Assembly (NCBI GenBank): GCA_025057395.1
Contig: JANWXU010000018.1
Coordinates: 1 to 46,403 of the forward strand
Source of the DNA: Bacteroidia bacterium
Lineage (GTDB): Bacteria; Bacteroidota; Bacteroidia; J057; JANWXU01
Direction: 5' to 3'
DNA length: 46,403 nucleotides
Below, one piece after another: positions 1-46,403 of the stretch; position 1 is the stretch's first letter, and each line of letters begins with the position of its first letter. The position numbers were made by a program, and so were the translations under genes. The notes beneath the pieces are model-generated. The model did no database searches. It was not told the origin of the DNA and saw nothing but the letters and a program-made list of their open reading frames with translations.

Positions 1-612
1 TGTTGCCCTGCTTCGAAACCAATTGAGATGTAGCCCCATTCGTTGATAACACTTAGCAAGGGCCCCTTTAGTTGTTCTTCAAGTCCTAAGATTTTGGGTA
101 GGGGCATAGGTTCCACGAACTGTCGATTTCGAATAGTATCTCCAAGTAATAAAAAAGGAACGCTTGGGGCTGAGGTAGTGTGTAAATCAACAAAAATTAT
201 TTCTTCCCATGGCTGCTGTAATAAAGTTTCTATAAAAGTAGCTATTTCTACAAATTCTTCGTACTCTGCGGCATGTTTAGGACCGTAAAATTGGAAGTTT
301 TTACCCTTACATCCCCATATTCTATTAAAGTCTACATCTAAGTATCTTTTCTTTTGCATAAGGGCTTTTGTATTTCCAATTAAGCCTACTATTCTGCCGC
401 GTATGCTGGGTTGCTGTTGTTTTAAGAAGAAAGCAAAATTTTGTAATGCTTGTACTCCAGCAGGCTCATTGCCATGCATACCGGCGATAAATAGAAGCAA
501 AGGACCTTCTTTTTCCTGATTATAATCTAGGATTTTCCTCTGAAGACGAAAATTTTGTTGATTACCTGAATTTTGAGAGAGTTGAGGCTCCACAAAAGGA
601 TTAGAGTTCATC
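1..612 (-). CDS. Succinylglutamate desuccinylase/aspartoacylase-family zinc hydrolase (partial)
   Basis: I translated this gene by hand from the ATG at 612; the frame stays open to the window edge, so about 204 N-terminal residues are present and the C-terminus is missing. Visible motifs are AGMHGNEPAG (residues 43-52, the zinc-binding H and E of the M14-like AstE/ASPA family), DVDFNR (the substrate-binding D-x-N-R region) and VDLHTTS, which carries the third zinc ligand. The family removes acyl groups from N-acyl amino acids or opens small amide bonds in the cytosol; the substrate here is unknown. No signal peptide is visible. The gene follows the ligase-CBS gene by 26 bases on the same strand, so the two are probably co-transcribed. 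The family is fairly sure; the substrate is not. Confidence 0.85.
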
Positions 613-638
613 TAATAATACTTACTCTTTGGAGGAAA

Positions 639-2618
639 CTATTTTTCAGTTTTGATATAACTTTCTATAAACTCTTGTAAAAAGTGGTTGGCAACATTTA
701 AGAAGTCATGCTCTGTAACAATTCCTACAAGGTGATTATTTTTATTTACTACTGGTAAGCAGCTAATATGGTTTTTTTCCATAAGGGCAATAGCATCTAT
801 AGTAAGCGTATCTTCAGTGGTGCATATTACTTCTTTTATCATGATATCTTTTACTACTAAAAGGCTTCCTTCGGGAGAGGCAAGAGTATCGAATTTTTGT
901 AAAATTAGTTCCATAGTGATAAGGCCAGTGAGCTCCCCTTTGGGGTTCTCTACGGGCAAATGCCGGATTTGCCGCCAATTCATTACATTAATAGCAAAGC
1001 TTACAGGATCTTCCTCTCCTACAGTATACAGGTCTTTTGACATAATTTGCTCCACTTTCCAATAGTAGTTAATCCAACTGCCTGCTTCATTGATCTCAGG
1101 CAAGTTCCATTTATGTACAGGTTCTCCACTACGAGAGCGATGTAGCATTCCTGCAGTTAGGGCAACGAGCGCCTCGTCTCGTTTTCCTTGTTTTTTAAGC
1201 TTAGCATAAGCATCTAGGGTCCATTGCGAACCCGTCTTTTCTGTTTCTATTCTTTCTTTCATAACATTAAGGTATTTTTCAATATCTTCTTGGGGAATAT
1301 TTGCTTTTTTTAATCCCTCTTCCGAAATGGGCATAAGCTCTTTAAGTAAAAGTTCAGCTGCACTATAGGCTTTTCCATCTAGCCAGCGGAACATAGAACC
1401 TAAACCCGTGCGTACTGCTCGTAGAAAGTTTATTTTTACTACATCAAATTCTACTTTTTTTTGTAGGTTTCGGTATTCAGGGGGAAGATTATGCATCAAG
1501 CCAAACCAAAAGGCTGCATTAGCCATTTCATCAATAATACTTGGTCCGGCGGGTAGAACACGATTTTCAATTCTGAGGTGAGGCTTTCCATTGATAATTC
1601 CATAGCAAGCCCGATTCCATTTATAGATGGTGCCATTATGAAGACGCAGTGCTTTCAATTGAGGAATTCCTCCTTTGCGAAGGGTTTCTATAGCATTTTC
1701 TTCTATTTCAGTATATAGCAAAACCTTATGCCGGGCAATATCTTCGCGAAAGGTTTCTAAAATTGAATGATGAATCCAATCGGAGCCAAAAAGTACGCGG
1801 GCTTCTTTTTCACGAAGGTAATCTGAAGTTTTACGGGTATCAGTAGCTTGTTGAAAGAGAGCTATGCGTGTTTCACGCCACAAGCGTTTGCCCAGCAATA
1901 AAGGTGAATTAGTAGCTGCACTTATAATAGGACCTGCTAAAGCTTGTGCCCAATTATAGAGATCTACAAAATCTTGGGGGGGAGTTTGGTAATGAAGCTG
2001 AAAGCTAGTATTACAGCTTTCGAACATAATAGTTTTGGTATTAGCAATTAATTCATCTGTGCCCTCAATGCGAAGTTCAAAATCAGAGCCTCTCAGTTGG
2101 TTAATAGCTGCATCTAGAGCTTTATAGCGAGGCAAGGGCGTAATATTTTCTAATGTTAAATCATTATAATGGATGGTAGGTAATATTCCGGTAAGTACGT
2201 AGTCTAAGTTCATTGAGTGCAAGCAGCTTTCTAGCATTTCTAGGTAGGTTTTGAGTTGATTTTCCATTTGCTGTAAGCAATTTCCATGGAACTCGATAGG
2301 ATCGAGGTTAAGTTCTAAATTGAAAACAGCAAGCTCGTTGGTAAAATGAGGCTCGTTAAGGGCGGCTAATACCTCCATAGCTTTGGGTGCAGGTCGCAAA
2401 CTTTTTCGGTCTACTAAGCAAATTTCTTGCTCTGCGCCAATTCGAATAATGTTATCTTCTAATAAACCATTTTCTAATATGTAGGCTAATGCTTTAATAT
2501 CATCCAACAGATGGCGTATAAAAGATTGTAATACCTGGCTATCTTTTTTATTACTTTTTGTATTTTTTAGCTGCTCCCCCATGAGTAAATATTCATTGCT
2601 GCTGTTTTTAATAGGCAA
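639..2618 (-). CDS. GCS2-type carboxylate-amine ligase fused to a C-terminal CBS-domain pair
   Basis: This is a 659-residue protein. Residues from about 55 to 500 resemble the glutamate-cysteine ligase family 2 (YbdK-like), beginning with the typical GAEQE motif at 61-65 and containing FESCNTSFQLH in the substrate region. Members form an ATP-dependent amide bond between a carboxylate and an amine. A CBS1 module (about 522-575) and a CBS2 module (about 589-645, with LPVV and GIVTEHD) follow; such pairs usually bind adenine nucleotides and control the attached enzyme. The start at 2618 was kept because the family core begins about 50 residues later, but MGEQLKNTK at residue 13 is an alternative. 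No membrane segment or signal is visible. The substrate is unknown, so I do not call it GshA. Confidence 0.8.
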   Translation of the reverse strand: MPIKNSSNEYLLMGEQLKNTKSNKKDSQVLQSFIRHLLDDIKALAYILENGLLEDNIIRIGAEQEICLVDRKSLRPAPKAMEVLAALNEPHFTNELAVFNLELNLDPIEFHGNCLQQMENQLKTYLEMLESCLHSMNLDYVLTGILPTIHYNDLTLENITPLPRYKALDAAINQLRGSDFELRIEGTDELIANTKTIMFESCNTSFQLHYQTPPQDFVDLYNWAQALAGPIISAATNSPLLLGKRLWRETRIALFQQATDTRKTSDYLREKEARVLFGSDWIHHSILETFREDIARHKVLLYTEIEENAIETLRKGGIPQLKALRLHNGTIYKWNRACYGIINGKPHLRIENRVLPAGPSIIDEMANAAFWFGLMHNLPPEYRNLQKKVEFDVVKINFLRAVRTGLGSMFRWLDGKAYSAAELLLKELMPISEEGLKKANIPQEDIEKYLNVMKERIETEKTGSQWTLDAYAKLKKQGKRDEALVALTAGMLHRSRSGEPVHKWNLPEINEAGSWINYYWKVEQIMSKDLYTVGEEDPVSFAINVMNWRQIRHLPVENPKGELTGLITMELILQKFDTLASPEGSLLVVKDIMIKEVICTTEDTLTIDAIALMEKNHISCLPVVNKNNHLVGIVTEHDFLNVANHFLQEFIESYIKTEK

Positions 2619-2699
2619 TTTACAATTTTTTTATATCTAGGTAACTTTTACTTTTAATTTTATATATAGCTAAAAATACCCTTTTTCTATGAGAATTAG

Positions 2700-3602
2700 T
2701 TAAAAGAAAATTTCTTGAACTAGCCGGTAGGTATTGCAGTGGGCTTGTACAATATCGTTAATTTTAGGTGAATAGCCACCGCCCATCACAATTACGATAG
2801 GGAGATTTCTTTTTTTTATAGCTTCCAACACTAAGCGGTCTCGTTGTTTGCAGCCAGCAATGCTAAGGTTTAATCTTCCAAGTTTATCTGTTGCTAGGAC
2901 ATCTACTCCAGAAAGGTAAAAGACAAAATCAGGTTGCACCTTTTCTAAAAGCGGTTCTAAAATTTTTTCTAAGTTTTCGAGATATATTTCGTCGGTAGTT
3001 CCATCTGCCAAAGAAATATCTAAATCAGATTTTTCCTTTTTGTAAGGAAAATTATTAGCTCCATGCATACTAAAAGTAAAGACTTGAGGCATATGCTCGA
3101 AGAGGGCTGCTGTGCCATTACCTTGGTGTACGTCTAAGTCAATTATTATAATTTGTTTAGCTAGCTTTCGGTGTAAAAGGTAATTAGCTGCTACTGCAAT
3201 ATCATTAAGTATACAGAAGCCTTCAGCTTTATCTCGAAAAGCATGGTGCGTTCCACCTGCTACATTCATTGCTGCCCCATACTGTAGAGCATATAGGGCG
3301 CACTCTACTGTACCACTTGTAATTAGAAATTCTCTTTCGATAAGCCATTGACTAAGAGGAAATCCTATTCTCCTTACTTCTTGTTTATCTAGACTTAATG
3401 TTTTTAGTCTTTGGAGGTAGTTAGGAGAATGGGTCCAATGAATTACAGCATCTTCTACTAGAGTAGGCACAAAAAAGTTATCAGGGGTAACAGTACCCTC
3501 AAAGAGAAGCTGCTGAGGGATAAGTTCATATTTTTCCATCGGAAAACGATGGCCAGGCGGAAGAGGTAAAACATAAATGGGAGAATAGGCAATTTTTAGC
3601 AT
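2700..3602 (-). CDS. Histone deacetylase-family (acetoin utilisation-like) deacetylase
   Basis: This 300-residue protein carries the complete HDAC-fold signature: GGTHHA (H119-H120, the catalytic histidine pair), DLDVHQGNGT (D157 and H159, zinc ligands), GVDVLATDKLG (the last zinc aspartate) and GGGYS (the transition-state tyrosine). Its length is normal for bacterial class II or acetoin-type members. They remove acetyl groups from lysines, polyamines or other small amides in the cytosol; the substrate cannot be read from sequence. It lies 81 bases upstream of the ligase-CBS gene on the same strand with no terminator seen, so it may lead that transcription unit. It is divergent from the TonB receptor at 3857. 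Confidence 0.88.
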   Translation of the reverse strand: MLKIAYSPIYVLPLPPGHRFPMEKYELIPQQLLFEGTVTPDNFFVPTLVEDAVIHWTHSPNYLQRLKTLSLDKQEVRRIGFPLSQWLIEREFLITSGTVECALYALQYGAAMNVAGGTHHAFRDKAEGFCILNDIAVAANYLLHRKLAKQIIIIDLDVHQGNGTAALFEHMPQVFTFSMHGANNFPYKKEKSDLDISLADGTTDEIYLENLEKILEPLLEKVQPDFVFYLSGVDVLATDKLGRLNLSIAGCKQRDRLVLEAIKKRNLPIVIVMGGGYSPKINDIVQAHCNTYRLVQEIFF

Positions 3603-3856
3603 TGCTAATATTTAATGCATGGATGATAAAAATAACATAACAGTTTGATTTTTGGTTTTTGCAATTGGAAACATGACGAAAATTTTTAGTTCCTAAGTTG
3701 AATTTTAAAGTATACTCTGTTTTTGTATTTAGTGTTTCTAATTCCTTCTAAATAGGCACTGAACTTTAATATCTCTAATAAAGTTATACTACGTGTATTT
3801 TAAATTTTAGCTTAAAGAAGTAAGAATTAGTTATTTTTAATTATAATTCAAATATT
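3603..3856. other. Divergent intergenic region between the HDAC-like gene and the first TonB receptor gene
   Basis: This 254-base AT-rich stretch has no credible ORF and no recognised RNA, hairpin or consensus promoter. It must hold promoters for both directions, but I could not identify them. Confidence 0.4.
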
Positions 3857-6247
3857 ATGCATAAAATTATATTAATTTTACTTTTTGTGTTATTTTATCT
3901 TTCTAATACTCTTTTAGCTCAAACTGGTACTTTGCAAGGTAGCATAGTAGATGCTGTAACTAATGAGCCCCTTGCTGGTGCTGTAATTACTATTGAAGGT
4001 ACTCCTTTTGGGGCTGTTGCAGATGAAGAAGGTAAGTATGTTATTCGTAATATTCCGCAAGGAGTCTATAGTGTAAAAGTAAGCTATGTGGGCTATGAAA
4101 CTCAAATTAAAAACCAAGTGATGATAGAAAAGGGAGTTACACAATTAAATTTTTCTTTGCAACAGCAAGCTAAAGAGACTGAAACTATTGAGATAACTAG
4201 CTCTGTATATGCGAAGACTTCTCAAAGCTTGGTAAGTGTCAAAACAGTAGGAATTGAGCAGATTCGTTCTAATCCGGGAGGAAATTTTGATATTTCTCGA
4301 GTTGTGCAAACTTTACCGGGGGTATCTGGCTCTGTAGGATTTCGAAATGATATTATTGTACGAGGAGGTGCGCCTAATGAAAATGTATTCTATTTAGACG
4401 GCGTTGAAATTCCTAATATTAATCATTTTGCTACCCAGGGTTCAGGAGGGGGCCCGGTGGGGATTATTAACTCTGCTTTTATTGAAAATGTGAAGTTTCA
4501 AAGCAGTGCTTTTGGTGCTAAGTATGATAATACTCTAAGTTCTGTTCTAGATTTTGAAATGATAAGCGGAAATACTGAAAGATTTCAGGGTAACTTTTTA
4601 CTTAGCGGTACCGAAGCAGCTTTGACTTTTGACACTCCCCTAGGTAAAAAAGTTACAGCCATAGCTTCGGTTCGACGCTCTTATTTGCAATTTTTATTTC
4701 GTTTTATAGGTTTGCCCTTTTTGCCAGATTATTGGGATATTCAGGCTAAAATAAAATGGGAAATTAACCCCAAGACTACTTTAACCTACGTTCGAATTGG
4801 GGCTATCGATCGCTTCTCTTTAAATGATACTTCTCGAGTAGAGAAGGAGGTTCGGTATTTAGTGGATGGGCTTCCTATTTTTGAGCAAGATAGCTATGCC
4901 CAGGGTTTGGTTTTGAGAAGACTTACAAAGAGAGGGTACTACACCATAGCTTTAAGTCGCAATCGGCTAGATAATCGTTCTTACAAGTACACAAACAATA
5001 TTGAGGTGGATTCTTTAAAAGTTTTAGACTTTAAGTCTGTAGAGGCGGAGAATAAGTTACGTTATAATGCTGTAAGCAAAATAGGAGATTGGGAAATAGG
5101 ATATGGTGCTGTCTTACAATATGCTACTTTTTCGAATAATACTTTTCGAAAGGTTAGTAATTTATTTAATCCTGAAAAATTTGATACCATTCTTGTTTCT
5201 AATAGTATTGGGCTTTTTCGATATGGTGGCTATGGCACTATCTCCAGAAGTTTTTGGCAAAATCGTTTAAAATCTACTTTTGGAATTCGATTTGATATGA
5301 ATAGCTTTACTACCACAGGAAATAATCCGTTAGAAACTCTTTCTCCGCGCTTAGCTCTTAGTTATAGTCTTAGTTCTAAAATAGCTTTAAGTGGTAGCTT
5401 GGGAACATATTACAAATTGCCACCATATACAATTTTAGGATTTGAAGATAAAATTACAAGAGCTAATAATAGAAATGCTAAATATATCCAGAGCACGCAT
5501 TTTGTAGCAGGTGTAGAATATAAGCCTAATAGTAGTACAATTATTAGTTTAGAGGGATTTTATAAAATCTATAACCATTATCCTGTAAGTATACGTGATT
5601 CTATTAGTCTTGCTAATTTAGGAGGGGGATTTGGGGTTTTTGGTAATGAGCTAACTGCAAGTGTAGGAAAAGGCAGGACTTACGGAGTGGAAATTTTCTT
5701 TCAAAAGTTATTAACTCATCGATTATTTGGTTTAGCAAGTTACACGCTCTATTATTCTTCTTTTACAGGGTTTGACCCCAATAGATATATTCGTTCTTCT
5801 TGGGATAATCGTCATTTAATTAGTGTGACAGGGGGTTATCTTGCCGGAAAAAATAAAACTTGGGAGATTGCAGGAAAATGGCGCTTTTTAGGGGGTGCTC
5901 CTTATACTCCTTTTGATATTCCAGCTTCAATTCGGTTTTATTTAATAACAGGTAATCCTGTTTTTGACTGGAGCAGGATTAACCAGTTAGAGACTAGTGT
6001 TTTTTCGCAAGTGGATATTCGAATTACCAAAAAGTGGTACTTTCGCAAATGGAGTTTAGAACTATTTTTAGATATACAAAACTTATTTAATACTCCTAAT
6101 CCAGGCAATCCGAATTTTACGCTAGAGAGAGATCCTAATAATCCTAGCCAATTCTTAAGAGACGCTAACGGAAATTATATTCCTCAGGTATTAAGTATAA
6201 ATAACTCAAATGTTATTCCTACAATAGGAGTAAGGATTAAATTGTAG
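3857..6247 (+). CDS. TonB-dependent outer-membrane receptor with N-terminal carboxypeptidase-regulatory-like domain
   Basis: The 796-residue protein starts with a clear Sec signal (a hydrophobic stretch ending LLAQ at residue 22). A beta-sandwich domain of the CarboxypepD_reg type follows (about 23-105, GTLQGSIVDAVTNEPLAGA), then a plug domain (about 125-235, with LPGVSGSVGFRNDIIVRGG and YLDGVEIP), then a beta-barrel that ends with an aromatic/basic outer-membrane tail (GVRIKL). Such receptors import ligands across the outer membrane using TonB energy. No SusD partner is adjacent and the protein is shorter than SusC, so glycan import is not indicated; the ligand is unknown. No promoter or terminator was identified, and the first parS site lies 28 bases after the stop. 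Confidence 0.88.
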   Translation: MHKIILILLFVLFYLSNTLLAQTGTLQGSIVDAVTNEPLAGAVITIEGTPFGAVADEEGKYVIRNIPQGVYSVKVSYVGYETQIKNQVMIEKGVTQLNFSLQQQAKETETIEITSSVYAKTSQSLVSVKTVGIEQIRSNPGGNFDISRVVQTLPGVSGSVGFRNDIIVRGGAPNENVFYLDGVEIPNINHFATQGSGGGPVGIINSAFIENVKFQSSAFGAKYDNTLSSVLDFEMISGNTERFQGNFLLSGTEAALTFDTPLGKKVTAIASVRRSYLQFLFRFIGLPFLPDYWDIQAKIKWEINPKTTLTYVRIGAIDRFSLNDTSRVEKEVRYLVDGLPIFEQDSYAQGLVLRRLTKRGYYTIALSRNRLDNRSYKYTNNIEVDSLKVLDFKSVEAENKLRYNAVSKIGDWEIGYGAVLQYATFSNNTFRKVSNLFNPEKFDTILVSNSIGLFRYGGYGTISRSFWQNRLKSTFGIRFDMNSFTTTGNNPLETLSPRLALSYSLSSKIALSGSLGTYYKLPPYTILGFEDKITRANNRNAKYIQSTHFVAGVEYKPNSSTIISLEGFYKIYNHYPVSIRDSISLANLGGGFGVFGNELTASVGKGRTYGVEIFFQKLLTHRLFGLASYTLYYSSFTGFDPNRYIRSSWDNRHLISVTGGYLAGKNKTWEIAGKWRFLGGAPYTPFDIPASIRFYLITGNPVFDWSRINQLETSVFSQVDIRITKKWYFRKWSLELFLDIQNLFNTPNPGNPNFTLERDPNNPSQFLRDANGNYIPQVLSINNSNVIPTIGVRIKL

Positions 6248-6271
6248 GGAAATTCTTTAAAATGGTTTTCG

Positions 6272-6298
6272 AAATGTTCCACGTGGAACAATTACTAT
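6272..6298 (+). repeat. 27-base direct repeat, copy 1, containing parS site 1
   Basis: AAA, then the parS palindrome, then ATTACTAT. This unit recurs without mismatch at 6342-6368. The identity beyond the 16 bases that ParB is expected to need suggests recent duplication, or an extra function for the flank. Confidence 0.85.
6275..6290. other. parS: parS centromere site 1
   Basis: TGTTCCACGTGGAACA is a perfect 16-base palindrome that matches the ParB-binding consensus TGTTnCACGTGnAACA at every fixed position. It is intergenic, 28 bases after the TonB receptor stop. It is embedded in a longer direct repeat shared with site 2. Confidence 0.88.
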
Positions 6299-6341
6299 CG
6301 AAAGAAAAATATTTCTATTCTATGCGGCTTTCTAATAACTA

Positions 6342-6368
6342 AAATGTTCCACGTGGAACAATTACTAT
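6342..6368 (+). repeat. 27-base direct repeat, copy 2, containing parS site 2
   Basis: This is an exact second copy of the unit at 6272-6298, offset by 70 bases. The 43 bases between the copies show no obvious further repeat. Confidence 0.85.
6345..6360. other. parS: parS centromere site 2
   Basis: This is a second exact copy of the 16-base palindrome, exactly 70 bases downstream of site 1. The flanks are also shared (AAA before, ATTACTAT after). It lies 67 bases before the aldo/keto reductase start and 25 bases before a possible -7 promoter element. Confidence 0.88.
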
Positions 6369-6385
6369 GACCCAAAGAATTTTAA

Positions 6386-6393
6386 TATCTTTG
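6386..6393 (+). promoter_or_regulatory. Possible -7 element for the aldo/keto reductase
   Basis: TATCTTTG matches the Bacteroidota -7 consensus TAnnTTTG, 34 bases before the ATG at 6428. No good -33 TTTG is seen at the expected distance; parS site 2 ends 25 bases upstream, next to where it would lie. Confidence 0.3.
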
Positions 6394-6427
6394 TGATTAT
6401 CTGAAAAATTAAAGGCAAAATAATAAA

Positions 6428-7462
6428 ATGAAGTATAAGTTATTAGGCAAAAGTGGATTACGAGTTTCAGAGCTTTGTTTAGGCACACTAACTTTTGGAG
6501 AAGAATGGGGTACAGGTGCTTCTAGAGAAGAATCTTATAAAATATTTGATGTATTTGTGGAAGCAGGAGGAAATTTTATTGATACTGCTAATTACTATAC
6601 TGGGGGTACTAGTGAAAAAATTGTGGGAGAATGTATTGCAAGAGATAGGGATAAATTTGTGGTAGCTACTAAATATACTTTGCATAATAAGGCGGGGGAC
6701 ATAAATAGTTGTGGCAATCATAGGAAAAACCTACTTGCTTCTTTGGAAGGAAGCTTGAGTCGTATGAAAACTGATTATGTAGATATCCTTTATTTACATG
6801 CTTGGGATTTTACTACTCCCGTAGAAGAAATTATGAAAACTTTAGATAGCTTGATACAAAGCCGAAAGGTTTTGTACATTGGTATTTCCGATACACCCGC
6901 CTGGATAGTTTCTCAAGCTAATACTTTAGCTAGCCTTCGAGGATGGGAAAGTTTTATTGCTTTGCAAATTGAATATAGTCTAATAGAAAGAGCAGCCGAA
7001 AGAGACCTTATACCCATGGCAAAAGCTTTTGAAATGAGTATACTCGCCTGGGGTGCCTTAGGAAGCGGTTTACTAACAGGAAAATATAATAAGAATAATC
7101 TTGATAATCCTAACTATCGTCTTAAAGAAGGAAGCAGAAGGTTTACCGAAAGAAATTGGAAAATAACTGAAACAGTAGTAGCCACAGCTTTTGAATTAGG
7201 TTGTAAGCCTTCTCATGTTGCCCTTAATTGGATACGCAAAAAAAATTCACAAATAATACCTATTATTGGTGCTCGCAGTAGTTCTCAACTCCTGGATAAT
7301 ATCACTGCTTTGAATAATGAACTACCTGATAGTTACTACATGCAACTGGAAGAAGTGAGTAAGATTGAATTAGGATTTCCACATGACTTTCTCGAAAGCG
7401 ATAACATAAAGCAGGTTATTTTCGGCGGAACTTATGAATTGTTAGAGTCGTTTAGAAAATAG
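6428..7462 (+). CDS. Aldo/keto reductase
   Basis: This 344-residue protein has the aldo/keto reductase TIM-barrel pattern. The start MKYKLLGKSGLRVSELCLGT is typical of the AKR11-14 type group. The catalytic tetrad can be read as D52, Y57 (DTANYY), K82 (ATKYTL) and H124 (YLHAWD). The family reduces aldehydes or ketones with NADPH in the cytosol; the substrate is unknown. It is a single-gene unit with its own terminator downstream (7489-7522), set between parS sites 2 and 3. That position is probably incidental to its function but makes the locus recognisable. Confidence 0.92.
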   Translation: MKYKLLGKSGLRVSELCLGTLTFGEEWGTGASREESYKIFDVFVEAGGNFIDTANYYTGGTSEKIVGECIARDRDKFVVATKYTLHNKAGDINSCGNHRKNLLASLEGSLSRMKTDYVDILYLHAWDFTTPVEEIMKTLDSLIQSRKVLYIGISDTPAWIVSQANTLASLRGWESFIALQIEYSLIERAAERDLIPMAKAFEMSILAWGALGSGLLTGKYNKNNLDNPNYRLKEGSRRFTERNWKITETVVATAFELGCKPSHVALNWIRKKNSQIIPIIGARSSSQLLDNITALNNELPDSYYMQLEEVSKIELGFPHDFLESDNIKQVIFGGTYELLESFRK

Positions 7463-7488
7463 CGCATTTTTTAATTTTTACTTTTTTG

Positions 7489-7522
7489 AAGCGATAGGTT
7501 AATTTTATCCTATCGCTTTTTT
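7489..7522 (+). terminator. Intrinsic terminator of the aldo/keto reductase gene
   Basis: A 10-base perfect stem (AAGCGATAGG at 7489-7498 with CCTATCGCTT at 7509-7518) and a 10-base loop are followed by a run of T. It sits 27 bases after the stop codon and 9 bases before parS site 3. Confidence 0.85.
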
Positions 7523-7530
7523 ATTAAAAA

Positions 7531-7546
7531 TGTTCCACGTGGAACA
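7531..7546. other. parS: parS centromere site 3
   Basis: This is a third exact copy of the 16-base palindrome, directly after the terminator of the aldo/keto reductase and 59 bases before the mnmG start. It lacks the ATTACTAT extension of the first two. ParB-binding sites next to gidA/mnmG are common in origin-proximal regions of bacterial chromosomes. Confidence 0.88.
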
Positions 7547-7605
7547 TGGATAAAAAATTATACTCAAGAGACTACTAAAAAAAATAAAAATAGAGAATAA
7601 AAAAC

Positions 7606-9468
7606 ATGCAAACTCAGTATGATATTATTGTAGTAGGGGCAGGCCACGCTGGCTGTGAAGCAGCTAATGCTGCGGCAAATATGGGCTGTAAGGTGTTATT
7701 AATTACGATGAATATGACAACTATTGCCCAGATGTCGTGCAATCCGGCCATGGGGGGAGTAGCCAAAGGCCAAATCGTTAGAGAAATCGACGCTTTGGGA
7801 GGCCTTTCAGGTATTATCACGGATAAAACAATGATTCAATTTAGGATGCTTAATCGCTCAAAAGGTCCGGCTATGTGGAGTCCTCGTGCACAGTCTGATA
7901 GAATGCGATTTGCAGAAGAATGGCGCCTAGCTTTAGAGACCAATCCTAATATTGACTTTTGGCAAGATATGGTACAGAGCCTACTAATAAAAGATTTTCG
8001 GGTTCAGGGTGTACGCTGTGCTATGGGAAAAGAATTTTTTAGCAAAGCAGTAATTCTTACTAATGGCACTTTCCTTAATGGATTAATTCATGTTGGAGAA
8101 AAGAAATTTTCAGGCGGAAGGTCTGGTGAAAAAGCTGCTACAGGCCTTACTGAACAACTTATATCCTTAGGTTTTGAAACAGGTAGAATGAAAACTGGTA
8201 CCCCTCCTCGCATAGATGGTAGAACTATAGATTATAGCAGATTAGAAATCCAACATGGGGACGAACCCCCAGGTAAGTTTTCGTTCACTGATACTCCTCC
8301 TTTAGAACATCAAATTCCTTGTCATATTGGTTATACTAATAAAGCAGTCCATGCTCTAATTGCTGATAATATTCACAAGTCTCCTATGTATAATGGGCAA
8401 ATACAAAGTGTAGGTCCACGTTACTGTCCTTCTATCGAAGATAAAATTGTACGTTTTTCAGACAAAGAAAGACATCAGTTATTTATTGAACCCGAAGGGC
8501 GGCGTACCATAGAAGTTTATTTAAATGGTTTTTCCTCGAGTTTACCTGAAGAAATACAATACAAAGCTTTACGCCAAATAGAGGGATTTGAAAATGCAAA
8601 AATGTTTCGACCTGGTTATGCTATAGAGTATGATTATTTTCCGCCGCACCAACTACGTCTTACTTTGGAAACTCAGGCAATAGAAAATCTCTATTTTGCG
8701 GGTCAAATTAACGGTACTACAGGGTATGAAGAAGCAGCCGCACAGGGGATTATGGCGGGAATTAATGCAGCCCTAAAAATTCAAAGAAGAGAACCTCTTA
8801 TTCTTAAAAGAAATCAAGCTTATATAGGTGTTCTAATTGATGATCTGATTAATAAGGGTACCCAAGAGCCTTATCGAATGTTCACCTCGAGAGCGGAGTA
8901 CAGAATTTTGTTACGCCAAGATAATGCCGATTTACGCCTTACTGAAATAGGCTACCGAGTAGGTACTATTTCTGAACAGAGGTACCAGGAATTCCTAAGG
9001 AAAAAACAAACAATTGAAGAACTAATGAACATGGTAAAGGAACTTTCTATTTCACCCGAAGAAGCCAATCCTTTTCTGGAAACTCTTGGTGAGAGTCCAC
9101 TAAAACAAAAAATTAAAGTAAGTCAACTACTTTTGCGTCCTAACATTAGTTTAGAACATATTTGTAAAATGTTACCTACCTTTAATCACAAACTTCAAGT
9201 TGCAGAGAAGGAGGTTAAAGAAGAGGTAGAAATTCAAGTTAAATATCAAGGTTATATAGAAAGAGAATCGGAGATGGCTAAAAAATTAGAAAGACTAGAA
9301 GAAATAAAACTTCCTGAAAACTTTAATTACTATAAGCTACAATCTCTTTCTAATGAGGCAAAAGAAAAGCTTAATAAGATAAAGCCCCAAACCTTAGGAC
9401 AAGCTTCTCGGATTAGTGGTGTAAGTCCTGCCGATATTTCTGTACTTATGATATACATGGGTAGATAA
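7606..9468 (+). CDS. mnmG: tRNA uridine-5-carboxymethylaminomethyl(34) synthesis enzyme MnmG (GidA)
   Basis: At 620 residues it has the normal family length. The FAD-binding GAGHAG motif is at residues 11-16 (VVGAGHAGCEAA). Family blocks such as MSCNPAMGGVAKGQIVREID, MKTGTPPRIDGRTID and GTTGYEEAAAQG are intact, and the C-terminus ends in ISGVSPADISVLMIYMG. With MnmE it installs the carboxymethylaminomethyl group on uridine 34 of several tRNAs, using FAD and methylene-tetrahydrofolate. mnmE is not in this window. The gene stands alone between parS site 3 and a terminator whose stem overlaps its stop codon. The name gidA reflects its frequent place near the origin, which agrees with the adjacent parS cluster. 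Confidence 0.98.
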   Translation: MQTQYDIIVVGAGHAGCEAANAAANMGCKVLLITMNMTTIAQMSCNPAMGGVAKGQIVREIDALGGLSGIITDKTMIQFRMLNRSKGPAMWSPRAQSDRMRFAEEWRLALETNPNIDFWQDMVQSLLIKDFRVQGVRCAMGKEFFSKAVILTNGTFLNGLIHVGEKKFSGGRSGEKAATGLTEQLISLGFETGRMKTGTPPRIDGRTIDYSRLEIQHGDEPPGKFSFTDTPPLEHQIPCHIGYTNKAVHALIADNIHKSPMYNGQIQSVGPRYCPSIEDKIVRFSDKERHQLFIEPEGRRTIEVYLNGFSSSLPEEIQYKALRQIEGFENAKMFRPGYAIEYDYFPPHQLRLTLETQAIENLYFAGQINGTTGYEEAAAQGIMAGINAALKIQRREPLILKRNQAYIGVLIDDLINKGTQEPYRMFTSRAEYRILLRQDNADLRLTEIGYRVGTISEQRYQEFLRKKQTIEELMNMVKELSISPEEANPFLETLGESPLKQKIKVSQLLLRPNISLEHICKMLPTFNHKLQVAEKEVKEEVEIQVKYQGYIERESEMAKKLERLEEIKLPENFNYYKLQSLSNEAKEKLNKIKPQTLGQASRISGVSPADISVLMIYMGR

Positions 9469-9503
9469 AAAGGAGGTCTTTTTATATGCAGACCTCCTTT
9501 TTT
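9467..9503. terminator. Bidirectional terminator between mnmG and the multihaem cytochrome gene
   Basis: A 13-base stem (AAAAAGGAGGTCT at 9467-9479 with AGACCTCCTTTTT at 9490-9502) and a 10-base loop are present. A-rich and T-rich flanks give a U-run in both directions, so it can serve both converging genes. Confidence 0.85.
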
Positions 9504-9518
9504 ATTTTATACTTTTTG

Positions 9519-11420
9519 CTATATCTTTATCTTCTTTATTATTTGTTGGGCTAAGTTAGGATTTACCTTTTTTAGATGTTCCAAGCACTCACGAGCTTTA
9601 GGAGTAGCATTTTGAGATAAGTACCAGTAAATTTTGTTTTCTAGTGCTTTGCTATTATCAGGATCTAACTTTAAAACTGCTTCTATGAACATATGGGCTT
9701 TGTTAAATTCTCCTGAGTTCAAATAAATAAAGCTTAGGTTATTAAGGGTAGGAATATCGCTAGGTTTTACTTTATAAGCCTTTAGCAATAAGCTTTTAGC
9801 TTTTTCAAAAGTTGCTACATCTTTTTGCTTTCTACTTTGCTTTAGAAGCAGTATAGCTGCCCTATTATATGCCTCTACTAAAGAAGGATATGCTTCGATG
9901 AGGCTAGTAAGCTCTTGGATGGCTTCATTGTATTTTCCTAAACTTTCTAGAACGTTGGCTAAATGAAAAATAACAAGAACATCTGTAGGTTGCTTAGCTT
10001 TTGCTCTTTGGGCTAGCTGAAGAGCCTTCTCTAAATTACCCCTGTAAAATAAAACTTTAGAGCGCTCTAAGAAACATTCTTCCCCTAAGTAGGAAAGTGC
10101 TAGATCTAAATATTTTTCATTATTTTCTTGCTGCTCATAATAGTAAAGATAAGCCTTTCCTATATTACTTGTAGAAGGAGTATTAGAAGTAGCACAAAGT
10201 AGCTTTAAAAAGTTAACTTCCTGGATTTTGTGAAAAGGAGTTTTAGATTTTTCAGAATTAAGTGGCTTTTTTATAGAGCGAATAAAATGGTCGGTAAAGT
10301 TTACATGAGGGATATCGCTCGTGTTGCCCTTTGGCATATGGCAAGCGGTACAGTTATAGTTCGTCTTCATTAATTCTTCCCTGGAAGTAGAGCAGGAGGC
10401 GTGGCATTTCTGGCAAATTTGATTATAAAATATGATGCTACTACCGTGAATACTTTTGTGAGGGTCATGGCAAGTAATACAGGTAATCTTGGCTTTTTGA
10501 AAACATTTTGAATAACGAAGTCTTTCTGCATGAGAGGCGATACCAAAGCTTGTAGAATCCTTCCTTTCCGGAAGAAATACGTCAAATGCTTTATGTAAAG
10601 CCATTCCTGGACGGAACTCTTGGGCGCTATTTCTTACTACTATGCCTTGCAAATGACACTGCTGGCAAACATCAAATTGTAAATCAATAGGTAATTTAGA
10701 GGGGTTTACTATAGTATAATCAATTTCTTTTTCTACGTCTACAATTTCGTCTTTTTCCATTGCTTGTACGTGTAGTTGCCCTGGCCCATGGCACCGCTCG
10801 CAATCGATACCTAATGGAATGTGTTCATACTTATTAACTGTACCGCTTACCATTTTCGGGTAAGCATTATGGCAAGCCATACATTCATATCCGATAGCTC
10901 TTTCGAATCTAGTATTTTTTCCCCCTTCATATCCCGGACTTAAATCCCATTTTTTACGCGCTACGTACCATGTAATGGGGGCTTCATATAAAAAACCATT
11001 TCTTAAAATAAGGTAGGAGCGTGTTTGATTACCCGAGCCTACGATGTAATCAATTTTTTCAATTCTCTGATAGATTGTATCTTGGTTATTAAGCCGAAAC
11101 TCCTTTATGTATAGATTTGCTTCTTTCCAAAAAGCTTGATAGTAAAAGTTAGAATAGCTATCATAAACAATTTGTCTAAAATCTTCAATTTTTTCTTGTT
11201 CATTAGGTTTATAAAAAGACCTGCCCATTCCTGTTTGGATATAAGACTGGTAAATTTCTTGATGACAAGAAGCACATTTTTGAATACCTACATATTTTAC
11301 TTCAGGGGCTAAGTTGTAATAGTTTTTTTGAGTAATTTTACAACTTTGAAATTGAAAAAAAATACTTATGCTTACAAAGCAAATAGTTGTTATCGTGTAT
11401 TTTTTGCAAGTTATTACCAT
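9519..11420 (-). CDS. Seven-haem c-type cytochrome with C-terminal TPR domain, probable lipoprotein
   Basis: This 633-residue protein has seven CxxCH haem-attachment motifs: CASCH (from residue 49), then CMACH, CERCH, CQQCH, CITCH, CQKCH and CTACH, all in the first about 370 residues. The C-terminal half carries several tetratricopeptide-like helical pairs (for example LVEAYNRAAILLLKQS and ALQLAQRAKAKQPTDVLVIF). The N-terminus is a hydrophobic export segment ending at FQSC (C27), which may be a weak lipobox. It therefore probably acts in the periplasm as an electron carrier or nitrite/sulfur-type oxidoreductase relative, but no catalytic family could be assigned. No haem-lyase or quinol-oxidase gene is adjacent. 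It converges on mnmG. Confidence 0.85.
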   Translation of the reverse strand: MVITCKKYTITTICFVSISIFFQFQSCKITQKNYYNLAPEVKYVGIQKCASCHQEIYQSYIQTGMGRSFYKPNEQEKIEDFRQIVYDSYSNFYYQAFWKEANLYIKEFRLNNQDTIYQRIEKIDYIVGSGNQTRSYLILRNGFLYEAPITWYVARKKWDLSPGYEGGKNTRFERAIGYECMACHNAYPKMVSGTVNKYEHIPLGIDCERCHGPGQLHVQAMEKDEIVDVEKEIDYTIVNPSKLPIDLQFDVCQQCHLQGIVVRNSAQEFRPGMALHKAFDVFLPERKDSTSFGIASHAERLRYSKCFQKAKITCITCHDPHKSIHGSSIIFYNQICQKCHASCSTSREELMKTNYNCTACHMPKGNTSDIPHVNFTDHFIRSIKKPLNSEKSKTPFHKIQEVNFLKLLCATSNTPSTSNIGKAYLYYYEQQENNEKYLDLALSYLGEECFLERSKVLFYRGNLEKALQLAQRAKAKQPTDVLVIFHLANVLESLGKYNEAIQELTSLIEAYPSLVEAYNRAAILLLKQSRKQKDVATFEKAKSLLLKAYKVKPSDIPTLNNLSFIYLNSGEFNKAHMFIEAVLKLDPDNSKALENKIYWYLSQNATPKARECLEHLKKVNPNLAQQIIKKIKI

Positions 11421-11513
11421 ATCAATAGCGCTTAAAAATATTTAATAGTCAATTGAATTGATTATTTGAATCTAATTTATTACTCTAAATAAGTTTTTAT
11501 AATTCTTTAGAAG

Positions 11514-12380
11514 TTGCAAGTCGAACGTCTTTGGTTATATACTATTCAAAAGGAATTAGGAACTATATCTTTCAATGTACAGGGGTTTAGCAAATTTAAA
11601 TATGGTTCTACTTATCAGGCTCGCCAGTATGGTCTAGCCTTAGCCAAATTGTTCTTTAAATACTACGCAAGAGAACTATTAAACAAAAAAACTTATATTA
11701 CATGCTCCGCCTATAAGACGGTGCCTAATGCTGCATATAACCTAATGTCATACGTGCAACTAGGGTTGAACCACTATCTGTATCATTATTATAAAGCTCC
11801 TCCTATAGACTACGAGCCCTTGCGGCGAGAAACTCTCTATGAAGCTGATTATGGCAAGCTTAGCTTCCAAGAAAGAGAAATGGTAATGCAAAAAAATTTA
11901 TTATACATTAATGAGAAAGCAATTACAAAAACACAAATTATATTAGTGGATGATATTCGAGTAACAGGATTACATGAAGATAGGATTACTGTTCTTTTAG
12001 AAAAGTGTGGTGTAGAAAAAGTATATTACTTATATGTTATAAATGCCAACGTGGCAGAGCCTTCTTTGGAACATGAGTTAAATCATGCTTTTGTTAAAAG
12101 GCTTTGCCACCTGAAAGTTTTGATGCAGGAAGAAGACTATCAAATTAATTCTAGAGTTTGCAGATTTTTGTTAGCTTACCATCCCAAAGAGGAGCTAAGT
12201 AACTTTTTCAAAGAGCTCCCTCCTTGGCTTCTAGAAAAACTTTATAGTTATTTCTTAGCCGATGGTTATAATACTATGCCTAATTACCAGGAAGGCTTTA
12301 AAATATTTTTCAAGCATTACTCTAAACAAAGCTCAGCTTTCACTTTATTGCAGGATTTTGAAGCAGTGCTTCCCCCGTGA
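11514..12380 (+). CDS. Phosphoribosyltransferase-fold protein
   Basis: This 288-residue protein contains one clear motif, VDDIRVTG at residues 145-152, preceded by a hydrophobic strand. It matches the PRPP-binding loop of type I phosphoribosyltransferases. The rest is not close to any pathway enzyme I recognise, so a nucleotide-salvage name is not justified. The start is TTG at 11514: an in-frame stop lies at 11508-11510 and the next ATG is about 73 residues in, inside the conserved part. Its last 41 bases overlap the 3' end of the opposing MaoC gene, so the two transcripts are antisense there. Confidence 0.7.
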   Translation: MQVERLWLYTIQKELGTISFNVQGFSKFKYGSTYQARQYGLALAKLFFKYYARELLNKKTYITCSAYKTVPNAAYNLMSYVQLGLNHYLYHYYKAPPIDYEPLRRETLYEADYGKLSFQEREMVMQKNLLYINEKAITKTQIILVDDIRVTGLHEDRITVLLEKCGVEKVYYLYVINANVAEPSLEHELNHAFVKRLCHLKVLMQEEDYQINSRVCRFLLAYHPKEELSNFFKELPPWLLEKLYSYFLADGYNTMPNYQEGFKIFFKHYSKQSSAFTLLQDFEAVLPP

Positions 12381-12741
12381 TAGTAGTTTTACCTTCAGGG
12401 TTAATAATTTCAGTTTTTATAGTTACTCGATGTTTTTCTGTATCTACAGCTTGCACAGTGAAAATAGCCGTATAGCTAGTATCTACAAACATAGGAGCTA
12501 AAAATTGAAGTGATTGTTTGAGGTAAATAGTTCCTTCCCCTGGAAATAAAGTACCAAAAACCTTGGAAAAAATGCTTGCTCCTAACATTCCATGCATAAT
12601 TGGGCGTTGAAATATCGTTTGAGCAGCATATGCAGGATCTAAATGAAGAGGGTTTTTATCACCCGTTACTTCGGCAAATTTATTTACCTCTTCCTGGCTG
12701 AATTGAAAATTATGCCTATATTCTTGTCCTATGCTTAACAT
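12340..12741 (-). CDS. MaoC-family (R)-specific enoyl-CoA hydratase-like protein
   Basis: The hotdog-fold protein has the hydratase motif in FAEVTGDKNPLHLDPAYA, with the catalytic D and H of the (D)xxNPLH pattern, and then IMHGMLGAS. Such enzymes hydrate trans-2-enoyl-CoA in fatty-acid metabolism. I chose the ATG at 12741 (MLSIGQEYRHNF, 133 residues). The frame also opens at 12792, but a good promoter at 12790-12821 would put the transcript start inside that extension, and the extra residues are not typical. It overlaps the phosphoribosyltransferase gene tail to tail. Confidence 0.85.
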   Translation of the reverse strand: MLSIGQEYRHNFQFSQEEVNKFAEVTGDKNPLHLDPAYAAQTIFQRPIMHGMLGASIFSKVFGTLFPGEGTIYLKQSLQFLAPMFVDTSYTAIFTVQAVDTEKHRVTIKTEIINPEGKTTITGEALLQNPAIK

Positions 12742-12789
12742 AAAAAATCTATTTATTTTGCGGTAGTATTTTATTATTAATTGTAGTAT

Positions 12790-12821
12790 CAAAGTTAAAA
12801 AATCCCTTTACACCTACCAAA
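12790..12821 (-). promoter_or_regulatory. Bacteroidota-type promoter of the MaoC gene
   Basis: On the minus strand, TTTG (12821-12818) and TAACTTTG (12797-12790) are separated by 20 bases. This matches the known consensus TTTG-N19-21-TAnnTTTG. The start codon at 12741 is 48 bases downstream. Confidence 0.5.
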
Positions 12822-12848
12822 AATTTATTAGTTTTTACCCATAATTGT

Positions 12849-13394
12849 ATGGATATTACTCAAAAAATATTAGAGCTAGCTTTTTATGTACTTCCTGCAA
12901 TTCTTTGTATAGTTGTTACCATTATTGTTTTGAAATTATTTCTGGCCAGAGAAGAGCAACGAGAGGCAGCGGCTCTTAGGCAGCAGGCTTTTGCTAGCAT
13001 CTTACAACTTCGTATTGCGGCTTATGAAAGAATAACACTTTACTTAGAGCGTATTCGTCCGAATAATTTACTCTATCGTTTAGAGCCTGCTTCTAAGAAT
13101 GCAAAAGCGCTTTACGAAGACCTACTACTAACAATTCGTAGTGAGTTTGAGCATAATATTGTACAACAGATTTATGTTTCTCAAAGAACGTGGTATAAAC
13201 TCTTGGAGGCTAAAAATGGATTAGTGCACGTTATTGAAGAAGCATATAAAAAAATACCTCCCAACTCTCAGGGTACTAAACTTGCTGAGATGATACTTGC
13301 TCTAATACGTGAAAAGAATGATAACACCCTAGCAGAATGTCTTGAGCTGATACGCCATGATGTGCTATCACTTTTTCAAGAAGAAAAAGATTGA
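12849..13394 (+). CDS. Conserved-looking membrane-anchored protein of unknown function
   Basis: I do not recognise this 181-residue protein by name. It has one hydrophobic segment near the N-terminus (about residues 11-31, LAFYVLPAILCIVVTIIVLKLFL), followed by a charged, mostly helical cytoplasmic region (REEQREAAALRQQAFASILQLRIAAYERI), probably in part coiled coil. The pattern resembles small inner-membrane anchors common in Bacteroidota. The start ATG at 12849 has the membrane segment directly after it. It faces the TerB-like gene tail to tail with an 11-base gap. No operon partner suggests a role. Confidence 0.7.
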   Translation: MDITQKILELAFYVLPAILCIVVTIIVLKLFLAREEQREAAALRQQAFASILQLRIAAYERITLYLERIRPNNLLYRLEPASKNAKALYEDLLLTIRSEFEHNIVQQIYVSQRTWYKLLEAKNGLVHVIEEAYKKIPPNSQGTKLAEMILALIREKNDNTLAECLELIRHDVLSLFQEEKD

Positions 13395-13405
13395 GCTATA
13401 AGTTA

Positions 13406-13936
13406 TCAAATCAAATTTTGGATATATTTATTTTCTATGAAATGCTGCCGAGCGGGAGGTAAATTTAATTTTTGGGATAGTCTATTTAAAAATTCTCTTT
13501 CTTCCTTTCGTAGTTTACCATCTGAGGCAACAATGCAGCAAGCCTGTTCGTAAAAGATAGCAGCTAGTTCCTCATTTTCTTTAGCGAAATCAATAACTTC
13601 ATCTAAGGGTCGAGGTATCAAAAAAGTTTCGGTAATTTCTCCAAAAACAACATCTACATCTATTTTTCCGGCAGGGAAAATAGATTCTTCTCCCCCAAAA
13701 AAGTAGTTAATAAGCTGACTTACCGACATTTCTTCAGAGAGGGCAAGTTCGCCGTCTATCATGCAGGCATGAGACCATAAGCTTACTATGTTGAGTACGT
13801 AATTGAGTCGTTCCGCAAATATTTCGGCTTCACTTTGCTTACTCTCCCCATTTTTTAACCACATTGAGCCCTCATGAATAAGTTTTTGCAGAATTCGCTC
13901 TCGATTAGCTATTTTCTTTTTAGAACTTTTTGCCAT
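13406..13936 (-). CDS. TerB-like helical protein
   Basis: This 176-residue protein has the TerB/DjlA-like pattern in its C-terminal part: a helix with ACCIVASDGKLRKEEREFLNRLSQKLNL, where the acidic and glycine residues could bind a metal, and a weaker related repeat HACMIDGELALSEE near residue 57. TerB proteins occur in tellurite-resistance and phage-defence loci, but no other ter gene is near. The N-terminus is basic (KSSKKKIANRERIL) and no signal or membrane segment is seen. The fold is likely; the function is unknown. Confidence 0.7.
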   Translation of the reverse strand: MAKSSKKKIANRERILQKLIHEGSMWLKNGESKQSEAEIFAERLNYVLNIVSLWSHACMIDGELALSEEMSVSQLINYFFGGEESIFPAGKIDVDVVFGEITETFLIPRPLDEVIDFAKENEELAAIFYEQACCIVASDGKLRKEEREFLNRLSQKLNLPPARQHFIENKYIQNLI

Positions 13937-13967
13937 AAATTTCGACCTTTATGATAAAGATTTGATA

Positions 13968-14000
13968 CAAAGTTAAAATAATATTTGACAGATTATCAAA
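13968..14000 (-). promoter_or_regulatory. Bacteroidota-type promoter of the TerB-like gene
   Basis: On the minus strand, TTTG (14000-13997) and TAACTTTG (13975-13968) are separated by 21 bases. The start codon at 13936 lies 31 bases beyond. Confidence 0.5.
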
Positions 14001-14080
14001 AATCTGGTATTGAGCTTTCTTTGGGTAGAAGTTATTGTTCTAGGAAGAAGCAGTTAATCTCGTAATCCTATAAAATTTAA

Positions 14081-14088
14081 TATTTTTG
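14081..14088 (+). promoter_or_regulatory. Possible -7 element of the Mpl gene
   Basis: TATTTTTG fits TAnnTTTG, 30 bases before the start at 14119. No convincing -33 element is seen at the right spacing. Confidence 0.3.
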
Positions 14089-14118
14089 CAATTCTAAAAT
14101 GCCGAGTTTATTTTTTGC

Positions 14119-15474
14119 ATGAAAAAAATCCACTTTATTGCTATTGGTGGGAGTGTAATGCATAGTCTGGCCCTAGAGCTGAAGGCTCAAGGGTGGAAGG
14201 TTACTGGTTCGGATGATGAAATTCGTGAGCCAGCTCGGCAAAAATTAGCTGAAGCAGGACTCTTGCCTTCTTATGAGGGGTGGAACCCCCAAATAATTAC
14301 CCCCGATTTAGACGCGGTCATTTTAGGAATGCATGCCCGTAGCGATAATCCTGAGCTGCTAGCTGCTCAAAAACTGGGGCTACCCATTTATTCTTTTCCA
14401 GAATTTATTCGCCATCAGTCTCAAAATAAGCAAAGAATTGTGATTGCTGGAAGTCACGGAAAAACCACAATTACGGCCATGATTATGCACGTATTGCGCT
14501 CTCTAAAATATGATTTTAGCTATTTAGTAGGAGCACCCGTAAAGGGCTTTGAAAAAAATGTTCATCTTGGAAAAGACGATCCTATTCTTTTGGTAGAAGG
14601 AGATGAATATTTAGCTTCAGTTCTGGACCCTCGCCCTAAGTTTCTACTTTATCAACCCCATTTAGTGGTAATTACAGGAATTGCTTGGGACCATGTAAAT
14701 GTTTTTCCTACAGTTCAAAGCTATAATGAACAGTTTGTACAGTTAGTAAAAAGCCTACCTAAAGCTGGTGTTTGTATATACAATCGTGAAGATAAAACTG
14801 TAAAGGAAATTGTACTTAAAAATTATAATAAAGAAACCCAGTACTTATACCCCTACTCTACTCCACCCTATCGTGTTCGAAACCAGCGTGCAATTATAAA
14901 ACTAGAGCATATAAAATTTCCTCTAAAAATTTTTGGCAAGCATAATGCTTCTAATGTTGCCGCCGCCTGGCAGGTTTGTAAGCTATTAGGAGTAGAGATA
15001 CAAGAATTTGCTAAGGTGATAGCCCAGTTTGAGGGTGCAGGAATGCGCTTACAAAAAGTTTTCGAGAGTGAAAATTTAATTATAATTCGCGACTTTGCTC
15101 ATGCTCCTAGTAAAGTAAAGGCGAGTGTAGATGCCGTGCTTCAATTCTATAAAAACTTTAATGTGATTGCTTGTCTAGAACTTCATACTTTTAGTAGCCT
15201 AAATAAATCTTTTATAAATCAATATCGAAATGCGCTTAAAAAGGTAAAAAACAAAATAGTACTAGTAAATCCAAATGTCCTTCTTCTCAAAAAGTTACCT
15301 TCCCTGACGCGACAAGATATTCAAAAAGCTTTTAATGATAAAAATTTGCTTTTTACTCAAACGGGTAGAGAACTTAAAGAGTTTATCCAAAAAATGATTA
15401 AAGGTAAAAGTGTAGTTCTTCTAATGTCCTCTGGAGATTTAGATGGCTTAGACCCAACAACTCTTTCTTCTTAA
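14119..15474 (+). CDS. mpl: UDP-N-acetylmuramate:L-alanyl-gamma-D-glutamyl-meso-diaminopimelate ligase (Mpl)
   Basis: This 451-residue Mur-ligase-family protein has an N-terminal UDP-binding fold (IHFIAIGGSVMHSLALELKAQGWKVTGSD), the ATP P-loop AGSHGKTT near residue 115, and the metal-site block EGDEY. Its overall length and the Mpl-type start separate it from MurC, which usually reads GIGG-x-GM with a different linker. Mpl joins recycled cell-wall tripeptide to UDP-MurNAc in the cytosol, saving peptidoglycan material. The next gene starts 4 bases after its stop, so the two share a transcript even though the products act in different compartments. Confidence 0.9.
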   Translation: MKKIHFIAIGGSVMHSLALELKAQGWKVTGSDDEIREPARQKLAEAGLLPSYEGWNPQIITPDLDAVILGMHARSDNPELLAAQKLGLPIYSFPEFIRHQSQNKQRIVIAGSHGKTTITAMIMHVLRSLKYDFSYLVGAPVKGFEKNVHLGKDDPILLVEGDEYLASVLDPRPKFLLYQPHLVVITGIAWDHVNVFPTVQSYNEQFVQLVKSLPKAGVCIYNREDKTVKEIVLKNYNKETQYLYPYSTPPYRVRNQRAIIKLEHIKFPLKIFGKHNASNVAAAWQVCKLLGVEIQEFAKVIAQFEGAGMRLQKVFESENLIIIRDFAHAPSKVKASVDAVLQFYKNFNVIACLELHTFSSLNKSFINQYRNALKKVKNKIVLVNPNVLLLKKLPSLTRQDIQKAFNDKNLLFTQTGRELKEFIQKMIKGKSVVLLMSSGDLDGLDPTTLSS

Positions 15475-15478
15475 GCAC

Positions 15479-16690
15479 ATGCGACACTATCTAACTTATA
15501 CTTATACTGCTCTACTTTTCGCTCTATCCTCGCAATTACTTTTTGCCCAAAAAATTATACAACTTACTGATAATTTTTATTCCGAGAGAAATCCTTGTGT
15601 TTATTCTAAATATGTTGTATGGGCAGGCTTTGATGGAAGAGACTCTGAGATTTTTCTATACGATTTGCAAGAAAAAAAGCTTAGAATTTTGACTCAAAAT
15701 ACTTATAATGATGTTACGCCCCAAGTAAATGAAACTCATGTAAGCTGGATTTCTCTAACAGAAAAAGGAACCCAAATTTATTTATATCATATAAATTCAG
15801 GTCAAACTCAAGTTATTCCTTTTAATGGAACTCAAAGCTGTGATTTGGCTATGAGCGAAAGATATTTGGTTTGGATGGATTCCTCCCAAAAAAGTACGCT
15901 TCTTTATCTTTTCGATATAGAAAAAAAACACCTTTCTTCTATTCCAATTCCTTCTAAAGGTTTTCACCATAAGCCCAAAGTAAACAATGATTTTGTAGTT
16001 TGGCAAACGCTAGAAGATGACGTTTATTATATCCATCTTTATAAGATAAATGAAGGTCAGCTTAAGGTATTTTCTCGCCGTCCTGGTTTTAATCCTGCTT
16101 TAGATAAAGAATGGCTAATTTGGCAAACAGATAATTTTAATTTATACCTTTATAATCTTAAACAAAAAAATTTCTTTCCCTGCCCTTTGCAAGGAGAAAA
16201 TCCTAAAGTAAGCCACGACAAAATTGTAGCTCATGGCGGAAAATATAATAGTTATGATGTGTTTATTTACAATATTAAAACTAAACAATTAGAACAAATT
16301 GCAAATACAGGACCCTCGTTTTATGATTTGACTTTTCATTTCCCTTATCTAGCTTGGCGCAGTTTTGACGGAAATGATTACGAAATATTTCTTATTGAAT
16401 TGGGTGATTCTATAAAGGCTCTCCCTAAATTAATTTCACAAGGTGTATATTCAATTTATCCCAATCCTGTAGTAGATGAACTTTACATTAGGTACAAGCA
16501 AGTTGATCAAAAGCCAGATTTTGTTCAGATAATGGAACTGGATGGTACTCCGCTACACCGTTTTATTAAGTTTGCTTCTGAAGAAGAAAAAGCTGTTTCT
16601 TTGAAATTAGGAAATTTACCCCGGGGTATATATCTATTGGAAATTAAAAAAGGAGAAGTTTTAGAAAGAACAAGAATAATTTTATATTAA
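15479..16690 (+). CDS. Secreted TolB-like beta-propeller protein with T9SS type A sorting domain
   Basis: This 403-residue protein starts with a signal peptide (hydrophobic core ALLFALSSQLLFA, cleavage about after AQ at residue 24). Repeated blade-like units follow, with patterns such as YVVWAGFDGRDSEIFLYDL, WISLTEKGTQIYLYHI and WRSFDGNDYEIFLIEL, which fit a TolB-type propeller. The last about 80 residues (GVYSIYPNPVVDELYI through RGIYLLEIKKGE and RIILY) form a C-terminal sorting domain recognised by the type IX secretion system. It is therefore probably surface-attached or released; the binding partner is unknown. It directly follows mpl, and the opposing thioesterase gene ends 4 bases after it. 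Confidence 0.85.
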   Translation: MRHYLTYTYTALLFALSSQLLFAQKIIQLTDNFYSERNPCVYSKYVVWAGFDGRDSEIFLYDLQEKKLRILTQNTYNDVTPQVNETHVSWISLTEKGTQIYLYHINSGQTQVIPFNGTQSCDLAMSERYLVWMDSSQKSTLLYLFDIEKKHLSSIPIPSKGFHHKPKVNNDFVVWQTLEDDVYYIHLYKINEGQLKVFSRRPGFNPALDKEWLIWQTDNFNLYLYNLKQKNFFPCPLQGENPKVSHDKIVAHGGKYNSYDVFIYNIKTKQLEQIANTGPSFYDLTFHFPYLAWRSFDGNDYEIFLIELGDSIKALPKLISQGVYSIYPNPVVDELYIRYKQVDQKPDFVQIMELDGTPLHRFIKFASEEEKAVSLKLGNLPRGIYLLEIKKGEVLERTRIILY

Positions 16691-16694
16691 AAGC

Positions 16695-17117
16695 TTATGC
16701 TAAACTTGAGTTTCCCTGAAGCTTTTGTAATAATTCTTGAACTAAGCTCTCAAATTTTGCTTTCTTAATAATTTTTTGAGATTGTTTACCTTCTGCTATT
16801 AATATTTCTTCCCAAAAAACCTTATAAGTACAATCAATCTGGTTTTTTTCAATTTTTTCTATCTGAGCACGGTAAGTGACTAAGGCTCCTAAGGGTGCAG
16901 GCGCTAGATGATTTACTGAAACAAAAGTTCCTATTCCCTCCTCCCCTTCCTCTAGCATTTCTAGTACAAACAGTCGGCAACACCATTCAGCTTCTTTTGC
17001 TAAGTAGAAAGTGGAAAGTACAGGATGAACCAGTCCTGCATCAAAACGGGCTAATTTTTCTTCTGTTACGTATGTCTTATATTCCTTGATATCTCCAATT
17101 TGAAATGGATTACGCAC
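16695..17117 (-). CDS. Hotdog-fold thioesterase, fluoroacetyl-CoA thioesterase-like
   Basis: This 140-residue protein is read from GTG at 17117. An in-frame stop lies at 17127-17129 and there is no ATG between, while the next ATG is near residue 53, within the fold. The pattern HPVLSTFYLAKEAEWCCR (the T and E) and the later H in FVSVNHLAPAPLGALV resemble the T, E and H catalytic set of FlK-type thioesterases. It probably hydrolyses an acyl-CoA in the cytosol; fluoroacetate itself is not implied. It starts 18 bases after the cystathionine beta-synthase stop on the same strand. Confidence 0.75.
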   Translation of the reverse strand: MRNPFQIGDIKEYKTYVTEEKLARFDAGLVHPVLSTFYLAKEAEWCCRLFVLEMLEEGEEGIGTFVSVNHLAPAPLGALVTYRAQIEKIEKNQIDCTYKVFWEEILIAEGKQSQKIIKKAKFESLVQELLQKLQGNSSLA

Positions 17118-17135
17118 TTGTTTATGTTAATTGCT

Positions 17136-18503
17136 CTAATGAATCAATATGTTAATTAAATCTGACTTTGTAATAATATCATAAGTATGGTCAGGATTTT
17201 GAACAATCACTGCAGGGGTTTCTGAAGTTATCATTTTAGAAATTACGTCGATACGTGTTGTAGGTAAAACAAAAGGAAAGGGATCTTCCATCGCTTGTTC
17301 TACACTGCAGTCTTTTAAACTTGGGTCATCAATTAACATGTTTAATAATCGAGATTCATTAACGCTTCCTACTATTTGTCCATTTTCTATTACTGGTAGC
17401 TGAGATATACTATTTTCACGCATTAGACTAATAGCATGAGTAAGAGAATCTTTTTTAGTTACATATAATAGTCGGTTTTTACCATTTTTAGAACGAATTA
17501 CATCTTCTGCTGTACTTAAAGATTCTTGCTCTAAAAAATTATGATCTTGCATCCAGGTATCGTTATAAATTTTTGCTAAATAGCGACTACCGTGATCGGG
17601 TAAAAGTACTACTACTATGTCATTGGCAGATAAGCTTCGAGCGTATTCTAACGCCCCATGTACTGCAGCGCCACAAGACCATCCTACAAATAATCCCTCT
17701 AATCGTGCTAATTTTCGCGCCATTAGGGCAGCATCTTTGTCAGATACTTTTATTACATAATCAATGACGGAAACATCTAAATTAGCTGGAATAAAATCTT
17801 CTCCTATCCCTTCTAGCAAATAAGGACCTACTTCACTCATATCTATTTCTCCTGTTTCAATGTATTTTTTGAGTAATGAGCCCTCTGTATCTATACCTAT
17901 AGTTTTTATCTTAGGATTTTGGTGCTTCAAATAGCGAGAAGTCCCGCAAATAGTGCCACAAGTACCCATTCCAGCAACAAAGTGCGTAACTTTTCCCTCA
18001 GTTTGCTCCCATATTTCAGGGCCCGTAGTTTCATAGTGAGCCTGGGTATTGGAAAGGTTATCGTATTGGAAAGGAAAAAAGGAATTAGGAATTTCCTGGC
18101 TTAGGCGTCGCGCTACTGAGTAATATGACTGAGGATCTTCTGGCGGAACGTTAGTAGGACAAATAATTACTTCTGCACCTATTGCTTTTAGGATATCTAT
18201 TTTTTCTTTAGACTGCTTATCTGTGATTGTAAAAATGCAACGATATCCTTTTACCGCAGCTACTAAAGCTAAACCCATACCTGTATTTCCTGAAGTACAT
18301 TCAATAATCGTACCCCCTGGTTTTAGAATACCCTTCTTTTCAGCATCTTCAACCATTTTAAGGGCTATCCTATCTTTTACACTATTACCAGGATTAAAAT
18401 ATTCCACTTTTGCTAATACAGTAGCCCTCAGATGAGAGGTTACACGATTAAGACGAATTAAAGGTGTTTTCCCAATCGTACTCAGTATATCATGATGCCA
18501 CAT
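17136..18503 (-). CDS. Cystathionine beta-synthase (PLP enzyme with CBS pair)
   Basis: The N-terminal about 320 residues are a fold-type II PLP enzyme: NPGNSVKDR with the Schiff-base lysine at K43, TSGNTGMGLALVA (phosphate-binding and substrate loop), and GTCGTICGTSRYLK (glycine-rich PLP phosphate loop). Two CBS modules form the last about 120 residues. The architecture matches cystathionine beta-synthase, which condenses serine and homocysteine; O-acetylserine-type cysteine synthases lack the CBS pair. I chose the ATG at 18503 (MWHHDILSTIGKTPL, 455 residues) because it is the normal family start; the frame also opens at 18554. Downstream, the thioesterase gene is probably co-transcribed. Confidence 0.88.
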   Translation of the reverse strand: MWHHDILSTIGKTPLIRLNRVTSHLRATVLAKVEYFNPGNSVKDRIALKMVEDAEKKGILKPGGTIIECTSGNTGMGLALVAAVKGYRCIFTITDKQSKEKIDILKAIGAEVIICPTNVPPEDPQSYYSVARRLSQEIPNSFFPFQYDNLSNTQAHYETTGPEIWEQTEGKVTHFVAGMGTCGTICGTSRYLKHQNPKIKTIGIDTEGSLLKKYIETGEIDMSEVGPYLLEGIGEDFIPANLDVSVIDYVIKVSDKDAALMARKLARLEGLFVGWSCGAAVHGALEYARSLSANDIVVVLLPDHGSRYLAKIYNDTWMQDHNFLEQESLSTAEDVIRSKNGKNRLLYVTKKDSLTHAISLMRENSISQLPVIENGQIVGSVNESRLLNMLIDDPSLKDCSVEQAMEDPFPFVLPTTRIDVISKMITSETPAVIVQNPDHTYDIITKSDLINILIH

Positions 18504-18591
18504 TTTCTTCTTCCTTAAAAAGTAAATCACAATAAATCCTAAAGCAATATACAATTTTTCTGTTTTTTTTGGAACTTCTAGCTATAAATAC

Positions 18592-18622
18592 AAAAGCACC
18601 GCTTAAGTCCAAGCGGTGCTTT
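18592..18622 (-). terminator. Intrinsic terminator of the second TonB receptor gene
   Basis: A 12-base perfect stem (AAAGCACCGCTT at 18593-18604 with AAGCGGTGCTTT at 18611-18622) and a 6-base loop are present. Read on the minus strand it ends in a short U-run (TTTTG), 34 bases after the receptor stop. Confidence 0.8.
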
Positions 18623-18655
18623 AATAAAAAACTTAAAAATTTTGATAAACTTAAA

Positions 18656-21502
18656 TTATTTCAACTCTACATTGATTGAAAAATAAGCTAGCCTACCAAT
18701 ATACGGACCACCGTAAACTTGTAGGTACCGTTGATTGAGAAGGTTGGTAGCACCAAGCTTAAAGGTTGTTTTCCACTTAGGTACGGTATAACTTATTTGT
18801 CCATCCAAAACATAATAAGTAGGAATGATACCTGTGAAATAATTAAAAGGCGGAGGAGCTCCCTCAAAGAAGAAACTTTCCACCCACTTGAAATTGAAGT
18901 TAAAGCCCCAATTTTTGAGTTCAAGGTTGCCAACTTTTGTTTTAATCTCTCTACCTGCAAAACCAATATTAAATTTATGTCTAGGAGTATTAAAAGCAGG
19001 AATAATAGGATCAGTAGAACCGTGCCGCTCTAAAATATTCCAGGTATAATTACCATTAAGTTCAAAATATTTACCTATAAAGTAATTAAAACCCAATGAG
19101 AATCCTTGAGTAGTTACCCTATCTTTTGCATTAGTAGTTACTCTATACACTTGAGAAATATAGGTAAGTGAATCAGGAATAGTAGAAATAAATTTAAAGC
19201 CTAAAAAATCAAAATACCAGCTGTAAAAATATCCTGCGTCTACATATAAATTATTTAAAATGTTTCCTTTATAACCTAGCTCAAAGGTAACTACCCTTTC
19301 GGGCTTTACGGGTTTAATATTAATAACTTTATTCTGAGCATATAGATCTCTTACTCGAGGACTAATAGAATTAAGCCAATTTAAATAATCTTGTAGTTCT
19401 ATTACGTTATTTACTCCTTGCAAGTTACCTATGATAATGGCTCTTCCTAGGTTGAAGTATAGATATTGGTCTTGCAAAGTAGGGTTTCGGATAGCGGAAG
19501 CAATTAAGAAACGAAAATTATGTCTTTTTTCAAGGGTATATACGGCAGAAAAGGCAGGGGTTAGTAAGGGGTTGAAATTTTGGTTTTTATCTAAGCGTAG
19601 GGCAAGGTTGAGTTTTAATTTTTCTTCTAAAAGTTTTTTCTCAATATGGGCAAAAATTCCAAATTCCCAAACTGAGATTTTCTTGTATCCCAAGCTCGAA
19701 TCTTGGCGATTAATTAAAGTATCGCTAAAGACAGTGCCACGAGAATCGGGTGTATAGAGTCTAAAACTTCCCCCTATCCGAAAATCTACTTTATTTTCTT
19801 CTAGCCAAGGAATGTCCAACTTATATTTTGCCTGGATATGATACAGTTTTGAAAAATCAATAAGACGTGTACCTTCACGAGCATTAGGGTTAGAGGTAAT
19901 TTCTCGGAAACGTTGGATGAATTCAGGGGTACCTGGCACAAAACGAGGTAAATGTGGAAAAAAAGGATTACCTTTGCCATCAGCAAAAGCACGAGTACGA
20001 GTATGCCATCGTATTAAAGAATCACGAATGCTTACTAAAAAAGCGTTGATTTGTCGCTGAGAAGCTGTATCAAAACTAAAATCTGCCAAGCGGCGAAGCT
20101 GAGGCTCATATTTTCTGCGCCATTCAGCTGTGTAATCAGAAAGCCAAGCAAAATCAGGCTTAGCCTGGTCTTGTAGAAAGAGGGCTGTTCGAACAGCATC
20201 GTATGATTTGCCGGCGTCTTCTAAAGAAACATAAGCTTGTATACTAAATTTTTCACTTTGCAACTCTAGCTTATGCTGTTGAAAAACTAAATCTCGCAAG
20301 CTGTAGCGATTATCGCCTTGAAAAACTGTAGTGCCTGTAGCAAAACTATACCCATAAATAGCTTCCAGCTGGGTACCTGGAATTTTATAATGTAGGGCTC
20401 CCGCAAGTTTTATACTTTTAGTATTGTAGTCTACCAGATCTTTTTCCCAGTAGCCGCTGCGAAAGAAATAACCTACTCCTGGGCTATTAATTGGGTTGAG
20501 ATAAAAAGCTCGCTCATCGCCATAACGGTTCACTGCGTTATACCCCCCTGGATTATTAGGTCCTGCTTCAGATTTATAGGTGGAATCTGAATTGGTAGCT
20601 TCCCAGTCGTAAGCACGCATGAAGGATGTATTGAGCTTAAAAGCAAAACGATCGGAGCCATTTTTATCTTTAAAGATTCGAGCATACCGGACAGCACCGT
20701 CAAATAAATCTCTTTCCCCTACTTTAAGTTGTACACTCAACCCAGGATGTAAAAAAGGATTTTTAGTGGTCATACTAATTACCCCATTAAACGCACCTGG
20801 ACCATACATTGCTGAGCTAGCTCCCACAATTAAATCTACACTTTGCACATCTAATTCTGAGGCCCCTACCAAATTTCCTAGCGAAAAATTAAGACCTGGA
20901 GCTTGGTTATCGATACCGTCAATAATTTGTAGTGAACGAACGGGCCGTGTTGAATTAAAGCCTCGAGTATTAATTATCTTAAAGCCCATTGAAGCGGAAG
21001 TTATATCTACGCCTTTGAGAGAGCCTAGCCCGTCGTAAAAGTTAGCGGCAGGTGTTTCTTTAATAGCGATTAAATCTAGCCGCTCTACCGTCATGGGTGA
21101 TTCTTTTTCTTTTTCTGTTTTTCTGTCTTTAATAATTTCTATAGTTTCTACTTGAATGATTTCTTCCTTTAGAGTAATGGTAACAGGTTTGTTGAAATCT
21201 AAGACTTCTACCAGGGCACTATCGTATCCTAGCATAGTTACAATTAAATAAATAGGCGGCTTAATAGGAGACTTAATACTAAATTTGCCTTCTATATCTG
21301 TATAAGTGCCCGCATTGGTTCCTTTGATTCGAACGGTAGCATTAATTAATGGTTCATTATTAGAATCTATTACTTGCCCTGTTACCATCTGCTGTTGCGC
21401 CCGAAGAAGATTATAAGTACTCAAACTAATTCCTAAAAACCATAAAAACCAAAGGAATAAAATGTAACCTTTGGACTTTATTAAGCGTATCACCTGCAGC
21501 AT
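18656..21502 (-). CDS. TonB-dependent receptor with carboxypeptidase-regulatory-like domain
   Basis: From the start chosen, 948 residues. A basic and hydrophobic signal region (KGYILFLWFLWFLG, cleavage about RAQ) precedes a CarboxypepD_reg-type domain (VTGQVIDSNNEPLINATVRIKGTNAG), a plug (SLKGVDITSASMGFKIINTRGFN and IIDGIDNQAPG, then VDLIVGASSAMYGPGAFNG) and a large beta-barrel. It ends with a typical outer-membrane barrel tail (AYFSINVELK). I chose 21502 because the upstream ATG at 21559 lacks signal-like character and would sit next to the possible -7 element at 21557-21564. No SusD-like gene is adjacent, so the ligand is open. Confidence 0.85.
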   Translation of the reverse strand: MLQVIRLIKSKGYILFLWFLWFLGISLSTYNLLRAQQQMVTGQVIDSNNEPLINATVRIKGTNAGTYTDIEGKFSIKSPIKPPIYLIVTMLGYDSALVEVLDFNKPVTITLKEEIIQVETIEIIKDRKTEKEKESPMTVERLDLIAIKETPAANFYDGLGSLKGVDITSASMGFKIINTRGFNSTRPVRSLQIIDGIDNQAPGLNFSLGNLVGASELDVQSVDLIVGASSAMYGPGAFNGVISMTTKNPFLHPGLSVQLKVGERDLFDGAVRYARIFKDKNGSDRFAFKLNTSFMRAYDWEATNSDSTYKSEAGPNNPGGYNAVNRYGDERAFYLNPINSPGVGYFFRSGYWEKDLVDYNTKSIKLAGALHYKIPGTQLEAIYGYSFATGTTVFQGDNRYSLRDLVFQQHKLELQSEKFSIQAYVSLEDAGKSYDAVRTALFLQDQAKPDFAWLSDYTAEWRRKYEPQLRRLADFSFDTASQRQINAFLVSIRDSLIRWHTRTRAFADGKGNPFFPHLPRFVPGTPEFIQRFREITSNPNAREGTRLIDFSKLYHIQAKYKLDIPWLEENKVDFRIGGSFRLYTPDSRGTVFSDTLINRQDSSLGYKKISVWEFGIFAHIEKKLLEEKLKLNLALRLDKNQNFNPLLTPAFSAVYTLEKRHNFRFLIASAIRNPTLQDQYLYFNLGRAIIIGNLQGVNNVIELQDYLNWLNSISPRVRDLYAQNKVINIKPVKPERVVTFELGYKGNILNNLYVDAGYFYSWYFDFLGFKFISTIPDSLTYISQVYRVTTNAKDRVTTQGFSLGFNYFIGKYFELNGNYTWNILERHGSTDPIIPAFNTPRHKFNIGFAGREIKTKVGNLELKNWGFNFNFKWVESFFFEGAPPPFNYFTGIIPTYYVLDGQISYTVPKWKTTFKLGATNLLNQRYLQVYGGPYIGRLAYFSINVELK

Positions 21503-21556
21503 ATTTTTACAATAAAGTAGTTTTTCTTTTGTATTTATTGTATTATGAGTAGAGTT

Positions 21557-21564
21557 CAAAATTA
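21557..21564 (-). promoter_or_regulatory. Possible -7 element of the second TonB receptor gene
   Basis: On the minus strand TAATTTTG fits TAnnTTTG and lies 54 bases before the start at 21502. A TTTA stands where TTTG would be expected, 21 bases upstream. Confidence 0.3.
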
Positions 21565-21693
21565 AAATTGAAGTGTAGCTAATATTAAATTAAGCAAAGT
21601 ACCAAATTAGTATTAAATTTGATATAGCTTTATCAAAAAGCAAAAGAAGGTAGAAAAAGAAAAATAAGAGGGTACAAGGAGTGAAAGCTTTAC

Positions 21694-22584
21694 TTAGGCG
21701 CGAAAAAGAGGAAGTTTTTTGAGTAAAGGAAGCATAAACACGCTAGAAAATAAAATGAGAGTGCCGATAATGAATCCTACATTAATTTCTTTATGTTCTC
21801 CAAAAAAATAAAATGCCCAAACAATACCATAAATCGATTCGAGGTTTAATGCTATCATCATGTGAAAAGGGCTTATTTGTTTTAATGCGCTCATTGATAG
21901 ATTGTAAGCAAAATTAGTACAGAGCCAAGAAAGAATGAGGAGGTAAATTCCATCTGAAAAACTAGGAAATAGAGATAGAGCCGAAGGATGGAGGTACAAG
22001 GTGTATAAAGGTAATAGCAAAGTAAGCACTGCAAAACCACAGCCTATCTCGTAAAAATTAATTGTTGACTCTTCGTAATTTTGAAGTAGACTTTTATTAT
22101 AAATGCCGTACAAGGCGTTGAAGAGTGCGCTAATCAAACCTAAGGTAATGCCCAGTGTATAAAAGGCTTGAAAGCTGTAAATTAGGTAAGCACCCAGCGT
22201 AATGAGCAAGCTTAGAAGAATTTCTAAGCGAGAAATTTTTTTTCCTGTAACTAATAAGGGCTCCAAGACGGCGGTAAAAAGCGGACCCGTGGAAAAACAT
22301 ACCAGGGCTACCGAAACGGTACTGTATTTGATGCAAGCATAAAAAGTTAACCAATGGAAAACTAAAATTAGCCCTCCTATTGTTAAGCGTACAATAGCAC
22401 GATAACTTAAGAAATAAAGTTTTTTTTGGTAAGCTAGCCAAATAAGATAGCCCAAGGTAGTAAGACCCATGCGGTACCAAACAAGATACCCCTCAGAAAG
22501 GTTTATTAATTTGCCAAGTACTCCTGTAAAACCAAATAAGAAGATAGAAAAATGCAGTTTAAAAAGGGGGTGTGTAAAAATCAT
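21694..22584 (-). CDS. EamA/DMT-superfamily transporter
   Basis: This 296-residue protein is almost all hydrophobic, with about ten membrane helices in two similar halves, as in the drug/metabolite transporter (EamA) family. Features include the first-helix pattern FLFGFTGVLGKL and the acidic/aromatic loop at GYLVWYRMG. These permeases export metabolites such as amino acids or nucleosides; the substrate cannot be deduced. The start at 22584 lies directly before the first helix. It stands alone and is divergent from clpS. Confidence 0.85.
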   Translation of the reverse strand: MIFTHPLFKLHFSIFLFGFTGVLGKLINLSEGYLVWYRMGLTTLGYLIWLAYQKKLYFLSYRAIVRLTIGGLILVFHWLTFYACIKYSTVSVALVCFSTGPLFTAVLEPLLVTGKKISRLEILLSLLITLGAYLIYSFQAFYTLGITLGLISALFNALYGIYNKSLLQNYEESTINFYEIGCGFAVLTLLLPLYTLYLHPSALSLFPSFSDGIYLLILSWLCTNFAYNLSMSALKQISPFHMMIALNLESIYGIVWAFYFFGEHKEINVGFIIGTLILFSSVFMLPLLKKLPLFRA

Positions 22585-22679
22585 ATATATTTTTTGGCCT
22601 ATAAACTAAAATATTTTATTAACTTTTTGTATATTAACCTATAAAGTTTGAATAAGATTTACTCAAATTAAAATAAACT

Positions 22680-22952
22680 ATGATTAAGGAGCTAACGATT
22701 ATCAAGGAAGATAATAAGATTACTGACCAAGAGCTTTATCGTTTGGTATTATATAACGATGATGTTAACACCTTTGACTGGGTAATACAATGTTTAGTGG
22801 AAGTTTGTCATCATACTCCTGAGCAGGCGGAGCAATGTGCTTGGATAGTACATACCAAGGGCAAATATGCGGTGTTGGGTGGTACACGTGAATTTCTAGA
22901 ACCCCGCTGTGAAGCATTAGGAGAAAGGGGTTTAACTGTGGCTATTGAATAA
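22680..22952 (+). CDS. clpS: ATP-dependent Clp protease adaptor ClpS
   Basis: At 90 residues it has the normal family length. It carries the ClpS core YRLVLYNDDVNTFDWVI, with the N-end-binding acidic pair, and the second region ALGERGLTVAIE. ClpS delivers proteins with N-degron residues to ClpAP (or the ClpC equivalent) and blocks others. No clpA/clpC gene is adjacent. A hairpin terminator follows the stop. Confidence 0.95.
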   Translation: MIKELTIIKEDNKITDQELYRLVLYNDDVNTFDWVIQCLVEVCHHTPEQAEQCAWIVHTKGKYAVLGGTREFLEPRCEALGERGLTVAIE

Positions 22953-22961
22953 TAGGCACTC

Positions 22962-23030
22962 ACTTTTACGCCTTTGGGAAATAAAGTAGCGCTCATTTAG
23001 ACTTATTTGCCCAAAGGCGTAAGTCTTTTT
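22962..23030 (+). terminator. Terminator of clpS with a long stem
   Basis: A 13-base perfect stem (22966-22978 with 23010-23022, core ACGCCTTTGGG/CCCAAAGGCGT) continues as a bulged inner helix (AAATAAAGT with ACTTATTT), leaving a small loop. A T-run (23026-23030) follows. It is directional, since no U-run exists on the minus side. Confidence 0.75.
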
Positions 23031-23055
23031 ATTTAGTTTATCTAGAGCATATTCT

Positions 23056-23811
23056 TTATTTGATAGGAGATATTCCTAATAAAAAAGTAGTGGGCTTTTT
23101 GTGTAATTCTGGAGTTTTTTTTCTCCAATGTTCGATAGGGAGGGTGCGAATAGTTTCAGTTTCACCATGTAAGTCTACTGCTATACATAAAAGTAAGGAG
23201 GGGGAGCAGTATTTTAGTAATTCTGTGAAAAGAATTTGGTTACGATAGGGTGTTTCGATAAATATTTGTGTTTGGCCACTTTGTTGGATGAGTTTTTCGA
23301 GTAGAAGTATTTTTTTCTTTCTGGCCTCTGATGAGGTAGGTAAATATCCATGAAATTGAAAACTTTGTCCGTTTAGTCCTGAAGCCATTAGGGCAAGAAC
23401 TAACGCGGAGGGTCCTACCAAAGGAATTACAGGGATTTCCATCTGGTGGGCTATGTTAACTAAACTGCTACCAGGGTCTGCAATTGTGGGTGCTCCGCAA
23501 TCTGAAAGCAAGCCTATAGAATGACCCTGAAGGGTAGGCGCCAGCAAACTTTGTAAAAAAGAAATAGATGGTGAGTTTTTCCAATTGAGGCGATGTAGCT
23601 CTATTTGATTAAAATCCCATGGGTGTTGTGGGTAGTTTTTATGTAAGGAAAATAGGAAACGACGTGCCTCTCTTTGTGATTCTACTATAAAATGCCTGAG
23701 GGTAAGAGTAAGTAGTTTTACAGCTTCAGGTAAAGCTTCTAGAGCTGTAGGATGAATAGGCGTAGGAATGAGATAAAGCTTGCCCTTACCATCAGAGATA
23801 TTTTCAGACAT
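23056..23811 (-). CDS. Tetrapyrrole-methylase-fold SAM methyltransferase, RsmI-like
   Basis: This 251-residue protein has the class III methyltransferase pattern: GKLYLIPTPIHPTALEALP, the loop LLSDCGAPTIADPGSSLVNIA, and GPSALVLALMASGLNGQSFQFHGYLP. It resembles RsmI, which 2'-O-methylates C1402 of 16S rRNA. However, the N-terminal motif reads YLIPTPIH rather than the usual YVVATPIGN, and the C-terminal extension is different, so I keep the general name. It is soluble. The start at 23811 lies 20 bases after the upstream hydrolase stop, so these form a two-gene unit. Confidence 0.8.
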   Translation of the reverse strand: MSENISDGKGKLYLIPTPIHPTALEALPEAVKLLTLTLRHFIVESQREARRFLFSLHKNYPQHPWDFNQIELHRLNWKNSPSISFLQSLLAPTLQGHSIGLLSDCGAPTIADPGSSLVNIAHQMEIPVIPLVGPSALVLALMASGLNGQSFQFHGYLPTSSEARKKKILLLEKLIQQSGQTQIFIETPYRNQILFTELLKYCSPSLLLCIAVDLHGETETIRTLPIEHWRKKTPELHKKPTTFLLGISPIK

Positions 23812-23831
23812 AAGAGCAAAGAATTTATTAC

Positions 23832-24524
23832 TTATTCATCAAAGAAATCGCGAATTGCGTGTAGAATAAGAGGGTACTTCATTTTTTCCCAAGCATGCGG
23901 AGTTCGAGGAAAAACTTGTAGTTGCCCCATAGGCAAGGCTCGGTAAGCTTGAATTGTTTCTTCCAGTGAAATAAGTCTATCTTTATCTCCAACTGCTAAT
24001 CGAACAGGAATACTAATACTCTTCAAGAGTTCCTTACAAAGGATAGGATTTTCACCCAGCTCTAGCATCAATCGAGCTGTGTTGCTTACTAGGTTTTGCC
24101 ATTCGGTAGCGGGATGAAGTTCGCCCAAAGTTTTTATATAGGAAGGGTTTTTTTCTAATAAAGTAGTAGGGTGCAAAGCATCTGCCTCTTTTTGAGCGAT
24201 ATTTCCATCCCAAGCTAGCTTAGTAGCTAGTGCAAATACTTTTGTTAATAATCCGGGCTTTTCTGCTGCTAAAACTAGCCCAATATACCCTCCCAGGCTA
24301 TAGCCAAAATAATAAGCCCCCTCTAGCTGATGGGCATAAATATAATCCTCTACCTGTTTTACAAAACCATATACGCTAAATTCATATTGTTGGATAGGGG
24401 TATTACCATGTCCTTCTAATTCTACAAGATGGAGGGTATAAAAAGATTCTAGTACCCTAGCTATAGGTTTGAACATTTCTTTGTTGCCTAAAGCACCATG
24501 CACAAGCAATAAGGGTGGTTTCAT
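23832..24524 (-). CDS. Alpha/beta-hydrolase
   Basis: This 230-residue protein has the standard fold. VHGALGN is the oxyanion loop, GYSLGG carries the nucleophile S76, AVGDKDRLIS carries the acid, and TPHAWE carries the histidine. It most resembles small esterases or MenH-like enzymes, but the substrate cannot be given. It is cytosolic and probably the first gene of a pair with the RsmI-like methylase. Confidence 0.85.
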   Translation of the reverse strand: MKPPLLLVHGALGNKEMFKPIARVLESFYTLHLVELEGHGNTPIQQYEFSVYGFVKQVEDYIYAHQLEGAYYFGYSLGGYIGLVLAAEKPGLLTKVFALATKLAWDGNIAQKEADALHPTTLLEKNPSYIKTLGELHPATEWQNLVSNTARLMLELGENPILCKELLKSISIPVRLAVGDKDRLISLEETIQAYRALPMGQLQVFPRTPHAWEKMKYPLILHAIRDFFDE

Positions 24525-24661
24525 TGTTTCATTATACTCACTACTATGCTCTTGTATTTCTTTTAAATTTTAATTAGTCTAAATTAATTTTTTAAGAGTC
24601 CAAAAAAAGCCTATCTTTTTTGTAATTTTAATTTTAAAAAAATTGTGTTTTAGATTTTCTA

Positions 24662-26911
24662 ATGAAAAATAACCAACCGGCTATTTTAGTTTTTACCCCT
24701 AGAGAAGAAGAAAAGGAGTACATATTGCAAAATACAAAAAACTTGCCTGATAGTATTCTTGGAGTTCAGTATTATAATTCTTTATTCTTACCCTTCTCTA
24801 GTTTTAGTGAAAGTAATGAGTTTTTAGTTATATGTAGTTTAGCTTTTTCTATAGAAAATTTAATTCATTTTGCAAAACAAATTAAGATTTTTAAAAAGCG
24901 TAAAAATTTTTGTGCTTTTCTAGTTGGTAGTTTTAGTGAGGAAGAAAAAGCTTGGCAATTGTGCCCACAATACTATTATCAATACTTTATCTATGAAGCT
25001 AAGGAAAAACGTTTGTTGTATTGTCTTACTCAATGGTTACGTTCTAGAAGTTGTCGTCTCCTTGCTATTTACTCTCCTAGTATGGGGGGAACTTTGAAAA
25101 AACTATCCAAAAAAAGGTTATTACAAGCTGCCTATGATAGTTTCCCAAGTCCTCTGCTTATACTTAAGGCTAAAAATTACAAATTAGTAGAGTATAATTC
25201 TGCTACTCTTTCTTTTTTTGGTTGTACGAGTAAACAAGAATTTGAAGAATATTACTTTCCTCAAATACGAAGAGAGGTCAAAAAAAATAAGAATAGGATT
25301 ATTGCGGGAATTAAAGATGTGGATAAGGTAAGATTAGTTTTATCTATTACTTTACAAAAAACTAACCAAGAAGACTTATTTATTGCTCTTAGCATCAATC
25401 ACTTTTATTTGAAGGATGAGAGGTATTTGCTGGTAGCTTTATTAGATAATTCGAGAATAAAAGAAGCAGAAGATGCACTTGCACAAAGTGAAGCTCGTTT
25501 TAGGGCAATGGTGCAAAATTCTTCCGACGTAATTGCTATTTTAGCTGCTGATAGTACTATTATATTTGTAAGTTCTTCTTCGGAATTTGTACTTGGCTTT
25601 AAGGCGGAGGAGCTAATCGGCATTAGTTTTTTCTCCCAGGTATACTCCGAAGATGTGTATATAGTTAAGTCTACTTTTTTAAGTGCACTGCAAAATGCCG
25701 GACAACTTTTTCGGGCTGAGTTTCGCTTTGTGCAAAGTAATGGTAACGTTAATTATCTTGATTGCTTATTCGTAAACTACTTAGAAAACACAGCTTTACG
25801 AGGAATTGTACTTAATATTCGAGATATTACTCAAAGGAAACTTACCGAATTAGCTCTTGCCGAAAGTCAGGAGCGCCTAGATTTAGCTATATGGGCTGCT
25901 AATTTGGCACTGTGGGACTGGCACATTTTAAGCGGAAAGGTATATCGGAATGAAAAGTGGCAGCAGCTACTTGAATACTCAGCTTCGGAAATTGCTCCTA
26001 CTTTTGATTTTTGGAAAGAGCATATTCATCCCGAAGATCATTCTAAAGTGATGAACCTTCTAGAAAAACATTTTTCGGGTGAAATTTCTTTTTTTCAAGT
26101 GGAATATAGGCTACGCAAAAAAAGTGGAGAATGGATTTGGGTTTTAGATAGTGGCAAAGTCGTTGATTATACCCCCACAGGTAAGCCCAAGCGGGCTACA
26201 GGTACTTTACTAGATATATCGGAAAGAAAATTTTTTGAAGAACAAAAGAAGAAACAGCAACTAGCTATTCTGAATGCTCTTATTGAAGGGCAAGACCAGG
26301 AAAGAAAAAGAATTGCTGCCGAACTTCATGATGGTTTGGGGCAACAGCTACATGCCATCAAATTACATTTTTATCTTCTAACTCAAACCGTAAATCAAAA
26401 CAATACGAACTCTGTAGAAACCACCTTAGTTACTGAAATTAGCCAAATGATAAATCAAGCTATTCAAGAGGTTCGTGATATATCTCATAATTTAATGCCT
26501 AAAACTTTGCAAGATTTTGGTTTAAAAGTCGCTATCCAAAATTTGTGTGACTACCTTCAGAACAGCCAAGCCTTTAATATTGTACTTGATGCTAGTCATT
26601 TGCCCGAGCATTTGCCCTCTTCGTTGGAGGCTAGTATATACCGTATCATTCAAGAGGCCTTCTCAAATATTATTAAGCATGCACAGGCTAAAAAAGTGAT
26701 TATACAATTGTGGGTTAATGGTCGAATTTTGTGTTTACTGATAGAAGATGACGGATTAGGATTTAGTATTGCAGAAATTCAAGAACGAAAAGGAATAGGA
26801 CTAATGAATTTAGAAACGAGGGTTAAACTTCTGCAGGGTAATTTAACTTTAGATTCTTGCCCAGGTGGCGGCACTACTATCTTAGTAGAAATTCCTATTA
26901 TTGATTCCTAA
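24662..26911 (+). CDS. PAS-domain sensor histidine kinase of the NarL type
   Basis: This 749-residue protein has no membrane helix. Residues from about 1 to 135 look like a receiver-type fold without a clear phospho-acceptor. Three PAS regions follow, near 155 (FPSPLLILKAKNYKLVEYNSATLSFFG), 278 (RFRAMVQNSSDVIAIL) and 400 (RLDLAIWAANLALWDW). Then comes a HisKA_3 box with phosphorylated H556 (AAELHDGLGQQLHAIK) and an HATPase (IIEDDGLGFSIAEIQERKGIGLMNLETRV). The last block is typical of the NarX/DegS group, which signals to LuxR-type regulators. No such regulator is adjacent, so it is an orphan in this window. The signal is unknown. Confidence 0.88.
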   Translation: MKNNQPAILVFTPREEEKEYILQNTKNLPDSILGVQYYNSLFLPFSSFSESNEFLVICSLAFSIENLIHFAKQIKIFKKRKNFCAFLVGSFSEEEKAWQLCPQYYYQYFIYEAKEKRLLYCLTQWLRSRSCRLLAIYSPSMGGTLKKLSKKRLLQAAYDSFPSPLLILKAKNYKLVEYNSATLSFFGCTSKQEFEEYYFPQIRREVKKNKNRIIAGIKDVDKVRLVLSITLQKTNQEDLFIALSINHFYLKDERYLLVALLDNSRIKEAEDALAQSEARFRAMVQNSSDVIAILAADSTIIFVSSSSEFVLGFKAEELIGISFFSQVYSEDVYIVKSTFLSALQNAGQLFRAEFRFVQSNGNVNYLDCLFVNYLENTALRGIVLNIRDITQRKLTELALAESQERLDLAIWAANLALWDWHILSGKVYRNEKWQQLLEYSASEIAPTFDFWKEHIHPEDHSKVMNLLEKHFSGEISFFQVEYRLRKKSGEWIWVLDSGKVVDYTPTGKPKRATGTLLDISERKFFEEQKKKQQLAILNALIEGQDQERKRIAAELHDGLGQQLHAIKLHFYLLTQTVNQNNTNSVETTLVTEISQMINQAIQEVRDISHNLMPKTLQDFGLKVAIQNLCDYLQNSQAFNIVLDASHLPEHLPSSLEASIYRIIQEAFSNIIKHAQAKKVIIQLWVNGRILCLLIEDDGLGFSIAEIQERKGIGLMNLETRVKLLQGNLTLDSCPGGGTTILVEIPIIDS

Positions 26912-27057
26912 ACTCTATTTTTAGCGCTTTCACAAAAAATGAACAAGATGAAAAAATGATAAAAAAAACTTGTGATTTTTACTTTTATTTTTAATTCTAC
27001 TGCTATTTATTGTCTGTGCAGTTTGTCCTATGTGCAGAGGTATTTATTGATTGAAAC

Positions 27058-29799
27058 ATGAAAGAAGGTATTTTGTGGCATTCTTTAAATAAAGAGGAAG
27101 TTCTAAGTAGACTTAAAACTTCCTTAGCCGAAGGACTTAGTGAAGAAGAAGTACAAAAAAGGCAGGAGCAATATGGAAAAAATATTTTAACCCAGCAAAA
27201 AAGTACTTCTCCTTTCATTTTATTTTTATTGCAATTTCATCAGCCTCTTATCTATATATTATTAGGTGCTACTGCTATTACTCTCTACTTAGGAGAATAT
27301 TTAGATGCTTTGGTAATATTTGGAATTGTATTTATTAATGCAGTTATTGGTTTTATTCAGGAGTACAGAGCACTTAGAGCAATAAGCTCTTTAGCTCATT
27401 CTATGACGCCTGAGGCTACTGTAATTCGAGAAGGAAAGCGACATCGGATTCCAGCTCAAGAGCTTACTATAGGAGATATTGTCTGGTTGGAACCAGGAGA
27501 TAAAGTTCCGGCTGACCTTCGCCTATTAAGTATTCGAGACTTACAAATTGATGAGGCCCCTTTGACTGGAGAATCAGTACCGGTACCAAAGAAAGTAACA
27601 GAACTTCCCCACCAAACACTATTAGCAGATCGCAGTAATATGGCTTACTCCTCTACTTTGGTAACCTATGGTAGTGGTATAGGAGCGGTAGTAGCTATTG
27701 GAAATGCTACAGAGATAGGAAGGATTAATCAAATGATAGCTTCTGCCGATATACTTGCCACTCCGCTTACCCAAAGCATTGCTCGTTTTAGCAGTCTTCT
27801 GTTATATGTAATTCTAGGTTTTGCTATCCTTACCTTTATAGTAGGAGTAAAAAGGGGCAATGATATATTTGATATGTTCATGGCGTCAGTGGCTTTGGCT
27901 GTGGGTGCTATTCCAGAAGGATTGCCCGCAGCTATTACTATTATGCTTGCAAACGGCGTAGCAAGAATAGCCAAAAAAAACGCAATTATTCGAAAATTAC
28001 CTGCTGTAGAAACGTTAGGAAGTACCACCGTAATTTGCTCTGATAAAACTGGTACTCTTACACAAAATCAAATGACCGTTCAAGAGATTATTGCAGGTGG
28101 ATGGCATTATACAGTAACGGGCGTAGGATATGAACCTATAGGTACTTTTCAAATAAATGGAGAAGAGGCGTGTATTCGAGAAAATGTTGCACTTGAAGAA
28201 TGTTTAATAGCTGGCTTGTTGTGCAACCAATCTAATTTAATAGAAGAAGCAGGGGCTTGGAAAATAGAAGGTGATCCTACTGAAGGAGCTTTAGTTGTGG
28301 CAGCCAACAAGGCTGCTAAGTATCGAGAAAATTATTTGAATTTACTTCCTTTACTAGATACTATTCCGTTCGAGTCCGAAAACCAATATATGGCTACTCT
28401 ACATAAGGTTTTAGATAAGCCCTATCATGTAATCTATATTAAAGGTTCTGTTGAACGAATACTAGAGCGCTGTAACCTTGAGTTGTTACCTGATGGTCAA
28501 ATCCAAGAAATAAATCGTCAAAAGTATTTTGAAATTACAAATCAAATGGCTAAAAAAGGCCTTCGTTTACTGGCCTTTGCATATAAGCATGTGCCTAATA
28601 CTCAACAAGAAATAACGCACTACGAGGTAGCTCAAGATCTAATTTTTTTGGGTATACAAGCGATGATTGATCCCCCTAGGCCCGAAGCTATAGAGGCAGT
28701 TAAAATTTGCAAAATGGCGGGCATTAAAGTTAAAATGATAACCGGGGATCATGAACTTACAGCTCTGACAATTGCTCAAAAAATTGGAATTGTAGGAGCT
28801 ACCTCGGAGCAAGAGCTAAGTCAAAAGGTTATTAATGGCAGTAAAATGAGTAGCCTTTCAGACGAGGAGTTAATTGCTGTAACACAAAAAGTAGCTGTTT
28901 TTGCTCGCTTCGCCCCTGAAGATAAGTTGCGAATTGTGCGAGCTTTACAGGCTAATAATGAAATTGTTGCTATGACAGGCGATGGAGTTAATGATGCCCC
29001 TTCTCTTCGTCAAGCTAATATTGGTATTGCCATGGGGATTACAGGTACAGCTGTAGCCATCGAAACTGCAGATATGGTGCTTACTGATGACAACTTTGCT
29101 ACCATTAAAGACGCAGTAGAAGAAGGACGGGGAATTTATGATAATCTTATCAAATTTATTACTTGGACTTTACCTACTAACTTTGGAGAGGGTCTTGTAA
29201 TTTTAGCAGCTATTGTGGCTAATACTACCTTACCTATCCTACCCCTTCAATTGCTTTGGATTAACATGACTACAGCTGCACTTCTAGGTTTAACTCTTGT
29301 ATTTGAACCTAAAGAACCAGGCATTATGGAACGTAAGCCTAGAAACGCCCAAGAACCTATATTAAATGCTGTACTTTTGACTCGCATTGTAATTGTAGGA
29401 GTTCTTTTATGTGCCGCGGCTTTTGGATTCTTTTATGAATTACAGGAAAAAGGAAGAAGTGTAGAAGCAGCTCGTACCATTGCAGTGAATATTTTTGTAG
29501 TAGGTGAGCTTTTTTATCTATTCAATTGCCGCGTACTAAGCAGCCCGCTTTATAAAATTGACTTTTTTTCAAATCCTATTTTATTGATAGGAGCTGGCGC
29601 TATGTTTTTAGTTCAGTTATTTTATACTTATGTGCCTTTTATGAATCAAGCTTTTCATAGTGAAGCATTGGAATTTATGGATTGGCTTTTCATAGTGGGA
29701 GTAGGTATTTTTATATTTTGGGTTATTGAAATAGAGAAGGGGGTGCGATATAGAGTGGTGAAAAAACGTAACTCGAAAGAAAAAGAAGTTTTACAATAA
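27058..29799 (+). CDS. P-type cation-transporting ATPase, P2-like
   Basis: This 913-residue pump has a cation ATPase N-terminal domain (about 5-75), the actuator TGES loop (LTGESVPVPKKV), the M4 motif IPEGLP, the phosphorylation site DKTGTLT at D329, an HAD hinge GDGVND and ten predicted helices. The M5 region contains TNFGE like the SERCA SNVGE. The M6 ion-binding motif reads N736-M-T-T-A740, whereas calcium pumps have an aspartate in place of A740. The transported ion is therefore not certain; Ca, Na or H are possible. It stands alone, 146 bases after the sensor kinase. Confidence 0.9.
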   Translation: MKEGILWHSLNKEEVLSRLKTSLAEGLSEEEVQKRQEQYGKNILTQQKSTSPFILFLLQFHQPLIYILLGATAITLYLGEYLDALVIFGIVFINAVIGFIQEYRALRAISSLAHSMTPEATVIREGKRHRIPAQELTIGDIVWLEPGDKVPADLRLLSIRDLQIDEAPLTGESVPVPKKVTELPHQTLLADRSNMAYSSTLVTYGSGIGAVVAIGNATEIGRINQMIASADILATPLTQSIARFSSLLLYVILGFAILTFIVGVKRGNDIFDMFMASVALAVGAIPEGLPAAITIMLANGVARIAKKNAIIRKLPAVETLGSTTVICSDKTGTLTQNQMTVQEIIAGGWHYTVTGVGYEPIGTFQINGEEACIRENVALEECLIAGLLCNQSNLIEEAGAWKIEGDPTEGALVVAANKAAKYRENYLNLLPLLDTIPFESENQYMATLHKVLDKPYHVIYIKGSVERILERCNLELLPDGQIQEINRQKYFEITNQMAKKGLRLLAFAYKHVPNTQQEITHYEVAQDLIFLGIQAMIDPPRPEAIEAVKICKMAGIKVKMITGDHELTALTIAQKIGIVGATSEQELSQKVINGSKMSSLSDEELIAVTQKVAVFARFAPEDKLRIVRALQANNEIVAMTGDGVNDAPSLRQANIGIAMGITGTAVAIETADMVLTDDNFATIKDAVEEGRGIYDNLIKFITWTLPTNFGEGLVILAAIVANTTLPILPLQLLWINMTTAALLGLTLVFEPKEPGIMERKPRNAQEPILNAVLLTRIVIVGVLLCAAAFGFFYELQEKGRSVEAARTIAVNIFVVGELFYLFNCRVLSSPLYKIDFFSNPILLIGAGAMFLVQLFYTYVPFMNQAFHSEALEFMDWLFIVGVGIFIFWVIEIEKGVRYRVVKKRNSKEKEVLQ

Positions 29800-29906
29800 G
29801 TTCATGAAGAAAAAGATATTACTCTAATAACTAAAGCTCAATCACTTTTTTAAATAAATAATAAATAATATACTTTAGCCAAATTGACTTAACACTAACT
29901 TTAATT

Positions 29907-32900
29907 TTAGCTTCCTAGTATACTAAGTTCTTGTTTTAGGGCCCTAAGGGTTTGATGGTAAAGTTGTTGTAGTTGCTCAAAAGTGAAAGTAGATATTGTT
30001 ACTTGGTCTTCGAGGGTATTGCGTTCTAGTTGTTCCAAAAGCTGGCCTAGGTGCTTGGCTCCAATGCTAAAAGCGCTTCCCTTGAATTTATGGTATTTAG
30101 CCTTTAGCTCTGCTCCCTTGAGGTTTTTTACTTCGGAAAAAAATTCTAAAGCACTTTGTTCAAAAAGCTCGACCAATTGATTCACTGTTTCTGTGCCTTT
30201 TGCTTGTCCTATTTTTTTGAGCAAATCAATTTGGTCCTTTTCGAGTAAAGAACTTTCTTGCTTATCTACCCAAGGAATAGAAATAGGTTGACCTACGCTA
30301 GTGATGTTGGATGGGTGTTGAAATAACTTTTGTATACAGTTTTGTATATCAATAGGATGTATGGGCTTAACAATATAGTCTTTCATTCCTGCATTAAGCG
30401 CCCTTTCTTTTTCTTCTTTGAGGGCATTCGCAGTGAGAGCCACTACTACAGGGGGAGGATATCGATGTTCTGTATTTTGAGAAGTAAGATATTGCATAGT
30501 TTGTAAGCCATCGAGTTCGGGCATATTGAGGTCCATAAGCAGTAGGTCGTAAGATTTTTGTTTGAGAGCCTCTACTACTTGTAAACCATTTGTAACTATA
30601 TCTGGTTTATAACCAAGACCTTCTAAGATGAGTTGGGTAAAGCGTTGATTAACAGGATTATCTTCAGCTACTAAAATTTGGAGTGGAATTTTAGTACTAA
30701 GTAATGGGTCGAGCTGAGGTACGGTAACAGTTTTTTTTAGCTCCACGTCTCTATTTTCAAAAATATTAATAATTAATTCAAGTAAAGGAATTTGTTTGAT
30801 GGGCTTATGAATAGGATAAATTTTTAGGTTGTCGTATTTAAAGATGCTTGTACTGTTAAGAGGCAGAAGAATGATAATATTCGTAAGGTTGGAAAACCCG
30901 CTAAGGTTTTTTAAGAAATAGGCAATTGATTCATCGCTAGAGGAGAAGTCTATAATAAAAAGGTCGATTGTAAATTGGTTGATTATGGCTTGAGCTTGGG
31001 AAATATTTTGCACCTCAAAAAGGTTAGCAGGACTTAGTAGTGAACAGGCATAACCAAGAGCCCCCTGGGTAATCCAATTTTGACAAAGAATCAAAATATT
31101 TTTTTGCTTAAAAGTAGGCCATTCAAAGCGGTAAGGACTATTACTATCAAGGGGCAAGTTTACATAAAAACAGGAGCCCCTTTGTGGTTTACTTTTAACC
31201 TCGATAGTTCCTCCCATTAGCTCCACTAAGTGTTTGCTAATAGTAAGACCTAAACCTGTGCCTCCATACTTTCTAGTGGTGGAATAGTCTGCTTGAGTAA
31301 AAGCTTTAAAGATTTTTTCTATAGCTTCTGGCTCAATACCAATTCCAGTATCACAAACACAAAATAACAAGTGATTAGGAGTTTCACTTTTTTCAACTGT
31401 AAGAATAATAGCTCCTTGGGAGGTAAACTTAATAGCGTTATTAAGTAAATTAACTAATACTTGTCGTAAACGTACGGGGTCGGCTTCTATATACCGAGGT
31501 ATATTAGGATGAATAACTTGAACTAGCTCTATATTTTTAGAGAGTGTTTGAGGAGCAAATAAGTCAAAAATATCATCAATAAACTCTGCTAAGTCGATAA
31601 ATTGAAATTCTAGTTCTAATTTGCCTGATTCTACCTTCGAAAAATCTAGAATATGATTAATAATTTTAAGTAAGGCTTCACTGCTATTTCGGATGGTTTC
31701 TACAAATTCTAGTTGCATTTCATTAAGTGGGGTATTAAGTAGCAAGTCAGTCATTCCGATGATGCCGTTCATGGGAGTACGTATTTCATGGCTCATGGCA
31801 GCAAGGAATTCCGATTTTGCTTTATCTGCCGCTTCCGCCTCTTCTTTTGCTTTTTGTAATTCCATTGCAATTCTTTTCCTTTCCGTAATATTTAGTGTGG
31901 TTCCTACTAAACGTAGAGGATTATTTTCTTCGTCCCAAGCAACTACTTTAGCTCGCGATAATACCCAAAGCCACTCGCCTGCAAAGGTTTGAATACGAAT
32001 TTCCTTTTCTAAAATTGGAGTTTGCCCCGAAAGATGTTTTACAATAGCTGCTTTGAAATCTTCAATATCATCAGGATGGCACAAATTAAAGAGATTGATT
32101 TTGTGCGGATCATTTTCATCTATCGAATAGCCTAACATTTTTAACCATTGAGGAGATAAATACATTTGGTTAGTTTTTAGGTCCCAATCCCAAACGCCAT
32201 CTTGTGTACTTTCCAAAGCAAGATTTAAGCGTTCTTGGCTTTCAATTAGGGCTTCTTCTACTTTTTTTCTTTCGCGTATATCTATTAAAGAGCCTACAGT
32301 ACCTAGTATAACATTCGTTTCGTCTCTTCGAATTTTAGTATGTATTTCCACCCAGTGAAAGGTATGGTCACTATTAAGTAGTCGGAGTTGGGTCCATACT
32401 TCAGTTCTGGTTTCGGCTAGTAGTTCTTCTAATTCTTTCCTTAGCAAGGGTCTATCCAAAGGATGAATGTAGTCGAATAAATTTTTATATAGGGTTTGCT
32501 CGATAGAAAAACCACTAATATCCTTCCAACTAGGACTTAAAAACTGCCAATTAAAGTTAGTATCAGTATAGAAAAGAGTTTCTTGTAAATTTTCGACTAC
32601 TGTTTTATAAAGCAATTCAGTTTTTCGTGCCAATTCTTGCTCTTTTTTCCTTTCTGTTATATCCATAGCGGTTCCTAGTATAGTGGTAGGTGAGCCTACT
32701 GCGTTTTTTTCAAATACTGTGACGCGAGTACTAAACCAACGCCATTCGCCTTTATTGTTACGTAAGCGTACTTCAAATTCGATAATGGATTGGGGGGAGT
32801 TGTTTAGTTCGCTTTCCAATTTTTCAAGCTTTTGCCAATCTTCGGGATGTACCATTTTCCTTATAGCGCTTGGTCCCAAGCGAAAGAAGAATTCAGGTTC

Positions 32901-35900
32901 TAGTCCTAGCATACTATAAGCCCGCTCATTTACATACATGAAACTTCTTTGTTCTAATTTGTAGATGAAAAGAACTTGGGGTATAGTAGCAATAATTTGT
33001 TCATTAAATCGCTTACTTTCGCGCAATGCTTGCTCGGTTAATTTTAGACTGGTGATATCTCTACCTACTGCTTGGAAAACTAAAGGTACTCCCGCTTCAT
33101 CAAAAATGCCGCGAATCGTCCATTGTAGCCATCCTACTTGCTGATCGGGAAGAGTAATCCGATGCTCTAAAGTAGCAACAGGCTGTGAGAGTTGAAGCTT
33201 ATCTATAGTTTGTACTAAGATTTGGCGATCTTCTGGAAAAATGTTAGGTAAGAAAGGCTTGCCTAATACTTCAGTAGCACTTTTACCAACGTAGCGACAA
33301 TAAGCTTCATTCGCAAAAGTGAGAGTAAGATCGGGCAAGTAACGGCAAATAAGCTCGGTGTGATCTTCAATAATCGCTCTATATAGAGCTTCACTTTGTT
33401 TAAGGGCTTTTTCTATATTTTTTTCAGTAGTAACATTTCGAATTACTACAATAGTACCCCCATACACATAGTGAGAAAACCTAGCTTCATAAGTAATTTG
33501 TTTTCCTAAAAGAATATGCACATATTCTAGAGTAGCAGTGTATTTAGGTTGGTTGTTGACTTGCTCCAAAGTTTGCAATACTGCATTAGCTGAAAGTGAA
33601 GGAAAAATTTCCCATAATTTGCTTCCTATTATTTGTGGAAAGGAGTTAAGCCAGTCTTCAGAGGGAGGAATTTTGTAGTCTACTATGCTTCCCTCAGCTG
33701 AAAGGCGAAAGTAAATATCTGGTAGGGCTCGTAGAACAGATTCTAATTCCTCATTTCTCTGAAGAAGTTCTGTTTGGACGCGCTTTAATTCAGTAATATT
33801 TACGGAAACAACTAGTAAATTATACGTGCCACCAGGCCTCAGTAGAGGTTTTCGTATAGTGCGAAACCATAAAATTTCTCCATTAGGAGTAGAAAAAGGC
33901 TCCTCCGTCTCGAGAGTTTCTAACTTTTTTAGTACTTCAATATCTATTACTTCGCGTGTTTCAAAGTTAGTTTTATCCTCCTCGGAGGGAGGATGAGGGG
34001 CGGGGGTGCAGATTCCCTTATTTTTGAGAACTCGTTGGGCGGTTTGATTAGCAAAAATATATTCTCCTTTTTTATTTCTTACATATACAAGATTGGGATC
34101 AGTATCCAGCACTTGCTGCATAAAATTACGCTGCGCTTCTAATTCTGCGAGGATAGTTTCTAGTTGTTGATTCCGCTGCAAGATGGCGAGTTCATTTTTT
34201 TTCTTTTGTGTGATATCTACACTAATGCCTAATATGTTAATAGTACCATCTTCATAAATAAGGGGCTTGCGAACAGTGTGGAGCCAGATTTCTTCTCCTT
34301 GTGGGTTTACAAATTTTTCTTCGTAGACTAAAGTTTGAAGCTCTTGAGTTACAGCCGTTACTGGATTATTTCCCTGAGTTATGTGTGCAAATTTTTTAAT
34401 AGCTTCCTCAGGACTAAGGTTTTCTTGAAAAAGCTTTTTTTCTATGAAATCATAAAAAGCCTGATTGGTAAAAATAAAATTGCCTTCTCTATCCAAAACG
34501 TATATTAAACTAGGATCGGTATCCAAAATATGCTGCATCAAAGTTTTTTGCTCCGAATATTGCTTTAAGATGACTTCTAACTCCCGATTACGAGCTAATA
34601 ACTGATCAGCAAACTGCTTTTTTTCGGTAATATCTACTGCTATTGTCAGCATTTGAGCTTCTTGCGAAGCAATAAGTAAAGGCTTATGAATGACTTGGAA
34701 CCACGAAGAGGCGTTGTTAGAACTATCTTCTATAAGTTTTACTTCTCTTAAAATTGTTTTTTGTTGCTCAATTGCCCATTCGGGAGCTTTGAGAAGAGTA
34801 AAAAATTTATGTTGTTGTAGTAAGGAATAATCTTCTAGACTGTTAGTAGCTATATCTGGAATGGAAGATTTTGAAAGTAAAGCTTTTAAAGCCTTATTAG
34901 CAAATAATAAATTACCCGAAGAATCCTGTACAAAAATAAGGTTAGGATCAGCATCTAGCACTTGTTCCATGAAAGATTTTTGCGATAAAACTAATAACTC
35001 AGCTTCTTTAGACTGAGTAATTTCAAGGGTAAAGCCGACAATATAAACATCATTATCTTTAGAAAGTTCGACGCATTTTTTGCCTGAATAAAAATATCGG
35101 TATCGGTTGCCTATCCAGTTTTTTTCGATTTGGAAAAGCGGTTGTTTTTTGGTTAAAATTTGACGATCCTCCATTTCTACGAACTTGGCTTCTTCGGGTG
35201 TTAGGTAAGCGGATGCTGTTTTGCCTAATACTTGATGCTTGGGTAGGCCTACTATCTTGGCAGCTTCTTCATTGAAGTGAATATATCTACCGCTTTTATC
35301 TTTCAGATAAACTGCTAGGGGTAAAGCATCTAAAACTTCGGAAAGAAAAAATTGTTCCCTTTGAGTTTTTTGTTCAGCATCGATTAGTTCGGATACATCC
35401 TCAGCTAGGATAAAGGCACCCAGTACCGTGCCCTGGGGATCTAGCCATGGAAAGAATTTCCATTTTAACCATCTAATTCCTCCCTGTACCTCATTATAAG
35501 TAAGGGGGGGAGAAAAAGCAACTTGCCCTTCGAGCGCCTGCTGAAGGAGAGGAAGATGCCAATTTGCTAAATCAGGAAAAATGGAAGAATGCTTTTGCCC
35601 TGTTAGATTTTGTTGGGGTAAAGATAAAAGTTGAAAATAGGCTTTATTAGCAGCAATATATTTGCCTGTTAGGTCTACTACAGCTAAAGGACTAGGAAAG
35701 AGATGGATTAACGAATTAAAAAAAAACTGATTGGTTGGTTCTAAGCCAATTGCTACTATCCAAGGGGTATCTAGAGAGGAAGAAAAAGTTTGAATATTAT
35801 ATTGCCATAAAAGATTAACTACTTTTCCTTCCCTGTTTTTCCAGGGAAATTGAAAAAAAAAACTTATTGCTTCTACTGTTGGAGCAGGCTTTTCAATATC

Positions 35901-36110
35901 TAAGTCGGGGGGCAACTCAGTAGAAGCAGGTTTAAATACTATTTCCGTAATAGATTTTTGAGTAATTTCATCACGTGAAAAACCTAATAGCTTTTCTGCC
36001 GCTTTATTTATCCATTGAAATTTTTTGTCCTGCCCAATGCATATTACGGGCTGAGGTAGTCTATCTAGTATTGCATATTCTTCTCTCTTATTAAAACTCA
36101 ACAAGCTCAT
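29907..36110 (-). CDS. 2067-residue soluble hybrid histidine kinase with 11 PAS, HisKA, HATPase, two receivers and HPt
   Basis: PAS-type regions begin near residues 12, 129, 255, 378, 520, 660, 795, 908, 1035, 1167 and 1293, several with PAC ends such as ITQSKEAE, ITERKKEQ and IRERKKVEE. The kinase core follows: H1441 in MSHEIRTPMNG and HATPase motifs (DTGIGIEPEAIEKIF, GGTGLGLTIS). A first receiver (about 1690-1790) lacks the acidic pocket, and the second has D1860 in LLLMDLNMPELDG. The HPt domain has H2007 in YHKFKGSA. No transmembrane helix or signal is seen, so the protein is probably cytosolic. It makes its own phosphorelay, H1441 to D1860 to H2007, and needs a separate final regulator. 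Nothing adjacent on the same strand fits. Confidence 0.92.
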   Translation of the reverse strand: MSLLSFNKREEYAILDRLPQPVICIGQDKKFQWINKAAEKLLGFSRDEITQKSITEIVFKPASTELPPDLDIEKPAPTVEAISFFFQFPWKNREGKVVNLLWQYNIQTFSSSLDTPWIVAIGLEPTNQFFFNSLIHLFPSPLAVVDLTGKYIAANKAYFQLLSLPQQNLTGQKHSSIFPDLANWHLPLLQQALEGQVAFSPPLTYNEVQGGIRWLKWKFFPWLDPQGTVLGAFILAEDVSELIDAEQKTQREQFFLSEVLDALPLAVYLKDKSGRYIHFNEEAAKIVGLPKHQVLGKTASAYLTPEEAKFVEMEDRQILTKKQPLFQIEKNWIGNRYRYFYSGKKCVELSKDNDVYIVGFTLEITQSKEAELLVLSQKSFMEQVLDADPNLIFVQDSSGNLLFANKALKALLSKSSIPDIATNSLEDYSLLQQHKFFTLLKAPEWAIEQQKTILREVKLIEDSSNNASSWFQVIHKPLLIASQEAQMLTIAVDITEKKQFADQLLARNRELEVILKQYSEQKTLMQHILDTDPSLIYVLDREGNFIFTNQAFYDFIEKKLFQENLSPEEAIKKFAHITQGNNPVTAVTQELQTLVYEEKFVNPQGEEIWLHTVRKPLIYEDGTINILGISVDITQKKKNELAILQRNQQLETILAELEAQRNFMQQVLDTDPNLVYVRNKKGEYIFANQTAQRVLKNKGICTPAPHPPSEEDKTNFETREVIDIEVLKKLETLETEEPFSTPNGEILWFRTIRKPLLRPGGTYNLLVVSVNITELKRVQTELLQRNEELESVLRALPDIYFRLSAEGSIVDYKIPPSEDWLNSFPQIIGSKLWEIFPSLSANAVLQTLEQVNNQPKYTATLEYVHILLGKQITYEARFSHYVYGGTIVVIRNVTTEKNIEKALKQSEALYRAIIEDHTELICRYLPDLTLTFANEAYCRYVGKSATEVLGKPFLPNIFPEDRQILVQTIDKLQLSQPVATLEHRITLPDQQVGWLQWTIRGIFDEAGVPLVFQAVGRDITSLKLTEQALRESKRFNEQIIATIPQVLFIYKLEQRSFMYVNERAYSMLGLEPEFFFRLGPSAIRKMVHPEDWQKLEKLESELNNSPQSIIEFEVRLRNNKGEWRWFSTRVTVFEKNAVGSPTTILGTAMDITERKKEQELARKTELLYKTVVENLQETLFYTDTNFNWQFLSPSWKDISGFSIEQTLYKNLFDYIHPLDRPLLRKELEELLAETRTEVWTQLRLLNSDHTFHWVEIHTKIRRDETNVILGTVGSLIDIRERKKVEEALIESQERLNLALESTQDGVWDWDLKTNQMYLSPQWLKMLGYSIDENDPHKINLFNLCHPDDIEDFKAAIVKHLSGQTPILEKEIRIQTFAGEWLWVLSRAKVVAWDEENNPLRLVGTTLNITERKRIAMELQKAKEEAEAADKAKSEFLAAMSHEIRTPMNGIIGMTDLLLNTPLNEMQLEFVETIRNSSEALLKIINHILDFSKVESGKLELEFQFIDLAEFIDDIFDLFAPQTLSKNIELVQVIHPNIPRYIEADPVRLRQVLVNLLNNAIKFTSQGAIILTVEKSETPNHLLFCVCDTGIGIEPEAIEKIFKAFTQADYSTTRKYGGTGLGLTISKHLVELMGGTIEVKSKPQRGSCFYVNLPLDSNSPYRFEWPTFKQKNILILCQNWITQGALGYACSLLSPANLFEVQNISQAQAIINQFTIDLFIIDFSSSDESIAYFLKNLSGFSNLTNIIILLPLNSTSIFKYDNLKIYPIHKPIKQIPLLELIINIFENRDVELKKTVTVPQLDPLLSTKIPLQILVAEDNPVNQRFTQLILEGLGYKPDIVTNGLQVVEALKQKSYDLLLMDLNMPELDGLQTMQYLTSQNTEHRYPPPVVVALTANALKEEKERALNAGMKDYIVKPIHPIDIQNCIQKLFQHPSNITSVGQPISIPWVDKQESSLLEKDQIDLLKKIGQAKGTETVNQLVELFEQSALEFFSEVKNLKGAELKAKYHKFKGSAFSIGAKHLGQLLEQLERNTLEDQVTISTFTFEQLQQLYHQTLRALKQELSILGS
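33780..34990 (-). repeat. Three PAS modules with duplicated sequence inside the large kinase
   Basis: The modules starting near residues 378, 520 and 660 share the pattern QVLDADPNLIFVQDSSGNLLFANKAL, repeated as QHILDTDPSLIYVLDREGNFIFTNQAF and QQVLDTDPNLVYVRNKKGEYIFANQTA when aligned in short blocks. They are spaced about 140 residues apart. They are far more alike than the other PAS domains, so a local duplication is likely. Confidence 0.75.
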
Positions 36111-36319
36111 ACTCTTAATAACTACAAATTAGTGAATTCTAAAGAGTTAAATGTACTACCCCTTTAGCCAAGTGAAATTTATAAATATAAGAAATAAGAT
36201 AGCAAGTAGCAATATTTAGACTAAATCTAAATAATTCGAGGATAAGTACAAGAATATAAAGAAAAGATTAGTAGAAGTTAGAAAAATTTATGTTGAAGGA
36301 AATTCAAATTTTTAGCAAA
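36111..36319. other. Gap upstream of the large kinase
   Basis: This 209-base AT-rich stretch between the HMG-CoA lyase-like stop and the kinase start has no ORF, RNA gene or terminator recognised. It should contain the kinase promoter on the minus strand; none matches the consensus well. Confidence 0.4.
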
Positions 36320-37177
36320 TCACCTAGGAAAAATAGTAAGAGCTAGTTGTAAGGCGTGCTGTAAAGCTGAAAAATTGATATTCAACTTTTCACCTTTGGT
36401 TTCTATAAAATGCAAAATATTTTCGGTAGCAATATTTCCTACTAGTTCATCCTTAGCATAAGGGCAGCCCCCAAATCCTTTAAGGGCTCCGTCAAAGCGA
36501 CGGCAGCCGCCTTCCCACGCTGCTTCTAGTTTATCTCTCCAAGCGTTAGGGGCAGCGTGAAAATGTGCTCCAAATTCGATCCCTGGAAATTGAGGAATCA
36601 ATCTGCTAAAAAGCATTTTTATATCTTGGGGATCAGCACTTCCTATGGTATCAGCAAGAGATATAATTGAAATTTCTAAAGGAGCTAGCTTAAAAACAAA
36701 GGACTCCACTACCTCCACATTCCAAGGGTCGCCGTAAGGGTTACCAAAACCCATCGATAAGTATACTACTAATCTTTTATTTGCTGCTACACACAGCTCT
36801 TGGATAGTTTTTACCACCTCTAGGGCTTGAGTAATATTCATATTGGTATTGCGCTGCTGAAAAGTTTCAGATACTGAAAGAGGAAAACCCAAATAAGAAA
36901 TTCGAGAATAAGAAACGGCTTCTCTGGCTCCCCTCTCATTAGCAATAATTGCTAGAAGTTCTGTCGGGCTTTCTTCTAAAGCTTCGAGTACCTCCTTAGT
37001 ATCTTTCATTTGTGGAATAGCTTTAGGAGAAACAAAGCTTCCAAAATCTAAGACATTAAAGCCTACTTGCAATAGTGCATTCAGGTAAGCTATTTTTTGG
37101 AGTGTAGGTATAAACTCATGAATACCTTGCATGGCGTCACGAGGACATTCTACAACTACTATAGGTGCTTTTTGCAT
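36320..37177 (-). CDS. HMG-CoA lyase-like aldolase
   Basis: This 285-residue protein has the HMGL-like TIM-barrel pattern. The N-terminus ECPRDAMQG replaces the usual E-x-GPRDG-x-Q and holds the metal aspartate. FGAHFHAAPN provides the metal histidines, and GFGGCPYA carries the catalytic cysteine loop. Such enzymes split HMG-CoA to acetyl-CoA and acetoacetate, as in leucine breakdown. No other leucine-pathway gene is adjacent, so the exact substrate should be treated as likely, not proven. It follows the NuoG-like gene on the same strand after a terminator, so it probably has its own promoter. Confidence 0.85.
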   Translation of the reverse strand: MQKAPIVVVECPRDAMQGIHEFIPTLQKIAYLNALLQVGFNVLDFGSFVSPKAIPQMKDTKEVLEALEESPTELLAIIANERGAREAVSYSRISYLGFPLSVSETFQQRNTNMNITQALEVVKTIQELCVAANKRLVVYLSMGFGNPYGDPWNVEVVESFVFKLAPLEISIISLADTIGSADPQDIKMLFSRLIPQFPGIEFGAHFHAAPNAWRDKLEAAWEGGCRRFDGALKGFGGCPYAKDELVGNIATENILHFIETKGEKLNINFSALQHALQLALTIFPR

Positions 37178-37203
37178 AGAGGAAAATGTTATTTTGACTA
37201 AAA

Positions 37204-37230
37204 TAAATGCCCGGTAGAAATACCGGGCTT
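37204..37230 (-). terminator. Terminator after the NuoG-like gene
   Basis: An 8-base GC-rich stem (GCCCGGTA at 37209-37216 with TACCGGGC at 37221-37228) has a GAAA (TTTC on minus) loop. On the minus strand it is followed by TTTATTTT. It starts 5 bases after the NuoG stop. Confidence 0.8.
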
Positions 37231-37233
37231 ATT

Positions 37234-38985
37234 TTAATGGATAGCAAATTCAAATTGACTCATCTTGAAGGATTCCTTGCGATTTCGCTTAGGAAGCTTA
37301 ATAGGCTTAAGGATATCAAACTCTTGTTGTAACTTAGCAAAAATGGATTTATGCGAATCAAATCCAAAGGGTATTTTAGCAAATTCTGCTATTTTTGTAA
37401 ATAGCATCCAACTAGGCAAGCAATCTATGATATATTCAGGGTGACGCCAGTTATCTACTGCTACACCACCTGCATCTAAGCGGCTTTTTGCCATTGCCAT
37501 CCACATTTCGGGTGTCATTCTTGCAATTTGCTTAGCTTGCATAACTACTTGTGGAATATTATCACAATTAATAAAGGTACCCGCTGCTTCTACGCTAGTG
37601 GCTGCTGGAACTAGTACACTTACTTTCTCGAAATGCTCGAAATATTGGTAGGCATGTGCAATTATTTCGACGTTTTGTGGAAGGTCAGCTACTAAAGAAG
37701 AGCTTACTTGATCATCTTCTACTATGTAAACTAAACTAATTTTTCCACTAGCTAACTTTTGCTTTAATTCTTCAATGTTGGCTTCTTTAAAGTCTAACAA
37801 TCGGCATGAAGCAGCATTAGGAGTTCTATCATCCTTTCGCAAGAAATCGTCGCCCCAGCCTTTTTGAATATGAGGCACGTAATAGATAATTTTTTCTCCT
37901 AGAGCTGCTGCTACTTGTTTAAGGGCATAATTACTTTCTAAAGTAGCATACGCTGAACCTATAAAAAGCGTTTTACCTTTATGCTTATTGAGCATGTCAG
38001 CACACAATCTAAGCCCTTCTACAAATTCTATAGGGTTATCATTTTTAGTTTTTATTCCCGAAATGCGCCTCTCGTTAAATTTGTGGTAGTCTAATCTACC
38101 CTCATCGCACATCCAGTATTGATTGACTTTTAAATTTTTCCTTGGGGTAAGGCGAAGCACTTGATTATCGCGTACCCAAACGTCAATACTGCAATTGCGG
38201 CTACATCCTGTACATACTGAGGGTGTATAGTTCATTTCCCACACGCGCGCTTTAAAGCGAAAATCTATACTGGTAAGTGCTCCTACTGGGCAAAGGTCAA
38301 TAGTATTCATAGAATAGGGATCATCGAAAACTTGACCTGGTGCAGCAGCAGGAAAGTTTTTATCTCCCCGAGCGATAATACTGATTTGCTTAGATTTGCT
38401 AATTTCCTCTGCAAAGCGAGTACATCGAGTACAATTGATACATCTTTCTGCATCTAGCATTACCCTTGGACCGAGAGGAACTCTTTTGGGCTTATGTACC
38501 TTCTGTAACTCGAAGCGCGAGCCTTCTGGACCATACTTATAAGTATTAATTTGTAAAGGACATTCTCCCGCCTGGTCACAAATAGGACAATCTAAGGGAT
38601 GATTGATTAAAATAAACTCTAAGACTCCCTTTTGTGCTTTTTCTACTACAGGAGAAGTGCGATTAGTACGTACTACCATATCAGGAAGGAGCTCTTGGTT
38701 ACAAGAGGTAGCTGGCTTACGACCCCAGTTGATTTTAGGGTTGCCATTTTCATCACGAATTAATTCGCCTGTAGCTCTATCTTTTTCAGGAAATCCTACT
38801 TCACAAAGACACATTCGACAATTAGTAGGGATAGACATGGCCGGATGGTAGCAGAAATAGGGGATTTCTACGCCGTGGTCTAATGCAAACTGTAGCAACG
38901 TTGGCTTTCTACCACATTCTGCTTCGTATTTTATAACATAGTCGCCGTACTCAAATTCTATTCCATCTATAACTAACTTAGGCAT
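37234..38985 (-). CDS. NuoG-like iron-sulfur subunit of complex I
   Basis: This 583-residue protein carries the cluster motifs of NADH-quinone oxidoreductase subunit G. A 2Fe-2S set is at C45, C56, C59/C61 and C95. H129-x3-C133-x2-C136-x5-C142 lies in HPLDCPICDQAGECPLQ. A 4Fe-4S set is in CINCTRC with the late CPVGAL, and CTGCSRNCSIDVW with a later cysteine fits the N7 site. The molybdopterin-like region that follows is short and lacks the full oxidoreductase tail, so the protein is shorter than many NuoG. No other nuo gene is within this window: the flanks are a REC-PP2C gene and an HMG-CoA lyase-like gene. Confidence 0.85.
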   Translation of the reverse strand: MPKLVIDGIEFEYGDYVIKYEAECGRKPTLLQFALDHGVEIPYFCYHPAMSIPTNCRMCLCEVGFPEKDRATGELIRDENGNPKINWGRKPATSCNQELLPDMVVRTNRTSPVVEKAQKGVLEFILINHPLDCPICDQAGECPLQINTYKYGPEGSRFELQKVHKPKRVPLGPRVMLDAERCINCTRCTRFAEEISKSKQISIIARGDKNFPAAAPGQVFDDPYSMNTIDLCPVGALTSIDFRFKARVWEMNYTPSVCTGCSRNCSIDVWVRDNQVLRLTPRKNLKVNQYWMCDEGRLDYHKFNERRISGIKTKNDNPIEFVEGLRLCADMLNKHKGKTLFIGSAYATLESNYALKQVAAALGEKIIYYVPHIQKGWGDDFLRKDDRTPNAASCRLLDFKEANIEELKQKLASGKISLVYIVEDDQVSSSLVADLPQNVEIIAHAYQYFEHFEKVSVLVPAATSVEAAGTFINCDNIPQVVMQAKQIARMTPEMWMAMAKSRLDAGGVAVDNWRHPEYIIDCLPSWMLFTKIAEFAKIPFGFDSHKSIFAKLQQEFDILKPIKLPKRNRKESFKMSQFEFAIH

Positions 38986-39046
38986 AACTTCAAATATTAT
39001 AGTTGGCTGCTTTCAATAATAAACAAACTTAGAAGACTAATTATTT

Positions 39047-39054
39047 CAAAGATA
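39047..39054 (-). promoter_or_regulatory. Possible -7 element of the NuoG-like gene
   Basis: On the minus strand TATCTTTG fits TAnnTTTG and lies 61 bases before the start at 38985. A TTTA sits 20 bases upstream, where TTTG would be expected. Confidence 0.3.
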
Positions 39055-39098
39055 AGTTTTAATTTTCAAAAAAGTAAAAACAAAAGTTGTACCTAAAA

Positions 39099-40805
39099 TT
39101 AAAAGCCAATACCAATTACCATCATATCATCTGTTTGTTCATTATTTCCTTGCCATTGAGTAATGAATTCTTCGATGAGTTCACCTCGTTGCGTAACAGG
39201 TACATAAACAATTTGAGTTAAGAATTCTAAGAATTTCTTTTTACTTAAGCGCCTTCCCTCCTTCCCTCCAAATTGATCCACAATTCCATCAGAGAATAAG
39301 TAAAGTACATCGCCCGGCTTAGTATCAATAGTTTGCGTCTGAAAACTTCGTGTTTCTTGTTTTCCTAATCTTTCATATTGCCCTACAGGCTGCTTATCTC
39401 CAGGAAATATAATAATTTGTCCGTTGCGTTCGAGCCAAATGGGACGATTGGCACCCGCAAAATGAATTTGTTTACTAGATAAATTAATTCTGCAAAGAGC
39501 TAATTCCATACCGTCATTTAAGCCCTCTTCACTGTTTTCGCTAGCAGAACCCTTATTTAAATTTTCTGATATTTTTTCATGAAGCTTTGAAAGGATTAAA
39601 TTAGGTTCTTCTACGGCGTGGTGTTGGATAATTTCAGTAAGCTGTGAAGCGCCTAATACAGACATAAAAGCTCCTGGTACCCCATGCCCTGTACAATCTA
39701 CAGTAGCAATATACATATGGTTATTTCTTTCGCAGTACCAATAGAAATCACCACTAACGATATCCTTGGGCTTATAGAAAATAAAAGACTGCGGAAAATA
39801 GCGACGTAATAGCTCTCCACTGGGTAAAAGGGCATATTGAATACGCCTTGCATAGGTAAGACTTTCGGTTACGTCTTTATTTTTTTGCTCAATAATCTTT
39901 TTTTGATGCTCTAGGTTGGCATAGAGGTTAGCTATTTCCATAGAAATGGCAGTTTGGGAAGCCAAGATGGTCAATATTTCTCTTTGTAAGCTACCTATAG
40001 GCTTTAAGGAATGGGGGTTTTCTGCTAAAATATACCCATAGGTATAATTCCCTTTGCGTAGAGGAAGAGCTATGGTATGAGAATTTGCCTCGGCTACAGA
40101 TAAATAGACAATAAGGCGCTGTTGAATTTCTTGCGTTAAAGCTTCTCTGTCATTATGAAATCGCTCTCTTAGCTGCTGTTGGTCATATAAGATAGAACAA
40201 ATAAAGCCCTGTATTTTAAAACGGGTAGTTCCTTGTTGGGTTTGTTGAGTAAGCAAAAAAATGCGTTCTACTCCCGTACTTTGGCTAGCGTACTGTAAAA
40301 AGCGATTAACAAGTACACCAAAATGAATTTCGGAGGATATATCTTGGGTAGCTTTATTAAGCTCCCTAAGGAGACGGTTACTTTCATCGAATTTTTGTAA
40401 TTGTTTTTTATACAAAAAACTGCGGGCAGCTTCAGTAACTGTTAGAATTAAATCGTCAGCTTGCCATGGTTTGGAAAGATAGCGGTACAAATTAGCATTA
40501 TTGATAGCATTTTGAATAGCTTCCAAATTTGCTTGTCCTGTGAGTAGGATTTTAAGTGCTTCAGGATGAGTCCGATGAAGCTGAATTAATAATTCATCTC
40601 CCTTCATTCCAGGCATAATTTGGTCTGTGAGTACCACGGCAAGTTGGAGCCCTTCTTTTTCTAGTTGTTGGGCAAGTTCAAGTGCTTCTTCACCACTTTG
40701 GGCAACTTCAATTTCAAATTCTTTTCCTAAAGCACTTACAATTTGCTGACTTAAAGTATCGAGTACAGAACGCTCGTCATCTACACAAAGTATTACTGCG
40801 CCCAT
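39099..40805 (-). CDS. Response regulator with GAF-like and PP2C (SpoIIE/RsbU) phosphatase domains
   Basis: This 568-residue protein has an N-terminal receiver with acceptor D61 (VVLTDQIMPGMKG) and the conserved K in YLSKPWQ. A GAF-like sensory middle (about 150-300) and a coiled segment (EHQKKIIEQKNKDVTESLTYARRIQ) follow. The C-terminal PP2C core shows SGDFYWY, VDCTGHGVPGAFMS and LFSDGIVDQ, the metal aspartates. Such proteins dephosphorylate anti-anti-sigma factors or other targets. No STAS or anti-sigma gene is adjacent. Its own promoter may be the -7 element at 40863-40870. Confidence 0.88.
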   Translation of the reverse strand: MGAVILCVDDERSVLDTLSQQIVSALGKEFEIEVAQSGEEALELAQQLEKEGLQLAVVLTDQIMPGMKGDELLIQLHRTHPEALKILLTGQANLEAIQNAINNANLYRYLSKPWQADDLILTVTEAARSFLYKKQLQKFDESNRLLRELNKATQDISSEIHFGVLVNRFLQYASQSTGVERIFLLTQQTQQGTTRFKIQGFICSILYDQQQLRERFHNDREALTQEIQQRLIVYLSVAEANSHTIALPLRKGNYTYGYILAENPHSLKPIGSLQREILTILASQTAISMEIANLYANLEHQKKIIEQKNKDVTESLTYARRIQYALLPSGELLRRYFPQSFIFYKPKDIVSGDFYWYCERNNHMYIATVDCTGHGVPGAFMSVLGASQLTEIIQHHAVEEPNLILSKLHEKISENLNKGSASENSEEGLNDGMELALCRINLSSKQIHFAGANRPIWLERNGQIIIFPGDKQPVGQYERLGKQETRSFQTQTIDTKPGDVLYLFSDGIVDQFGGKEGRRLSKKKFLEFLTQIVYVPVTQRGELIEEFITQWQGNNEQTDDMMVIGIGF

Positions 40806-40862
40806 TAGTTATTAAAGCATAAATACAAGTAAAAAATAGAAATTAAGTTTATTGCTATATTA

Positions 40863-40870
40863 CAAATTTA
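40863..40870 (-). promoter_or_regulatory. Possible -7 element of the REC-PP2C gene
   Basis: On the minus strand TAAATTTG fits TAnnTTTG, 57 bases before the start at 40805. No -33 TTTG is seen at the usual spacing. Confidence 0.25.
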
Positions 40871-41041
40871 CGTTTTTTCACCAGCATTTTCTTGGTATTC
40901 TATTCAATAAATAGTCCTATTTCTAATATACATATCATTCTTTCGTTCAAAAGAAAAAAAGAATATAGAGTCTAGTTATATTCAAAAGTTTTTTCCGCTC
41001 CTTTCAAAGAGCTAAGTGAGCTAAAGAACACCAAAACTTTG

Positions 41042-41049
41042 TAGCTTTG
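41042..41049 (+). promoter_or_regulatory. Possible -7 element of the gldF operon
   Basis: TAGCTTTG fits TAnnTTTG and lies 63 bases before the gldF start. No clear -33 TTTG is seen. The CTATCGATAG palindrome would lie in the leader. Confidence 0.3.
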
Positions 41050-41112
41050 TGGCAATTAACAAATAAAGGAAGGGGCTATCGATAGTCTAAAAAAAATTAG
41101 ATTAGTAGAAAA

Positions 41113-41847
41113 GTGTTGATAATAAAAGTAATCTTTCAAAAAGAAGTTTCAGCGTTTTTTAATTCGATTATTGCGTATTTGGTAATATGTGTTTTTTTAA
41201 TAGGAGTAGGCTTGTTTTTCTGGGTTTTTCCAGACAACATATTAGAAACTCGAGCAGCAGAGCTAAGTAGCTTATTTGGTATAGCACCTTGGTTTTTTTT
41301 GTTTTTGATACCTGCTATTACCATGCGGAGCTTTGCTGAGGAATTTAAGTTAGGTACCTTTGAGATTTTGAGTACTAAGCCGGTCACTGAATGGCAAATT
41401 TTACTAGGTAAATATTTTGCTGCTGTTTTTCTAGTTATTTTTTCTTTGTTACCCACACTTTTTTACTATGCAACGGTTTATTATCTGGCTAAGCCTACAG
41501 GGAATTTGGATAATGGAGCTATAATAGGAGCTTACTTAGGTCTACTTGCCATAGGTATAGTTTTTTGTGCAATTGGTATTTTTAGCTCCTGCCTCACAGA
41601 TAGTCAAATTGTAGCTTTCATTATAGGAGTTTTTCTCTCCTTTTTTATTTACACAGCTTTCGATTTTTTAGCGGAGTTGAAGGTTTTTGAAGAGTATAAC
41701 CATTTCATTTTACAGCTAGGAATGCTAGAACATTATCGGAGTATTAGCCGAGGAGTAGTGGATTCTCGCGACTTAACTTACTTTGCTAGCGTAATAGTAT
41801 TCTTTCTCTTCCTTACTCGAACTGTCCTTTTGCAAAAGAAAAAATAA
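41113..41847 (+). CDS. gldF: Gliding motility ABC-transporter permease GldF
   Basis: This 244-residue protein has about six membrane helices and the conserved loop SFAEEFKLGTFEILSTKPVTEWQILLGKY of the ABC-2-type permease GldF. The start is taken as GTG at 41113; TTG at 41116 is equally possible and the product barely changes. In gliding Bacteroidota GldF works with GldG and the ATPase GldA in a transporter needed for motility. gldA is not in this window. It lies 9 bases before gldG in the same operon. Confidence 0.92.
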   Translation: MLIIKVIFQKEVSAFFNSIIAYLVICVFLIGVGLFFWVFPDNILETRAAELSSLFGIAPWFFLFLIPAITMRSFAEEFKLGTFEILSTKPVTEWQILLGKYFAAVFLVIFSLLPTLFYYATVYYLAKPTGNLDNGAIIGAYLGLLAIGIVFCAIGIFSSCLTDSQIVAFIIGVFLSFFIYTAFDFLAELKVFEEYNHFILQLGMLEHYRSISRGVVDSRDLTYFASVIVFFLFLTRTVLLQKKK

Positions 41848-41856
41848 TGCTATAAA

Positions 41857-43584
41857 ATGCAGCAAACTACTTTACAAGCTCTTCTCTTATTAGGTATATT
41901 AATTTTACTAAATTTAATTGGCTCTAATTTTTTTGCTAGGATTGACCTTACTACTGAAAAACGCTATTCTCTTTCGCAGGTAAGTAAAAATATAGTTGAT
42001 TCTTTACAATTTTACATGACAGTAAAAGTTTACTTATATGGTAAAGAGCTTCCTGCTCCAGTGAAGCGCTTTAGCGAAGCTATTCGTACTACCCTAATGG
42101 AGCTTAAGGCTTATTCTCGAAATAAAATTCAATACCAATTCATTGACCCTACTGAGCAAAGAGAATTACAGGAATATTTGTACGAAAACAAAATTCGTCC
42201 CATACCCTTACGATATAAAAAAGGGGCAGAACTTATTCAAAAAGTTATTTTTCCAGCTGCTGTTATTAATTATAATGGTAAAGAAATTGTAGTAGATTTG
42301 TTGAAATCAGATTGTGAATATCGCCCACAGGGGGTGTTTTGTAATTATAGGAAGGCGGAATCCGAGCTTGAATATAAGTTAATATCTCACATTATAAAGC
42401 TTCTACCTAGAGAAGAGCGTATCATTGGCTTTACAATAGGTCAAAAAGAGTATGACAAAAGCCAAATGAAAGAGTGGATAGAGGAACTTACTAAATTTTA
42501 CAGAATTATAGAAGTAAAGCCTCAAACGGGGCAAGCAATTCCGAATTCTAAAAAATTTCTACCCGATAGTTTGCAAAAGAAAATTAAAGGAGAAGGTATA
42601 GACGTCCTTATTGTAGCAGGGCCTGATAGTACTTTCTCTGAGAGAGCTAAGTATGAAATTGACCAATACATTATGCGGGGCGGAAGAGTTCTTTGGTTAG
42701 TAGACAAGGAAGCAGTGGATGAAAAAGATTTTTATACTCCTAATACCACTGCCCTTTCTAAAATAAAGAATTTAAATCTTGATGATATGTTTTTTAAATA
42801 TGGTTTCAAAGTAAACACTGATTTAGTACAAGATGATGTTGCAGGTATGATAGATGTGACTTTTACCCATGAAAATAAGCCTATTATTCAGCCGCAAAAA
42901 TGGATATTTTTTCCTCTTATTTTCCCACCTCAAATGAACGAGCATCCAACGGTTCGTAGCCTTAATGGCATTTTATTGCGTTATGCTTCTTCATTAGATA
43001 CTTTGAGAGTACCAGGTATAAAAAAAGAAGTCATTTTTACTTCCTCGCCCTATAGTCGCTCCTTGAATGGGCAGCTTATTATTAACCTTAATGAGACTAT
43101 CGCCAATCCTCCCCCTCTATCAGTTTATCAAGGCAAAGGTAATCGAATTATGGCATTAGCTTTGGAAGGTTATTTTCATTCAGTTTTTCAGTATCGCAAA
43201 GCCCCTGTTGATTCAATAGCTAAGAATCCTCCTACGGCTAAATTTATTGAGCAAACCCCCTACCCTAATCGAATGATTGTGGTAGGAGATGGCGCAATTG
43301 TATTACCTAACCATTCTCGCTTCGGAGGTGAGGGAATGCCCTTGGATAATAAAACTTTTTTAATGAACTGCATTGATTACCTATTAGGTAATTCTGCTTT
43401 AACAGAGATTCGAGATAAAAGTGTGAAAATTCATATTTTAGACTATAGAAATAAAGTTCATGGTAACGAATTGCTTATACAAATTTTGAACTTAGTAGTA
43501 CCGGTGGTTGCAATTTTACTTTTTGGCTTTATTCGTTTTACCCTCCGCAAGAGAAAAAATGAAGCTTTAAAAATTGCCGCATGA
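41857..43584 (+). CDS. gldG: Gliding motility ABC-transporter component GldG
   Basis: This 575-residue protein has one N-terminal helix (LLLGILILLNLIGSNFFA) and one near the C-terminus (LNLVVPVVAILLFGFIRF), with a large periplasmic part between. That part begins with the family block DLTTEKRYSLSQVSKNIV and contains GPDSTFSERAKYEIDQYIMRGGRVLWLVD. This is the usual GldG layout. It is thought to be the substrate-binding or auxiliary part of the GldAFG transporter. The next gene begins inside its last codons with a 4-base ATGA overlap. Confidence 0.92.
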   Translation: MQQTTLQALLLLGILILLNLIGSNFFARIDLTTEKRYSLSQVSKNIVDSLQFYMTVKVYLYGKELPAPVKRFSEAIRTTLMELKAYSRNKIQYQFIDPTEQRELQEYLYENKIRPIPLRYKKGAELIQKVIFPAAVINYNGKEIVVDLLKSDCEYRPQGVFCNYRKAESELEYKLISHIIKLLPREERIIGFTIGQKEYDKSQMKEWIEELTKFYRIIEVKPQTGQAIPNSKKFLPDSLQKKIKGEGIDVLIVAGPDSTFSERAKYEIDQYIMRGGRVLWLVDKEAVDEKDFYTPNTTALSKIKNLNLDDMFFKYGFKVNTDLVQDDVAGMIDVTFTHENKPIIQPQKWIFFPLIFPPQMNEHPTVRSLNGILLRYASSLDTLRVPGIKKEVIFTSSPYSRSLNGQLIINLNETIANPPPLSVYQGKGNRIMALALEGYFHSVFQYRKAPVDSIAKNPPTAKFIEQTPYPNRMIVVGDGAIVLPNHSRFGGEGMPLDNKTFLMNCIDYLLGNSALTEIRDKSVKIHILDYRNKVHGNELLIQILNLVVPVVAILLFGFIRFTLRKRKNEALKIAA

Positions 43585-44549
43585 AACAATCTACACTAAC
43601 AATTTTGATGCTTCTTGTGTTTTTAATCTTAGGGCTTATTTACCTTATCATGCCCAACAAGCAGACTACTTTTGATGAAAAAGAAACTCAATTTGCTATT
43701 AAAGATACTGCTGCTATTACAAAAATTGTTTTGACCGAATATCTTAAAAATGCTCCTACTAAATATCAAATAGTATTGCAAAGGGAGGGCAAGATTTGGC
43801 GCCTTAATGAAAAATACATAGCTAACCAAGCTAAAGTAAATACCCTTTTAGAAACTATGTATTTAGTTCAAGTAAAAGAAATGGTAGGAGAAAAAGCACA
43901 AAAAAATATCATACGTTATATCGCAGATAATCATATTCGGGTAGAAGTTTTTTTGGAGAATGGTAAAAGGCATATCTATTTTGTGGGAGGCAATACTCCC
44001 TCAGGTTCAGGTACCATGATGATGTTAGATGGCGCACAAAGTCCTTATATTACAGAAGTGGCTGGATTTCAGGGCTATCTTACCCCTCGTTATTTGCCTC
44101 GGCTCAATGAATGGCGCGAAAATCTACTATTTTTTGCGCCCCCTTCTTTTATCACCGAAATTAAGGTTACTAATTCTACTTCTCCTGATTCAACTTTTAG
44201 GCTTATAAAAATCAATGGTAAATGGCAAGGTGAAAAGGGAGAAAGGTGTGATACTATAGCTTTGGAGTATTATTTACAGGAATTCAAACATAAAGTGTTT
44301 GGTAGTGCTTTTATCTCTGAGCAATATCCGGGTAAAAGAGATTCATTACTCAAAACTTTACCTAAATATACCATCCAAATTACTCTTGCCAATCAAAAAC
44401 CCGTAGAGCTAAAACTTTACTTAAAAGAAGAAGATCCTAGCCACTATTTTGGTATTGTTAATCATCACGCAGATTTGGTACTTGTCCAGAAGAGAACGAT
44501 CAATAAATTTTTAGTTTCTAGAAAAAAATTATTTTTGCCTACAGCCTAA
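43581..44549 (+). CDS. DUF4340-like membrane-anchored protein
   Basis: This 322-residue protein has one N-terminal helix (LTILMLLVFLILGLIYLIM) and then a periplasmic part. The pattern KIVLTEYLKNAP, WRLNEKYIANQAKVNTLLETM and IRVEVFLENGKRHIYFVGG resembles DUF4340 proteins. Genes of this family often follow GldG-like genes, and here the start overlaps gldG by 4 bases, so translational coupling is likely. Its role in the transporter is unknown. Confidence 0.8.
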   Translation: MKQSTLTILMLLVFLILGLIYLIMPNKQTTFDEKETQFAIKDTAAITKIVLTEYLKNAPTKYQIVLQREGKIWRLNEKYIANQAKVNTLLETMYLVQVKEMVGEKAQKNIIRYIADNHIRVEVFLENGKRHIYFVGGNTPSGSGTMMMLDGAQSPYITEVAGFQGYLTPRYLPRLNEWRENLLFFAPPSFITEIKVTNSTSPDSTFRLIKINGKWQGEKGERCDTIALEYYLQEFKHKVFGSAFISEQYPGKRDSLLKTLPKYTIQITLANQKPVELKLYLKEEDPSHYFGIVNHHADLVLVQKRTINKFLVSRKKLFLPTA

Positions 44550-44616
44550 AATATTCATACCTACAAAGCAATTAAAGGCTAAGAATTATTAACTTTATAT
44601 TTCAGAAAAATAGGGA

Positions 44617-46302
44617 ATGGAAACTACAGAATTATTTGAAGATTGTGTTATTCGGCTTTTAGATCAGTTAGGTTTGCAAGTGCTCAAAGACTACGAATTA
44701 GCAAACACCTACTTGTATTTTCCGGGGGCGCCTCATTTAGTAAATAGTTTTTTGGCTGCTGTTCGCCAGCAAATAGCTGTGGCTATCGAAAATGCTGTCC
44801 ACTATACTAAAACTAAACGAGAAAATACTATTCAACAACAAATTCAAGAGCTTATAGAAAATCAGTGGATAGAAGCAGAAAATGCGCAATATATTGTAAA
44901 TCTTTTTGCTAGAATTCTTATTCCTATTAAAGTAGGACAAGAAAAGTATAGCGATTTTTCTTCTCTTCAGGAAGCTTATGAAGCTGCTGCTCCGTATTCT
45001 ACTATTCATTTGCTTCCTGGTACGTACAATGAGCCACTAGTACTCAAAAAGCCTATTATTATTGTTGGTACAGGTAAGCAAGGGGAAGTAATAATAGAAT
45101 CAAATGATAGGCACACTATTGAGGCGCGCTCAAATTACGCTATTTTACGTAACTTGTACATTCACTGTGCTGCCGACCCGGGAGAAATTGCTCATGGTAT
45201 ATATTTAGCCGAAGGACAGCTTTCTTGTATTAACTCTATTATTAGTTCCACCTCCGATTCGAATATTAAAATTGAAGGTAAAGATACTTTTTTGACTCTT
45301 CGTAATTGTAAAATAACAGGTAGTAACTCGTATGGTTTGCACTTTACCGATCGAACCTCTGGATTAGTTGAAAGTTGCCAAATATTTGAAAATGAAAATA
45401 TAGGTGTATGTTTGGAAGGACAGAGTAATCCAGTTTTAAGAAGTTGTAGGATATATAAAAATAATGCCAATGGGGTTTCTTGTAATGGTTCCAGCTCGGC
45501 TACTTTTGAGGATTGTGAGGTTTTTGAAAATGAAGCAAGTGGCGTAGTTCTGGATGATGAGTGTAAGCCTATTTTCACTAAGTGCTGGATTTATAGAAAT
45601 AACGGAGACGGGCTTTTTTGTGATCATTCTACAGCAGGCACCTTCGAAGATTGTTGGTTCTATGAAAATCAATATCTAGGGGTAGTTGTAGAAGGAGAAA
45701 GTAAGACTCATTTTACCCATTGTAGGGTATATAAAAACAAAGATAGTGCCGTTACTTGTGATAACCAAAGCTCTTCTTACTTCGAAAATTGTACTTTTAC
45801 CGAGAGTGCAGTAGACGCTGTTATTTTAGAAACCCAGGCAGAAGCGCGATTTATAGGCTGTTATTTCGAAAAAAATGTTGCCCGCGCCCTCAGTCTGCGT
45901 CAAGATACATGGGCTTACATGGAAAACTGTACTTTTTCAGAAAATAAGGGTTTTTCTTTGTTTTTAACAGGTAATAGCAAAGCAGAGGTTCGTAAATGTA
46001 TTTTTCAAAATAATAACGCAGACGGTATTATTATCACTACTCCTGAAAAAGCTACTTTTGAGGAATGTACCATTTGTAGAAATCCTACAGGAGTAGTACT
46101 GAAAGATAAGGCAGCGCCTTATTTTCACAAGAGCCTTTTTTATGATAACGAATGCAACATTTATATTGATAGTAAAAGTGCAAGTCCTTTATTTGAAGAC
46201 TGTATTTTCTACGGGGGCGAGCAAGCTTTTAATTTTCCTATTACCAGTAGTTATTTACAAAATTGTAAAATTGAAGGGGAAAAATCTCCACTTACTATTT
46301 AG
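44617..46302 (+). CDS. Cytoplasmic right-handed beta-helix repeat protein
   Basis: This 561-residue protein has no signal peptide. It starts with a mostly helical domain (about 1-110, ending near FARILIPIKVGQ), then a parallel beta-helix opening DFSSLQEAYEAAAPYSTIHLLPGTY, the NosD/pectate-lyase-like entry. From residue 240 there are 13 coils of almost exactly 23 residues (for example GVCLEGQSNPVLRSCRIYKN), with a cysteine at position 15 in 12 of the 13. Coils tend to alternate, suggesting a 46-residue unit. No enzyme residues are obvious. It follows the DUF4340 gene by 67 bases on the same strand and may share the gldF operon. The function is unknown; a scaffold or binding role is an inference. 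Confidence 0.85.
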   Translation: METTELFEDCVIRLLDQLGLQVLKDYELANTYLYFPGAPHLVNSFLAAVRQQIAVAIENAVHYTKTKRENTIQQQIQELIENQWIEAENAQYIVNLFARILIPIKVGQEKYSDFSSLQEAYEAAAPYSTIHLLPGTYNEPLVLKKPIIIVGTGKQGEVIIESNDRHTIEARSNYAILRNLYIHCAADPGEIAHGIYLAEGQLSCINSIISSTSDSNIKIEGKDTFLTLRNCKITGSNSYGLHFTDRTSGLVESCQIFENENIGVCLEGQSNPVLRSCRIYKNNANGVSCNGSSSATFEDCEVFENEASGVVLDDECKPIFTKCWIYRNNGDGLFCDHSTAGTFEDCWFYENQYLGVVVEGESKTHFTHCRVYKNKDSAVTCDNQSSSYFENCTFTESAVDAVILETQAEARFIGCYFEKNVARALSLRQDTWAYMENCTFSENKGFSLFLTGNSKAEVRKCIFQNNNADGIIITTPEKATFEECTICRNPTGVVLKDKAAPYFHKSLFYDNECNIYIDSKSASPLFEDCIFYGGEQAFNFPITSSYLQNCKIEGEKSPLTI

Positions 46303-46403
46303 CCACTAATTAAGGGGTCGCTTTTATAGTTCTTCGTAAAAAAATAATAAAATAGATAGTAAGTTGCGTATTCTTTACTTTAAACAAGCCTGCTACTTTA
46401 TTA

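Follow-up and report, generated by a model that had tools for sequence, protein, structure and literature searches.

Predicted chromosomal parS sites of a ParABS partition system upstream of mnmG in a Bacteroidia genome

The stretch of Bacteroidia DNA analysed here, 46,403 bp in length and referred to as the window, contains three copies of a perfect palindrome, TGTTCCACGTGGAACA, upstream of mnmG. These palindromes are almost certainly chromosomal parS sites of a ParB/ParA partition system, and the sister chromosomes would separate at this locus. The sites and their partner proteins are predicted to constitute a standard chromosomal ParABS system in which ParB would bind the palindromes, because the 16-mer is identical to two of the four origin-proximal sites of P. 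aeruginosa (parS2 and parS3 of parS1-4; PMC4368675) and a canonical ParB-ParA pair is present in the genome. As a chromosome partition site the locus is genuine but unremarkable and of a known kind, and the data show no departure from the established ParABS mechanism. An earlier, sequence-only reading of this DNA had proposed a centromere-like partition locus. The exclusive cluster of sites, the canonical ParA and ParB and the conserved linkage to mnmG all agree with that proposal, in which binding by ParB is predicted.

The parS sites and their neighbouring genes

Perfect palindromes had been reported at three positions in the sequence-only reading, and all three were found to be exact matches to the 16-bp parS palindrome consensus, TGTTNCACGTGNAACA (Table 1). 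By the gene calls of the window, all three sites are intergenic: sites 1 and 2, which are spaced 70 bp apart, have a TonB-receptor-like gene on one side and an aldo-keto reductase gene on the other, while site 3 is located between the latter gene and mnmG, at the position just 5' of the start codon that is the usual place of parS in the relatives. The sequence that site 3 has in common with sites 1 and 2 is limited to the palindrome plus AAA. The neighbouring gene had been recognized earlier as mnmG (gidA), and its match to TIGR00136 bears this out.

Table 1. Predicted parS sites and neighbouring features of the window, and the parAB genes on contig C165 of the same genome
Feature	Location	Strand	Remarks
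TonB-dependent receptor-like gene, 796 aa	3857..6247	+	left of the sites; outside the partition locus
parS site 1, TGTTCCACGTGGAACA, perfect palindrome	6275..6290	no strand	exact match
parS site 2	6345..6360	no strand	exact match; 27-bp repeat AAATGTTCCACGTGGAACAATTACTAT common to site 1
aldo-keto reductase family gene, 344 aa	6428..7462	+	between parS sites 2 and 3
inverted repeat then T run	7489..7518	+	probable terminator of the aldo-keto reductase gene
parS site 3	7531..7546	no strand	60 bp 5' of the mnmG start codon
mnmG (gidA), tRNA U34 modification enzyme	7606..9468	+	TIGR00136, E 5e-268
ParB	C165 1164-2054		GERRLQA motif, CTP-binding and HTH domains
ParA	C165 2095-2904		KGGVGKTT motif; adjoins ParB

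No further copy of TGTTCCACGTGGAACA with three or fewer mismatches was found in the window (the mean in shuffled sequence was 0.06), nor was any with two or fewer mismatches found in the draft genome of 4,080,717 bp and 244 contigs. The whole-genome search that the sequence-only reading had suggested thus found copies clustered here only, with all those of the genome inside 1.3 kb. From base composition, 5.5e-6 exact copies would be expected in the window and 5e-4 in the genome, in line with the earlier statement that a chance copy is unexpected. A chance or low-complexity match, the probability of which is negligible, is refuted by these exact copies, by their exclusivity in the genome and by the conservation of the site across the order that is described below.

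Other parts of the window include, both on the minus strand, a gene for a 633-aa protein with multihaem cytochrome c motifs (CXXCH) and a TPR domain (9519-11420) and a very long open reading frame of 2067 aa (29907-36110).

The ParA-ParB partner and the predicted mechanism

The sequence-only reading had made the partition locus dependent on a ParB gene in the genome. A profile search of the genome's contigs found a single, canonical ParB (PF02195, E 7.8e-36) with ParA beside it, and the one canonical ParA-ParB operon of the genome is located on contig C165, separate from the parS window. This ParB is homologous to Caulobacter ParB 6t1f (E 2.7e-49), is aligned over most of its length with both Caulobacter 6t1f and B. 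subtilis Spo0J, and possesses the GERR CTP-binding motif. It has Arg and Gly where R173 and G201 of the Caulobacter protein align, which we take to be the positions separating ParB from Noc, whereas Noc 7ng0 has Gln and Arg. Against the Noc model TIGR04285 it scores 250, the cut-off being 315. With ParB residues at both discriminating positions and a score below that cut-off, the possibility that the palindromes are Noc sites was rejected.

The same protein bears on whether the sites belong to an integrated partition system of the plasmid or mobile type, which we regard as very improbable. Such a source would suit a draft of 244 contigs in which parAB is not adjacent to the sites, but the sole ParB found belongs to the chromosomal type, and mnmG, to which the sites are linked in more than one order, is a core gene; a plasmid par site was rejected on the latter two grounds.

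For chromosomal ParABS systems, a review describes how ParB, once loaded at parS, forms a closed CTP clamp and slides out, and how ParA moves the resulting complex, which in several species loads SMC (PMC7022226). From this established knowledge we infer binding, sliding and segregation at the sites of the window as well. ParB, which is encoded with ParA on the other contig, would load on the three sites as a CTP-dependent clamp and would then slide across the neighbouring kilobases. ParA would move the resulting ParB-DNA complex, by which the sister chromosomes would separate at the parS locus, and the complex may also load SMC. In addition to the identical 16-mer, the predicted system resembles that of P. 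aeruginosa in its small cluster of sites at the putative origin region and in its canonical ParA and ParB. It differs from the latter in that parAB is on another contig, that the three sites are the only ones of the genome, and that dnaA lies away from the origin in the close relatives of the window.

Linkage of parS to mnmG in Bacteroidota

Exact parS sites, 32 in total, were found in 17 of the 22 genomes of the order, across which the reversed control pattern gave 0 matches. Comparison of their positions with those of mnmG revealed that 28 of the 32 sites are at most 1.5 kb upstream of this gene. Of the remaining four, two come from genomes in which the link is obscured because a contig is broken or mnmG is missing, and the other two are found in G018, on a different contig from mnmG. 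Imperfect parS sites occupy the same place upstream of mnmG in G003, G019 and G021. In G001 (L018, L162), ParB is present and consensus parS is absent both genome-wide and upstream of mnmG.

Linkage of parS to mnmG extends beyond the order. A site with no more than one mismatch lies in the 2.5 kb upstream of 41 out of 80 mnmG loci of named Bacteroidota, including those of Flammeovirga, Pontibacter, Algoriphagus, Crocinitomicaceae and Bacteroidales, while most of the mnmG loci of Saprospiraceae are without parS over that distance. In this phylum sample, mnmG is the gene most often linked to parS. In the MnmG tree, the window groups with other members of its order and apart from the named rows of Saprospiraceae, Cytophagales and Flavobacteriales. 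The position of parS directly upstream of mnmG is also shared with Pontibacter, Flammeovirga, Crocinitomicaceae and Cyclobacteriaceae. Other Bacteroidota usually have a single site or a pair, 30-80 bp before mnmG, whereas in the window the aldo-keto reductase gene separates two of the three sites from mnmG. No aldo-keto reductase gene was seen near mnmG in the relatives examined, and for this reason the gene was probably inserted into the parS cluster.

This close linkage also raises the question of whether the palindromes serve not as a centromere but as regulatory operators or hairpins of mnmG or of the aldo-keto reductase gene, which we consider quite improbable. Site 3 is only 60 bp before mnmG, many relatives have a site 20-80 bp before the mnmG start, the mnmG start codon of G019 is inside parS, and a hairpin scan calls sites 2 and 3 terminator-like on the minus strand, all of which would be compatible with regulation. 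However, the 16-mer is identical to known ParB sites, the sites of G018 remain with ybeY while its mnmG is on another contig, and two loci of Saprospiraceae have their sites just downstream of mnmG. The presence of two or three copies, some of them far upstream of mnmG, also suits partition better. As parts of a partition locus, the sites may still allow ParB to have a side effect on mnmG expression. Separately, in G019 (L032, about 180-205) the mnmG start codon was observed inside an almost perfect parS, ATGTTCCACGTGGAACC, which is read as MFHVEP; two codons before this start codon, an in-frame stop is present.

The origin region and the placement of dnaA and parAB

The position of parS relative to the origin was examined in G005 (7.54 Mb) and G015 (8.16 Mb), two near-closed relatives from one family. 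In 20-kb samples, GC skew is negative before and positive after parS in both genomes, and with dense sampling the skew minimum was found at most about 20 kb (G005) and about 80 kb (G015) away from parS. Because all seven locations of 16S matches in the two genomes read away from parS, this minimum represents the origin and not the terminus. DnaA boxes just left of parS number 4 and 5 per stretch, versus a mean of 0.59 per 20 kb. Across eight genomes, DnaA boxes peak 7-8 kb upstream of parS, with 18 of the 32 falling into a 2-kb slot (6.5-8.5 kb upstream) against an expectation of 1.7; this slot was picked post hoc, and its P value is descriptive only. The pooled skew changes from -0.034 to +0.098 at the same slot. 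Given the skew minimum, the 16S matches that read outward and the DnaA-box cluster, parS therefore marks the origin region in the near-closed relatives. The GC-skew plot suggested by the sequence-only reading thus places the same site, beside the same gene, at the negative-to-positive switch in G005 and G015.

In Flammeovirga (L218, L221, L223, L224), 12-16 DnaA boxes were observed 4-10 kb downstream of the mnmG start. The parS of Flammeovirga pacifica (3.435 Mb) is at a negative-to-positive switch, between the samples at 3.25 and 3.50 Mb. Compared with the order of the window, the oriC of Flammeovirga is likely on the opposite side of mnmG.

In eight relatives, the genes are arranged in the order of oriC slot, thiL, an exo/endonuclease-family gene, a DUF4175 gene, a histidine-kinase-like ATPase gene, ybeY, parS and mnmG. 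In the genome of the window, thiL to ybeY are found on the 7.5-kb contig C71, where a different gene follows ybeY, while parS and mnmG are found in the window behind unrelated genes. Consequently, the break in the ancestral block separated ybeY from parS, which remained with mnmG. The opposite break occurred in G018, where parS was kept with ybeY and mnmG is on another contig; in this genome (L163, 5417-5874), parS overlaps the 3' end of ybeY, the tail of which is YYDVPRGTKK.

The ends of C71 have no overlap with the left end of the window, and for the acyl-CoA dehydrogenase gene found beside oriC in G005 and G015, only weak paralogues occur in the window's own genome. There is no skew switch at the parS sites in the window, the skew being positive over most of both sides. 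Nor is there a DnaA-box cluster: the window contains one box, and at one or fewer mismatches its densest kilobase, at 41 kb, contains 3. Judged from its kin, the locus would be proximal to the origin. The earlier claim that the origin is near would thus hold by analogy with the kin, which have the switch at parS; the window itself, on a contig too short to show it, has neither a switch nor a DnaA-box cluster, and the block is broken.

The sequence-only reading had also proposed dnaA as a landmark, which would have misled. The coordinates of dnaA and parS are, respectively, 25 and 3,794,367 of 7,538,910 in G005 and 2,671,019 and 6,776,046 of 8,164,022 in G015, so that the distance between them is 50.3% of the chromosome in both. 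The positive-to-negative skew switch, at the skew maximum, is within tens of kilobases of dnaA in G005 and within about 0.4 Mb of it in G015. Hence, dnaA is diametrically opposite parS/oriC, near the terminus, in these two genomes. In Flammeovirga, the distance between dnaA and parS is 1.0 Mb. The distance between parB and parS is 2.4 Mb in G005 and 3.2 Mb in G015, and that between dnaA and parB ranges from 0.9 to 1.4 Mb in the two. In the genome of the window, dnaA and parAB are on contigs other than the parS contig. This separation counts against the partition reading, as do the broken block, the lack of a skew switch and the lone DnaA box of the window, and G001 with its ParB but no consensus site. 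On contig C73 of G013 (76809-81664), dnaA and parB were observed only about 3 kb apart.

That this lineage distributes functions normally found together at the origin along the chromosome by a fixed plan, in which oriC and parS share one pole, dnaA is at the terminus and parAB is between, is a tentative idea that we hold to be rather unlikely. If it is true, dnaA dosage would be lowest during fast replication, which is a possible built-in control of initiation. Upon breakage of the block, parS stays with either of its two neighbours, a behaviour relevant to how centromeres hold their position. In draft Bacteroidota genomes, in which dnaA misleads, parS beside mnmG is a dependable marker of the origin.
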